Below are positions 1 to 64,000 of a DNA stretch of 64,000 nt, piece by piece. The notes below the pieces were generated by a model. The model saw only the letters and a list, made by a program, of their open reading frames with translations, did no database searches and was not told the DNA's origin. The DNA comes from Microbacteriaceae bacterium (GTDB taxonomy: Bacteria; Actinomycetota; Actinomycetes; Actinomycetales; Microbacteriaceae). The position numbers were made by a program, and so were the translations under genes. Position 1 is the stretch's first letter; each line of letters starts with the position of its first letter. The stretch lies in contig SKHB01000022.1 of the NCBI GenBank assembly GCA_007117135.1, positions 1 to 64,000 of the forward strand, given 5' to 3'.

Positions 1-2
1 CG

Positions 3-2129
<2,127 letters not shown>

Positions 2130-2136
2130 AGCCATA

Positions 2137-2170
2137 AACAAAGCGGCCGGGGAAACTCGGCCGCTTTGTT
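2137..2170 (+). terminator. intrinsic terminator after katG
   Basis: Perfect 13-bp inverted repeat aacaaagcggccg / cggccgctttgtt, 8-nt loop, between convergent katG and metB; A-rich and T-rich arms could serve both strands. Confidence 0.85.
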
Positions 2171-2207
2171 GGTTTAGGAGTGCTCACCACAGAGAGTACT
2201 TCACTAT

Positions 2208-3368
2208 TCAGATCGCAGAATCAAGCGCTTTCTTCACGTCCGCAACCAGGTCCTCGACGGATTCAATACCGACGGATAGTCGAACAATGGTGTCAGGAAC
2301 TTCTAACTCGGTTCCTCGAACAGAGGCGTGTGTCATTTCGCAGGGGTAGTTCACCAGAGACTCCACGCCCCCGAGGCTTTCGGCAAGCGTAAACACGCTC
2401 GTTGATTCGACGAATTTTTTTGCCTGAACACCAGTGTCGAGGCGGAAAGACAACATGCCACCAAATCCAGACATCTGTTTTTTCGCCAATTCATGTCCGG
2501 GGTGTGAGGGCAGACCCGGGTAGAAAACCTCGGCAACTCGTGGGTCACCGGCAAGCATTTCGGCGATAGCCATGGCGTTTTCTTGGTGGCGATCGACTCG
2601 AACCGCGAGGGTTTTGATTCCTCGCGTTGTCAGCCACGCCTCGAAAGGAGACATGACTGCGCCGGCGGCAAACTGGTGAAACCCTACTTGCTCGGCAATC
2701 TCGGCATTCGAAGTGACCACCGCGCCGCCCAACACGTCAGAGTGGCCCCCTAGATACTTGGTCATGGAGTGAACAACAACGTCAGCGCCCCACTCCAATG
2801 GCCGCTGCAAATACGGCGTGGCAAACGTGTTGTCCACGACAGCGGTGGCGCCGGCTTCGTGAGCAATCTCGGCGAGGTCTTGGATGCTGGAGACTTTCAT
2901 GAACGGGTTCGAGGGCGTCTCCACCCACAACACTTTTGGTTGGTGTTCCGCGACCGTGTGGCGAACGGCTTCCAGATCTGTCATCTCCACGGTAACAACG
3001 GTCACATCCCAGCGGCCAAAAATACGGCGTGCCAGGCGGTGCGTGCCGCCATACACGTCGTTGCCCATCACAATGGTGTCTCCTGGAACAAGGACCGAAC
3101 GCAAGAGAGCATCTTCACCTGCCAAGCCGGAAGCAAAAGCAAACGCGTGTGTGGCGCCCTCCAGGGCAGCCACCTGCACCTGTAACGCGTCTCTTGTCGG
3201 GTTACCCCCGCGGGCGTATTCGTACCCGCCTCGAAGGTTTCCCACGCCGTCTTGCATGTGGGTCGAGGCCAAAACAATGGGCGGAACGACAGCTCCGGTG
3301 ACCGGATCAGGCGTTTGACCGGCGTGAATAGCTGTGGTGGAGAAACCGTGATTTTCGTGATTGGCCAT
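2208..3368 (-). CDS. metB: cystathionine gamma-synthase/gamma-lyase (PLP-dependent)
   Basis: 386 aa; YEYARGGNPTRDALQ, VVDNTFATPYLQRPLEWGADVVVHSMTKYLGGHSD (PLP Lys) motifs; directly downstream of cbs. Confidence 0.9.
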   Translation of the reverse strand: MANHENHGFSTTAIHAGQTPDPVTGAVVPPIVLASTHMQDGVGNLRGGYEYARGGNPTRDALQVQVAALEGATHAFAFASGLAGEDALLRSVLVPGDTIVMGNDVYGGTHRLARRIFGRWDVTVVTVEMTDLEAVRHTVAEHQPKVLWVETPSNPFMKVSSIQDLAEIAHEAGATAVVDNTFATPYLQRPLEWGADVVVHSMTKYLGGHSDVLGGAVVTSNAEIAEQVGFHQFAAGAVMSPFEAWLTTRGIKTLAVRVDRHQENAMAIAEMLAGDPRVAEVFYPGLPSHPGHELAKKQMSGFGGMLSFRLDTGVQAKKFVESTSVFTLAESLGGVESLVNYPCEMTHASVRGTELEVPDTIVRLSVGIESVEDLVADVKKALDSAI

Positions 3369-4676
3369 CTACTCGCCTGCCTGTATCTCTTTTGTGGTGA
3401 CGACGGCAATGACTTTGCCGTCTCTCATGACCGCAATGGGGTGCGGTGATGAAAACTCTGGGTCATATTTTTGGCCCCAACCAACTTTCACAATGTCGTC
3501 GGCTGAGCGAATAACGCCGGGGTTGGACAGGTTGAACCATCCCCTAATTTCCCCCGGCTGCAGAGGAGCATGCTGTTTTGACACCACACCCACTGCTCGG
3601 GACGCATCCGCCAACATTTGGTGGCGCTTGTCACCATCATCGTCGACATGGGACACCAAAACCGGTGAGGTCAATGAGTCAACTCTTTGACCCCAAGTGA
3701 GATGACCGGTTTGCGGTTCGGTGAAACCGTAAAGGGACATCCAGTTGTCGTCAAAAACCTTCTGCAAATATCCGCGGCCGCTGTCGGGCAATAACACGAC
3801 AATCACATCGTTGGGGCCCTGGTCTTTTGCTACTTCTAATGCAGCAACCGCCGCCATCCCGCACGAACCCCCCACCAAAAGCCCTTCTTCGCGGGCAAGA
3901 CGACGCGTCATGTCAAACGATTGGGCGTCTGTGACCGTCACAATACGATCAGTAACCGTCGGGTCGTAAGCGGGAGGCCAAAAGTCTTCCCCGACCCCTT
4001 CAACCAAATACGGCCTGGCGTCGCCACCCGCGTAAATGCTTCCTTCGGGGTCAGCGCCAATGACTTGAACCGATCCGCCCGAGACTTGTTTGAGATACCG
4101 GCCAGTTCCGGTAATTGTTCCGCCTGTTCCCACCCCGGCAATGAAGTGGGTGATGGTGCCGTCGGTGTCAGACCAAATCTCTGGTCCGGTGGACTGGAAG
4201 TGAGCCTGCGGCCCGGCAGGGTTAGCGTACTGGTTAGGTTTGAATGCTCCGGGGATATCTCTCGCCAGTCGATCACTGACTGAATAGTACGACTCGGGGT
4301 CATCTGGTTCGACATTTGTGGGAGTGACCACAACCTCTGCGCCATAGGCTTGCAACACTCGGCGCTTGTCTTCACTGACCTTGTCCGGGCACACAAAAAT
4401 ACATTTGTATCCTCGTTGCTGGGCGACAAGAGCCAACCCCACACCCGTATTTCCACTAGTGGGCTCGACGATGGTCCCCCCTGGCTTGAGGTGACCAGCC
4501 TTTTCGGCGGCGTCCACCAGGCCAATGGCAATCCGGTCTTTGACGGACCCGCCCGGGTTCATGTATTCCACCTTGGCCAACACGGTGGCATCGGTGATGC
4601 CCCGTGTGACGCTGTTCAAGCGAACAAGCGGGGTGTGTCCAATGAGGTCAGTGACAGAGTTGGCAATACGCATCAC
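3369..4676 (-). CDS. cbs: cystathionine beta-synthase with C-terminal CBS domains
   Basis: 435 aa; NPGGSVKDRIA (PLP Lys), PTSGNTGVGLA, GVGTGGTITGTGRYLK motifs; C-terminal regulatory extension. ATG at 4673 is an alternative start. Confidence 0.9.
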   Translation of the reverse strand: MMRIANSVTDLIGHTPLVRLNSVTRGITDATVLAKVEYMNPGGSVKDRIAIGLVDAAEKAGHLKPGGTIVEPTSGNTGVGLALVAQQRGYKCIFVCPDKVSEDKRRVLQAYGAEVVVTPTNVEPDDPESYYSVSDRLARDIPGAFKPNQYANPAGPQAHFQSTGPEIWSDTDGTITHFIAGVGTGGTITGTGRYLKQVSGGSVQVIGADPEGSIYAGGDARPYLVEGVGEDFWPPAYDPTVTDRIVTVTDAQSFDMTRRLAREEGLLVGGSCGMAAVAALEVAKDQGPNDVIVVLLPDSGRGYLQKVFDDNWMSLYGFTEPQTGHLTWGQRVDSLTSPVLVSHVDDDGDKRHQMLADASRAVGVVSKQHAPLQPGEIRGWFNLSNPGVIRSADDIVKVGWGQKYDPEFSSPHPIAVMRDGKVIAVVTTKEIQAGE

Positions 4677-4701
4677 TGGCCAATCTATCGCAGGATAGGG
4701 A

Positions 4702-6534
4702 TTAGGTCGCGCTTCCCGACAGCGTCAGTGTCACCTCGGTGAGACCCCCCCGTGTGACCAGAATGGGAATTCCCCAGTCTTGCTGGTGGATGTGACAAGC
4801 GGCAAACTCGCCCTCTTCACACGATGCGCCTTTGGCTTGGACGTGAAGAACCCCGGAGGAAACTCCCTCCGCAATGGTGACCAATCGGTTGAGCTCGACG
4901 GAGTTGCCCGTCCCCGCGGATAACAACTGTCGTGGTGTTGAACTCACCACCAACTGTGTGGAGGGCCCGTAACGGTCATCGCGTTTTTGACCAGGCGGCG
5001 GATCAAAAATGACGTTCACGCTGACCTGGCCGGGTGCCACTTCAATGGGTGCTCTGACCAGCCGAAGCGCTTCCCCCTGGTGCACAGATTCAGCGGGAAG
5101 CCCCAGAATGACCACCCGGTTTGCGCTAGATTCGGCAACAGCCAACTGTGTCTCGTCGCCGTCGCCAACAACAGCAATGTCACTGGGTTCTCGAAGCCCG
5201 CGATGAAGGGTTGTGACCTGGTTTGTGACGGGGTTGTATCGACGTATTGCCCCGTTGTAACTGTCGGCAATGGCGATCGAACCGTCAGGCAACACCACAC
5301 TTCCCAAGGGGTGTTGCAGTAGCGCCTGGTCTCCCGAGCCATCAACGTGACCAAACTCATATAACCCTTGGCCCGCCACAGTGTCAACACGACCGCCAGT
5401 GATACGCCGCAGGGCGGATGTTTCCGCGTCCACCACCCAAAAATCGTCCACTGTTCCAGACAAACCAGAGGGTTGAGCAAACCACGCTTCCGTCACGGCA
5501 CCATCAACAAGACCCTCGTTGCTGGTACCGGCAAAAATCCCGACTTCCCCCTTCGCCAGGTCACACCACCAAATGCGATGGTCACCAGCCATCGCGATGA
5601 TGGCCGTCGTTCCGTCAACAATCACATCCCACGGGGTGGTGAGAGACACCTCTCGGGCGGGCCCTTCTGTCGGCTCCAACTGCATCCACTGCCGGCCTGT
5701 ACCCGCCAATGTGGTGACCTGGCCAGATTCTAGGTTGATGCCTCGAAGAAGGTGATTTGCCGTATCGGCGACAACAAGGTGGTAACCGAGGGTAGAGGCA
5801 TTATCTTCCGACACCCAGGCGACCCCGTAGGGCTCACAGAACTGGGCAGTGCCCACGCTACCGTCCCTCGCGCCACGTGTCCCCTCCCCCGCGCTCCACA
5901 GAATTTCTTCCGAGGCGGCGTGATGAATGGCGGCAAGACGGTGAGCAGCAGAGTCAGAGACCAACAGGTCCGCGCCGCCAAAAAAGTCTCTGTAATGGGC
6001 CGGAATAGTTTCCACCTTGCCCGGCTGGCGGAAAACACCCGGAGGGCTCTCGACAGGTTTATAGACACCAGGGCCGCGCTGCAACGTGCCGTGTTCTTCG
6101 TGTTGGGGAATGAGCTCCTGCAAGAGAGCGTCGATGGCGTGACCGTGACCTTCCCCAGAGTAGGTGGCAACAATCCGACCTTCTGGGTCAACCAACACCA
6201 GGGTGGGCCAGGCGCGAACACCGTATGCCTGCCACGTGGTCATATCGGGGTCGTTGAGCACAGGATGGTGAATATCGTGGCGGTGTATTGCCTGCAGCAC
6301 GGTGTCGGCAAGCTTTTCGTGTTCAAATTTGGGCGAGTGCACCCCCACCACGGTCAACACGTCCGCATATGTGGTTTCCAGGTCCCGCAGTTCAGCCAAG
6401 ACATGGTGGCAGTTCACACAGCACAGTGTCCAAAAATCAAGCAGCAGAAACCTGCCGCGGAAACTTTCAATACCTAGCTTGTGCGTTTCGGTGCCGAGCC
6501 ACGCATCACCTGAGAGCTCTGGCGCGAGGGTCAC
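4702..6534 (-). CDS. thioredoxin-like / NHL-repeat protein (NHLRC2-like)
   Basis: 610 aa; N-terminal Trx fold with FWTLCCVNCHH (CCxNC motif as in NHLRC2) followed by NHL repeats. Confidence 0.85.
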   Translation of the reverse strand: MTLAPELSGDAWLGTETHKLGIESFRGRFLLLDFWTLCCVNCHHVLAELRDLETTYADVLTVVGVHSPKFEHEKLADTVLQAIHRHDIHHPVLNDPDMTTWQAYGVRAWPTLVLVDPEGRIVATYSGEGHGHAIDALLQELIPQHEEHGTLQRGPGVYKPVESPPGVFRQPGKVETIPAHYRDFFGGADLLVSDSAAHRLAAIHHAASEEILWSAGEGTRGARDGSVGTAQFCEPYGVAWVSEDNASTLGYHLVVADTANHLLRGINLESGQVTTLAGTGRQWMQLEPTEGPAREVSLTTPWDVIVDGTTAIIAMAGDHRIWWCDLAKGEVGIFAGTSNEGLVDGAVTEAWFAQPSGLSGTVDDFWVVDAETSALRRITGGRVDTVAGQGLYEFGHVDGSGDQALLQHPLGSVVLPDGSIAIADSYNGAIRRYNPVTNQVTTLHRGLREPSDIAVVGDGDETQLAVAESSANRVVILGLPAESVHQGEALRLVRAPIEVAPGQVSVNVIFDPPPGQKRDDRYGPSTQLVVSSTPRQLLSAGTGNSVELNRLVTIAEGVSSGVLHVQAKGASCEEGEFAACHIHQQDWGIPILVTRGGLTEVTLTLSGSAT

Positions 6535-7007
6535 GAGGCGGCCCGCCTCGATGAAATCACCCCGGTGTTAAAGCCTGCGAGGTGCAATCCGCCGTGGAAT
6601 CGGGCGTGTTCGATTTTGACACAGCGGTTCATCACGACAGTCATCCCCAGCTCAGTACCGCGGCTCGCGACGTCCTCGTTCCACACACCCAACTGCAACC
6701 ACAGAACCTTGACGCCAATCGCGTGAGCCTCTTCCAGCACTTCTGGCGTGTCTTCGCTTTTGCGGAAAACATCAACAATGTCGGGGGTTTCCGGCAGATC
6801 GGCCAGGGACTTGTAGACAGGGTGGCCGAAGAGCTCTTCAATCATGGGGTTCACAAAATACACCCGGTAGTAACCACCACCCATCAGGTAGCTGGCAACA
6901 AAGTAGCTGGCGCGTGACTTCTTGCTACTCACACCAACAATGGCAATGGACTTGGCGCCTGCAAGAATCTGTTGACGCTCTTTTGCGAGAGGTTCACTCC
7001 AAGTCAT
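6531..7007 (-). CDS. CoA-binding domain protein (YccU family)
   Basis: SIAIVGVSSKKSRASYFVASYLMGGGYYRVYFVNPM Rossmann motif; ATG at 7007 overlaps the metY stop (ATGA). Confidence 0.85.
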   Translation of the reverse strand: MTWSEPLAKERQQILAGAKSIAIVGVSSKKSRASYFVASYLMGGGYYRVYFVNPMIEELFGHPVYKSLADLPETPDIVDVFRKSEDTPEVLEEAHAIGVKVLWLQLGVWNEDVASRGTELGMTVVMNRCVKIEHARFHGGLHLAGFNTGVISSRRAAS

Positions 7008-8299
7008 CGTGTCCCCCCCGTTGCCTCGGTCAACGCCTGATCTAAGTCCCACAAAATGTCCTCAATGTCTTCAATTCCCACGCTGATGCGAATCAGATCT
7101 TCCGGAACACCCGCCTGGGCCAACTGGTCAGAGTTCAACTGCCGGTAGAGCGTGCTCGCTGGGTGAATAATCAGCGACTTGGCATCACCAATATTTGCCA
7201 GGTGGCTGAGCAGTTGAACACTGTTGATGAGCTTTTCAGACGCCTTCCGACCCCCCTCGACGCCGAACGAGAACACAGCGCCCGGACCTTCGGGCACATA
7301 TTTCTTGGCCAGCTTGTAATCGGGGTGTGACTTTAGCCCAGAATAAGAAATCCAACTTACCCGCGGGTCTTTATCTAGCCAGGCCGCGACCTCTTTGGCA
7401 TTTGACACGTGGTCAGCCATCCGCTGCGGAAGGGTTTCCACCCCTTGCAACAACTGGAACGCAGCAAAAGGAGACAAGCTTGGGCCGATGTCGCGCAGTT
7501 GTTCTGCGCGAAGTTTGGTGAGAAAACCATACTCACCAAAGTTTCCCCACCATTCCAACCCGCCATACGAGTCGACCGGTTGGGTCATCGTGGGGAACTT
7601 ACCGTTGTCAAAACGGAATTTTCCCCCGTCGACAACAATGCCACCAAGAGTGGTTCCGTGACCACCGAGAAATTTGGTTGCCGAGTGGATCACGATGTCC
7701 GCACCGTATTCCAATGGCCGCACCAGGTAGGGGGTGGCCGTGGTGGAGTCGACGACAAGCGGAATGCCGTGGCGGTGTGCAACATCAGCGAGTCCCTCAA
7801 TATCAGCAATGGCAGTCGAGGGGTTCGCGATTGTCTCAGCGAAAATCAGTTTGGTGTTCTCTTGGATGACCGCTTCGAAATCTTTCGGGTCGCTCGAATC
7901 AACAAAAGTGCTGGTGATGCCAAATCGCTGCAGCGTCACTGAGACCTGCGTCACGGTTCCGCCGTACAGCCGTGACGACGAAACAATGTGATCACCCGAC
8001 CCGCACAAAGCCGCAAAAGTTATAAATTCCGCAGCCTGGCCACTCGACGTCGCTACCGCACCAATACCGCCTTCGAGGCTGGCGACCCGCTCTTCAAAAG
8101 CGGCGACAGTGGGATTCCCGATCCGGGAGTAAATGTTGCCGTATTTTTCCAGAGCAAAAAGATTGGCGGCGTCTTGAGTGTCCTCAAACACAAAAGATGT
8201 CGTCTGGTAGATGGGCACTGCGCGGGCGCCATAGACGGGGTCGGGAACAGCGCCGGCGTGTAAAGCACGAGTTTTGAAGCCAAATTGTCTATCTGCCAT
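7004..8299 (-). CDS. metY: O-acetylhomoserine sulfhydrylase (aminocarboxypropyltransferase)
   Basis: TRALHAGAVPDPVYGARAVPIYQTTSFVF; long (~430 aa) Cys/Met-metabolism PLP enzyme with HSATKFLGGHGTTLGG motif. Confidence 0.92.
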   Translation of the reverse strand: MADRQFGFKTRALHAGAVPDPVYGARAVPIYQTTSFVFEDTQDAANLFALEKYGNIYSRIGNPTVAAFEERVASLEGGIGAVATSSGQAAEFITFAALCGSGDHIVSSSRLYGGTVTQVSVTLQRFGITSTFVDSSDPKDFEAVIQENTKLIFAETIANPSTAIADIEGLADVAHRHGIPLVVDSTTATPYLVRPLEYGADIVIHSATKFLGGHGTTLGGIVVDGGKFRFDNGKFPTMTQPVDSYGGLEWWGNFGEYGFLTKLRAEQLRDIGPSLSPFAAFQLLQGVETLPQRMADHVSNAKEVAAWLDKDPRVSWISYSGLKSHPDYKLAKKYVPEGPGAVFSFGVEGGRKASEKLINSVQLLSHLANIGDAKSLIIHPASTLYRQLNSDQLAQAGVPEDLIRISVGIEDIEDILWDLDQALTEATGGTR

Positions 8300-8307
8300 G
8301 TCTCCCC

Positions 8308-9114
8308 CTACAACCACCGAAGCGACCGACGCTCGGCCAGCCCCACCAAAACATCACTGAGTTTCCCCAAAATGGCCAACATGATGATGGCCATAAACAA
8401 TATGTCTGTCCTCGCCGTGTTCTGACTATCCAGAAGCAAAAAGCCTAACCCTTTCGACGAGGCGATAAGTTCTGCTGCCACGAGGAAAAGCCACGACTGG
8501 GCGAGGCCCAAACGCAGACCGGAAAAAATTGTTGGTGCTGCGGCCGGCAGAAAAATGGTCGTCGCAAGTTTCGTTCCCCGAAGCCCATACGCCCTGCCCA
8601 CTTCCAACAGCTTCCTATCCACTGCGGCAAACCCGGATGAGACGGTGGTGAAGACGGGGAAAAATGCCCCAATCGCAATCAGGGTGACTTTGGGTTCTTC
8701 GTAAATTCCCATCCAAATCAGCAACAGCGGAACCCATGCGAGCGATGGAACGGCGCGAAGCGCACCAATTGTTGGCATCAGCAGCTGTGAGGCCACTTGA
8801 GAGAGCCCCACGAGCGAACCAAGAAGAAGAGCAACCGTTGAACCAATGACAAACCCCAATGCGACCCGCTGAACGCTGATAGCGATGTGTTCCCACAAAA
8901 CGCCCCGGGTGATCAAATCTCCCGTCGCCCACACCACCTCACCGGGTGGTGGCAGTTGCGTAATTGAAAACGCCCCCGATGACGCCGCCACTTGCCACAC
9001 CCCAAGAATCACCAGGGGGAAGATCGCGCCCAACGCGACAATTTGAAGCCCACTCAAACGCTGTCGTGTTTTTTGCCAACTGGTGCGTTGACGTTCAGCG
9101 ACAAACTCACTCAC
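8308..9114 (-). CDS. ABC transporter permease, sulfonate/nitrate/taurine type
   Basis: 268 aa; BPD-transp_1 permease with EAA-like loop (EVGRAYGLRGTKLATTIFLPAAAPTIFSGLRLGLAQSW). Confidence 0.88.
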   Translation of the reverse strand: MSEFVAERQRTSWQKTRQRLSGLQIVALGAIFPLVILGVWQVAASSGAFSITQLPPPGEVVWATGDLITRGVLWEHIAISVQRVALGFVIGSTVALLLGSLVGLSQVASQLLMPTIGALRAVPSLAWVPLLLIWMGIYEEPKVTLIAIGAFFPVFTTVSSGFAAVDRKLLEVGRAYGLRGTKLATTIFLPAAAPTIFSGLRLGLAQSWLFLVAAELIASSKGLGFLLLDSQNTARTDILFMAIIMLAILGKLSDVLVGLAERRSLRWL

Positions 9115-10127
9115 GGCGACACAACCTGTTTCGCGATGGTGTCGTCGATCAGTTCATCGAGAGCCGTCTTCCCGGCATCCTCACTTCGGACTCCCGACTC
9201 AGCCACCAGCACGGGCAGAATAGCGTCGAAAACGGCGCGCTGAGCATCACCCGGAACCAGGGAAACATCGATTCGTGTGCGCTCGAGGAGGACAGTTCTC
9301 GCATCATTAATGTCGAGCGACGCTTCCCTGGCCAACAACTCGGCCGCTTGGTCCGGGTTGTCGAGAATCCATTGCCGCGCACGTTCGTATGTTTCGAGAA
9401 CGAGACGCACCATGTCGGGCTGCGCTTCGAGGAAACGCTCGTCGACACTCAACACACCCCACGTGTTGAAATCGGGGTTGGAATAGATCACCTGCGACCC
9501 GGCGGTGCGCTCACTGGTGGCAGTCAGCGGGTCAAGCCCGGCCCACACTTCAACATCGCCACCCTCTAAAGCGCGCTGGCCATCCGCGTGAATCAAGTTG
9601 ACTACTTCAACATCCGACGTGGATAGCCCCACTTCGGCGAGAGCTTGAAGAAGGAAAAAATACGGGTCGGTCCCCGAGGTTGCAGCAATGGAGCGCCCCT
9701 CTAAGTCAGCTAAAGACTGAATCTCACTGCCGGCGGGGACAACGATGGACGCCCAGAACGGCTGACTGAACACGCCGATTGTCTTGACCGGTGCACCGTT
9801 TGCCCGTGCAGCGAAAACTGCGGAACCGGCGCTGGAACCGACATCGATCGCACGGGCATTCAGATTTTGCAACGCAACGTTACTTCCCGCTGAAAATATC
9901 CACTCCACCTCAGTCCCTTGACCAGCAAGTTCTTCCTCTAACCAGCCTTGGTCGCGAATAACGAGCGACAAAGGATTCCAATAGGCGTAGTCCAAGCGGA
10001 GCACCTCCAGGGCAGAGCCAGAGTCGGCCTGGCCGCCGGGAGAAGAACCTTCCCCCGCGGCACATCCGGTGACAAGACCCAACGTGGCAACACTGGCGAC
10101 AATACTGGTAACGATTTTTTTGAACAC
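9111..10127 (-). CDS. ABC transporter substrate-binding lipoprotein, sulfonate/nitrate/taurine type
   Basis: Lipobox GLVTGC; SsuA/TauA-like body (DLEGRSIAATSGTDPYFFLLQALAEVGL). GTG start at 10127 chosen for the upstream aggaaag RBS. Confidence 0.85.
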   Translation of the reverse strand: MFKKIVTSIVASVATLGLVTGCAAGEGSSPGGQADSGSALEVLRLDYAYWNPLSLVIRDQGWLEEELAGQGTEVEWIFSAGSNVALQNLNARAIDVGSSAGSAVFAARANGAPVKTIGVFSQPFWASIVVPAGSEIQSLADLEGRSIAATSGTDPYFFLLQALAEVGLSTSDVEVVNLIHADGQRALEGGDVEVWAGLDPLTATSERTAGSQVIYSNPDFNTWGVLSVDERFLEAQPDMVRLVLETYERARQWILDNPDQAAELLAREASLDINDARTVLLERTRIDVSLVPGDAQRAVFDAILPVLVAESGVRSEDAGKTALDELIDDTIAKQVVSP

Positions 10128-10140
10128 GAACGTGCCTTTC

Positions 10141-10881
10141 CTAGTGGATTCCAAAACGGGCCAAGAGCTCTGCCTTTAGTGGCGCTAACTCTGGGTGAGA
10201 ACGGTCTCTCGGGCGTGGCTGGTCAACGCGGATAATCTCGGCGATCCCTTCGCCACGACCAGCCATGACAACGACGCGGTCTGCCAAATGCAAAGCCTCA
10301 TCAATGTCGTGGGTAACAAAAACAACCGTGGCCGCTGTGTGTTGGGCCACCTCGGCCAGCAAATCCTGCATTTGCAAGCGTGTCAGGGCGTCAAGGGCAG
10401 CGAACGGCTCATCAAGAAGGAGAACTCCCGGATGGCCGGCAAGACCTCGCGCCAAGGCTGTTCGCTGGGCCATCCCGCCAGACACCTCTTTGGGGAGGTG
10501 ATTCTCGAATCCAGCAAGCCCCACCTCTGCCAACAGCTCGTCGACAGCGCTGTCATCTTTCTCGCCGCGAGCGCCCAGTTTGACGTTGTCCCGAAGGCTT
10601 CGCCACGGCAACAAACGGGGTTCTTGGAACACGACCGCGCACCGGGGGTCAACGCCTGTAACGGTGTGTCCGTCGACCATCACGACACCATCGCTTGGGA
10701 CATCAAGCCCGGCGATGAGCCTCAACAGGGTGGACTTGCCGCAGCCGGACGGGCCCAGCAGTGCAACCACTTCTTCGGCTTGGATGGTGAGAGAAATATT
10801 GGTCAACACATCAACCCGGGAACGGCCTTTCCCAAAGTGTCGATAGACACCCTCCAGGGTCACGTTCGCGCTGCGAGTCAT
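10141..10881 (-). CDS. ABC transporter ATP-binding protein, sulfonate/nitrate/taurine type
   Basis: GPSGCGKSTLLRLIAG Walker A, KEVSGGMAQRTALARGLAG signature, VLLLDEPFAALDALTR Walker B; ATG at 10881. Confidence 0.9.
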   Translation of the reverse strand: MTRSANVTLEGVYRHFGKGRSRVDVLTNISLTIQAEEVVALLGPSGCGKSTLLRLIAGLDVPSDGVVMVDGHTVTGVDPRCAVVFQEPRLLPWRSLRDNVKLGARGEKDDSAVDELLAEVGLAGFENHLPKEVSGGMAQRTALARGLAGHPGVLLLDEPFAALDALTRLQMQDLLAEVAQHTAATVVFVTHDIDEALHLADRVVVMAGRGEGIAEIIRVDQPRPRDRSHPELAPLKAELLARFGIH

Positions 10882-10985
10882 TGAACTCTCCGTCGTCACA
10901 GTGTTGGCCACGCTGTTGAGAGTAACGGCCCACGCAGGACCGGCGAATTTAGGTGACGAATTGTTTCTCGTTGTGACTTTTTGTG

Positions 10986-12152
10986 TCACTCGTAGCGCAG
11001 AGCGTCAACAGGCTGCAATTTGGCGGCAGTTCTCGCCGGCCACACCCCGAAGATAATTCCCACACCAGCTGAGAAACCGAGAGCTAAAGCGACAGTGGTG
11101 GGGTCAATAAAGAAGTCCCAATCGCCCAGGCGGGAAAAAGCGAAAGACGCCGCTTGGCCCAAAATGAGACCGATCACACCACCCAGCATGCTCAACACCA
11201 CTGCTTCCATGAGGAACTGCGACAAAATTTGGCTTTGTTTCGCCCCAATGGCGCGCCTCACCCCGATTTCTCGGGTCCGCTCTCTGACAGAGACCAGCAT
11301 GATGTTCATAATCCCAATACCACCCACCACCAAACTGATTCCAGCAATGCCCGTAATGAGAAGACCCAATGTTCCTGTCACTGTTTCAATGGTGTCTTGA
11401 AGGGCAGCCTGGTTGAAAATGGTGAAGGTTGCATCGTCATCGTTGGTAACCGACTTGGAGAACCTCAGGAACTGTTCAACTCGGAACTCGACTGGGCTGA
11501 CTGCCTCTTTCGAGACGGCTTGAATACGAATCAACGACACGTAGGGAGATTTCGCAAAAAGACTTCTCGCGACGGTTTGGGTGACATAGACGTTTCCCCC
11601 CGCCCCAAACCCGTCGGCATCATCTAACACCCCCACAATTTGGAAGGCGATGCCATTGACAGATATGTCGCGACCAATATCGGATGCGGTCAAGTCCAAC
11701 CGGTCAGCCGCCCTCGCGCTCAACACAGCGGTTCTGCCAGACTGGGCGGCTGTTGCCTGTGAAAGGAAAGACCCAATGGCAACATTGGGGTTTGCAAGAT
11801 CGACGTATGTGGGGGACACCCCAATGATGGTGAAATTTTCCTGTTTACTGCCCAGGCTGACAGATCCGGGCCCACGAACCTCTGTGGAGACTTGCAACAC
11901 GCCTTCAATTTGGGCAAGTTCTTCGGCGTCCTGTTCGGTGAGCCCGGTAACGGTGGTGGCGGTGACCGAAATCTGGTTGGCTCCCAGGGTTGATAGGGAC
12001 TGGTCAATGCCCTGTTGGGCGCCCTGACCAACAGAAATCAGTGCCACAACTGCCCCCACACCGATGATGATTCCCAGCATGGTGAGAGCGGATCGGACTT
12101 TGGCAGCGCGAATGCGCTGCAGAGCCATCCGAAAAATCAGCCACAGGTTCAT
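10986..12152 (-). CDS. MacB/FtsX-type ABC permease
   Basis: 388 aa; SALTMLGIIIGVGAVVALISVGQGA and VRERTREIGVRRAIGAK motifs. Confidence 0.9.
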   Translation of the reverse strand: MNLWLIFRMALQRIRAAKVRSALTMLGIIIGVGAVVALISVGQGAQQGIDQSLSTLGANQISVTATTVTGLTEQDAEELAQIEGVLQVSTEVRGPGSVSLGSKQENFTIIGVSPTYVDLANPNVAIGSFLSQATAAQSGRTAVLSARAADRLDLTASDIGRDISVNGIAFQIVGVLDDADGFGAGGNVYVTQTVARSLFAKSPYVSLIRIQAVSKEAVSPVEFRVEQFLRFSKSVTNDDDATFTIFNQAALQDTIETVTGTLGLLITGIAGISLVVGGIGIMNIMLVSVRERTREIGVRRAIGAKQSQILSQFLMEAVVLSMLGGVIGLILGQAASFAFSRLGDWDFFIDPTTVALALGFSAGVGIIFGVWPARTAAKLQPVDALRYE

Positions 12153-12856
12153 CGACGCCTCCGCATGCCCACTCCGGCTTCATCTCGCTCGATTAAACCG
12201 TCGCGGATATAGACGCGACGGTTTGCGGCCGCCGCGACATCAAGGTCGTGGGTAATGAGGACGATGGTTCGACCTTCCTGGTTCATTTCTTGGAAGATAT
12301 CCATCACTTGCGCGCCTGATTGGGTGTCCAACGCTCCGGTTGGTTCGTCGGCCAACACAAGGTCGGGGTTTGTGACAAGTGCTCGGGCGATTGCAACACG
12401 CTGCTGCTGACCACCACTGAGCCGGCCTCGATCAAAATCGAGTCGTTCGCCGAGGCCTAACCGTGTCAACATGTCTGCGGCACGGCGCCTGGCCTCTCTG
12501 GGTCGAAGCCCCTGATACAGCAGCGGCGACGCGACGTTGTCCACAGCGGAGGTCAGGGGAAGAAGCTGAAACTGTTGAAAAACGAAACCTATCGCTTTGG
12601 AGCGCAGGGCGGTGAGCTGGTTGTCGTTCATGTCAGCAATGTCTGCGCCCGCAATTTTTACTCGACCCGCACTGGGACGGTCCAAACACCCGATGAGGTT
12701 CATCATTGTTGACTTGCCGGACCCAGACGGCCCGACGATCGCCACAAATTCTCCTCGGCGAACCTGCAAACTGACACCTGCGAGCGCGACAGTGGTCATG
12801 TCACCGACTTTGTATTCGCGTCGAACATTTTCGAGCTCAACGACGAGGTCGCTCAC
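12149..12856 (-). CDS. MacB/LolD-type ABC ATPase
   Basis: GPSGSGKSTMMNLIGCLDRPSAG, LSGGQQQRVAIARALV, LVLADEPTGALDT. Confidence 0.92.
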   Translation of the reverse strand: MSDLVVELENVRREYKVGDMTTVALAGVSLQVRRGEFVAIVGPSGSGKSTMMNLIGCLDRPSAGRVKIAGADIADMNDNQLTALRSKAIGFVFQQFQLLPLTSAVDNVASPLLYQGLRPREARRRAADMLTRLGLGERLDFDRGRLSGGQQQRVAIARALVTNPDLVLADEPTGALDTQSGAQVMDIFQEMNQEGRTIVLITHDLDVAAAANRRVYIRDGLIERDEAGVGMRRRR

Positions 12857-14103
12857 TCGTCTCCCCCGGGTGTCCCCTCTGGTGGTCCAAAGCCGCCACC
12901 GCCAACAACCGGAATGTCACCGGAAGCCCCCGTGACAACCCGTTCACCTCCGGACAGTCCCGAGGTGATTTCAATCCAATACCCGCCTTGAATTCCGACG
13001 GTGACGTCAACGAGAGCGATGTTTCCGTCGGCGCCCAACACGCGAACGGAAGTCTGCCCATCGCGCTCCACCAAAGCGGTCACGGGAGCAGCAAGAACGT
13101 TACTTTGGGATTCCGTCGTGATACTTGCCTGCGCAGTCATACCCACCCGTAATCCGTTGGGCGGGTTGGGGAGTGAAATGGTCACTTCATAGGTGGTGAG
13201 CCGTCCACCTGCTGGGTCTACCCCGCCGAAAAGACCGGCCTCGAGAACTGTTCCCGTCACACTTGCTCCAGGAATGGCATCGAAGGTGACAGTCACCTCC
13301 TGGCCCTCTTCAATTCCCACAACATCGGCTTCAGCGAAGTCTGCTGTGACGACAAAAGTGTCGAGGTCGGCGATTACCATGAACGCACTACTTGCCCCAG
13401 CGGTAGGCGACGTCGATCCCAGCTGCTCGCCGACTTTCGAAGCAATAGAGATGACAGTTCCGGACATGGGTGCGACCAACGTGGCGTCCTCTAAGGCCCG
13501 CTCTGCTTGGTCAAAAGATGCTTGAGCGGCGGCGAGTGCAATATCTGCTTGAACTCGGCCTTCCCGAGCGACCTGCATGGCGAGCTCCGCCGCGTCGCGG
13601 TCTGCTTGAGCGGCCGCCAATTCACGGTTCGCATTGTCTCGGGAGTCGCGGGACTCACCGCGCGCTGCCCTCACTGCCTGCTCGGCCCTCGTTAGACGGG
13701 CGTCCGCAGAGTTGATTCCAAATTGTGCGTTGGCTTCCCCCTGCGCGGCCGAAGTGATTCCTCCGCGTGCTGCCTCAAGCCCACTTCGGGCCTGCGCAAG
13801 CGCTGCCTCTAAATCACTGGGGTCGAGTGTGGCGAGCAGGTCCCCCTCGGCGACAACATCACCAACACTCACCTCGATAGAGGCAAGCTGACCCGCTGGG
13901 CGGAAGGACACAGAACGTTGGTCAGAGGCTTCCACAACGCCGCTAGCGGCAACCGTAGTGGTCACGTCACGACGCTCAACCACTTCGGTGAGGACACTGT
14001 CAGCCTGATTCTCACTCGGCTGCAACGCAAATATGGTTATTGTCCCGGCGAGAATGGCAACGGCTACAACAACTCCGATGACGATTTTGATGGTCTTGCT
14101 CAC
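12853..14103 (-). CDS. efflux periplasmic adaptor subunit (HlyD/MacA-like)
   Basis: 416 aa; N-terminal TM, coiled-coil Ala-rich hairpin, lipoyl-like barrel; operon with MacB-type genes. Confidence 0.88.
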   Translation of the reverse strand: MSKTIKIVIGVVVAVAILAGTITIFALQPSENQADSVLTEVVERRDVTTTVAASGVVEASDQRSVSFRPAGQLASIEVSVGDVVAEGDLLATLDPSDLEAALAQARSGLEAARGGITSAAQGEANAQFGINSADARLTRAEQAVRAARGESRDSRDNANRELAAAQADRDAAELAMQVAREGRVQADIALAAAQASFDQAERALEDATLVAPMSGTVISIASKVGEQLGSTSPTAGASSAFMVIADLDTFVVTADFAEADVVGIEEGQEVTVTFDAIPGASVTGTVLEAGLFGGVDPAGGRLTTYEVTISLPNPPNGLRVGMTAQASITTESQSNVLAAPVTALVERDGQTSVRVLGADGNIALVDVTVGIQGGYWIEITSGLSGGERVVTGASGDIPVVGGGGFGPPEGTPGGDE

Positions 14104-14219
14104 GTGGCTGGCCTCACTGAAAGTCTGTCAAGAGTTCTACCTTATTGCCCCATCTTCAACACATCCTGAACAAACGGTCAGGACTCCAGCTCGCACCAAT
14201 GTCCTATCTCTACGGGGCT

Positions 14220-14630
14220 CTACGCCCACCCGGAAATCAACAGCGTTGCAGCCGCCATGGTGGCCAGCGAACCAAAGGCCAAATTGGTTTTCCAGGTGTG
14301 TTCAGCTTCACCGCGGGAGCGGTGAAAGAGGTGCGCGGTGGCCATCAACGCGGCCACCCCGATTGATGCCACAACGCCAACGACAGTGATGAGCCGACTA
14401 GACCCGTGAACGACGATCACAATGGGCGCTAAGAAAATCACCGCGGCTGCGACCAATTCCACAAGACCAATTAGTCGAACACTCCACGCAGGAATGTCCT
14501 TCGCCCACACCACACCAGTACCCGCCAGTTGAACGATGGGGGTAAATGCTTTAATCCATCCGGCTCGACCAATTCCTACTGCCAATACCGCAGCAGTGAG
14601 CAGGGCAAGAACCTGAAAAACGATAACCAC
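14220..14630 (-). CDS. DoxX-like membrane protein
   Basis: 4 TM helices, 136 aa, DoxX-like pattern (GWIKAFTPIVQLAGTGVVWAKDIPAWSVRLIGLVELVAA). Confidence 0.7.
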   Translation of the reverse strand: MVIVFQVLALLTAAVLAVGIGRAGWIKAFTPIVQLAGTGVVWAKDIPAWSVRLIGLVELVAAAVIFLAPIVIVVHGSSRLITVVGVVASIGVAALMATAHLFHRSRGEAEHTWKTNLAFGSLATMAAATLLISGWA

Positions 14631-14721
14631 CGTGACACCCTCTCCGCTTCACAAACCGTCACCACCCTATCCGAGCCTCGGCGGTGTGGCCGGTGGGGCC
14701 AAATGGTGCAAGACTGACACT

Positions 14722-15123
14722 ATGAGCACTGTTGCGAGCGAACCACGAAGTATTCGACTGGTCCTGTTCTCTGGAGCCACTGTTTTCGCTGTGAGTGCCG
14801 TGGCGCTTTTGCTATCACCCGGAATTTTTGTTTCACTTCTTGGCCTCCCCCCATCCGACGACCTCGACTGGGCGATGCGCATGATTGCTGTCACCCTGGT
14901 GGCACTCACAGGCAACATGGCCGTGGTGGCTCTGTTTGGCAGCGAACAAGGTGTCGCTGTTTCAGCGGTAGTTATGCTGATCTCCGCAGGAGGACTCGGA
15001 GTTCTCACGCTGTTGGTTCCTGCCGATGTCACCTGGTTCAGTCTTCTCTACGCGATGGTCGGTTTTGCTTTCGCGACGGCGTATGTTGTGACGCTCGCGT
15101 TTTGGCTTCGGCGACCCCGGTAA
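14722..15123 (+). CDS. hypothetical 4-TM membrane protein
   Basis: ATG at 14722; 133 aa with four hydrophobic segments. Confidence 0.65.
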   Translation: MSTVASEPRSIRLVLFSGATVFAVSAVALLLSPGIFVSLLGLPPSDDLDWAMRMIAVTLVALTGNMAVVALFGSEQGVAVSAVVMLISAGGLGVLTLLVPADVTWFSLLYAMVGFAFATAYVVTLAFWLRRPR

Positions 15124-15134
15124 GCTTCCGTCAC

Positions 15135-15770
15135 ATGGATAACGGCCACAAACTCATCTGGATTGACTGCGAAATGACCGGGCTGGACCCGGATGTTGAC
15201 GAGCTGGTCGAAATCGCAGTTGTCGTCACCGACTATTCCCTCACGCCCCAAGATGACGGCATAGATGCCGTCATCTTGGCCAGCGATACGGCAATGGCGC
15301 AGATGGGTGACTTCGTTCGGGCCATGCACGAAACAAGCGGACTGTTGCCCGATATTCCCCACGGCATCAGTTTGGAGGAAACAGAAAAACGAGTGTTGGA
15401 CTACTTCGCCTTACACGGCCTCACCGCCGGGACGTGCGCGCTGGCGGGAAATTCGGTCGGAACAGACAGGATGTTTATTCGAAAATACCTCCCGGCCGTC
15501 CACGAATTTTTGCACTACAGAAATGTTGACGTCTCCACCATCAAAGAACTTTCTCGCCAGTGGTACCCGAAAGTGTTCTTCAACCAGCCGGAGAAAAGCG
15601 GTGGTCACCGGGCGAGGGCTGACATTTTCGAATCCATTCGCGAGCTGGACTACTACCGCCGGGCAGTATTTGTTGACCAGCCAGGCCCCACCACGAGCGA
15701 GGCAAAAGAGGCAGCACAATCAGCAAACGGGTTCCCAGCAGGACCAGAACCGACAGCGCCCAAGCTGTAA
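15135..15770 (+). CDS. orn: oligoribonuclease
   Basis: LIWIDCEMTGLDPDVDELVEIAVVVTD, NSVGTDRMFIRKYLP, HRARADIFESIRELDYYR: DEDDh exonuclease motifs. Confidence 0.95.
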   Translation: MDNGHKLIWIDCEMTGLDPDVDELVEIAVVVTDYSLTPQDDGIDAVILASDTAMAQMGDFVRAMHETSGLLPDIPHGISLEETEKRVLDYFALHGLTAGTCALAGNSVGTDRMFIRKYLPAVHEFLHYRNVDVSTIKELSRQWYPKVFFNQPEKSGGHRARADIFESIRELDYYRRAVFVDQPGPTTSEAKEAAQSANGFPAGPEPTAPKL

Positions 15771-15800
15771 TACACTTTATGTGCTGCACAACGTAGTCAT

Positions 15801-15877
15801 GGTGGGTATAGCTCAGCTGGTAGAGCGCCTGGTTGTGGTCCAGGAGGTCGCGGGTTCAAGCCCCGTTACTCACCCCA
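15801..15877 (+). tRNA. tRNA-His (GTG anticodon)
   Basis: Cloverleaf: G-1:C73 plus 7-bp acceptor gtgggta/tactcac, D-arm agctcagctggtagagc, anticodon loop ttGTGgt, T-arm cgggttcaagcccc, encoded CCA. Confidence 0.96.
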
Positions 15878-15913
15878 AATTTTTGCCTCAGACACACCTG
15901 GCACACTTATCGT

Positions 15914-16258
15914 GTGCTGAATGTGGACCGAGACGAATTCGAGCGCCTGGTCGTCCAGGGGCTCGACGCCCTCCCCGACCAGATGGTGGAGGGTGTTGAC
16001 AACGTCATTTTCGTTGTCGAAGACCGCCCAGAATCCGACGACATTGTGGGTCTTTATGACGGCATTGCTCTGACCGATCGGGGAGACTATGGCTACGGGG
16101 AACTTCCCGACCGGATTGTCATCTATCGGGAACCACTCCTTGAACACTGCCAAACACGTGACGAGTTGGTTCAAGAAATCCACGTCACCTTGGTGCACGA
16201 AATTGCTCACTATTTCGGCATCGACGACGAACGCCTCCACGAGTTGGGGTGGGCTTAG
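15914..16258 (+). CDS. small zincin-like metallopeptidase family protein
   Basis: HVTLVHEIAHYFGIDDERLHELGW (HExxH...H). Start uncertain (GTG 15914 or 15923). Confidence 0.85.
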   Translation: MLNVDRDEFERLVVQGLDALPDQMVEGVDNVIFVVEDRPESDDIVGLYDGIALTDRGDYGYGELPDRIVIYREPLLEHCQTRDELVQEIHVTLVHEIAHYFGIDDERLHELGWA

Positions 16259-16752
16259 GTACTGATCACCGCATCGGCAAGTTGTGATGACTGGTGAATG
16301 GTGTAAAACCTGTCCTCTTGGAGTGACCACCTGTGCCAGTGAGGAACAAACGTGTCGCCATCTCGCTCAAATGCGCGCTGTTGTCGAATATTCGAATCCG
16401 CTTCCACCCAATAGCGTTCGCTCGCATAAGGACTGGTCAGAAGCGACAGTGCCCCACAGCCTTCAATGATGAGATTCACATCCGGGTCAATCTCGATAAG
16501 TCCCGACGGGGCCATCGAACCCCAATCCCACCTTCTGAGCCTCCCCACTTCTCCCCTCGACCACGGCACAATACAGCGGTGAAATGCGTACCGGTGTCCG
16601 GCGTCGAGACCGTCCCATCCTGGATAGATGTCGTCAAGGCTGAGAAGAAAAAAACCCGATTCGTGCTGCTTCTGGCGAGCCCACTGGGTTTTTCCCGCCC
16701 CGGAGCGACCATCCACGAGAATAAGCTGCCTGTCACCTGCCACGTGGGCCAC
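16255..16752 (-). CDS. P-loop NTPase, uridine-kinase-like
   Basis: LVDGRSGAGKTQWARQ Walker A; small (165 aa); overlaps thiP 3' end. Confidence 0.7.
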   Translation of the reverse strand: MAHVAGDRQLILVDGRSGAGKTQWARQKQHESGFFLLSLDDIYPGWDGLDAGHRYAFHRCIVPWSRGEVGRLRRWDWGSMAPSGLIEIDPDVNLIIEGCGALSLLTSPYASERYWVEADSNIRQQRAFERDGDTFVPHWHRWSLQEDRFYTIHQSSQLADAVIST

Positions 16753-18151
16753 GCTTTCCCAGCTTCTCCCTGTCGGAAGCCGATGACACCGCCCACACCA
16801 CGGTCACCGCCAAAACAATAAACATGCTGGCAGCGGCCATCGCCATGCCTAAGTTTTCGCCGCCCGGTCTCGACATCAGCCGGAACATCACTAACGGCAG
16901 GGTTTCGTTGGAACCGTATGTCAAAAACCTTGCCGCACCAAACTCTCCGAAGGAAGCCAAGGAGACGAGGGCAGTCGCAGCGACAATCGGTTTAATCATG
17001 GCCGGCAGCTCCACAAACCCAAATACTTGAAAACGGTTGGCGCCATCAAGCTGCGCCGCCTCAAGAAGGTCGTGAGACATGGACCGGCGGGCCGGCGAAA
17101 TGATCTGAAAGGCGAGGGGTGCTAAAAAAATCACCTGCACGAGCGGCAAAAGCAGCCAGCCGGTGGCCACCCAGGTGGGCAGGTAACCAGACAGAACCAG
17201 CGCTGTCAGACCAATAACGACAGGCGAAATTCCGATGGGAAGAAGAACCGCAAGCCCCACGCGTTTGGCGCTCAGCCACCAAGCAATAGCGAGCGACAAA
17301 GCCACCGCCACCACCATGTTCCTCAGCGAGTTCCCGACCGCCTCCACCACGGTGACATTCAAAACATCGCGCTCACCGCGGCCTGCCAGGTTCACCACAT
17401 TGCCCACAAGTCCGGGTCCGGCAGTGAGGGCTCTGGCAAAGACTCCCCCCAACACCCACACAATCGCCGCGATCAGTCCAATTCCTAGAATCCGACCCAC
17501 CGGCGACGGTGTGACATGAGTTTCGGTGTGACCGAAAAGAGCGGTGGGTGAGGCGCCCAGTCGCCGGGAGAAAAGAAAAAACAGCAGCGTCAACACCGTT
17601 TGCAACAGAGCGAGAAGTGCCGCATGGGGTAGGTCGAGCCGCTGCAAGGCCGCCGTCACGATTTCTGTCTCCAGCGTGCGGATGGTTCCCTGCCCGAGAG
17701 TGATGATGAGTCCGAAACTCGTTGCGGAATACAGCGCGACAAGCAACCCAGCCGCGCTGAGCGCGGGCAACTGTTGAGGCAGTTGGATACGCCTCACGAT
17801 GGCAGTTCGTGACGCACCGTCTAGGCTGGCCGCCTCCACTTGCTCGCGGGGGACCATGGACGCAGCCGTCACGACCGCAATGAAGCCGGCATTCATCAGT
17901 GAATGGGCAGCAATTACCGCCGCAATCCCCACCCGAGAGTCATCCAAATAGTCACCGATGAGCGGGCGGAAAGCTAGACCAACCAGAAATGCTGGCAACA
18001 GAAAAGGAACTAGCAGAACACTGGAAATAATTTTTTTGTGGCGCCTTTGTGACGCCAGCCAGTTCCCAATGGGATACCCGAAAGCTAAGGAAACCACCGC
18101 GCTCATCAGCGCGATGAACGCGGTGGTTCCAAAAAGCCCGATATTAGCCAA
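16733..18151 (-). CDS. thiP: thiamine-type ABC transporter permease (two fused permease domains)
   Basis: ~473 aa with two BPD permease domains; downstream of thiB under a TPP riboswitch. TTG start at 18151 overlaps the thiB stop; start uncertain. Confidence 0.8.
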   Translation of the reverse strand: MANIGLFGTTAFIALMSAVVSLAFGYPIGNWLASQRRHKKIISSVLLVPFLLPAFLVGLAFRPLIGDYLDDSRVGIAAVIAAHSLMNAGFIAVVTAASMVPREQVEAASLDGASRTAIVRRIQLPQQLPALSAAGLLVALYSATSFGLIITLGQGTIRTLETEIVTAALQRLDLPHAALLALLQTVLTLLFFLFSRRLGASPTALFGHTETHVTPSPVGRILGIGLIAAIVWVLGGVFARALTAGPGLVGNVVNLAGRGERDVLNVTVVEAVGNSLRNMVVAVALSLAIAWWLSAKRVGLAVLLPIGISPVVIGLTALVLSGYLPTWVATGWLLLPLVQVIFLAPLAFQIISPARRSMSHDLLEAAQLDGANRFQVFGFVELPAMIKPIVAATALVSLASFGEFGAARFLTYGSNETLPLVMFRLMSRPGGENLGMAMAAASMFIVLAVTVVWAVSSASDREKLGKRGPRGR

Positions 18152-19094
18152 AAATGTCCGACCAGTCAGTGAGCCACTGCTCGCGGTTGGCGTCAATGTC
18201 GAGAGTCTCACCGATAGTTGATGTTGCCGGGGTGGCAAACCTGGCCCACGCTTCCGGAACGTCTATCCCCGGGACAGCCGGGTAAACAAACATGGCCTCC
18301 GGCACGGATCGCTGGAAGTCTTCCCTGAGGAGAAATTGGACCAGCGCACTGGCGCCCGGCTGGTTGGTTGAACCGGCAATGACTCCCGCGAACTCCGTTT
18401 GGCGGAAACACTCTTCCAATAGGGCTCTCGATCCGGGCGTGCCATCCTCGTTGACCTCTGCTGAAGGCGAAGACGCATAGCTCAAAACGATAGGGCGGTC
18501 TCCGCCGTAACGGGTGAAGTCAGAGAAGTAGGCGTCCTCCCAGGAGCCAGCAACTTTGACTTCGTTGTCCCGCAAGTCCCGCCAATAAGCGAAGACATCC
18601 GCCGGGGTGTCAAAACCGGCGTGCGTTGAGGCCAAGAACGCCAACCCAGGTGACGAGAAGTTCGGGTTGGTGACAACCGTCAAACCTCGATACTCCTCAT
18701 CGGTGAGTTCTCTCCAACTCCGGGGAGGAGTAATACCTTCACTGTCAAACCACCCCATGTCGTAGTTGAAACACACATCTGAATAGTCGATTGCTGCCGG
18801 GGCGGAATCAAAAATTCCTTCCGCTTCCGCTCGACCATAGAAAGTGTTGTCGATACCAAAGAACGCGTCGGCGACCGGCGCGTTCCTGGTCAAAATGAGT
18901 TGGTTGGTCAGCGAACCGGTGTCTCCTAGCCGAAGAATTTCCAATTCGTACCCCGTTTCTGACTCAAACTGGGCAATAAGTTCATCGCTCATCACAAACG
19001 AGTCGTGGGCGGCCAGTCGGACGAGGCTGTTCTCCGGTCCTTGGCATCCAGTGAGCATTGCCGCGGCGGCAATAAGTAGTGCGAGTTTTTTCAT
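18144..19094 (-). CDS. thiB: thiamine-type ABC substrate-binding lipoprotein
   Basis: Lipobox MLTGC; VRLAAHDSFVMSDELIAQFESETGYELEILRLGDTG; TPP riboswitch upstream. Confidence 0.88.
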   Translation of the reverse strand: MKKLALLIAAAAMLTGCQGPENSLVRLAAHDSFVMSDELIAQFESETGYELEILRLGDTGSLTNQLILTRNAPVADAFFGIDNTFYGRAEAEGIFDSAPAAIDYSDVCFNYDMGWFDSEGITPPRSWRELTDEEYRGLTVVTNPNFSSPGLAFLASTHAGFDTPADVFAYWRDLRDNEVKVAGSWEDAYFSDFTRYGGDRPIVLSYASSPSAEVNEDGTPGSRALLEECFRQTEFAGVIAGSTNQPGASALVQFLLREDFQRSVPEAMFVYPAVPGIDVPEAWARFATPATSTIGETLDIDANREQWLTDWSDIFG

Positions 19095-19139
19095 AGCGTG
19101 CCTTCCGTTTCTTATGATTCCGAGGGCACGGGTTCGAGA

Positions 19140-19228
19140 GAATCTTCCTTACGCTGGCATTACCCAGATCAGGTTCGACGGTCGAAGCTGGTTGCTTCCT
19201 CTCAGCCTGACACTCCAGGCTCCCGTGA
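19140..19228 (-). promoter_or_regulatory. TPP riboswitch (THI element)
   Basis: Minus strand reads ACGGGAGCC...GGCTGAGAGGAAGC...GACCGTCGAACCTGATCTGGGTAATGCCAGCGTAAGGAAG, the conserved CTGAGAGG and GAACCTGATCTGGGTAATGCCAGCG cores. Confidence 0.96.
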
Positions 19229-19248
19229 TGATGTCAGTCTAGCGAACG

Positions 19249-20097
19249 TTAGATACTGGGAAAAAGTTTGCCCTGCTGAGTTCGAAGCTTGTGCCCCCAA
19301 CGCATACCTTTAGCAATCGGGTACACCGCGAGAAACACCCATGCGGGCGCTCGAAGTCGCCGCTTTCTGATGCCGTGACGGGAATAGGTGCGATCGAAGC
19401 GTCCCACGTAATCATAAAAATCTTTTGGAGTGTCATCGAGGCGTCTCGATGACATTCCTGCAACCATTTCCGAGGCATAAACCGTCGTGAAGCCAGCGTC
19501 ATAAATGTGCACAGACAAGTCAATATCTTCATGCATGTCGATGTCTGCGTCGAGACACACGTCGTCTTTGATGACTTCCCACACTGACTGGCGAAGAGCC
19601 ATGTTGGTTCCAAACAGGAACTTATAACTGGTCGCCAAGCGGTACATGGCCTTGCGGGCCGTGTCGTCTGCTCTCGCCATGTATCGCCTCAACGGCAGGT
19701 CGTAGTAAATGACGGGGCCGGTCGCAGCGTCGACCCTTGGGTTGGCGAAAACTTTCTTGACGTTTTCCACCCAGTTGGGTTCAAGAACCGCGTCAGAGTC
19801 TATTCGGCCGATGACTTCTGATGTCACCGCGTTGAAACCCACGTTTCTGGTGGGGACAAGCCCTTGCAGTTCGTCTTGTCGCAACACTCGCAACGGGGCT
19901 TCCGGGTGTTGCTTGATGAGTTCATCGAGAATGCGGGGAGTCAAATCTGTCGAACGGTTATCGACCACAATAATTTCGTCAGCCGGCATAGTTTGGTTTA
20001 GTGCCGCAAGCACACAAGGCCTGATGGTTTCTTCCTCGTTGTACGCGGGGATCACGATAGAAAGCGTGGGCAGAGTATCCGAGTCAGTCACGGTCAC
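19249..20097 (-). CDS. glycosyltransferase family 2
   Basis: LSIVIPAYNEEETIRPCVLAAL, EIIVVDNRSTD, GRIDSDAVLEPNW motifs. Confidence 0.9.
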   Translation of the reverse strand: MTVTDSDTLPTLSIVIPAYNEEETIRPCVLAALNQTMPADEIIVVDNRSTDLTPRILDELIKQHPEAPLRVLRQDELQGLVPTRNVGFNAVTSEVIGRIDSDAVLEPNWVENVKKVFANPRVDAATGPVIYYDLPLRRYMARADDTARKAMYRLATSYKFLFGTNMALRQSVWEVIKDDVCLDADIDMHEDIDLSVHIYDAGFTTVYASEMVAGMSSRRLDDTPKDFYDYVGRFDRTYSRHGIRKRRLRAPAWVFLAVYPIAKGMRWGHKLRTQQGKLFPSI

Positions 20098-20620
20098 CGC
20101 CTTCGACTACTGCTTCAAGCAGTTGAACAGTGACGTCACCGCCCTTAGTGTCTTGCACCCCCACTCCCACAAAACCCATCGTGTTGTGGAATGCAAGACT
20201 GACCGGGTTTTCCGGCTTGAGGTTCACTTCGCAGGTAATTCGCTGGTATCCCCTCCTTTTCGCTTCCTCGAAAAGCTCCCCATACAAACGCCTGCCCAAG
20301 CCTTTGCCCCGAGCAGCCTCCCCTAAAACGACGCGGTCGATGTAGAAGTGCGGAAGGCCCCGAGACTCGAAGAAACGATAATTCTCGGAGTCGTAATTCT
20401 TTCCCGGTTCCACGGCCATCACAAAACCGACGACGTCCCCCTCAACTTCAGCGACCATACACCAGTCAAATGCCTCAACGAGCCCGGCCATCTCAACAAC
20501 AGTGACCGTCGGAACAGCTGGGTAAGCGTGATTGTTGAGCGCGGTCACCGCCTCAACATCGGACCCAGCCAGCGGGCGAATGACGGCATCATTCGGGGAG
20601 AGAGTATCGAAAGATGTCAC
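20084..20620 (-). CDS. GNAT family N-acetyltransferase
   Basis: YIDRVVLGEAARGKGLGRRLYGELFEEAKRRGY acetyl-CoA loop; GTG start assumed at 20620. Confidence 0.87.
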   Translation of the reverse strand: MTSFDTLSPNDAVIRPLAGSDVEAVTALNNHAYPAVPTVTVVEMAGLVEAFDWCMVAEVEGDVVGFVMAVEPGKNYDSENYRFFESRGLPHFYIDRVVLGEAARGKGLGRRLYGELFEEAKRRGYQRITCEVNLKPENPVSLAFHNTMGFVGVGVQDTKGGDVTVQLLEAVVEGGDRD

Positions 20621-20642
20621 GTGGACAGTGTAGCCGGGAGGA

Positions 20643-21116
20643 TCACCATCCCCAGGTGCCAGGCGCACCCTTGAATGGCCCTGTCACCCGAGAGGTGATC
20701 CAGCCGCCATAAAAATCACCCTCCTGCGCTTGGACAACCTCACCGTCAACCGTCGCTTCATCCACCCGACCCGGATATAAAGCAAGATGGTCGCGCAGCG
20801 ACTCAAAACGGTGATTAGGGGTGGGATACCACCAGGCTGCTCGAGGAATTCGATGCTCACCAACCACAATGTCGGCATAGTGTGCGACACCCTTAAACTC
20901 ACACACTGTAGTCCCCGCGACCGGCTCGAGGACATCCCAATTCACGTCGGCAAAGGGAAGGTAGTAGGTGGGAGGGTGACTTGTTTCGAGTACACGAATG
21001 GCTGATGTGGTGTCGCAAATCACCACTCCACCGTGTGTGACGACCACACGCTCGGTGGACGGGTCGACCTTCGGAGGCCGCGGATAATCCCATACCGACT
21101 CTGGCTGCGTCATCAT
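20643..21116 (-). CDS. DUF427 domain protein
   Basis: ESVWDYPRPPKVDP...CEFKGVAHYADIVVGEHRIPRAAWWYPTP pattern. Confidence 0.82.
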   Translation of the reverse strand: MMTQPESVWDYPRPPKVDPSTERVVVTHGGVVICDTTSAIRVLETSHPPTYYLPFADVNWDVLEPVAGTTVCEFKGVAHYADIVVGEHRIPRAAWWYPTPNHRFESLRDHLALYPGRVDEATVDGEVVQAQEGDFYGGWITSRVTGPFKGAPGTWGW

Positions 21117-21314
21117 TTCTCTCCTTCGCGAATATCGTCACCCTACGGGGGTTTCCAGAAAATTCACCCAAAATCTCTCCCCCCTCCCCACAAACTTCCT
21201 TTCACCGCTAGGCTGAAGGGGAGTTGAAGGGCTTGGTGTTTCGGCATTGGGCAGTTTCGACCAGTTGTTTCGTTGCTCGAAACTCCTATCACTAAGTACG
21301 GAAAGAGATACACC

Positions 21315-21518
21315 ATGGCTCAGGGAACCGTTAAATGGTTCAACGCCGATAAGGGATTCGGATTCATTACACCCGATGACGGAGGAGCTGATGTGTTCGC
21401 ACACTTCAGCGCCATTCAGTCCGGCGGATACCGCTCGTTGGATGAAAACCAGCGCGTCGAGTTCGACGTCACCGAAGGCCAAAAAGGCCTTCAGGCTGAA
21501 AACATTCGACCGCTCTAA
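21315..21518 (+). CDS. cspA: cold-shock protein
   Basis: [38 protein letters not shown]1/RNP2; AGAGA RBS before ATG 21315. Confidence 0.97.
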
Positions 21519-21531
21519 AGCGTGATCGAGG

Positions 21532-21566
21532 AAAACCGCCGACCGGGCTAACCGGTCGGCGGTTTT
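21532..21566 (+). terminator. intrinsic terminator after cspA
   Basis: 15-bp inverted repeat aaaaccgccgaccgg / ccggtcggcggtttt followed by ttgtttg. Confidence 0.9.
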
Positions 21567-21588
21567 TTGTTTGCTTACAATAGTGGCC

Positions 21589-22080
21589 ATGCGTCCGTTG
21601 ACTGCCGAAGACATTAGGCACTCTTTGGTGAACGTTGACGATGAAGAACGCCATGCTGTCGTCCTTCCGGGCCTTCACGAAACTGTGTGGGAGGAACGGG
21701 AATTCTTGGGATGGCGGGACCCCACGCACCCCACCAGGGGTTACATCGTTTTCTGGAGGGACAACTCTCCGACCGGTGTTGCGGTCCGAGCTGCGGAATC
21801 GGCCATGCCCGCGGGAAGACCGGCCATGTGTTCCCTGTGTCACACGCAACAGCCCGCACCACAAGTGAGTCTTTTCGTTGCACCGAAAGCCGGGAAACGC
21901 GGTCAACGCGGTGACACCGTCGGAACCTACCTCTGCGCTGACTTGCGGTGTTCGACGCTGATTCGCATTACGCCTCCACGCAGCGAACACTTACCCACGC
22001 CCGAGCGGGAAACGGGTCAGCGGGCAGTGGGCATTGAGCAGAGGCTCGAGCGGTTCACCGCTCGAGTGGTCGACGACTAA
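21589..22080 (+). CDS. FBP-domain protein (EF-G-binding, treble-clef zinc finger)
   Basis: MCSLCHTQQPAPQVSLFVAPKAGKRGQRGDTVGTYLCADLRCS: FusB-like C-terminal Zn finger CxxC...CxxxxC. Confidence 0.82.
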   Translation: MRPLTAEDIRHSLVNVDDEERHAVVLPGLHETVWEEREFLGWRDPTHPTRGYIVFWRDNSPTGVAVRAAESAMPAGRPAMCSLCHTQQPAPQVSLFVAPKAGKRGQRGDTVGTYLCADLRCSTLIRITPPRSEHLPTPERETGQRAVGIEQRLERFTARVVDD

Positions 22081-22257
22081 TTAGCGATCTGTCTTTGACA
22101 GGAACCACAGTGGAATTGCGAAGGCGAGCGACGCGGTCAGCACTCCACCGGTGAACAGCGCAATCGCGAACTGTTCAGGGACGACGAAGGCGTAGGTGAA
22201 CATCGGAAACGACGCAAGGAAGATAATAGAAGACAGGACGACCAAGAACACGTTCAT
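22081..22257 (-). CDS. small (58 aa) membrane protein
   Basis: ATG 22257; two hydrophobic segments; stop abuts the FBP stop. Confidence 0.55.
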   Translation of the reverse strand: MNVFLVVLSSIIFLASFPMFTYAFVVPEQFAIALFTGGVLTASLAFAIPLWFLSKTDR

Positions 22258-22293
22258 GATTTCCCCATTATTCCACAGAAAAGACCCCTCCCG

Positions 22294-23070
22294 GTGACAA
22301 GAAAGACACGCAGCCCGAAGAGGCGTCTCCTCATTCGACGCATCAGAATCACCGGGTGGACGGCGCTCAGTTTTCTCCTCGCCACCATCCTCGGTTTCCT
22401 TGCCTGGGCTCACACCGTCTATGCCGCCGATAGAGCAGCCACTATCCAAGTTTTTCGAACCCTCGAGGTGGAGGTTGTGGACCGCGATCGCGCCATCATC
22501 ATCACCCCCACGTCAGAAAAATCCAGCCTGGCCGACACTGTCTTAGTCTTCTACCCGGGTGGTCGGGTTGACCCCTACGCGTACTTGCCGCCACTTGCCC
22601 GCGCGGCGCAAGACACAGGGCTCAGAGTGGTCATTCCACAAGCACCACTGAACCTGGCCATCGCAGACACCAGAGATATCGAGCAACTCGCTTTACTTGC
22701 AGGGCCACATTCTGCCATCGCCACCGGCGGCCATTCGTTGGGGGGTGTTCGAGGGTGCCTGCAGGCAACTCACCCCCGGGTCTCTCACCTGGTGTTATTC
22801 GCAAGCTATTGCGCCACTGACCTGACATCGAGAGACGACCTCACTGTTGTAACAGTGTTGGGGAGCTTGGATGCTCTCACCGACCCGGGACAGGTCGCCG
22901 AGGCGCAGGCACTCCTGCCAGGCGACCCGAACACCATCACCATCCCGGGGGCCAACCATGCGTCGTTTGGGGCGTATGGGCCACAGTCAGGCGACGGCCC
23001 GTCAAGGATTAGCTCGGAACGCATGTCTCAGGAGCTCACCGAGATTCTCGCCACGTTTTTGACGCAGTAG
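22294..23070 (+). CDS. alpha/beta hydrolase, membrane-anchored
   Basis: N-terminal TM; nucleophile elbow GGHSLGG; late NHASFGAYG His. Confidence 0.85.
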   Translation: MTRKTRSPKRRLLIRRIRITGWTALSFLLATILGFLAWAHTVYAADRAATIQVFRTLEVEVVDRDRAIIITPTSEKSSLADTVLVFYPGGRVDPYAYLPPLARAAQDTGLRVVIPQAPLNLAIADTRDIEQLALLAGPHSAIATGGHSLGGVRGCLQATHPRVSHLVLFASYCATDLTSRDDLTVVTVLGSLDALTDPGQVAEAQALLPGDPNTITIPGANHASFGAYGPQSGDGPSRISSERMSQELTEILATFLTQ

Positions 23071-23073
23071 GAG

Positions 23074-24585
23074 CTACGACGACGCGGCACGCTCCAGGAT
23101 AAGTTCTCTCACTCTGGCAGCGTCTGCTTTTCCGCTCATTGCCTTCATGACTTGGCCAATGATCGCCCCAGCTGCTTGAGTTTTTCCTTCTCGAATTTTG
23201 TCTAACACATCGGGCTGCTGGGCGAGGGCCTCATCGATTGCTTCGATGAGGGCACCGTCGTCTGAGACGATGCCCAGGCCACGAGCGTCGATTACATCTC
23301 GCGCCGACCCTTCACCGGCGATCATTCCCGCGAGGACTTCGCGGGCCATTTTGTCGGTGATGGTTCCCTCGGCGATGACTGCGTCGAGCTCTGCCACCTG
23401 TCGAGAGGTAATCAACTCTGTGGGGTGTGTACCTTGTTCGTTGGCGAGCCTGGAAACTTCTCCCAGCCACCACTTTTTTGCCCCTTGGCTTGTTGCACCC
23501 TCCCGGATGGTTTCTTCAATGGTGTCCAAGAGGCCGGAGTTCACAATCGCGTTGAAGTCTGTCTCTCCCAGACCCCAAGCCACACGCAGTCGGCGGCGCT
23601 TCGTAACGGGCGCTTCAGGCAAAGCCTGGCGAAGCCGTTCGATGGTGTCTTCGCTCGGTTCAATTGGAAGAAGGTCCGGTTCTGGAAAATACCGGTAGTC
23701 GTCAGCGTCTGATTTTGGTCGACCGGGGCTGGTCACCCCTGTGTCCTCATGCCAGTGGCGGGTTTCTTGAATGATGGTGCCACCATCTGCCAGCATCGCC
23801 GCTTGCCGCTGGATTTCGTAGCGGACGGCTCGCTCGATGGAACGAAACGAGTTGACATTTTTTGTTTCTGTCCGAGTTCCCAGTGTGGTGGAGCCGATGG
23901 GGCGAAGTGACACGTTGGCGTCACAGCGAAGATTTCCCCGCTCCATACGGGCTTGAGAGATCCCCAGGCCCACAACAATGTCGCGGATGGCGCTCACATA
24001 GGCGCGGGCCAGTTCAGGAGCTCTCGCCCCGGCACCAAAAATGGGGCGAGTCACAATTTCCACGAGTGGCACGCCTGCGCGGTTGTAATCAACGAGCGAA
24101 TACTCTGCCCCTTGGATGCGACCTGTTGCGCCGCCCACGTGAGTGAGCTTCCCGGCGTCCTCTTCCATGTGTGCACGCTCGATATCGACCGTCCACAACG
24201 TGTTGTCATCGAGTTCAATGTCGAGGGAACCGTCAAATGCAATGGGTTCGTCGTATTGGCTGATTTGATAATTTTTAGCCAAATCCGGGTAAAAATAGTT
24301 TTTCCGGGCAAACCTGGACGAGCGGGCAATCTCACAGCCGAGGGCAAGGCCCAGCGAAATGCTGTATTCGATAGCTGTCTCATTGACCACCGGCAATGAT
24401 CCTGGTAACCCCACACACACCGGTGTGATTGCCGTGTTGGGGGCATATTCGTCAAGCGACGCTGCCGGGTTGGGCGCCGGAGAGAACATTTTTGTTTGGG
24501 TCGACAGTTCCACGTGAACTTCCAACCCAATCACAGGCTCGAAAAGGGTGAGGGCTTCGTCAAAGTCCATCAACTTTTTACTCAC
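23074..24585 (-). CDS. gatB: Asp/Glu-tRNA amidotransferase subunit B
   Basis: [45 protein letters not shown] start at 24585 overlaps the gatA stop. Confidence 0.96.
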
Positions 24586-26105
24586 TTCGCACCCCCCGCG
24601 GCAACTTCTGGGACCCGTGACCAAACCGGCCCACCAAAGGCGGCGTTCACAAATATTTCCATTGCCGCTCCGACTTCAAAAAGGCGCCGATCGCCATGAG
24701 CGGGAGCCATCAGTTGCAGGCCAATCGGCAGCCCATTTTCCGGGTCCAGACCCATCGGCAGTGCAAGCCCCGGCACCCCCGCAAGGTTGGCGGGAATGGT
24801 GGTCATGTCGTTGGCATACATCGCCAATGGGTCGTCTAACTGCTCACCCAATCGGAACGCAGTGTGTGGTGCTGCCGGGGTGGCCAAGACGTCTACCTTG
24901 CGAAACGCACTGGTGAAGTCTTGTTGGATCAGCGTCCGCACTTTTTGGGCGCTTCCGTAATAGGCGTCGTAATACCCAGCAGAGAGGGCATATGTTCCCA
25001 AAATGATGCGGCGTTTGACCTCATCGCCGAATCCTGCTTCCCGGGTGGCCGCCATGACGTCTTCAACGGTGGCATCACCGCCCTCTGGGGTGACCCGAAG
25101 TCCGAACCGGACGGAGTCAAACTTCGCCAAGTTCGATGATGCTTCAGCAGGAAGAATCAGGTAGTAAGCGCTCACTGCGTAATCAAAATGGGGCGCATCA
25201 ATGTCGATAATTTCCGCGCCTTCGGCACTCAACATCTCGAGAGTCTCGTGATACCGCTGACGAACACTGGGCTGGAAACCGTCCGTGTCCAGTTGCTTGA
25301 TTCGGCCGACTTTGAGGCCCTTCACACTGGGGTTTCTGGCCGCCGCCACAGCAGCATCAACCATGGACGGCCAAGGAGTGGGGATCGATGTCGAATCGTG
25401 GGGGTCGTGGCCGGCGATAATGTCCTGGAGGAGAGCAGCGTCTGTGACAGTGCGCGCAACGGGGCCCACTTGGTCCAATGACGAAGCCAAAGCAATGACC
25501 CCATAGCGACTCACCCCGCCGTAGGTGGGTTTAAAACCCACCGTGCCGGTAAACGCAGAGGGCTGTCTGATTGAACCGCCGGTGTCGCTACCCAGGGCAA
25601 TGGGTGCTTCACAAGCCGCGACAGCCGCGGCCGAACCACCACCGGACCCACCCGGGGTCCGCGTCGCATCCCATGGGTTTGCCGTCGGGCCATACCCAGA
25701 GTGTTCGGTGGAAGACCCCATAGCGAACTCATCCATGTTGGTTTTTCCGAGCGAAATGAGACCCGCGGCGCGGCATTTAGTCACCACTGTCGCATCGTAG
25801 GGCGGGTAATAACCTTCTAAAATTTTTGACCCGGCGGTTGTTGGCATATCCGTCGTACAGAGCACGTCTTTCACCGCAAAGGGCAACCCAGCAGTCGCAG
25901 GAAGAGTTTCTCCGGCGGCTCGCCTACGGTCAACTTCGCCGGCCTGCTCGAGGGCCTTATCTGCCACATGAAGGAAAGCATGAATGGTGGGCTCGACATG
26001 GTGAATACGGTCGAGGTGCGCGGTGACAATGTCCGCAGAACTCGCCTCCCCTCGTGCCATGAGGGCAACAAGCTCGGTGGCACTCATCCGAGTGAAATCC
26101 GTCAC
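24582..26105 (-). CDS. gatA: Asp/Glu-tRNA amidotransferase subunit A
   Basis: Amidase signature [36 protein letters not shown]. Confidence 0.97.
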
Positions 26106-26401
26106 TGTTCTTCTCCCAAGATGGCTGTCACCCGAAAACGCTCCCCGTCGTGGTCAGGCGCTCCCTGCAACACCTGCTGAGGGGTCAGAGTTTCGCCCAC
26201 AATATCTGGGCGAGTAACCATCCCCAAGGGGACAGGATGGGAGGTCGGGAGAACATCCTCGGTAGCGACCTCTTGAACCTTTTCCACCGCGTCAACGATG
26301 GCGCTCAACTCTCCCGCAAGTTTCGTAATTTCGTCGTCGGTCAGAGCGATGCGCGCAAGCATCGCCAAGTGACGCACCTGGTCTGGTGTCATGTCAGACA
26401 T
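26102..26401 (-). CDS. gatC: Asp/Glu-tRNA amidotransferase subunit C
   Basis: [34 protein letters not shown]; gatCAB order. Confidence 0.95.
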
Positions 26402-26463
26402 GCCAAAGCCCTTTCGTTGCCCCCTGGTTAGTGTAGGCGAGGTCTGGCATACTCGCGTTTCTG

Positions 26464-28695
<2,232 letters not shown>

Positions 28696-28720
28696 CTAGG
28701 CAACCAGGCCAACAACAGCC

Positions 28721-29323
28721 TTAGATTGGTTGACTGTCCGGGAGTCCTGTTCGCAGCTCTGGGGGGAGGTGACCAAGGTCATTGTGAGTGACCAATGAAG
28801 CCGGCTTTGCCGTTCGCACTCTAATCACGGTCAACCCGCAGTTGGCTTGGTGGACTCCCATCCACCGCCAACTGCTAGCCCCGAAGACTTCACGGACAAA
28901 CCAGGCGATAACGAAGTTGTGGGTGATGAGAAGCTCGTGAGTGTCTTCAGGGGTGGGCGAGAGCCATTCTGCAACAGCGTCTTCCATTTGTGCTTCACCG
29001 GCCTGAATTTCTTCGTCGCTGATGCCACCAAAAAATGATTCAAACACCGGCGGCATGTCCGACGTGGGCCCAGAGGGGATGCAGTCCATCAGCAAGGCAC
29101 TTGCCTCAACACTTAACGACGGCATTTTGCTGATCATCGCTTCAGCAGTCTCCACCGCTCTTTGAAGCGGTGACGTGTGAGCAGAGGTGAAGGGGACACC
29201 GCTGAGGCGTTCCGCGATGAGTTCCGCCTGTCTGCGACCGCGAGCGCTGAGGGGTCCGTCGGGGAGGCCGTGTTCGGCATCGACCTGCTCCCCGTGGCGC
29301 ACCAGGTACACATATCTGGACAT
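28721..29323 (-). CDS. histidine phosphatase family protein
   Basis: VYLVRHGEQVDAEHGLPDGPLSARGRRQAELIAERL RHG motif. Confidence 0.87.
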   Translation of the reverse strand: MSRYVYLVRHGEQVDAEHGLPDGPLSARGRRQAELIAERLSGVPFTSAHTSPLQRAVETAEAMISKMPSLSVEASALLMDCIPSGPTSDMPPVFESFFGGISDEEIQAGEAQMEDAVAEWLSPTPEDTHELLITHNFVIAWFVREVFGASSWRWMGVHQANCGLTVIRVRTAKPASLVTHNDLGHLPPELRTGLPDSQPI

Positions 29324-29435
29324 GTCCGCTCCCTTACTCCCCCACGCTACCCGGTTTTGTAGTGGGCCGTTTGGTCGAGCGGTAATTGTTTGTCATCGAA
29401 AAAGTGGCAGGCCAGACGCGGTCGGAGTAGCACCA

Positions 29436-30770
29436 CTACAAAGCTGAAAAAACGGTGTCATCCAGCGGTCCGACAGCGGTCGCTGACAGCCTGCTGGAGA
29501 CCAGCGTGTGGGCAATTCTCTGGACGTCCTCCAGTGTCACCCGATCGAGCCTGCGCATGGTTTCAGCGCGGTCAAGAAACTCACCTGTCACCAGTTCGGA
29601 CCGGCCAAGTCGCATCATGCGGGCCTCGGTGCCCTCGAGAGCTAACGCCGTTGCCCCTTTGATGTTTCCCACGGTTCTCTTGAGTTCGTGGTCGGTGACC
29701 CCGTCTTTGGCTATTGCCACCAGCTCGTCTCTCATCAACGCGACTACTTCTGCGGCGTTATCCGGGCTGGTTCCCGCCGCCATTCCCACCATTCCGGTGT
29801 CAGCGTATGGGGAAGCGAATGCGTATACCGAATAGGCAAGACCACGTTTCTCTCGGACTTCTTGGAACAGGCGTGACGACATCCCGCCCCCGAGCACGGT
29901 GGTCAACACACCGAGCGCCGGACGGTCAGGGTCGCCCGCGCGAAGCCCGGGCATACCCAACGCCACAACTGCCTGTTCGAGGGGCCTGGGGGTACATCGT
30001 TGAGACTGGCCGGGGGTAAAAATGGCGGGGTCGAAGGGTCGGCGGTGAACCGGGAACTCTGGGGTGTCCAGGTCCCATCCGGCGTCTCGCAGTGATGCGA
30101 CGACAAGGTCAACTAGTCGATCATGGTCGAGCGACCCGGCGACACTCACCACCAGCTCATCGGGCCGGTAGTAGCGGTGGTAGTGGGAGAGAACTTGATC
30201 GCGTCGGGCGTCTCGTATGGATTGGGGGCTGCCGCCGATGGGGCGGCCCAGCGGGTGGTCGCCGAGGACTTGTTCGGCAAGTCTTTCGTGGGCGACGTTG
30301 CTGGGGTCGTCATCAGCCATGGCTAATTCTTCAAGGATCACACCCCGTTCGATGTCGAACTCGTGAGCATCGATGACCGATGCTGCGACCATGTCGGAGA
30401 GAACCTCTATGGCCATGGGTAAGTCTTCGTCTTGAACTTTTGCGTAATAGCAGGTGTATTCCTTGGCTGTGAGCGCGTTATGTTCGCCGCCCACTTGGTC
30501 AAAGGCGACGGCGATATCTAGCGCCGAACGTCTTGGTGTGCCTTTGAACAGGAGGTGTTCCAGAAAGTGTGTCGACCCGTAGGCGATGTGGTCTTCATCT
30601 CGTGACCCGACGCCCACCCAGTAGCCGATAGTGGCACTCATGGCGGCCGGGATTTGCTCGGAGAGAATGCGGAGACCGCTGGGGTGCACAGTGCGTCGGA
30701 TAGTGGTCCCGCTACCGGATTCGAAACTCAGGTCGTGTACGTCAAGGGGAAGATCAATTGCGCCAGTCAC
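29436..30770 (-). CDS. M16 family zinc peptidase
   Basis: GSTHFLEHLLFKGTPRRSALDIA (HxxEH) with downstream Glu. Confidence 0.93.
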   Translation of the reverse strand: MTGAIDLPLDVHDLSFESGSGTTIRRTVHPSGLRILSEQIPAAMSATIGYWVGVGSRDEDHIAYGSTHFLEHLLFKGTPRRSALDIAVAFDQVGGEHNALTAKEYTCYYAKVQDEDLPMAIEVLSDMVAASVIDAHEFDIERGVILEELAMADDDPSNVAHERLAEQVLGDHPLGRPIGGSPQSIRDARRDQVLSHYHRYYRPDELVVSVAGSLDHDRLVDLVVASLRDAGWDLDTPEFPVHRRPFDPAIFTPGQSQRCTPRPLEQAVVALGMPGLRAGDPDRPALGVLTTVLGGGMSSRLFQEVREKRGLAYSVYAFASPYADTGMVGMAAGTSPDNAAEVVALMRDELVAIAKDGVTDHELKRTVGNIKGATALALEGTEARMMRLGRSELVTGEFLDRAETMRRLDRVTLEDVQRIAHTLVSSRLSATAVGPLDDTVFSAL

Positions 30771-30821
30771 GAGTCCTCACCCTAGCTGACTGAAGCTCGT
30801 CGCGCAGGCGGTCCGCCCGCA

Positions 30822-30859
30822 AAAAGCAGTGGGGGCCGGACATTCGTCCGACCCCCACC
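30822..30859 (-). terminator. intrinsic terminator after rhodopsin gene
   Basis: Inverted repeat gtgggggccggac/gtccgacccccac (one mismatch), attc loop; T-rich run on minus strand after it. Confidence 0.85.
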
Positions 30860-30872
30860 GATTTGTTATCGC

Positions 30873-31598
30873 TTAGACGCGAGCCAGGCTGGCCTTCTTG
30901 GCGGCGTTGACGGCCACCATTCCGAAACCAACCTTGTTCAACACGTCCGCAATCACGAAGATGATTGCGGCCAGTGAGACAGCAAGAGCTGTTGGCGCGT
31001 TTGCAATTGAGAGGAACTCTTCGATTGCGACACCGATTGGGTAGATAGCCCAACCGATCAGCACGAAGCGACGCATGATCTTGACTGCGCTCTGGACATA
31101 GTCCGGCATGCCATCGATCTTGACCTGGTAAATCGCGTAGATGATGTAGAACCACGCGAGGCTGGAGATGATGAACATGACCCAGTTGTAGATCGTGCCG
31201 GGCTCTCCTGCTTCACCGAGGTAACCGGTCACGATCATAATGATGTCGGCGACGATGATGCGGGCCACGAAGCCCTTCTGAACGGCGCCGGCGATCGCGA
31301 GGATCAAACCGAACTCCACCAACAGCAGCGGCGTGGTCAGCAACCAGTCGATGTAGCGGTAGGGCATAGTTGCAGCAACTTCAGCTTCAGTGATATCTAC
31401 GTCTTCCGCGAAGCGCACAATACCGGTCATGATCCAGTACATGATCGCCGCGATGAAGGTAATGATTGCCGCGTAGGTTGCAGTTGCTCTGTGCTCAGGC
31501 TTGATGTCGTTGCGCTCGAGGATAAAATACAGCGTTCCCGCGGCCATACCGACAAACCCAAGCATGAAGAATGCCTGCGTAATGACGAGCAATTCCAT
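30873..31598 (-). CDS. type-1 microbial rhodopsin, predicted light-driven proton pump (DTE motif)
   Basis: Helix C RYIDWLLTTPLLLVEF (Arg, Asp acceptor, Thr, Glu donor); helix G ADVLNKVGFG (Asp and Schiff-base Lys, D at K-4); seven hydrophobic segments. Confidence 0.95.
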   Translation of the reverse strand: MELLVITQAFFMLGFVGMAAGTLYFILERNDIKPEHRATATYAAIITFIAAIMYWIMTGIVRFAEDVDITEAEVAATMPYRYIDWLLTTPLLLVEFGLILAIAGAVQKGFVARIIVADIIMIVTGYLGEAGEPGTIYNWVMFIISSLAWFYIIYAIYQVKIDGMPDYVQSAVKIMRRFVLIGWAIYPIGVAIEEFLSIANAPTALAVSLAAIIFVIADVLNKVGFGMVAVNAAKKASLARV

Positions 31599-31741
31599 GG
31601 CTCTCCCTTTTAACTAATTAGTTTGTGTTCTCCGCCCGCCGTCCGACGGTGGTTCGGCGGGAGGTGGGAGGGGTTCTCCCTGCCGGCGTGACCATTGGTT
31701 TTTGTCCACGCCAACGACGATTACGCTACCTCGCTCAGGAC

Positions 31742-31786
31742 AATTTAGCTAGGAGGACACCAAGTTTAAGCTGAAAATTAGCTGAA
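31742..31786 (-). promoter_or_regulatory. candidate rhodopsin promoter/operator with helically phased AGCT repeats
   Basis: Minus strand TTAAAC-N16-TAAATT; AGCT at 31747, 31769, 31780 (22- and 11-bp spacing), with AGCTGAA exact twice. Confidence 0.35.
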
Positions 31787-31837
31787 CGAAAAAGGGACTT
31801 CCGGGAAAAAAATATCAATTTATCGGCTCGGAAAGAA

Positions 31838-31871
31838 AAAGCGTGTCGGAGGTAACCCTCCGACACGCTTT
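31838..31871 (-). terminator. intrinsic terminator after pnp
   Basis: 15-bp perfect stem aaagcgtgtcggagg/cctccgacacgcttt, taac loop, T-rich tail on minus strand. Confidence 0.9.
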
Positions 31872-31888
31872 AGCCATTTTTGGCCGGA

Positions 31889-34123
31889 TTAGCCGTCTTC
31901 GCCCTCGGCCGAAGCCTCGGATGCATCGTCCCCAACAACGGGACTGAGCGACAACTTGCCGCGGTCATCAATCTTGGTGATTTCCACCTGGATGCGCTGA
32001 CCCACCGACAGGACATCTTCAACGTCTTCTACACGCTTGCCTCCGGCAAGCTTGCGGACTTCAGAGATGTGTAGCAGCCCATCTTTGCCGGGCACCAGTG
32101 AGATGAACGCACCAAACGTCGCGAGTTTCACGACCGTCCCCAGATATTGCTCCCCTACCTCAGGGTTGACCGGGTTTGCGATCGCGTTCACTCGAGCGCG
32201 AGCGTCATCGGCCATTTCTTGGTCGGTTGCACCGATATAGACCGTGCCGTCCTCTTCAATCGAGATTTGAGCGCCCGTTTCATCTTGAATGGCGTTGATG
32301 GTTTTACCCTTCGGACCAATCAGTTCACCGATTTTGTCGGCAGGAATCTGAACGCTAATCACGCGAGGGGCTGTCGGCGCCATTTCATCAGGTTCAGAAA
32401 TCGCAGCGTTCATCACTTCAAGAATCTTCAAGCGCGCTTCGCGAGCTTGCTCCAGCGCCTGCGCCAAAACCTGAGCGGGAATACCGTCGAGTTTGGTGTC
32501 GAGCTGAATAGCGGTGATGTAGTCGCTTGTTCCTGCGACCTTGAAGTCCATATCGCCCAGAGCATCTTCGGCACCGAGAATGTCGGTGAGTGCGCGGTAG
32601 CGCATTTCACCGTCTACCTCATCGCTGATCAACCCCATAGCAATACCGGCGACAGCAGCCCGCAGTGGAACACCGGCATTCAGCATCGACAATGTCGATG
32701 CGCACACCGACCCCATCGAGGTGGAGCCGTTCGAGCCGAGAGCTTCCGATACCTGACGAATTGCGTAAGGGAATTCGTCGCGGCTTGGCAAAACGGGAAC
32801 AAGTGCCCGTTCTGCAAGGAATCCGTGACCGATTTCTCGACGCTTCGGTGACCCCACTCGACCGGTCTCACCGGTGGAGTAGGGCGGGAAGTTGTAGTGG
32901 TGCATGTATCGCTTAGACGTCACAGGACTGAGCGAATCAATTTGCTGTTCCAATTTCAACATGTTCAGTGTGGTGACACCCAAAATTTGGGTTTCACCGC
33001 GCTGGAACAAGGCGGAACCGTGAACGCGGGGAATCACTTCCACTTCGGCGTCTAAACCGCGAATCTGTTCGGGTGTCCTTCCATCAATACGAATACCTTC
33101 AGTCAGCACGCGGTGGCGCATAATGTGCTTTGTTACTGACTTGTAGGCAGCAGAGACTTCGGCGTTGGCCGACTCAGGAAGTTCACCCGATTCAACCTTC
33201 TTCGCAATGTCTTCTTTCACCCGAACCTTCAAAGCGTCGTCGCGCTCTTGACGGGTGAGCTTGTCAGCAATCTGATACACCTCCGCCAACTCTGTGGCGG
33301 CAAACGCGTCCACCGCGTTGTACACCTCAGCGCTGTAAGCGGCGAACAGCGGGTAGTCCTGGGTCTCTTTCGCAACCTTGTCGGCAATTTTCTGTTGTGC
33401 GTCAACAAGCTGGCGAATAAACGGCTTCGACGCTTCAAGACCTTCTGCAACAACAGCCTCATTTGGCTTTTGGTGCCCCTGAGCAATCAGGTTCCAACTG
33501 CCCTCCGTGGCCTCTGCTTCAACCATCATGATGGCGACATCATCGCCGACGACACGGCCGGCAACGATAATGTCAAAGACTGCGCTCTCCAGTTGGCTGT
33601 GCTTAGGGAAAGCCACCCACTGGCCGTCAATGAGAGCCATGCGGACACCGGCAATCGGACCGCTGAACGGCAGCCCTGACAGCTGCGTCGATGCGCTCGC
33701 CGCGTTGATCGCTAAAGCGTCATAAAACTCGTCGGGAGCAATCGACAACACGGTCACCACAATTTGGACTTCGTTGCGGATTCCATCGACGAAGGATGGG
33801 CGAAGCGGCCGGTCAATCAGCCGACAGACAAGGATGGCCTCAGTGGAGGGGCGGCCTTCGCGGCGAAAGAACGATCCGGGGATCTTTCCTGCCGCGTAGG
33901 AACGCTCTTCAACATCGACGGTCAGCGGGAAGAAATCAAAACCTTCCCGGGGGTTTTTGCCGACACTCGTTGCAGAGAGCAACATAGTGTCGTCGTCCAA
34001 ATACGCCGCTACGGCGCCCTGGGCTTGCTGCGCAAGACGCCCAGCTTCAAAACGGATAGTGCGGGTGCCAAAACGGCCGTTGTCCAAGACTGCCTCGGAC
34101 CAGGTGATGTCGTCACCTTCCAT
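31889..34123 (-). CDS. pnp: polyribonucleotide nucleotidyltransferase
   Basis: [36 protein letters not shown]-terminal KH and S1 domains. Confidence 0.97.
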
Positions 34124-34375
34124 GGAAATAACTCCTCTTTACTTAGGGTGCAGAGGAGAAACGCTCGAATTCCCAGTGCGGAAACTCGCAGTGCAAACGG
34201 GGCACGGTTGCCCGTGTCCTGACCTGGCCATCAGTAGAAGCGCACTGTCACACTGACAGTAGACCACCACCGGTGACCAGCAACACCACACGAATCTCTC
34301 TGCGGATTTTGCGGCGCCATCAGACGCCTGTCTAAGAGTAGCAGGAGCCGGCCCCTCGTGGCGGTTTTGAGCTAT
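34124..34375 (-). promoter_or_regulatory. structured pnp 5' leader with SD-sequestering hairpin
   Basis: ~250-nt rpsO-pnp spacer with several inverted repeats, e.g. 34132-34138/34152-34158 and 34244-34250/34254-34260. Confidence 0.45.
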
Positions 34376-34645
34376 TTAGCGGCGAAGGCCGAGGCGCTCA
34401 ATCAGCGCCCGGTAGCGCTCAATGTCGATGCGCTGAAGGTAGCCCAGCAGTCGACGACGACGCCCAACAAGCAGCAGAAGACCTCGACGGGAGTGGTGGT
34501 CGTGCTTGTGGTCTTTGAGGTGTTCGGTGAGTTCCAAAATGCGGTGAGATAAAAGAGCGATCTGGACTTCAGGAGAACCAGTGTCACCGGGGTGGGTCTC
34601 ATACTGCTCGATAATGGACTTTTTGGTAGCGGGATCCATGGACAT
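34376..34645 (-). CDS. rpsO: 30S ribosomal protein S15 (uS15)
   Basis: [47 protein letters not shown]. Confidence 0.97.
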
Positions 34646-34822
34646 GATTCCACCCTGCACTTTCTTTTCTCGTTGCGCGGCGCCCACCACCCAATGTGTG
34701 AGCTCTCTTTATCCGCGGCCGTTACACGGCACAGTTCACCACGTTAGCACTAAGTGCTTCCCCGCGCCGACACGGCCAGGAGTAAACTGGGCTCATCGAA
34801 GCCCTATAAGGAAGAAACGACA

Positions 34823-35227
34823 ATGAGTGATCTTGACAACCCGGTGACTGAACTATCCGAAGAAGAAGCATGGGAGCTTCTCGACAAACACATTGTGGGA
34901 CGCCTGGCTGCGACAGCGGGTGGAGTGCTCGATATTTACCCCATTACCTATGTGGTCGACAAGAAAACAATCGTCTTCCGCACGGGGCCCGGAACAAAAC
35001 TCGTCGAACTCACGATCAACGACAAAGTGGTGTTCGAAATCGACCACTGGGACGACACCGAGGGGTACAGCGTGATCATCCACGGGAGTGCGGAACAACT
35101 TGACACAATGGGCGAAATCGACCAGGCAAGAACCCTCGAACTGCAGTCACTGTTCCCCACGGAGCGACCACGATACGTGCGCATCACCCCGAACAGGGTG
35201 AGCGCACGACGGTTTCGTCGCGCCTAA
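34823..35227 (+). CDS. pyridoxamine 5'-phosphate oxidase-like (flavin-binding split-barrel) protein
   Basis: EEEAWELLDKHIVGRLAATAGGVLDIYPITYVVDKKTIVFRTGPGTKL. Confidence 0.83.
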   Translation: MSDLDNPVTELSEEEAWELLDKHIVGRLAATAGGVLDIYPITYVVDKKTIVFRTGPGTKLVELTINDKVVFEIDHWDDTEGYSVIIHGSAEQLDTMGEIDQARTLELQSLFPTERPRYVRITPNRVSARRFRRA

Positions 35228-35260
35228 GGCGAGCGTTATCGAGGTGTAATCCAAAAAGTC

Positions 35261-35290
35261 TTGACTGCGGGTTCCCGCAGCAGAGACAAT
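35261..35290 (+). promoter_or_regulatory. candidate sigma70-like promoter in convergent gap
   Basis: TTGACT (35261-35266), 18-nt spacer, GACAAT (35285-35290). Confidence 0.35.
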
Positions 35291-35298
35291 AGAAATAC

Positions 35299-35361
35299 AT
35301 GTACTCGCCGTCCAGGAGAGCCGGAGGCATCGCCCCGCCGCTGGGCGGCGAGGTTCGTTAA
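35299..35361 (+). CDS. candidate leaderless 20-codon sORF (MYSPSRRAGGIAPPLGGEVR) or sRNA
   Basis: ATG about 8 nt downstream of candidate -10; stop overlaps prsW stop (TTAA). Confidence 0.2.
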   Translation: MYSPSRRAGGIAPPLGGEVR

Positions 35362-36476
35362 CCGGCGAGACCCGCCCTCATTACTTCCCGCGCCTGTGCA
35401 ACTTTGACCAACCCCTCTTCCTCCCACATGGCGGTGGCTGCAGGCAGGCCCCTCGCGGCCCGATGCCGGTCAAACGCCAGCCGGGTCGTGTGTCTGACAA
35501 ATTGGTCAAACTCGGAGGCAATTCCTCTCGATTTCGCCCAGGCTCTCGCCTGCTTTCGCGCACCGGTGTCGGCAAGAAAAGCAATTTCACTGGTGTGTAA
35601 CCAGCCGAGTTTGCCGTAGTGAAAAAGATGTGTTTCTAAAACGGCCCCTTTTTGTCTCCGCAGCCATGCCACCCACGCGATGAGCCCTAAAAAGAGAGGC
35701 ACTTGGACGAGAAAAAAATAGGTGTAAAACGAGGTGACAAAAAACAGGGCGCCGTTCCAAAAAGCATGAAGTGCAATCGCGGGGATGAGCCCAACAACGA
35801 AGGGGCCGAGCGCCAAACCTTTCACTCCCCTTTCGGCCGCTCGGCCAAGGGAATATCCGACGAAAGCGGTAAACATCAGATGCGCAAAAGGAGACATGAG
35901 TCCCCGGCCGACAAAGGTGCCAAGAATCTGTCCGTCACCCCCCACGAGAGCTTGGCCGAAGTAGAGAATGTTCTCCGTGAAGGCGAACCCTGCTGCTGCC
36001 CATGCCGCGTACACGACACCGTCAATAGGTCCGTCAATACGACGTCTCCCCCACCAGAAAAGAAGCAGAACAGCAAGCCCTTTACCCACCTCTTCAACGA
36101 TCGGCGCTTGAATGGCCGCCCCCACAAACATGTCAAGTCGCTGGTCAGAAGCCACACGAACCCCGATGATGTCGTCGACAACTAAAGCCAACAACACGGC
36201 AACCGCCGCTCCGAAACCCATCGCAAACCAGGTCGCGCTGGGCGGTTCCGGCTCCCACGAATCTAGCCAGCGGATACCTGCAGCAACAATGCCGAGCGGA
36301 ATAAGGGCCAACACCGCGGCGAAAACGAAAACCCCCGGACCCAAAACACCTTGAAGCAAGTCGAAAACGAGGAGGGCTGCCCACCCGACCACGACAAACC
36401 CGACAACTGCAACCACCCCGACGAGGACACCCCTCCCCCGGCGGGGGGATCGAGTTGGAGGGGGAATATCAGTCAT
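35358..36476 (-). CDS. prsW: PrsW family intramembrane metalloprotease
   Basis: APIVEEVGKGLAVLLLFWWGRR, AFTENILYF, FAHLMFTAFVGYSLG motifs; multiple TMs. Confidence 0.9.
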   Translation of the reverse strand: MTDIPPPTRSPRRGRGVLVGVVAVVGFVVVGWAALLVFDLLQGVLGPGVFVFAAVLALIPLGIVAAGIRWLDSWEPEPPSATWFAMGFGAAVAVLLALVVDDIIGVRVASDQRLDMFVGAAIQAPIVEEVGKGLAVLLLFWWGRRRIDGPIDGVVYAAWAAAGFAFTENILYFGQALVGGDGQILGTFVGRGLMSPFAHLMFTAFVGYSLGRAAERGVKGLALGPFVVGLIPAIALHAFWNGALFFVTSFYTYFFLVQVPLFLGLIAWVAWLRRQKGAVLETHLFHYGKLGWLHTSEIAFLADTGARKQARAWAKSRGIASEFDQFVRHTTRLAFDRHRAARGLPAATAMWEEEGLVKVAQAREVMRAGLAG

Positions 36477-38025
36477 CGAGGGGGTCGGTCACGTCCTGTT
36501 CGATCACGTCAGGCAACGTAATGAGCCCTGTTTGGGCGACCAGCCCACTTAGCCTATCGGGGTGGAGAACCCGGTCGAGAGTCTCTTCATCGAGCAACCC
36601 CTCCGCCAAGACAAGCTCTCGAATAGTGTGTGAGCCCAGGAGCGCGTCGTGGGCCAAATGTGCTGCCTTCTGATAGCCGATGTAGGGGGTCAAAGCCGTC
36701 ACCACCCCCACACTGGAGGCCACCTGAAGGGCCAACCGTTCCGTGTTCGCTTCAATTCCGACAACACAGTTCTCTCGAAGCGTCCGGCAGCCGTTTGCCA
36801 ACCAGGCGAGGCTTTGCAAAATTGATGACGCAATGACCGGCTCGAAAGCATTTAGCTGTAATTGTCCCGCCTCCGCAGCAACCGAAACAGTGTGATCAGC
36901 TCCCATAATGGCAAACGCCACCTGGTTCACCACTTCGGGGATGACGGGGTTAACTTTCCCCGGCATAATCGACGAACCCGCCTGGCGGGCAGGGAGAGAA
37001 ATTTCTCCCAAGCCCGCTTGGGGCCCCGACGAGAGAAGTCGGAGGTCGTTGCAAATCTTGGACAATTTGACCGCGGTACGTTTCATCACACCGCTCAACG
37101 TCATGAAAACACCGGCGTCACTGGTGGCTTCGATGAGGTCGGGCGCTGTCCGGATATCGAGGCCGGTGATGTCGGCCAGGTGGGCTCGAACTGCTTCCGC
37201 ATAACCGGGGTCAGCAGTGATTCCCGTTCCGATTGCCGTCGCCCCCAGGTTTACTTCACAGAGGAAGGGGATAACTTCGGTCATCCGGTCGTGGTCTTCT
37301 CGGAGGGTGGTAGCGAAACCGCCAAATTCTTGTCCGAGAGTCATGGGGACTGCGTCTTGCAGTTGCGTTCTTCCCACTTTGAGGATATCGCGAAACTCTG
37401 ATGACTTATCTGAAAAGGCGTCCGCGAGCAAACGGTGTTCACTCAACACTCGTTTCACACCTAACACCATGGCGATTTTTATCGCTGTCGGGTACACATC
37501 GTTAGTGCTTTGTGATCGGTTGACATCGTCAATGGGGTGGAGAAACTCGTATTGGCCCTTTTGATGCCCCATGAGTTCCAACCCACGGTTGGCAATAATT
37601 TCATTAGCACACATATTTGTTGATGTTCCAGCACCGCCCTGGATAGCACCCACCACAAACTGGTCGTGGAGTGCTCCGTCAACAATTTCTTGACACACGC
37701 GGTCGATGATGTCCGCTTTTTCTGCACTGAGCGCCCCCAGGTCACGGTTTGCCCGGCAAGCAGCCTGTTTCACCCACGCCATCGCCCGGAGCAGGTTGGG
37801 ATAGTTGGAGATTGCTCGCCTGGTAATCGGAAAGTTCGTCAACGCCCGGGCGGTGTGAACCCCCCAATAGGCGTCTGCAGGAACAGGGAGTTCACCAAGA
37901 GAGTCGCGCTCGACTCGAACGGGAATATCTTTCCCCGATTCGTCTTTATCTGCGCCGGGAACGTAAACAGGTTCGCCGTCATCGGAATACACCATCGAAG
38001 GGCCAGGGCCAGTGGTGTGGACCAT
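36469..38025 (-). CDS. aspA: aspartate ammonia-lyase
   Basis: GSSIMPGKVNPVIPEVVNQ signature; VGRTQLQDAVPMTLGQEF. Confidence 0.93.
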   Translation of the reverse strand: MVHTTGPGPSMVYSDDGEPVYVPGADKDESGKDIPVRVERDSLGELPVPADAYWGVHTARALTNFPITRRAISNYPNLLRAMAWVKQAACRANRDLGALSAEKADIIDRVCQEIVDGALHDQFVVGAIQGGAGTSTNMCANEIIANRGLELMGHQKGQYEFLHPIDDVNRSQSTNDVYPTAIKIAMVLGVKRVLSEHRLLADAFSDKSSEFRDILKVGRTQLQDAVPMTLGQEFGGFATTLREDHDRMTEVIPFLCEVNLGATAIGTGITADPGYAEAVRAHLADITGLDIRTAPDLIEATSDAGVFMTLSGVMKRTAVKLSKICNDLRLLSSGPQAGLGEISLPARQAGSSIMPGKVNPVIPEVVNQVAFAIMGADHTVSVAAEAGQLQLNAFEPVIASSILQSLAWLANGCRTLRENCVVGIEANTERLALQVASSVGVVTALTPYIGYQKAAHLAHDALLGSHTIRELVLAEGLLDEETLDRVLHPDRLSGLVAQTGLITLPDVIEQDVTDPLDD

Positions 38026-38160
38026 TGGTTATCAATCCTTAGGTTTCAAACAAGACGGACGGCATCGCCCACGCCCAGTCTACGAGTGACGCCTCGAACA
38101 GCAGGTAATCAGAAAGGAGATTCTCCCCCCTTTACACTGGGACAAAAGAAGGGACACAAC

Positions 38161-38415
38161 ATGGCAACCACCCCCATTCAATTTTTTGGAGCATCGTGGT
38201 GCGGGGACTGTGTGAGGGCTCAAGCGCTGTTGGAACACTACGGCGTCGAGTTTGAGTATCACGATATTGAGAACAGCGAAGAGAACCGAAACCGCGCCAT
38301 CGAAATCAGCGGCCTTCAAAAAATTCCCGTCCTTGTCTTCCCCGATGGCTCGGTTCTCAACGAACCATCCAACCCCATTTTGAACACCAAGCTCACCGAG
38401 CTGGACCTCATTTAG
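38161..38415 (+). CDS. glutaredoxin/mycoredoxin-like protein
   Basis: QFFGASWCGDCVRAQALLEHYGVEFEYHDIE, IPVLVFPDGS. Confidence 0.88.
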   Translation: MATTPIQFFGASWCGDCVRAQALLEHYGVEFEYHDIENSEENRNRAIEISGLQKIPVLVFPDGSVLNEPSNPILNTKLTELDLI

Positions 38416-38434
38416 AGAGGCTGGCAACGAGGTC

Positions 38435-40120
38435 ATGGTTCGCTTCTTGGAGGGAACCTGGCTTGTCAGCCTTGACGATGCGTGGGCCTACAGCCAGTGC
38501 CCGCAAGCTTTCGCCCACCGGGTAGACCACGCGCGTGGTTTGGCCGATTTGGCACCAGAACCTGAGCAGCCACTGAGGCAGCTGATGGGCAAAGTTCTCA
38601 GCGAGCACCGGGCCCGAATCATTCACGACGTATCTGGCCGAACCACCAGAGTGACCACTATTCCCCGGCCTGGGCGAGATGGCGTCGGCCCGGACCGACT
38701 CATCGAATCCTGCCACGAAAGTCACCAGCTCACCCACAGCGCACTTCGAGAGGGCTCCGACCTGATCGTCGGCCCCATTTTTACTGAGCGGGAACACACA
38801 CCCTCCCAGGTTCCCATTGTGTGGGCGGGGCGTGTTGACATGGCGGTGCGAAGTCCTGTTTTTTCGCCGGCTATCGACCAATTGGAGCCCGGTTGGGAAT
38901 TGTGGGAGGCGAAGCTCGGGGCTTCCCAAACGGGCAAAACCCTGATGCGCCTTGCCGCTTTCACTGAACACTTACAGCGGTGGGGTGTGGTGACGACCAA
39001 CCGTGTCCGGATTGTCTTCGCGAACGGACCCGACTCACTACGAGGCATACAGACCGCCATCGACGAGTGGGTGGATGTCAAACAAAGGCTGGTGCGCGAC
39101 CTCAACACACACCTCGCATCTGGCACACCCCTGTCATGGCCGAGCGACACTATTGCTGCGTGCGGTCGGAAGACGTGCGGGTGGTGTTCCCATATGCTGC
39201 GCCATCACGACGATATTTTTCATCTCCCCGGGATCACCAAAACACAGCGGGACGACCTTCGCTCTGCCGGTTTTTCGACGATGACCGGTTTTGCGGAGGC
39301 CTCTCGGAAGGAAGTTTCTGACAGGCTGCCACGCAGCGACAGCAATCACATTGACCGGCTTCACTTGCAAGCGACTTTGCTCACCCTGGCAGCCCACAGT
39401 GACTCCTCTCCGCCACCCTGGCAAGTGATAAACCAGCGCGCCCTCGATGCCTTACCCCAACCGTCACCCCATGACGTCTTTGTTGATTTGGAAGCAGACC
39501 CCACCTTCAGACAGTGGGGTGTGCAGGACCCCTACTTCCCGACGCTCGACGCTGCACACCCTCGCTGGTGGCTCGGAATCGACTACCTGATCGGCATTTC
39601 CACTTGGGAGACGACCGCAGAGGGACACGACTTTACTGGCCTGTGGGCGGAAAACTTTGCTGAAGAGGAAGCCACCTTCCGTCAGTTCCTCGACCTCATC
39701 GAACAGATGAGATCGTTGGACCCCGACGCTCACGTTTATCACTATGCCGCCTACGAACGGGTTGCTCTTCACCGCATGGCCAGGAGATACAAACACGGCG
39801 CCGGCCAGATATCTCGCTGGGAACAAGACGGAGTCTTTGTTGACCTTCATCGTGTGTTCACCGCCGCAATCGTTGCCGGGCTCAACAACTATTCACTAAA
39901 AAATGTCGAGAAATTGTTTATCCAGCCAGGCACCAGGGACGCCATTACTGGTGGAGCCCAGTCGGTAGTGTCCGCCCAAGAGATGTGGGAACACCAGCGA
40001 ATGGGTCGACCAGACGAGGCAGCCAAATGCCGGGAAGACATTCTTCGCTATAACCGCCAAGACACTCTCTCTACCAGACAGTTAATGGTGTGGCTACAGG
40101 AGAGAAAAAAGACCCCGTGA
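38435..40120 (+). CDS. TM0106-family RecB-like nuclease with C-terminal RNase H-like (YprB-type) exonuclease domain
   Basis: N-terminal PD-(D/E)XK-like GRVDMAV...WELWEAKLG; central Cys cluster; C-terminal DVFVDLEADP...ILRYNRQDTLSTRQLM (DEDD-type). Confidence 0.82.
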   Translation: MVRFLEGTWLVSLDDAWAYSQCPQAFAHRVDHARGLADLAPEPEQPLRQLMGKVLSEHRARIIHDVSGRTTRVTTIPRPGRDGVGPDRLIESCHESHQLTHSALREGSDLIVGPIFTEREHTPSQVPIVWAGRVDMAVRSPVFSPAIDQLEPGWELWEAKLGASQTGKTLMRLAAFTEHLQRWGVVTTNRVRIVFANGPDSLRGIQTAIDEWVDVKQRLVRDLNTHLASGTPLSWPSDTIAACGRKTCGWCSHMLRHHDDIFHLPGITKTQRDDLRSAGFSTMTGFAEASRKEVSDRLPRSDSNHIDRLHLQATLLTLAAHSDSSPPPWQVINQRALDALPQPSPHDVFVDLEADPTFRQWGVQDPYFPTLDAAHPRWWLGIDYLIGISTWETTAEGHDFTGLWAENFAEEEATFRQFLDLIEQMRSLDPDAHVYHYAAYERVALHRMARRYKHGAGQISRWEQDGVFVDLHRVFTAAIVAGLNNYSLKNVEKLFIQPGTRDAITGGAQSVVSAQEMWEHQRMGRPDEAAKCREDILRYNRQDTLSTRQLMVWLQERKKTP

Positions 40121-40124
40121 CAAA

Positions 40125-40391
40125 CTACTGGCCGAGGTCAAATTCTTCAGCAGCACGCCGGTCATACTCTGACCTCACCCAGTGGTAGTCGTTCCAGGGC
40201 CCAGCACTGTCACCGCTTGGAAAAAAGCGGTCAAATACTTCTCGGCGGGCTTCACTCGAGACTGTGGGATCAGACGATATCCAACCCCATTCTTCTAACT
40301 CCAGAAGTCTCGCCCCCAGTTGCTCAAAACTTACGTCGCCGGGGTCTTGTGGGGAAAAATCTGGGGAAGAGTCAGTATTGTCAACAGTCAC
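40125..40391 (-). CDS. hypothetical acidic 88-aa protein
   Basis: Intact ORF between convergent nuclease and divergent HNH gene. Confidence 0.5.
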   Translation of the reverse strand: MTVDNTDSSPDFSPQDPGDVSFEQLGARLLELEEWGWISSDPTVSSEARREVFDRFFPSGDSAGPWNDYHWVRSEYDRRAAEEFDLGQ

Positions 40392-40430
40392 AGTGTTTCA
40401 TTGTTCCGCAAAGTCGAGATGTTAGGCGCC

Positions 40431-41330
40431 ATGGCCACACCCCAAAAAACACCGCAGAGACCGCTATGGCAACAGCTCGGCATTTGGGTCATCGCCATTG
40501 TTGTCTCTGCCGGCCTGGTCCTGTCCGGCAACCAAGTCCTCACAGAATCAGAATCATCTGCACCCCAGCCGCAAGAATCTCTGCACCCCTCGGAGATGGA
40601 AGAGCCCCCCAGTAACACCACTCCGGAGTCTTTGGTTTCGCCTCCCGAAGAAGAACCCGAGGAACCTGTCGGTGACGGTGCTGACGAGGGGGTCAGGGCC
40701 GCCGACCCAGACGTCCGGGTTATCACAGCGACCCACCAACTCTCCACCCTCGCCATCAAGCCCCGTGCCCCTCGTGAAGGGTACAGCCGCGACCAATTTG
40801 GGCCCACCTGGCTGGACGTTAATCAAAACGGTTGCGACACGAGAAATAACATTCTGGCCAGGGACCTCGATGACGCGGTCGTTGACTTCCGCTGTCGAGT
40901 TCTCACGGGTGTTTTGATAGAGCCCTTCACCGGCGACACCATCTTTTTCGAACGTGGTGAACAGACCTCGGCGCTCGTACAGATTGATCACGTCGTCGCG
41001 TTGAGTAACGCGTGGCAGACGGGCGCCCAGGAGTTGAGCGAACAGCGCCGCATCGAATTTGCCAACGATCCACTGAACCTCATTGCGGTTTCTGGTCGCT
41101 TGAACCAACAAAAAGGAGACAGTGACGCTGCCAGCTGGTTACCGCCCAACCGCGAGTATTGGTGTGAGTATGTGGCCAGGCAGGTGGGGGTGAAAGCGCA
41201 CTATTCGCTGTGGGTCACACAAGCCGAACACGACCAGATGGCGCGAGTTCTCCGCTCCTGCCCAACATATCCAGCGCTGACTCCATCAGACCACGGCCGG
41301 TTCCGGCCAGGACAGATTCCGTTTCCCTAA
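40431..41330 (+). CDS. secreted/membrane-anchored HNH (DUF1524/GmrSD-type) endonuclease-like protein
   Basis: N-terminal TM, Pro/Glu-rich linker, DVNQNGCDTRNNILARDL, QIDHVVALSNAWQTGA, NDPLNLIAVSGRLNQQKGD motifs; ATG 40419 is an alternative start. Confidence 0.87.
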   Translation: MATPQKTPQRPLWQQLGIWVIAIVVSAGLVLSGNQVLTESESSAPQPQESLHPSEMEEPPSNTTPESLVSPPEEEPEEPVGDGADEGVRAADPDVRVITATHQLSTLAIKPRAPREGYSRDQFGPTWLDVNQNGCDTRNNILARDLDDAVVDFRCRVLTGVLIEPFTGDTIFFERGEQTSALVQIDHVVALSNAWQTGAQELSEQRRIEFANDPLNLIAVSGRLNQQKGDSDAASWLPPNREYWCEYVARQVGVKAHYSLWVTQAEHDQMARVLRSCPTYPALTPSDHGRFRPGQIPFP

Positions 41331-41800
41331 ATCGACGACCAGATCGCATCAACGACACGATCATCAGGCCCCATAGTGAACGTCGCTTCAACAAATTGAC
41401 CAGTGAGCACTTGCGGAAGCCAGAGTTTCGCGTCATCCCACATGTGCTCCCAAGGAATCTCGTCCCAGCGAAACCAATGGGGGTCAAGTTCATCACTCTT
41501 CGTCGCCATTCCTGAAAATGTTGTTGCTGTAAAGACGGAAGATCGCTGCGAATTCTCGGGTCGGTCAGGGAACGGGTAGGTGAGGGTGGCCATGTGATGC
41601 AGGTTCGTGGGCGATACCGACACCCCGACCTCTTCCCACACTTCCCTACTAGCAGCGTCGGCAAGGTTCTCGCCGGGAAGGACTTTACCCCCGGGGCCAA
41701 CGAGACGACCTGTTCCCAAGCCCCTAGCCTTAACCCCGAGGAGAACCTCTGCCGATTCTCCTGATTGCCGAGTCAGATAGACAACGACAACGTCGAACAT
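41327..41800 (-). CDS. NUDIX hydrolase (MutT-like)
   Basis: GPGGKVLPGENLADAASREVWEEVGV Nudix box. Confidence 0.9.
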   Translation of the reverse strand: MFDVVVVYLTRQSGESAEVLLGVKARGLGTGRLVGPGGKVLPGENLADAASREVWEEVGVSVSPTNLHHMATLTYPFPDRPENSQRSSVFTATTFSGMATKSDELDPHWFRWDEIPWEHMWDDAKLWLPQVLTGQFVEATFTMGPDDRVVDAIWSSI

Positions 41801-41900
41801 GGCCCCAGACTACTCGACCTAATGTCCTAATGTCGCGAAAAGGGCTCTCGCTCGGCATGCAAGACTGTTACGGTATTGAGACATTCGTGGAGCGGGAAAC

Positions 41901-42581
41901 ATGTTCGGAGAGCGGCCGACGCTGTATCGCAAAACACTGGGTGTGCTGGCAATTGCTGTGGCGATTGCGGCGGCCACCGCAGTGTGGGTGCAGATTGCCG
42001 ATTTGCTCGCCCAAGACGCTTTCGTATGGTTTGAATACTTTTCCTACTTCACCATCGTGACGACGCTATTGAACATCGTTGCGCTGCTCTTTGGCGGTTT
42101 TGCCGCCTTGAGCAGCGAACGGGACACTATCTTTCGCACCGTGGTGCGCCACAGCTTGGTGACCTATTCACTGATTTCGGCCGGTGTCTACCACCTGCTT
42201 TTGCGCGATGTGGTCGCGACATCCAACCCATACGTTTCAGCCGATAGCTGGCAGATGCAATTTTTTCACACATACGTGCCCGCGTATCTTTTGATCGACT
42301 GGCTCATTAACCCCTATCGCAGGCGGACACCGTGGGCCTCGATGATTGTGGTGTTCCTCCTCCCCGGCATGTGGTTGGGCTTTACCCTGTACCGGGGGCA
42401 TTTAACGGGTTGGTACCCCTACGAATTTGTGAACCCCCTGGCTGAAGCAGGCTGGGCTGGGGTGACACAGCACGTTGTCGCGCTCGTCGTGATCATGGCC
42501 GCGATTCAACTTCTCCTGCTCGGATCAAACCGGGTATTTTTCCGCAAGAGGGCGCGCCAGCCTGCGGAGGCCCGTCGGTAG
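41901..42581 (+). CDS. Pr6Pr family membrane protein
   Basis: ~6 TM, FEYFSYFTIVTTLLNIV and HTYVPAYLLIDWLINPYRRRTPW pattern. Confidence 0.75.
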   Translation: MFGERPTLYRKTLGVLAIAVAIAAATAVWVQIADLLAQDAFVWFEYFSYFTIVTTLLNIVALLFGGFAALSSERDTIFRTVVRHSLVTYSLISAGVYHLLLRDVVATSNPYVSADSWQMQFFHTYVPAYLLIDWLINPYRRRTPWASMIVVFLLPGMWLGFTLYRGHLTGWYPYEFVNPLAEAGWAGVTQHVVALVVIMAAIQLLLLGSNRVFFRKRARQPAEARR

Positions 42582-42648
42582 TGTGCTCGGATGTCAGTGG
42601 TTCCCGGAAAGCTTAAAAGCTCACCATCCTTGGCCGGAAGGAAAGACT

Positions 42649-42849
42649 ATGGCATCACTGCACCCCACCACACCCCCCGAGCATGAAGCGCCATCGACAG
42701 CGCCCACTGGGACAGTTGACATCGTATGGGGAGCTCCAAGCACTGAAATGCTTGAGGCGGAAGCTCGCGGAGAAATTATTCTCGTGGAAGACCTTCAACG
42801 AAACAACGCCCCACATGGCGGGTCCCGCCGACACGGCTCGAACGTTTAG
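42649..42849 (+). CDS. hypothetical 66-aa protein
   Basis: ATG 42649 with ggaagga upstream; stop overlaps SNF2 stop. Confidence 0.5.
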   Translation: MASLHPTTPPEHEAPSTAPTGTVDIVWGAPSTEMLEAEARGEIILVEDLQRNNAPHGGSRRHGSNV

Positions 42850-44987
42850 CCGCGCTCTCCGCGCTCCGTCAATGCGCCAATGAGAAGGTTTCGCAGTGCG
42901 ACCTCTTGCATTGTTCCCTCTTCAGCATCCTCAACATCCACCCCATCGAGTGCCCGCAGGGCAAGCCCCGACTTGTGGTCAATCAGCTCAGCAATACGGG
43001 TGTCTACCGTCTGGGCCGCCAAAATCCGCCACGCTGTCACCGGCACTTCTTGACCAATTCGGTGAACCCTGTCGATGGCCTGTGTTTGCTCGGCCGACGT
43101 CCAACTGAGCTCCGCCAACACCACGTTTGATGCCACCTGCAGGTTCACACCGACACCGGCCGCCTGGAGCGAACACACAATAACCTTCACGTCGGGGTTG
43201 TTTGTGAACTGGTCAATAGCGTCTTGCCTGACCTGGGCGGTTTGGTCCCCACGAATTTGTGTGGGCTGGAATCCTTGCTGGACAAAATGGCTATACGCCG
43301 CATCCATGACATCGATGTGCTTCGCAAAAAAGACCACCTTGCCGACGTTTCTTGCCAACTGGGACGTGTAATCGGCCGCCATGAGTGCTTTTGCCTGACC
43401 GATGCGCCTCACCAAAGTGAACACGTTGTCACCTGTTTGTTCCTGCTTTGATTCCTCAACTTCAGAGTGGGCGACCAGTTTCACCAAGTCATAGTCAATG
43501 TGACCAGGCTCTGTTCCCCGAGCAGTGAGAACCCGGTAGTAGCGGTCGATCAGTCGGGAAACCAGTGCGGCTTCAGCGTCACGAACACTCCGGCCCGACT
43601 CGTCGTCGAGTTCAACGGGAATGTCGGCAATTCGACGGGCCGGAATATCGCTTGCCACGTCTTCCTTCCGGCGGCGAACGATTCCCATTGACACCACAGC
43701 GCGCCGAGCTTCGGCGAAGAAGCCGGGGTCAACCGGAGTCAAACCTGTCGCCTCAAGTGCGACCATGAGGTCGCCCAGTGGTTTCTTTTCATCAATCCAC
43801 CCGAGGAACTCCCAAATCATGCGGAAGTCTTCGATTTGGTTAATCAGAGGGGTCCCTGTGAGGGCAATGAGCAACGGGTGCCCGAGACGAGCACGAATGG
43901 TCTTCGCGACTGCTTGGACATACTTTGATCGCTGCGATTCGCGGTTTTTGATGAAGTGAGCCTCATCGACAACCATTCCTCGGAAATCAAACTTTGACAA
44001 CCAGCCGACGTGACGGTCAAGGATGTCGTAGTTGACGACAAAGACGTCACTGAAAGCGTCAAGTTCACCGCCATCACCGTGAACAACGGTAACGCGCCGC
44101 GAAGGTATCCACTTGTGAACTTCCCTCGCCCAGTTCATTTTGACAACATTCGGAACAACAACAAGCAGCGGGAATGCTTCGGCCACCTCAGCAGCCATCA
44201 ACGCTTGAGCTGTCTTGCCAAGGCCTGGCTCATCTGCGAGAAGAAAAGTTCTATGTCCCTTTCGGACACTCTCAATAAAACGTGACTGGTGAACCATCAG
44301 GTCCACCCCACCCGGGGTGTGAAGCGGGCCCGCCTCTGGCAGGTCCATTGTCGCGGCCCCACCCCCGGCGCCCTGCTCGAATGCACGAAACAGAGGGTCA
44401 ATAAGTTCCCAGTTCGTCAATGCGCCAGCAACTTTAGCCGACGGATTCCGATAGGCGGCAAAGTCGGGAGCCATAAAAGGGTTTGCAAGCTGGGCCTGTT
44501 TGACAGACTGGGGAACAACCTGCTTGGCAAGTTCCGGAGACAGCTCGGGCTTTGCTTCAACAATGATGAGTTCTTCTGGATCCAACTGAGCCCCGCTAGC
44601 GACAAGAAAGTCGCGACGAAGACGCTTAGCAGCATCCGAGACTTTCGCCTCCGGAGCGAGAAGAGCAATCAGGGATGTGTCGCGGGCGGCGGTTTTCGCC
44701 ATAATGGCCGCGAGACCATCCAGCCGTTTGAGAACCTCTTGTCGTTCGGTGAGGCTCACATCAGGGTCTTCTTTCACACGGTTACGTTCTTCACGAACAA
44801 GGAGGGCCGCGACCTGGAACTTGGTGCGATTAGCGGGACTTACCCGGCCGCGAGCAGCCTGGTTCTCTACCTCACGAACCGCTCGGGCAAGGATCGGGAT
44901 AATGCCTTCTTCATCAAGGGGTCGCTTTTTCCCGCGGGCACGATTACCCGATCGCGCAGACGTCTTCTGGGCACCTGACTGGGCCAT
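42846..44987 (-). CDS. SNF2/DEAD-like helicase-family ATPase
   Basis: FLLADEPGLGKTAQALMAAE Walker A, MVVDEAHFIKN, QAIDRVHRIGQ motif; MAQSG start at 44987. Confidence 0.9.
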   Translation of the reverse strand: MAQSGAQKTSARSGNRARGKKRPLDEEGIIPILARAVREVENQAARGRVSPANRTKFQVAALLVREERNRVKEDPDVSLTERQEVLKRLDGLAAIMAKTAARDTSLIALLAPEAKVSDAAKRLRRDFLVASGAQLDPEELIIVEAKPELSPELAKQVVPQSVKQAQLANPFMAPDFAAYRNPSAKVAGALTNWELIDPLFRAFEQGAGGGAATMDLPEAGPLHTPGGVDLMVHQSRFIESVRKGHRTFLLADEPGLGKTAQALMAAEVAEAFPLLVVVPNVVKMNWAREVHKWIPSRRVTVVHGDGGELDAFSDVFVVNYDILDRHVGWLSKFDFRGMVVDEAHFIKNRESQRSKYVQAVAKTIRARLGHPLLIALTGTPLINQIEDFRMIWEFLGWIDEKKPLGDLMVALEATGLTPVDPGFFAEARRAVVSMGIVRRRKEDVASDIPARRIADIPVELDDESGRSVRDAEAALVSRLIDRYYRVLTARGTEPGHIDYDLVKLVAHSEVEESKQEQTGDNVFTLVRRIGQAKALMAADYTSQLARNVGKVVFFAKHIDVMDAAYSHFVQQGFQPTQIRGDQTAQVRQDAIDQFTNNPDVKVIVCSLQAAGVGVNLQVASNVVLAELSWTSAEQTQAIDRVHRIGQEVPVTAWRILAAQTVDTRIAELIDHKSGLALRALDGVDVEDAEEGTMQEVALRNLLIGALTERGERG

Positions 44988-45099
44988 CAATCTCCTTAGT
45001 GGATACGCGACACCCACGCAGACAAACCATCACAGCTGGGTGTCGATACTTCCTCTTGTCAGACCCGACGAATCACCTCGGTGACAAGCTCCCCCCAGT

Positions 45100-46596
45100 C
45101 TAACCCGTCAGTGCAGGGTTTGACGAATTATCCTCGGCCACATCAACCGCCCGCTTTGACATTGACGATGCCATCGCCTGAAAAATAATTCCGTGAAAAG
45201 GCATAACAGCAAGCCAATACAGACGCCCACCGAGGCCGTGAGGGAAGAAAATCGCCCTCTGGGTCAGCCTGCTGCCACCCTGCTCGCGAGATTCCACAGT
45301 GAACTCCAACCAGGCGAGGCCCGGTAACTTCATTTCGGCGCGTAAACGCAAGAATTTACCCGGGTCAATCTGTTCGACACGCCAAAAATCGAGTGCGTCA
45401 CCGGTGACCAACTTTTCCTGATCCCGTCGGCCCCGCCGAAGCCCCACTCCGCCGACCAGTTTGTCAACCCAGCCCCTGGCCGCCCAAGCGACTGGCCACG
45501 AATACCACCCGTTATCGCCACCAATACTTTCCACCACTCGCCATAGTGCGTCGGGTGGAGCAACACACCGCACTTGACGCAGATCGGTGTACACCGTGTG
45601 GCCAGACCAGTCAGGATCAGTCGGCAGGGGGTCTGCGGGAGCTCCGTGAACCGAGGCGTTGCGCCACGATGTTTCAATTTCGCCTTCTCGCATTCTCGCA
45701 AGTGCCAACCGGACAGCTTTTCGATATCCGGTCAACCCACCCGCAGGGGGAGAAATAACGTCGTCGATGTCATGGTTTTTCATCACCGCGTCGTGCAAAA
45801 GCGACTCAATAATCGGCACGGCCAGCGAACGGGGAATGGGAGTAACCAGGTTGACCCACTGCGACGCCAGCCACGGAGTCAACACGGGCATAGCGGCGAT
45901 GGGGCGCTGCTTCAAACCCGCCTCAACGGCATAACCATTCATCAGCTGTCCGTAACGGAACACGTCAGGACCACCAATGTCGAAAGCACGATTGACACCA
46001 GCATCCAACTCTGCGGCGCTAATGAGGTAGTGCAGCACGTCTCTGATCGCGATGGGTTGGATGAAGTTTCGCACCCATTTGGGTGCTGGCATATACGGCA
46101 ACACTTCGGTGAGGTGTCGAATCATCTCAAAACTTGCAGACCCAGACCCAATAATCACCCCCGCCTGGAGCGCAATGGTCGGAACGCCAGAGGACAAAAG
46201 AATTTCGCCCACCTGCTTGCGGGAATTCAGGTGCCTGGAGAGTTCACCTTCCGGGTGAAGACCCCCCAGATAAATAATCCTTTTCACTCCAGCTTTTTTC
46301 GCGCTGTCGGCAACAGTCGTCGCAATTTTTTGCTCGAGAGTGTGAAAGTCCTTGGACGCTGACATCGAGTGGACGAGGTAGTAGAGGACGTCTATCGACT
46401 CAGTCGCTTTGTCGACAACTTTCCTATCGGACAGGTCGCCTTCAACCACGGTGACATGGTCTCGCCATGGAACATCGGACAGTCGTGCGATGTTGCGAAC
46501 AACAACGGTCACTTCATGGTTTTTTTCCAACAGTTTCGGCACCAAACGACCACCGACGTAGCCGGTCGCTCCAGTAACAAGAATCCTCACACCCAT
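45100..46596 (-). CDS. SDR-family NAD(P)-binding protein with DUF2867-like C-terminal domain
   Basis: ILVTGATGYVGGRLVPKLLEKNHEVTVVVRN; C-terminal WRVVESIGGDNGWYSWPVAWAARGWVDKLVGGVGLRRGRRD. Confidence 0.88.
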   Translation of the reverse strand: MGVRILVTGATGYVGGRLVPKLLEKNHEVTVVVRNIARLSDVPWRDHVTVVEGDLSDRKVVDKATESIDVLYYLVHSMSASKDFHTLEQKIATTVADSAKKAGVKRIIYLGGLHPEGELSRHLNSRKQVGEILLSSGVPTIALQAGVIIGSGSASFEMIRHLTEVLPYMPAPKWVRNFIQPIAIRDVLHYLISAAELDAGVNRAFDIGGPDVFRYGQLMNGYAVEAGLKQRPIAAMPVLTPWLASQWVNLVTPIPRSLAVPIIESLLHDAVMKNHDIDDVISPPAGGLTGYRKAVRLALARMREGEIETSWRNASVHGAPADPLPTDPDWSGHTVYTDLRQVRCVAPPDALWRVVESIGGDNGWYSWPVAWAARGWVDKLVGGVGLRRGRRDQEKLVTGDALDFWRVEQIDPGKFLRLRAEMKLPGLAWLEFTVESREQGGSRLTQRAIFFPHGLGGRLYWLAVMPFHGIIFQAMASSMSKRAVDVAEDNSSNPALTG

Positions 46597-46662
46597 AGGC
46601 TACGCCGTGCACCCGGATGTTTCCTCCAGACAGACCACACACCAGTCGCCTATTCTCGGGTC

Positions 46663-47550
46663 GTGGACATCATCGCTCTCAATCAGTGGTTTGCCGAAAA
46701 CCAACGCCACCTGCCGTGGCGAGCACCTGGAACGACAGCGTGGGGTGTCCTGGTCAGCGAAATCATGCTTCAGCAAACACCGGTCGCTCGAGTTGAACCA
46801 GTGTGGCAGGAGTGGCTGAACCGCTGGCCAACCCCCGCAGACCTCGCAGCATCAAGCGTCGCTGAGGCTGTTCGCCACTGGGGCACACTCGGCTACCCTC
46901 GACGCGCTCGCAACCTTCACCGGCAAGCCGTGATCATCACCAGCGAACACGGCGGGATAGTTCCCCGTGATGTCGACACTCTGATGGGGCTTCCCGGCAT
47001 CGGCCCGTACACGGCTCGCGCGGTGGCCGCTTTCGCCTTCGGTGACCGCCACCCCGTTGCTGACACCAATGTGACAAGGGTTATCGCCCGGGTCACCGAA
47101 GGTGTCGCGTTTGCGGGACACTGGTCCGCCAAAGATAACCTCACCCGGGTGGACAGCGTTCTCCAATCCGAGACCGATGACCAATACCCGGTTGTGAATC
47201 TTGCCATCATGGAACTGGGTGCACTGGTGTGCCGGGCGAGAAGCCCGCTGTGTTCCGAATGCCCCCTGGCCGACCAGTGCTCGTGGCGCCAGGCGGGCTT
47301 CCCTGTCGACGAGTCAGTTGTCCCAAAAAAACAGGCTCGCTTTGAAGGCAGTGACCGTCAAGCTCGCGGAAGGCTCCTGGCGCTACTGCGAGAAAATCAC
47401 GACGCGATTGGCCAGTCTGAACTGCTTTCCACCCACCAACCGCAGTCTCAAGCGAGACGGGCGCTCGAATCGCTGGTGAGCGACGGTCTCGTTGCTGAGG
47501 TGGCCGAAGGTGAAGAGCCCCACTATGCCTTGAACCCCCAGCCCGACTAG
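46663..47550 (+). CDS. mutY: A/G-specific adenine glycosylase
   Basis: LPWRAPGTTAWGVLVSEIMLQQTPVARV; LPGIGPYTARAVAAFAFG; Cys cluster CRARSPLCSECPLADQC; GTG start. Confidence 0.92.
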   Translation: MDIIALNQWFAENQRHLPWRAPGTTAWGVLVSEIMLQQTPVARVEPVWQEWLNRWPTPADLAASSVAEAVRHWGTLGYPRRARNLHRQAVIITSEHGGIVPRDVDTLMGLPGIGPYTARAVAAFAFGDRHPVADTNVTRVIARVTEGVAFAGHWSAKDNLTRVDSVLQSETDDQYPVVNLAIMELGALVCRARSPLCSECPLADQCSWRQAGFPVDESVVPKKQARFEGSDRQARGRLLALLRENHDAIGQSELLSTHQPQSQARRALESLVSDGLVAEVAEGEEPHYALNPQPD

Positions 47551-48320
47551 ACCTTATCGCGCCGAATAATCTCCCGCATCGCTTCAATTGCCACTGGCAG
47601 CATGTGTTCCACCTTGGACGCTTCCCACTCTTCTGCAGTCATTGGCGACTGGTCAGGGTGGCCCATAATCATCATGATTCCGCTGGCACGAACACCCAAC
47701 ACCTGGGCGACAATGTATAGCGCTGCAGCTTCCATTTCCGAACAGATCGCGCCACCGGCCATCCAGGCATTCCATCGCTCGTCGAGGCGCTTTGCCACCG
47801 GCATGCGTGAAGGGTCATGCTGACCATAAAACGAATCCTTGGACTGGCTCACACCGAGGTGTGCAGTGAGGGTACTTGCCGTCGCCGCCTTCCACACCGC
47901 ATGAGTCAACTCAAAGTCGGCAACCGCGGGGAATTCGATGGGTAAATAGTGACTGGATGTGCCTTCGTCCCGAATGGCGGCCGATATGACACCAATATCT
48001 CCGGGGCGGATGGTGTCCTGCATGGCGCCGGAAGTCCCCACTCGAATAAACGTGTCCGCTCCAACCGCAACGAGTTCTTCCATGGCAATGGCAGCCGATG
48101 GACAGCCAATTCCGGTGGAGGTCACTGACACTTTTTCTCCGTCAAGAAACCCCGTCCATGTTTCGTATTCTCGGTGTCTAGCGACGAGAGTGGCGTCGTC
48201 AAAATAGCTGGCAATCATTTCGCAACGGCCCGGGTCACCCGGGAGGAAAACGTAACGGCCCACATCGCCTTCTGAGACCTGAATGTGATACTGACGGGGG
48301 TCTTCGCGATCCATAGACAT
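47547..48320 (-). CDS. udp: uridine/purine nucleoside phosphorylase
   Basis: YVFLPGDPGRCEMIASYFDD; STGIGCPSAAIAMEEL; EMEAAALYIVAQVLG. Confidence 0.9.
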   Translation of the reverse strand: MSMDREDPRQYHIQVSEGDVGRYVFLPGDPGRCEMIASYFDDATLVARHREYETWTGFLDGEKVSVTSTGIGCPSAAIAMEELVAVGADTFIRVGTSGAMQDTIRPGDIGVISAAIRDEGTSSHYLPIEFPAVADFELTHAVWKAATASTLTAHLGVSQSKDSFYGQHDPSRMPVAKRLDERWNAWMAGGAICSEMEAAALYIVAQVLGVRASGIMMIMGHPDQSPMTAEEWEASKVEHMLPVAIEAMREIIRRDKV

Positions 48321-48332
48321 TGCTTTTCTCCC

Positions 48333-48773
48333 TTAGTCGTCTGATGCTGATGTTTCGGCGTCTGACTGGTAGGGGTTGTCCTCACCCGCATACGACGCCG
48401 AGGCCGCCGCTTGACGCGTGTTCTCATCACGCTCGCGCGCCTCTCGAAGGAGCCGCTCAATATCTTCCGAGGTTTCGGGAAGGGCATCGGGAACAAACTC
48501 AAGACTCGGGGTGAGGCGAATCTTTAGATGCTTGCCCACCTCCGTGCGAAACATTCCGGTCGCAGCAGTGAAGGCTTTGTGAGTATCGGCGCGCTCTTCA
48601 TCAGTTCCGAGGACCGTGTAAAAGACGGTCGCGTGCTGAAGGTCGCCGGTCACTTTCACGTCGGTAATCGTTGCGTATCCCATCCGGGGATCTCTGACCC
48701 CCTTCTGCAACCGCTCGGCAATAATGCGCTGAATATGATCGGCGACTTTCCGAGCTCTCGGCGAATCAGCCAC
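48333..48773 (-). CDS. rbfA: ribosome-binding factor A
   Basis: [49 protein letters not shown]. Confidence 0.95.
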
Positions 48774-51399
48774 GCACCTTTTCCTTCATTTCGATGGTCT
48801 CGATTTCATCCCCGACCTCGATGTCTTTAATCTTGCCAAGGCCTATACCGCATTCGAAGTCTGTTTTCACCTCGGTGACGTCATCTTTGAATCGTCGAAG
48901 GGACTCGATAGCCAGACCATCGGCAATAACTACACCGTCTCGAATGATGCGAGCCTTCGCGTTTCTGGTGATGGTCCCAGACCTCACAAGACTTCCCGCG
49001 ATAACACCAGCTTTGGAAGACCGGAAAATTTCCCGGACTTCGGCAACACCCGACTGCACTTCCTCGAACTCGGGTTTGAGAAGACCCTTCAAGGAGTTTT
49101 CAATCTCTTCGAGGGCGTTGTAAATCACAGAGTAGAAGCGAACGTCGACGCCTTCACGCTGGGCACGCTCACGCGCTTTCGTGTCGGGACGAACGTTGAA
49201 GCCGACAATGATCGCGTTATCGATGGTGGCGAGATTCACATCGCTTTCCGTAATCGCACCAACACCGCGGTGAATAATGCGCAACTGAACGCTGTCGTCA
49301 ACGTCAATCTTGAGAACGGCTTCTTCGAGCGCCTCAACAGCACCCGACACGTCACCCTTAATAATGAGGTTGAGGGACTCAATTTTCCCGTCCTCAAGAG
49401 CCTTGGTGAAGTCTTCGAGGCTGATGCGCTTCCTTGCCTTAGCCAGCAGGGCGTTCCGCTCTGCCGCCTCACGTTTTTCAGCGATCTGCCGGGCAGTTCG
49501 GTCATCGTCAGTGACAATGAAGCTGTCCCCGGCTCGGGGCACAGTGGACAATCCTTGAACTTGGACCGGCCTGGAAGGGAAAGCTTCGTCAACCGTGTCG
49601 CCATTCTCATCGACCATGGCTCGAACTCGGCCAAACGCCGTTCCCGCGACGATTGCGTCGCCGACACGGAGTGTCCCCGACTGAATCAGCACTGTTGCGA
49701 CAGCGCCGCGACCCTTGTCGAGCTTCGCCTCAATGGCCACACCCCTCGATGTCCGGTTGGGGTTTGCGCGCAGGTCGAGACCCGCATCCGCGGTGAGCAA
49801 CACCGCATCGAGGAGCTCGTTGATGCCCTCTTTCTTCAGCGCTGAGACCCGAACAAACATGGTGTCCCCGCCGTATTCTTCAGCAACCAGGCCAAATTCA
49901 GTCAACTGCTGAAGCACCTTGTCGGGGTTAGCGCCGGCGGCGTCAATCTTGTTGACCGCCACCACAATGGGAACGTTCGCTGCTTGGGCGTGGTTCAGCG
50001 CCTCAATGGTTTGCGGCATGATTCCGTCATCTGCCGCAACCACCAAAATGGCAATGTCGGTGACATTTGCACCCCGAGCACGCATCGCCGTGAAAGCTTC
50101 GTGACCGGGAGTGTCAATGAAGGTGATTGCCCGATCATTTCCGTCATGCTCAGTCCAAATTTGGTACGCACCAATGTGCTGCGTAATCCCACCCGCTTCG
50201 CCCTCAACAACATTCGCCTGACGGACAGCGTCCAGCAACTTTGTCTTACCGTGGTCAACGTGACCCATGACGGTCACCACCGGCGGGCGAATTTCCAAAT
50301 CAGCTTCTTCTTCATTCGCCTCAAGATCAATGTCGAAGCTTTCGAGAAGAGCTTTGTCCTCATCTTCGGGGGAGACAATTTCGACCTTGTAGCCCAGTTC
50401 TTGGCCGAGAATCTCAAATGTTGCCGCGTCGAGTGATTCGGTAGCGGTGGCCATTTCGCCAAGCTGGAACAGGACAGTCACCAGGTTTCCCGGGGGAACA
50501 CTGTGGCCGGTAATGGCCTCAAGCTTGTCGGCAAAATCGCTGATTGAAGACCCTTGGCGCAAACGAACAACCGTGTCGCCCTTACCTCGAGGAACTGCCA
50601 CACCGCCCAAAGACGGTGCTTCTCTCATCTCAAATTCCTCGCGCTTTGTCCGCTTGGACTTGCGAGACTTGCTCTTCTGGCCACCCCGGCCAAAGGCTCC
50701 AGCGGTTCCGCCACCGGCGCCACGGCCGCGACCACCACCAGGTCGGCCGCCGCCTCCTGGTCGGCCACCACCGGGGCCAGCAAAACCACCGGGACCACCG
50801 GGGCCTCCCGGGCCCCCACGGCCGGGGCCGCCTGGACGTTGTTGGAACGGGGCGCGTGCGCCACCGCTCTCGCTTCTCCCTGGAGCGCCGGGGCGGGCTC
50901 CTGGACGAGCACCTGCACGGTCTCCGCCCTCAGCACCCGGACGGGCCATGCCCTGGCGGGAAGCAAAAGGATTATTGCCGGGCCGTGGAATTCCAGGTCT
51001 CGCCATTCCTTGGCTGGAACTAAAGGGATTATTACCCGGTCGCGGGCCAGCTGGTTTGGGGATAGCTCCAGGGCTTGATGCGGCAGGCTTTTCGCTTTCG
51101 GGCGCAGGTGCGGGAGCAACTGGTTCATCTGCGGGGGCAGAAATGTCGGCCACGGCTGGCTCTTCGGCCGGAGCCACAGGAGCCTTCGGTGAGGGCTTGG
51201 CAGCAGGTTTTTCGGACTTTTGAACAGGGACAATTCCCTCTTCAGCGAAAGCCGCCTTCAGTTTCCTCACAACCGGCGGCTCCACGGTGGAGGACGGACC
51301 CTTGACGAACTCGCCGATTTCTTTCAGCTTCTCGAGGGTGCGCTTACTGTCGACACCGAGCTCAGCCGCAATTTCGTGTACGCGTGGTTTTCCCGCCAC
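48766..51399 (-). CDS. infB: translation initiation factor IF-2
   Basis: [38 protein letters not shown]; Gly/Pro/Arg-rich N-terminal linker; GTG start at 51399 inferred ([19 protein letters not shown]). Confidence 0.97.
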
Positions 51400-51469
51400 A
51401 ACTCTCCTGTCTGAGTGCACCCCAGACAGGGCGCACTACTACTTCCGTTCAGGACTCATTTCGAGCCAC

Positions 51470-51757
51470 TCATGAAAGGTCCATTAGCCGTTCAGCCATT
51501 TCTGTGTGCGAAGCGGTTGCTTCCCAATTCTCTAACTCCGTGACGTCTAGTCGGTTAGCTTTTTTCAAAGCACCCGGCCAGACGTTTTTTCGAAGACTGT
51601 TCCCGACGCACTTTCTGACCGGATGAACATACGCTCCCCTGCCAGGAAGAACACCTTCCCAGTCGACAACGCACTTCGCCTCCACCGCCACGACTCGAAG
51701 GAGAGCATCCTTACTGTCGTTGCGACGGCAGCCAAGACAGCGCCGCGTGGTCCCCAT
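51470..51757 (-). CDS. ylxR: YlxR family RNA-binding protein (DUF448)
   Basis: RRCLGCRRNDSKDALLRVVA...GRGAYVHPVRKC; between nusA and infB. Confidence 0.92.
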   Translation of the reverse strand: MGTTRRCLGCRRNDSKDALLRVVAVEAKCVVDWEGVLPGRGAYVHPVRKCVGNSLRKNVWPGALKKANRLDVTELENWEATASHTEMAERLMDLS

Positions 51758-51791
51758 ACTACTCCTAATGGCACCAAGGCGCCGACCGGGC

Positions 51792-52808
51792 CTAATCGGC
51801 CTCCATCACCGAGTCAGGCTGGATATCAATTTTGGCGCCGGTCAGCTTGGCAGCAAGACGAGCATTTTGGCCCTCTTTACCAATCGCCAAAGACAGCTGA
51901 TAGTCGGGAACAAGCGCCCGAACCTGCTTATTTTCAGCGTTCAACAGGAATGCACTAGACACTTTTGCCGGGGACAAAGCATTCTGCACAAACGTCGCCA
52001 GATCCTCGGAGAAGTCGACGATGTCGATTTTCTCTTCGCCCAGCTCAGACTGGACAGCACGTACCCGCTGGCCGAGTTCGCCGATGCAGGCGCCCTTCGC
52101 GTTAATTCCGGCCTCTGTCGCACGAACAGCAATTTTCGTCCGGTGTCCGGCTTCACGGGCTATTGACGTTATTTCGACGGTTCCCTGCTGGATTTCTGGC
52201 ACTTCCAACTGAAAAAGCCTGCGAACAAGGCCGGGGTGTGTCCGGCTGACGGTGATTGCCGGGCCTTTCATCCCCTTCTCCACCTTGGTCACATACACTC
52301 GAAGCCGTTTACCGTGTTGATAATCTTCGCCGGGGACCTGCTCTTCCGGGGGCAAAAGTGCTTCCACTTCACCCAAATCGATGTGAATCATTCGAGGGTT
52401 GGGGCCCTGTTGAATAATTCCGGAAACGATGTCCCCATCTTTTCCGCGATACTCGCCCAGAATGCGGTCGTCGCCGATATCTCGAAGTCGCTGGTTGATG
52501 ACCTGTTTGGCTGCATGGGCCGCAATTCGGCCGAAACCTTCAGGACTGTCGACCTCTTCGCCAACAGCTTCACCGTCGTCGTTTACGACGGGGACAAAAA
52601 CGGTGACGTGACCCGTTTTCTTATCCAACTCAACGCGCGCTCGAGGCAAATCAGGGTCAACACGCTGACCTCGATGATCGGCCACGCCAGTGTGTTTTTC
52701 GTATGCAATCAGGATGGCCTGCTCAATAATTTCAACCAGTTCGTCGAACGGAATATCCCGTTCGGATTCCATCAGTTTCAGCACGCTGAGATCGATGTCC
52801 ATTGCCAT
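51792..52808 (-). CDS. nusA: transcription termination/antitermination factor NusA
   Basis: S1 and KH domains; [41 protein letters not shown]. Confidence 0.96.
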
Positions 52809-52903
52809 CCACCTCCTTATTCGATTGTCACCGGGTGCGACCCGATACCTTGAATGTTTCAGCCTAGTCGGCAGATAACTCCGCCCGCCAGTTGGACGTC
52901 CAG

Positions 52904-54673
52904 TTAGGACCGGGGAAAGAGTGTCGCTACAACCTGGCTAACGGGAACCTCGCTCCGATCACCCGTCTTCCGATCCCACAGTTCGACGAGACCGTTGACC
53001 GCTCCGCGGCCAACAATGACAATCTTTGGAACCCCAATAATTTCCGCGTCCGCAAATTTTACGCCGGGCGACACCTTCGGGCGATCGTCAAACAACACTG
53101 CGTGCCCGGCCCCGTCGAGCTCGCCGACCAGCGTGTTAGCCACACTCCACACCTCATCGTCTTTTCCAGCGGCAATCACGTGAACGTCATAGGGCGCGAC
53201 GTCCTCCGGCCACACTAAGCCTTTATCGTCGTGATGAGATTCGGCCAAGACTGCCATGATTCGCGTTACACCGATGCCGTATGACCCCATAGTGACGGTC
53301 ACCAACTTGCCGTTGTCATCCAACACTTGCAGCCCCAACGCTTCGGCATATTTGCGGCCCAATTGGAAAACGTGGCCAATTTCCATCCCCCGCTTGGTGG
53401 TCACAGGTCCCGAACCGTCGGGGGCGGGGTCACCGTCTCGGACGTTGGCGATATCCACCACACCGTCAGCCTCGAAGTCGCGACCACACACAAGGTGGAA
53501 AACGTGTTTCTGGTCAATATTCGCGCCGGTCACCCATTCGGTTCCTGTGACCACCCGTGGGTCGAGATAAAACGGAATTCCTGTCTGGCTGTGCTCCCCC
53601 AAGACGGGACCTGATTCTGACCACGGGCCAATATACCCCTTCACCAGTCCCCCGTGCTTCGCGAAATCCTCTTCGGTCGCCGCTTCGACAGCTCTCGGAG
53701 CAAAGGCCGCCTCGGCACGCTTCATGTCGACGTCTCGATCGCCGGGAAGACCGACAATGACGAGCTCTCTGGTCCCATCCGGGTCCACGAGGGCGAGAAC
53801 AACATTCTTCAACGTGTCGGCAGCTTCCCACGCCCGATCATCTCGCGGGTAGTCACGGTTCGCGAGATCCACGAGAGTCGCGATGGTCGGTGTGTCCGGC
53901 GAGTCGTGGATGATAGCAACGGGAAGCCCCGTCACATCTTTTGCCTCACCTACGGGCGATTGATATGCCTCCACATTCGCCGCATAACCACCAGCACTTT
54001 GCACAAAAGTGTCTTCTCCGACGTCGATGGGGTGGAGGAATTCTTCGCTCTTTGAGCCCCCCATTGCTCCCGCGTCTGCACGGACAATGACATATTCCAA
54101 GCCGAGCCGTCGGAAAATACGCTCGTAAGCGTCGCGTTGAGATTGATAGCTTTGCTCGAGCCCGTCGTCGTTCCAGTCAAATGAGTAGGCGTCTTTCATA
54201 GAAAATTCTCGCCCACGTAGAAGGCCAGCTCGCGGCCGTGCCTCATCCCGATATTTGTCCTGGATTTGGTAAATAACTAAGGGCAAATCTTTGTAACTGG
54301 AATACAAATCTTTGACAGTGAGGGTGAAAACTTCTTCATGAGTGGGGGCGAGCAAATAGTCTGCTCCTCGACGGTCTTGAAGGCGGAAAATTCCATCGCC
54401 ATATTCTTCCCAACGGCCTGTTGCCTCATACGGTTCCCGTGGGAGCAGCGCGGGGAAATGGACCTGCTGGGCGCCTGCTCGCTCCATCTCTTCATGAATG
54501 ATGTTTTCAATCTTCCGACGAACTCGAAGACCTAACGGCAACCAGGCGAAAATTCCCGGTGCTTGGCGTCGGATGTAGCCGGCACGAACAAGCCACTTGT
54601 GGCTTGCCACTTCAGCGTCGGCAGGGTCCTCTCGAAGCGTCCGGACGAAGAGGTGACTGAGGCGGCTGATCAC
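52904..54673 (-). CDS. proS: prolyl-tRNA synthetase
   Basis: [45 protein letters not shown]; editing-domain containing bacterial type. Confidence 0.97.
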
Positions 54674-54695
54674 TGCCCCAGACTACCGCGGAAGA

Positions 54696-55862
54696 CTACG
54701 AAGTGATGACCTCGGGCGACCCCACCGGAGCATCAGGCATTTCAGCTGCTAAACGGTTCGCCTCTTCAATGAGGGTGCTGACAATTTCTGACTCGGGGAC
54801 AGTCTTGATGACTTCGCCCTTCACAAAAATTTGACCCTTCCCGTTACCGCTGGCAACACCAAGGTCAGCTTCTCTGGCTTCCCCCGGACCGTTGACAACA
54901 CAGCCCATGACGGCGACACGCAACGGAACAGTCATCCCTTCCAACCCGGCCGTGACCTCATCGGCGAGCTTATAAACATCGACCTGCGCTCGGCCACAGC
55001 TTGGACAGGACACAATCTCAAGCTTTCGCTCGCGCAGGTTCAACGATTCAAGAATTTTCAGGCCGACTTTTACTTCTTCCGCCGGCGGCGCCGACAAGGA
55101 CACTCGAATGGTGTCGCCGATCCCCTCAGATAGGAGGATGCCGAAGGCAACAGAAGACTTTATTGTCCCCTGAAAGGCAGGGCCCGCCTCGGTAACACCG
55201 AGATGAAGAGGCCAGTCTCCCCGCTCAGCGAGCATTCGGTATGCCTTGACCATGACAATCGGGTCGTTATGTTTGACGGAAATTTTGAAGTCATGGAAGT
55301 CGTGTTCTTCAAACAGGCTCGCCTCCCACACGGCACTCTCGACGAGAGCTTCCGCGGTCGGTTTCCCATATTTCTCCAGAAGTCTGGGGTCAAGAGAGCC
55401 CGCATTCACACCAATGCGAAGGCTCACATCGGCATCTTTGGCCGCCTTCGCGATTTCTCCGACCTTGTCGTCAAACTTTTTAATATTGCCCGGGTTCACG
55501 CGAACAGCAGCGCACCCCGCATCAATGGCCGCGAAGACATATTTGGGTTGGAAGTGAATGTCGGCAATAACCGGGATTTGGCTTTTTTTGGCGATGATGG
55601 GGAGAACGGCGGCGTCATCCTGGGTGGGAACGGCAACGCGAACAATGTCGCAACCTGTCGCAGTGAGCTCAGCGATCTGTTGGAGGGTTTCGTTGATAGC
55701 AGTGGTCGGGGTGGTGGTCATCGATTGGACGCTGACCTGGGCGTCGCCCCCAACTAAAACCTTTCCCACTTTGATCTGTCGGGTCTTTCGCCGCGGTGCC
55801 AACGTCTCTGGCTTATTCGGCATTCCCAGGTTTACTGCGGGCACGTGTGACTTCCTTTCCAC
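54696..55862 (-). CDS. ispG: 4-hydroxy-3-methylbut-2-enyl diphosphate synthase
   Basis: [55 protein letters not shown]. Confidence 0.97.
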
Positions 55863-55921
55863 CCTCCATGAACTCTCCCCAGAATAGTGGGCAATCGTGT
55901 GTTCAGGCTGACCACGTCGCT

Positions 55922-57235
55922 TTACTGGAAGAGGCTAATCGGGTTGACAATGTCCGCATACATCAACAACACACTCATGCTCAGAAGCAAGACCACCACC
56001 ACAAGTGTGAGTGGCATGAGACGACTGGGATTGATGGGGGGCGGCTCGGGTTTCCCACGAACCCCCGCCCACTTCTTTCGTGCCCCGTCGAACAGTGCGA
56101 CCGCAACGTGGCCGCCGTCGAGCGGGAGAAGGGGAACAAGGTTGAAGACAAAAAGCGCAATGTTCAACGACGCCAAAAGGGCAATAAACCCGGCAACACG
56201 ATCGGTCGGGTCGATTTGGTCGATCGACGCAATCTCTCCGGCAATTCGACCCACACCCACCACGCTCACTGGTCCGTTTGGGTCCCGCTCATCCTGACCA
56301 AAGGCGGCGTTTGCCACTTGGACCATCCGCTCAGGAAGTGTCGCGAGGATCGTGGCGACACCGACGGTGTTGTCCCACACAGCCGGCAACACACGGGAGG
56401 CAGGTTGTCGAACAGTCTCAAGCGTTGACCCAATTCCAACAAAACCGACCTCGACAACAATCGGCGCACCACTGTCATCTCGGACGATTTGGCCTCTCGC
56501 ATCAACCTCAAATCGTTCTGTCAAAAATGGGGCAATGCGAAGAGAAACATCTTGACCGTCTCGCTCCACCACCATGGTGAGAGTTCGCCCGGGCGACTGG
56601 CGAATTATTTCTGTCACCTCAATCCACGAATCAACCGATTGGTTATCGAGGGCAATAATTCGATCACCCGGCTCAATTCCTGCTTCAGCGCCAGGCGCCA
56701 CCGGGTCGTCGGGGAGACACTGGGTTCGAGCCTCCGTTGCCCCCACCACACACTGTGACACGCTCCCCACGGTGAGCCCCGGTTGAACAAGCCCAAAGCC
56801 CATCAACAAGACGGCGTAGAGGGCAATCGCAATAATGAGGTTCATCACCGGCCCGCCGAGCATCACGGCGATGCGTTTGGGAACGCTGAGGGTGTAGAAA
56901 CTGCGAGACACATCAACGGTTTCCGTTGTCTCTTCTTCTGTTTCGAGTGCAGCGAAATCAGTTCCCCCGCGGCGCTTTTTCGACTTCTTTTCTTGGGGAG
57001 CGAACATTCCCTGCATAGCGACATAGCCGCCCAGCGGGATGGCTTTGATGCCAAATTCGGTTTCCCCTCGTTTCACTGACCAGAGGGTTGGGCCAAACCC
57101 GACCATAAATTTGTGAATGTTGACGCCGAATTTTTTGGCCGGGAAATAGTGACCCCACTCGTGGAGGGCAATCGACACACCCAAACCCACGATGAGGACG
57201 GCAACGCCGATGATGAACCACAGTGTCTGTTCCAT
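55922..57235 (-). CDS. rseP: M50 family site-2 protease (RseP-like)
   Basis: [16 protein letters not shown] (HExxH), PDZ region, [12 protein letters not shown] motif. Confidence 0.94.
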
Positions 57236-57281
57236 GGCTGCACCCTAAACCCGAGGTCTGACATTGGTCATCTGCAGCACT

Positions 57282-58382
57282 CTAACGCCCCGCCCTGATG
57301 ATGTGATCGGCTTCTAACCTGGCCCACTGTTCCGCAGCCAACACCCCAGTTACCGTCATCTCCCGAGGTTCGTGGCGCTCGACAACGTCACCGACAATGT
57401 CGACGATGTCGACAAACGCCACCTCTCCTCGGTGAAAAGCGTGCACGGCCTGCTCGTTGGCGGCGTTGAACACTGCGGGGAACGTGGCACCCCGCTGTCC
57501 CGCCGCCTTAGCCATCGACACCGCGGGAAACGCGGAATCATCAAGCGGCTCGAAGGTCCACTGATGAGACGTGGTCCAATCAAGCGCAGTGGTAGCCCCG
57601 GGAGTTCGATGGGGCCAGTCGAGGCCTAACGCAATGGGCAGACGCATATCAGGTGGTGAACATTGGGCAATTGTGGAACCGTCAACAAACTCCACCATGG
57701 AGTGAACGATTGACTGCGGGTGAACAGTCACCTCAATGCGATGAAAAGGAATGTCGAACAACAGGTGGGCTTCGATAACTTCCAAACCTTTGTTCACCAG
57801 CGTTGCCGAGTTTGTTGTCACCACCGGACCCATGTCCCAGGTGGGATGGGCCAAAGCATCTGCCGGAGTAACAGCCGACAGCTCGTCACGGGTTTTGCCC
57901 CGAAAAGGCCCGCCGCTCGCGGTCAACACCAGTTTGGCTACCTCATCCGCGCGACCCGCCGTGAGTGCTTGCGCCAGGGCGGAGTGTTCCGAATCGACGG
58001 GGACAATTTGGCCGGGCGCTGCCGCGCGCGTCACCAGCTCACCACCAACAATGAGGCTTTCTTTGTTTGCCAAGGCCAACGTGGCGCCCGTCTCCAGGAC
58101 AGCCAAAGTGGGCATGAGGCCAACAGACCCGGTGATGCCGTTGAGGACAACATCGGCCGAGACCCGCCTGATGAGTTCGACGGCAGCCTCAACACCAACG
58201 ACACAGTTGTCCGGGTTCACCCCCAACGCGGCAGCCTGCTGCATCATCGCCTCATGCTTGGACCCTGTCGCAAGCCCCACCACCTGAAAACGGTCAGGGT
58301 TCGCTGACATCACCTCAATAGCTTGGGTGCCAATCGAACCGGTCGAGCCAAGAATCAGAACTTTACGCACGGGCTGGCTCAC
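57282..58382 (-). CDS. dxr: 1-deoxy-D-xylulose-5-phosphate reductoisomerase
   Basis: [43 protein letters not shown]. Confidence 0.97.
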
Positions 58383-59520
58383 TCACCGCCGACACTGTCT
58401 GGTCGATGGTCACCTGCCCCAACACCCTTTGCCCCACATAGATGACAGCACTCTGCCCCTTCGCCACACCCTGCAGAGCCGATTCGAAGCGGATGTGACA
58501 CACTCCGTCATCGATCCAGGCAACGGCAGGAACAACTTCACCGTGGGCTCGAACTTGGGCGAGGCAGGCAAATTCTTCTGCGCGGACAACCCGGCCGTCC
58601 TCCGTCACGTCGCCTGTTGTCAGACCCGATGCCACCGGGTCTTCCCCGGCGAAACTCATCTGCTGACCCGATACTGCTGTGGTCGACAGGGCCTCTTTCG
58701 GCCCCACCACGACTTCTTTTGAGACTGGTCGAATGTCCAACACGTATCGGGGTTTGCCATCCGCCGCCGGGTAGCCAATCTGCAAACCCTTGCGCTGCCC
58801 CACCGTGTATTGGTGTGTTCCCTGGTGAGTGCCCAACAACTGTCCAGACGAATCAACAATGGCGCCTTCGTCTGTTCCAAGTTTGTCCCGCAAGTACCCT
58901 TGCGTGTCACCGTCAGGAATGAAACAAATATCGTGGCTGTCTGGTTTCCCCGCCAAAGAAAAACCCCGCTCGGCAGCCTCGTGACGCACCTCCTCTTTGG
59001 AGGGGGTATCGGCGAGAGGAAACATGCAGTGGTTGAGCTGCTCCTCGGTGAGTACACCCAAAACATACGACTGGTCTTTCGCCCAATCAGCTGCCCGGTG
59101 AAGTTCTTTCCGGCCGCGCTCATTCGTCACCACTTTGGCGTAGTGGCCGGTCGCCACCGCATCAAAACCTAAAGCAATCGCGCGGTCAAGAACTGCCTCA
59201 AACTTAATTTTCTCGTTGCATCGCAAACAGGGGTTCGGGGTGCGACCCTGCTGATATTCCTCTAAAAAGTTATCCACGACGTCTGCTTGAAACCGTTCAG
59301 AAAAATCCCACACGTAGAAAGGGATGTCCAGCATTTGAGCCACACGCCTCGCGTCCATGGCATCTTCAATGGTGCAGCAGCCACGGGAGCCCATCCGCAG
59401 AGTTCCACGGTTTCTTGACAGGGCAAGGTGGACACCAACAACCTCATGACCGGCCTCTTTGGCGCGCGCCGCTGCAACGGCGCTGTCCACGCCACCACTC
59501 ATCGCTGCAACCACTCGCAT
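58363..59520 (-). CDS. mnmA: tRNA-specific 2-thiouridylase
   Basis: [55 protein letters not shown]. Confidence 0.97.
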
Positions 59521-59568
59521 CCCGACAGTCTAGAAGCTGTCACTGAGTCCGAACTGATGTGTGCCCAG

Positions 59569-60729
59569 TTAACCCGCGGCACGCGCGCGACTCACCACCT
59601 CCGGGAAGACCTCAATAACGCGGCCAATGTCTTCTGGGGTGGTGTTTCGCCCAAGAGTGAAACGCAGGGCGCCTTTAGCGCCTCGATCGCTGACGCCCAT
59701 CGCCAGTAAAACATGTGACGGCTCGGGGACTCCCGCCTGACAGGCAGACCCCGTTGACACCGATATCCCTTTGTCGTCCAGGAGATACAACAAAACATCA
59801 CCGTCGCACCCCGCGACGGTGATGTGAAGGTTGTGAGGAAGCCGGTTATTGTCGCTTCCTCGAACCGTGAGGTCAACCCCGGAGGCGATCAATCCTTGTC
59901 GTAGGGTGTCACGGAGCTGTTCGAGCCGGACACGCTCTGTTGCGACAACGCCCAGCTGTAACTCGACGGCTGCAGCAAAAGCGACCGTGCCGGCCACGTC
60001 CATCGTGCCCGAGCGGTGGGTTTGTTGGGTTCCGCCGTGAACGAGAGCCTCAAATTTTGCAGCATCCCGAGAGACAACGAGCGCCCCCACACCAACCGGC
60101 CCGCCAACTTTATGGCTAGAAACACTCATGGCGTCAAGATGCCACCCCGCCCAGTCAACGTCGATGTGGCCAAAAGCGCCAACCGCGTCTATGTGAACAG
60201 GGACACCGTGTTGAGTGGCGATGGCAACAATGTCGTCGACTGGCTGAATGGAGCCCACTTCGTTGTTTGCAACGAGTGTCGTCACCCCTGCGATATCCGC
60301 ATCCTCATCACCGCGCAAAACATCAGCGATTTGGTCGCAGTCCACCACGCCATCACCATCCACACCGATCCAGCTCACCTTCGCGAAGCCGGCGGCTTCC
60401 AACCACGTGACTGCGTCCAGTGTGGCGTGGTGTTCAGTCTGTGGAACAAGCAACACCGGCGGATTCATACTGTGCCGGTGGGCAAACGCACGACCCTTCA
60501 CCCACGTGTTGATCGATTCGGTGGCCCCCGACGTGAAAATGATCTCCATTGGGTCTGCACCAATCAACTGGGCAATTTTTTCCCGCGACTCATCAATAAG
60601 AGTTCGTGCCTGCTGGCCGTGTCGGTGAATCGATGACGGGTTTCCCACCACGTGGAGCGTCTCGGTGTACAGCTCGGCCACCTCCGGCCACATCGGCTCG
60701 GTCGCAGCCCAGTCCAGATACACGCTCAT
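59569..60729 (-). CDS. iscS: cysteine desulfurase
   Basis: VYLDWAATEPMWPEVAELY; HKVGGPVGVGALVV (PLP Lys); VSTGSACQAG (catalytic Cys). Confidence 0.94.
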   Translation of the reverse strand: MSVYLDWAATEPMWPEVAELYTETLHVVGNPSSIHRHGQQARTLIDESREKIAQLIGADPMEIIFTSGATESINTWVKGRAFAHRHSMNPPVLLVPQTEHHATLDAVTWLEAAGFAKVSWIGVDGDGVVDCDQIADVLRGDEDADIAGVTTLVANNEVGSIQPVDDIVAIATQHGVPVHIDAVGAFGHIDVDWAGWHLDAMSVSSHKVGGPVGVGALVVSRDAAKFEALVHGGTQQTHRSGTMDVAGTVAFAAAVELQLGVVATERVRLEQLRDTLRQGLIASGVDLTVRGSDNNRLPHNLHITVAGCDGDVLLYLLDDKGISVSTGSACQAGVPEPSHVLLAMGVSDRGAKGALRFTLGRNTTPEDIGRVIEVFPEVVSRARAAG

Positions 60730-60734
60730 GATCG

Positions 60735-61646
60735 CTAAAAGAGCAGGGAGGCCAACTGCGTTCGAGCTGTGAGGACGGAGGGATGAGTTGGCCCCACTGC
60801 ATCAAAGAGGCCCAGCAGGTGTTCCCGGACACGCGCCTTATCATCAGGACCGACCTGAGCGAACAGCGCCAGAACGCGTCGGAAGGCGTCATCAACGTGC
60901 CCCCCTGCAACGTCGAGGTCGGCGGCCAATAACTGGGTGTCGACACTGTCGGGGAACTGGGCAGCGTCGTGTCTGATGGCGTCGTGGGTTTTCCCCGACC
61001 CGTGGACGCGGCCAAGAAGCCCCACCCTGGCGAGCCCGGTCAGCGCTTCAGGGTTTTTCGGGTCACCAGCCAGCCCTGCCTCAAAGGCGGCCGCTGCGGC
61101 GTCGAAATTGTTGACGGCGAGAGCATCATTAGCCTGTGTGAGCCATTCAGGTTCAGCGTCGCTCGGTGCTTCTGGCGTGTCTGGGGTGGCCGAAACCTGG
61201 CCGGTGACACCGGCTTGGCTTGCCACTTGGAGTACTTCAACAAGAAGCTTTTTGACTTCATCATCCGGAGGTAATCCTTGGAACAGTGGTGCGGGTCTGC
61301 CCTGGATGATCGCAAATACGGTCGGTATGCCGGTAATGCCCAGACCTTGCACGAGCTCGGGTGAGGTGGCTACGTCAATTGTCGCGAGCACTAAACGCCC
61401 GCCGAAGCTTTCGACAGTGGGTCCAAGTGCCGGCAAGTGCCCCTGGCCGTAAAACTCGAGTATCACAGGAACTGTCTGGGACAGTTCCACAATGCCGGCC
61501 ATTTGTGCTTCGGTGATGTCTCTCACCACCGCTGATGGTGACTCGTGGGGTGATGTTTGAGGGGAGCCGGCAGCTGGAGCATTCTTTTTTGCCAACCCGG
61601 AGAGGTCAACCGCCCCCTGAAGGTTCATGCCTGTCGGATCAATCAC
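60735..61646 (-). CDS. tetratricopeptide/thioredoxin-like co-chaperone (YbbN-like)
   Basis: Trx-like VPVILEFYGQGHLPALGPTVESFGGRLVLATIDVATSPELVQGLGITGIPTVFA plus C-terminal TPR region. Confidence 0.88.
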   Translation of the reverse strand: MIDPTGMNLQGAVDLSGLAKKNAPAAGSPQTSPHESPSAVVRDITEAQMAGIVELSQTVPVILEFYGQGHLPALGPTVESFGGRLVLATIDVATSPELVQGLGITGIPTVFAIIQGRPAPLFQGLPPDDEVKKLLVEVLQVASQAGVTGQVSATPDTPEAPSDAEPEWLTQANDALAVNNFDAAAAAFEAGLAGDPKNPEALTGLARVGLLGRVHGSGKTHDAIRHDAAQFPDSVDTQLLAADLDVAGGHVDDAFRRVLALFAQVGPDDKARVREHLLGLFDAVGPTHPSVLTARTQLASLLF

Positions 61647-61649
61647 CGT

Positions 61650-63425
61650 TTAACCCTCTTCTTCCTCAACAAGTTGCTGTTCGGCTTCACTTGCATCGAC
61701 CAGCTGGTAACTGTAGCCGAGAACCCTGATGCGATCATCTGAACCGATCGGTGGCACATACCACAGGACGTGCATTTCGTAGCGGGCCAAAAACCCGATG
61801 GCAGACTCCGGCAAACCAGAGAACACCCGCGCCGAACTGGTCGCGTTGATTGTTGCCCCGCCTTGCACGGGTCTGACCGTCTCTACCTCTGTCAACACTC
61901 CAAAGACAATGCCCCCGTTATCCAGTGTCGACAGCGCAACGGACAGGTGCTCCGGTTCATCAATCTCAAGGGTCAGGTCAATGTCTGATCCGAAGGATTC
62001 TTGACGCAGCTCTTGGCCTTCCGGGCCAACAACGGTGAACAAAATATCGGTCAAGGTGTCAAAGTCTCGCCAATAGGAACTCCCGCTTCCCTCTCCCAAA
62101 ATCTCTCCGTAACCGGTGACAGTATCGGCGGGACTGAGAATCAGGAGCTGGGATTGTCTGGCCAACCGGGTGGCTCCAACGGTTGGCTGCGGAAAACTGG
62201 GCAAAACAGTGTCGGGGGCGAGAGTCACCGAGTAGTGGAGGCGATAGTTCGCCCGGGGGGACTCCTGTCGCAGTAACACCCCCAGGGAGGGGGCGTCTTC
62301 AACGGCCGTGTCTTGAATGACAGCAAAAACAACGCGGGGCCATTCCCGGTTTTGCTGGGGAACAAGTAGCCTCACCGGCCCTTCCGGAACAGGGACAAGT
62401 GTTCCCAGGTCAGTGTCTGCGTTGCGAAGACGGTAGGCAGCCTCGCGCATGGTGAGAGCCGGATCTCCCACTCGTGGCCCCAACAGGGAGGTGTCGAGTG
62501 TTTCGTCTGCCGCGACAATTTGTCGAGCTATTCGGGCCATGATTCGCTCAAACTGCGCTTCAGTGACCACCGGGTAGGGCGCTGGTCCTTCTCCCTCAGC
62601 GGTTAGAATTTCTTCCCCCACAGCGACTGGCTCGACTTCACTGGCGCACGACGCCAGTCCACCCAGCCCCAAAATCGGGATGATGACAATTGCCGTTCTT
62701 TTCGCCGCTCGGCGACCTCGGGGCTTCGCTGAAGCTTTCGACGGCTTCATCAACTTAGCTGAGCCCGCCCTTCGCTTCGGGGCTGTGATGGGTTTCGGCT
62801 TCTTTGGGCCCCGGCGCCGTCTGATTCGAGTGAGCGCCATAACAACGAGAGCCGAACCGGCGACAAAGAGCAGCGTTCCGAGCAGAATCAGGAGTGAAGA
62901 AAGGGGGGTGGTGTTATCCAGTGGCCAACTGATTGTTACCTCGCCTGGCGCTCGTGACTGACCGGTCGAGAAAATGGCGACGGAGATTCCCTCCCCGGCA
63001 GTCAGGGACACTCTCACCGGTTGGTCGTCACGATACTGCTCAAACCACAGGTCAGAACCCAACGGGTTCGGGACCTGTGATTCTGACCCCAACCGCGGGA
63101 TTGCGAGAAGCTCGTTGATGCCCTGGTCATAAACGATGGCTGTGTGACGAGCGGGTTGAAGCCACGCCAACACGTCGACGGTTCGGCCGTATACGAGTGT
63201 GACTGTCGGTTCTTCCATGAACTCGTCGGGGTACACGGTGATGAGCTGGCGGCCCGGGTACGCCGATAGGACAGACCCGTCGATGACTAACGCGGGTGCT
63301 GTGTGTTCAATTGATACCTGCCGTTCAACACTGTCCGGGCCGGCAAAAACTGTACGCAGTGCTACACCAGCGGCAAGGGTAACCACCGAAAGCATGAGGA
63401 CCAAAACAGCGGAAACTAACCGCAC
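61650..63425 (-). CDS. hypothetical multi-domain membrane protein with internal lipobox-like segment
   Basis: 591 aa; N-terminal signal/TM, second TM (TPLSSLLILLGTLLFVAGSALVVMAL), Lys/Arg-rich linker, KRTAIVIIPILGLGGLASC. Confidence 0.75.
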   Translation of the reverse strand: MRLVSAVLVLMLSVVTLAAGVALRTVFAGPDSVERQVSIEHTAPALVIDGSVLSAYPGRQLITVYPDEFMEEPTVTLVYGRTVDVLAWLQPARHTAIVYDQGINELLAIPRLGSESQVPNPLGSDLWFEQYRDDQPVRVSLTAGEGISVAIFSTGQSRAPGEVTISWPLDNTTPLSSLLILLGTLLFVAGSALVVMALTRIRRRRGPKKPKPITAPKRRAGSAKLMKPSKASAKPRGRRAAKRTAIVIIPILGLGGLASCASEVEPVAVGEEILTAEGEGPAPYPVVTEAQFERIMARIARQIVAADETLDTSLLGPRVGDPALTMREAAYRLRNADTDLGTLVPVPEGPVRLLVPQQNREWPRVVFAVIQDTAVEDAPSLGVLLRQESPRANYRLHYSVTLAPDTVLPSFPQPTVGATRLARQSQLLILSPADTVTGYGEILGEGSGSSYWRDFDTLTDILFTVVGPEGQELRQESFGSDIDLTLEIDEPEHLSVALSTLDNGGIVFGVLTEVETVRPVQGGATINATSSARVFSGLPESAIGFLARYEMHVLWYVPPIGSDDRIRVLGYSYQLVDASEAEQQLVEEEEG

Positions 63426-63571
63426 CGAGACCCCTCTCTCTGCTGCGTATGTTGGTGACGTATTTGCCGACTCTCCAGGGTAGCTGATGGCCGGTTAGAA
63501 GCAGTTTGCCGAAGTCACTACACTTTTGAGGAGGGGCATACCCCCCGCCACAGCTTTCGAGGAGATTACGC

Positions 63572-64000
63572 GTGAGCGTTGACGATTCCGAATTCACTAC
63601 CGAACTTCGCGGCTATAAGCGCAGCGAGGTCGATGAAGCAGTCGGTGAGCTTCGTGGCGAGCTCATTAAAGCCAACAAGGACAGGGCCCGCGCCCTCGAA
63701 GACCTCAAAAAAGTCCGCGAAGAACTCGCCGAAATCAGTGCCACCGCTCGGGAGTCATCGTCTCCCAGCTATTCCGGCCTGGGCGGTCGGCTCGAAGCGA
63801 TGTTGCGTATTGCCGAAGAGCAAGCGACGCGCATTATTTCCCAAGCAGATATCGACGCCGACCTTATTCACGACCGTGCCAAACGCGAATCAGAAGAGCT
63901 TTTGTCCGACGCCACGGCGCAGGCACAGCGCCTCATCAACGATGCACAATCTGATGCTCACGCGACGATTACCGAGGCAACTGCCCGCTCCGAACAGATG
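63572..64000 (+). CDS. DivIVA-like coiled-coil protein, 3'-truncated by window edge
   Basis: GTG start with cgaggag RBS; SVDDSEFTTELRGYKRSEVDEAVGELRGELIKANKDRARALEDL...ATRIISQADIDADLIHDRAKRESEELL; not in supplied ORF track because it runs off the window. Confidence 0.78.
   Translation, partial: MSVDDSEFTTELRGYKRSEVDEAVGELRGELIKANKDRARALEDLKKVREELAEISATARESSSPSYSGLGGRLEAMLRIAEEQATRIISQADIDADLIHDRAKRESEELLSDATAQAQRLINDAQSDAHATITEATARSEQM

Follow-up and report, generated by a model that had tools for sequence, protein, structure and literature searches.

A clade of ESR-related Microbacteriaceae rhodopsins without the helix-B histidine of proteorhodopsin-type pumps

Analysis of a rhodopsin gene in a 64,000-nucleotide stretch of actinobacterial DNA (referred to here as the window) revealed a clade of Microbacteriaceae rhodopsins in which the helix-B histidine that pairs with the counterion Asp in proteorhodopsin (PR) and xanthorhodopsin (XR) pumps is missing from every member sampled. 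The clade as a whole genuinely departs from a rule that recent papers present as universal, calling the His-Asp pair fully conserved in proteorhodopsins (PMC12002130) and the His superconserved across XR and PR proteins (PMC6656774). The relationship of the clade to Exiguobacterium rhodopsins and its colour are already known; the clade-wide loss of His is apparently new. The window rhodopsin itself is quite likely a green-light-driven outward H+ pump of this ESR-related, His-less group.

Results

Rhodopsin gene, fold and locus

The host is a marine actinobacterium of the genus Pontimonas (in the GTDB sense; Microbacteriaceae), represented by a draft genome (158 contigs, 86.5% complete). The rhodopsin ORF is intact, starting with ATG and containing no internal stop (Table 1). 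Its product matches the Pfam family PF01036 (1.6e-45), while an NCBIfam search with it returned no match. A structure prediction, which the original prediction had proposed as a check, gave a confident AlphaFold2 model (pLDDT 93.8; input alignment of the window protein and locus proteins) with seven transmembrane helices, so that the family match, the helix count and the helix-G Lys all identify a microbial (type-1) rhodopsin. Helix C (RYIDWLLTTPLLLVEF) supplies D84/T88/E95 and helix G (ADVLNK) supplies D218/K222, i.e., the complete DTE-type motif of bacterial outward H+ pumps (helix-C Asp/Thr/Glu with helix-G Asp and Lys), as had been claimed from the first reading of the sequence. ESR (4hyj) is the best match among solved structures both by fold (TM 0.86, 42% identity, with MAR and blue proteorhodopsins behind it) and by sequence (1.6e-50); the sequence scores are 175 bits for ESR, 104 for GPR, 80 for XR and ~64 for bacteriorhodopsin.

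Table 1. Coordinates of the rhodopsin gene, its key residues and the flanking hairpins in the window.
Feature	Position	Strand	Basis
Rhodopsin gene, 241 aa, stop codon within coordinates	30873..31598	-	PF01036, AlphaFold2 model, fold match
Met12, at PR Trp34 position	31563..31565	-	alignment; matching GR residue Ser46 per PMC6656774, alignment agrees
Met53 codon, at PR His75 / ESR His57 position; Tyr54 next (31437-31439)	31440..31442	-	ungapped helix-B alignment
Helix C: Asp84 (acceptor), Thr88, Leu92 (green-tuning position), Glu95 (donor)	31314..31349	-	alignment
Glu129, at proposed PR proton-release Glu142 (E143 in cryo-EM numbering)	31212..31214	-	alignment; PMC8257665
Glu193-Glu194; Glu194 at PR Tyr208 (Y209 in cryo-EM numbering)	31017..31022	-	alignment; PMC8257665
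Helix G: Asp218 and Schiff-base Lys222	30933..30947	-	alignment
Strong terminator hairpin just 3' of rhodopsin gene	30827..30860	-	z -5.9
Strong terminator hairpin between pnp and rhodopsin gene	31838..31871	-	z -8.5

The rhodopsin gene is flanked by pnp and an M16 peptidase gene on the same strand, and the terminator hairpins on both of its sides suggest that it is probably a transcription unit of its own. The hairpin in the pnp-rhodopsin gap is very stable and perfect, with 15 pairs, and is usable as a minus-strand terminator. The order of pnp, rhodopsin and a phosphoglycerate-mutase-like gene is the same in Pontimonas and Microcella, and pnp or phosphoglycerate-mutase-like neighbours were not found near the Rhodoluna-, Alpinimonas- and other-type loci. 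Besides the source genome, a close homologue is present in 16 of the 18 Pontimonas genomes searched; this retention, together with the synteny, argues that the rhodopsin gene is under selection. In the source genome there is also a Blh match (PF15461; G000:C80:3-644), truncated at the end of its contig, as well as a match to phytoene synthase. Blh (PF15461) matches were found in only 3 of 19 Pontimonas genomes, many of them incomplete and nearly all carrying the rhodopsin; Pontimonas without such a match may take up retinal from their surroundings or make it with a different enzyme.

Loss of the helix-B histidine

A gap-free alignment of helix B (TFIAAIMYWIM in the window, TFVAAIHYYFM in ESR, TGIAFWHYMYM in GPR) equates Met53 with PR His75 and ESR His57, and Tyr54 with PR Tyr76. 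The original prediction of Met-Tyr in place of His-Tyr is thereby borne out; its parallel with Met56 of bacteriorhodopsin is backed by the literature (PMC6656774) rather than by our own alignment. All 16 distinct same-genus homologues have Met at the His75 site.

Sampling drew on 84,980 species genomes, scanned using an alignment that included ESR, on a family-wide PF01036 search and on regions taken from the genomes thus identified, and yielded ~150 rhodopsins. The genome scan used two peptide patterns, of which one included the His site, as [MH], and the other did not; members with Leu and Phe were recovered. The resulting His-less clade comprises ~56 distinct sequences, with Met in 41 rows, Leu in 13, Phe in 3 and His in none (a table of 57 rows, the window rhodopsin being present twice because of trimming), so that the His-Asp pair is absent throughout. 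Its hosts include Pontimonas, Microcella/Yonghaparkia, Alpinimonas and Aurantimicrobium- and Rhodoluna-labelled MAGs, among others. The His is kept in all 19 DTK rows (Exiguobacterium, Alkalicoccus, Jeotgalibacillus, Caenarcaniphilales), in 5/5 Bacteroidota proteorhodopsin rows and in 24/24 actinorhodopsin-type rows, the last as had been expected for classical actinorhodopsins. DTE, D218 and K222 are conserved across the clade except in two Microcella-like MAGs (L073, L074), which have DTS: Ser replaces the donor Glu, and the His-less rhodopsin is intact in all other respects. A search for the clade beyond Microbacteriaceae, among 397 Actinomycetota genomes (a sample with few Microbacteriaceae), gave nothing above ~92 bits except in the source genome, and a search for a viral carrier found none.

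Several rhodopsins outside the clade bear on the same site. Other Microbacteriaceae DTE rhodopsins (L023, L150, L152), remote from the His-less clade, have Ser-Tyr there, and Actinomycetota DTD rhodopsins (L164, L166, L170, L173) have Ser/Ala, three of these four retaining Trp at the Trp34 site. One genome (G287) encodes both a His-less ESR-type rhodopsin (L053, FY) and a His-bearing actinorhodopsin (L146), which makes a natural pair.

Phylogenetic placement

Two trees (one of 96 rows, the other of 53 rows with a mixture model) agree that the His-less clade is monophyletic (100/99) and sister to the DTK (ESR) clade, with 100/99 support for the joint group. One change between His and non-His suffices on the tree, and the clade-wide absence of His is thus explained by a single loss. 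Actinorhodopsins, XR and GR form a separate group with 100% support, away from the window rhodopsin. By its grouping with the Exiguobacterium rhodopsins, the window rhodopsin is ESR-type in the broad sense; it lacks the strict DTK features, having Glu95 in place of the Lys donor and Met53 in place of His57, and it neither clusters with the actinorhodopsins nor has their His. Thus, the original suggestion of a divergent actinobacterial clade stands as far as a distinct actinobacterial clade is concerned, while trees, sequence and fold make it sister to the Exiguobacterium (ESR) type and not a divergent actinorhodopsin. Two other assignments were rejected: a CryoRhodopsin needs Arg at the position of BR Thr46, where the window rhodopsin has Ala43 (by ungapped offset from Met56/Met53), and mirror proteorhodopsins are defined by a DTG or DTS motif, in contrast to its DTE.

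The clade as such has been met before. The Pontimonas salivibrio rhodopsin was put in the Exiguobacterium subcluster in 2018 using MicRhoDE (PMC6106888), and ESR-type copies were described in Rhodoluna in 2025 (PMC12422013). Yet no statement on a His loss was found in the literature searched: the available passages of PMC6106888 and PMC12422013 are silent on its clade-wide absence, and those of PMC6106888 and PMC7979833 do not discuss the missing His of the P. salivibrio protein. The outcome that would have overturned the original prediction, membership of a well-described clade whose lack of this His was already on record, did not arise in that literature.

Counterion pKa and colour

Expressed in E. 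coli, the P. salivibrio rhodopsin folds, binds retinal and gives a coloured protein absorbing at 538 nm (in DDM, pH 7; PMC7979833); pumping assays are described there only for rhodopsins shifted by at least 20 nm, the shift of the Pontimonas rhodopsin being 18 nm. In the literature searched, pumping data turned up for none of the His-less clade members.

An altered counterion pKa, the functional consequence originally suggested, is plausible for the window rhodopsin in view of mutants of its relatives. In ESR, the His-to-Met substitution H57M shifts the pKa of Asp85 upward, from <2 to 6.3, and the mutant absorbs at 565 nm (pH 5) or 517 nm (pH 8.5) (PMC10743670). In PR, by contrast, it is the His that lifts the Asp pKa to ~7, and at low pH a protein with Met in its place regains function and the M state (PMC12002130). 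The direction of the shift is therefore context-dependent and not readable from sequence; the 538 nm of the P. salivibrio protein falls between the 517 and 565 nm forms of ESR H57M and is compatible with either direction. The corresponding mutant of GR, H87M, is monomeric (PMC6656774).

Other changes on the stem branch

In blue PR, His75 forms a hydrogen bond with Trp34 of the neighbouring protomer (PMC8257665; PMC6656774). This Trp of the cross-protomer triad of PR and ESR is absent as well, being Met12 in the window and M, I or V in the clade; with both His and Trp missing, only the Asp of the Asp-His-Trp triad is left. The Trp34 position is not universally Trp, since it is Ser in GR/ActR and Phe in the sampled Bacteroidota. 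Beyond the clade, a close link between loss of Trp34 and loss of His75 is not supported: actinorhodopsins (Ser) and the sampled Bacteroidota (Phe) keep the His, and actinobacterial DTD rhodopsins have Ser/Ala instead of the His alongside an intact Trp.

The extracellular exit of the clade is changed as well. Relative to ESR, PR and ActR, the clade has Thr/Val for an aromatic residue at 190, Glu/Gln at 193 and 194 and Val/Ile for a polar residue at 215, and the helix-G Glu of ESR corresponds to Ala211 in the window rhodopsin. Glu129 is retained, while the counterpart of PR Tyr208 (Y209 in PMC8257665), which in GPR is hydrogen-bonded to the proposed release group Glu142 (PMC8257665), is Glu194, or Gln in part of the clade (16/57 rows, which rules out a strict Glu194). 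By alignment, Glu129 and Glu194 occupy positions that are in contact in GPR, and we hypothesise that they may form a bacteriorhodopsin-like release pair of two close exit carboxylates in the window rhodopsin.

The His site and residues 190, 193, 194 and 215 changed once each, all on the same stem branch. This branch is long (~1 change per column in the 53-row tree) and many sites change on it anyway, so that joint changes there are no proof of functional coupling. A carotenoid antenna is unlikely because the Gly of XR/ActR is replaced by Phe142 in the window rhodopsin.

Discussion

Function and alternative explanations

An outward H+ pump is the function to which most of the evidence points: the pump motif is intact, the fold is of the pump type, blh is present in the genome, a relative is coloured and binds retinal, and the nearest solved structure by both sequence and fold, ESR, is an outward pump. 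A light sensor or slow photoswitch, in which the His-less site would be relaxed rather than tuned, appears unlikely. It would fit the occurrence of Met, Leu or Phe at this site, as in a merely hydrophobic position, and ESR has been called a poor pumper and possible sensor by authors cited in PMC6106888; against it, the donor Glu is retained in nearly all clade members, no transducer gene adjoins the rhodopsin gene (its neighbours being pnp and the M16 peptidase gene), and the authors of the P. salivibrio genome, in the same paper, saw neither a transduction system nor motility. Outward pumping of a different ion, such as Na+, is very unlikely: some DTG/DTS rhodopsins are reported as Na+/Li+ pumps (cited in PMC10154332) and two clade members are DTS, but the DTE of the window rhodopsin is the motif typical of H+ pumps, and it has neither an NDQ nor an NTQ motif. 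A divergent actinorhodopsin, the original reading, is barely credible despite the actinobacterial host and the DTE motif; it is ruled out by both trees, in which the window rhodopsin goes with ESR, and is further opposed by the gap between the ESR and XR scores and by Phe142 at the antenna-side Gly. Misalignment, assembly error or a pseudogene could be suspected in a draft genome of this kind, and is ruled out for practical purposes by the intact ORF, the ungapped helix B, the confident model and the independent assemblies, in which all same-genus homologues show the same Met.

In the favoured outward H+ pump, light would isomerise retinal, the Schiff-base proton would pass to Asp84 alone and not to a His-Asp pair, Glu95 would reprotonate the Schiff base from the cytoplasm, and the exit path of the proton would run by Arg81 and by Glu129, which would now have Glu/Gln194 as its neighbour. 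Replacing His by Met would abolish the proton-storing His-Asp bond as well as any His-Trp contact between protomers; as a consequence, the protein should depart from proteorhodopsin in its pH range, in when it releases the proton and in its oligomer state. A more far-reaching proposal, that the clade independently rebuilt a bacteriorhodopsin-like mechanism on a PR scaffold (lone Asp, no His-Trp link, an early-release pair Glu129/Glu194 and a wider pH range), is conceivable from the residues involved, if rather doubtful.

Comparison with known systems

The closest characterised relative, the P. salivibrio rhodopsin (WP_104913209.1, C3B54_11643; taken as the single PF01036 match in that genome), shares the locus, Met-Tyr and DTE with the window rhodopsin and is 79% identical to it, differing in 21% of residues. 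ESR of Exiguobacterium sibiricum belongs to the sister clade (42-46% identity) but has His57, Trp at the Trp34 site, Lys96 as donor and a helix-G Glu where the window rhodopsin has Met53, Met12, Glu95 and Ala211. Its laboratory mutant H57M carries the same substitution at the same site and leaves Lys96, Trp and the remainder of the exit as they are in ESR, whereas the natural clade altered those too. GPR and MAR share DTE, Leu at the tuning site and the Glu142 equivalent, and differ by their His-Asp pair and by Tyr208 in place of Glu194. Actinorhodopsin (RlActR, 9hfk) is likewise DTE and also occurs in Microbacteriaceae, but retains His62 and belongs to its own clade with XR and GR. In haloarchaeal bacteriorhodopsin, too, Met occupies the His site and the acceptor Asp stands alone (PMC6656774); this protein is remote in sequence, with a DTD motif and a differently placed release pair.

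The His-Asp pair is held to set the pKa, the pH window and partly the oligomer state of such pumps. A clade that lost the His once and survives in many genera thus constitutes a natural test of the role of this residue, in which the His-to-Met mutation made by biophysicists in the laboratory has already been made by nature, and which avoids reliance on single, possibly crippled mutants. Material for such a test exists in the expressible, coloured P. salivibrio protein and its His-bearing sister ESR.
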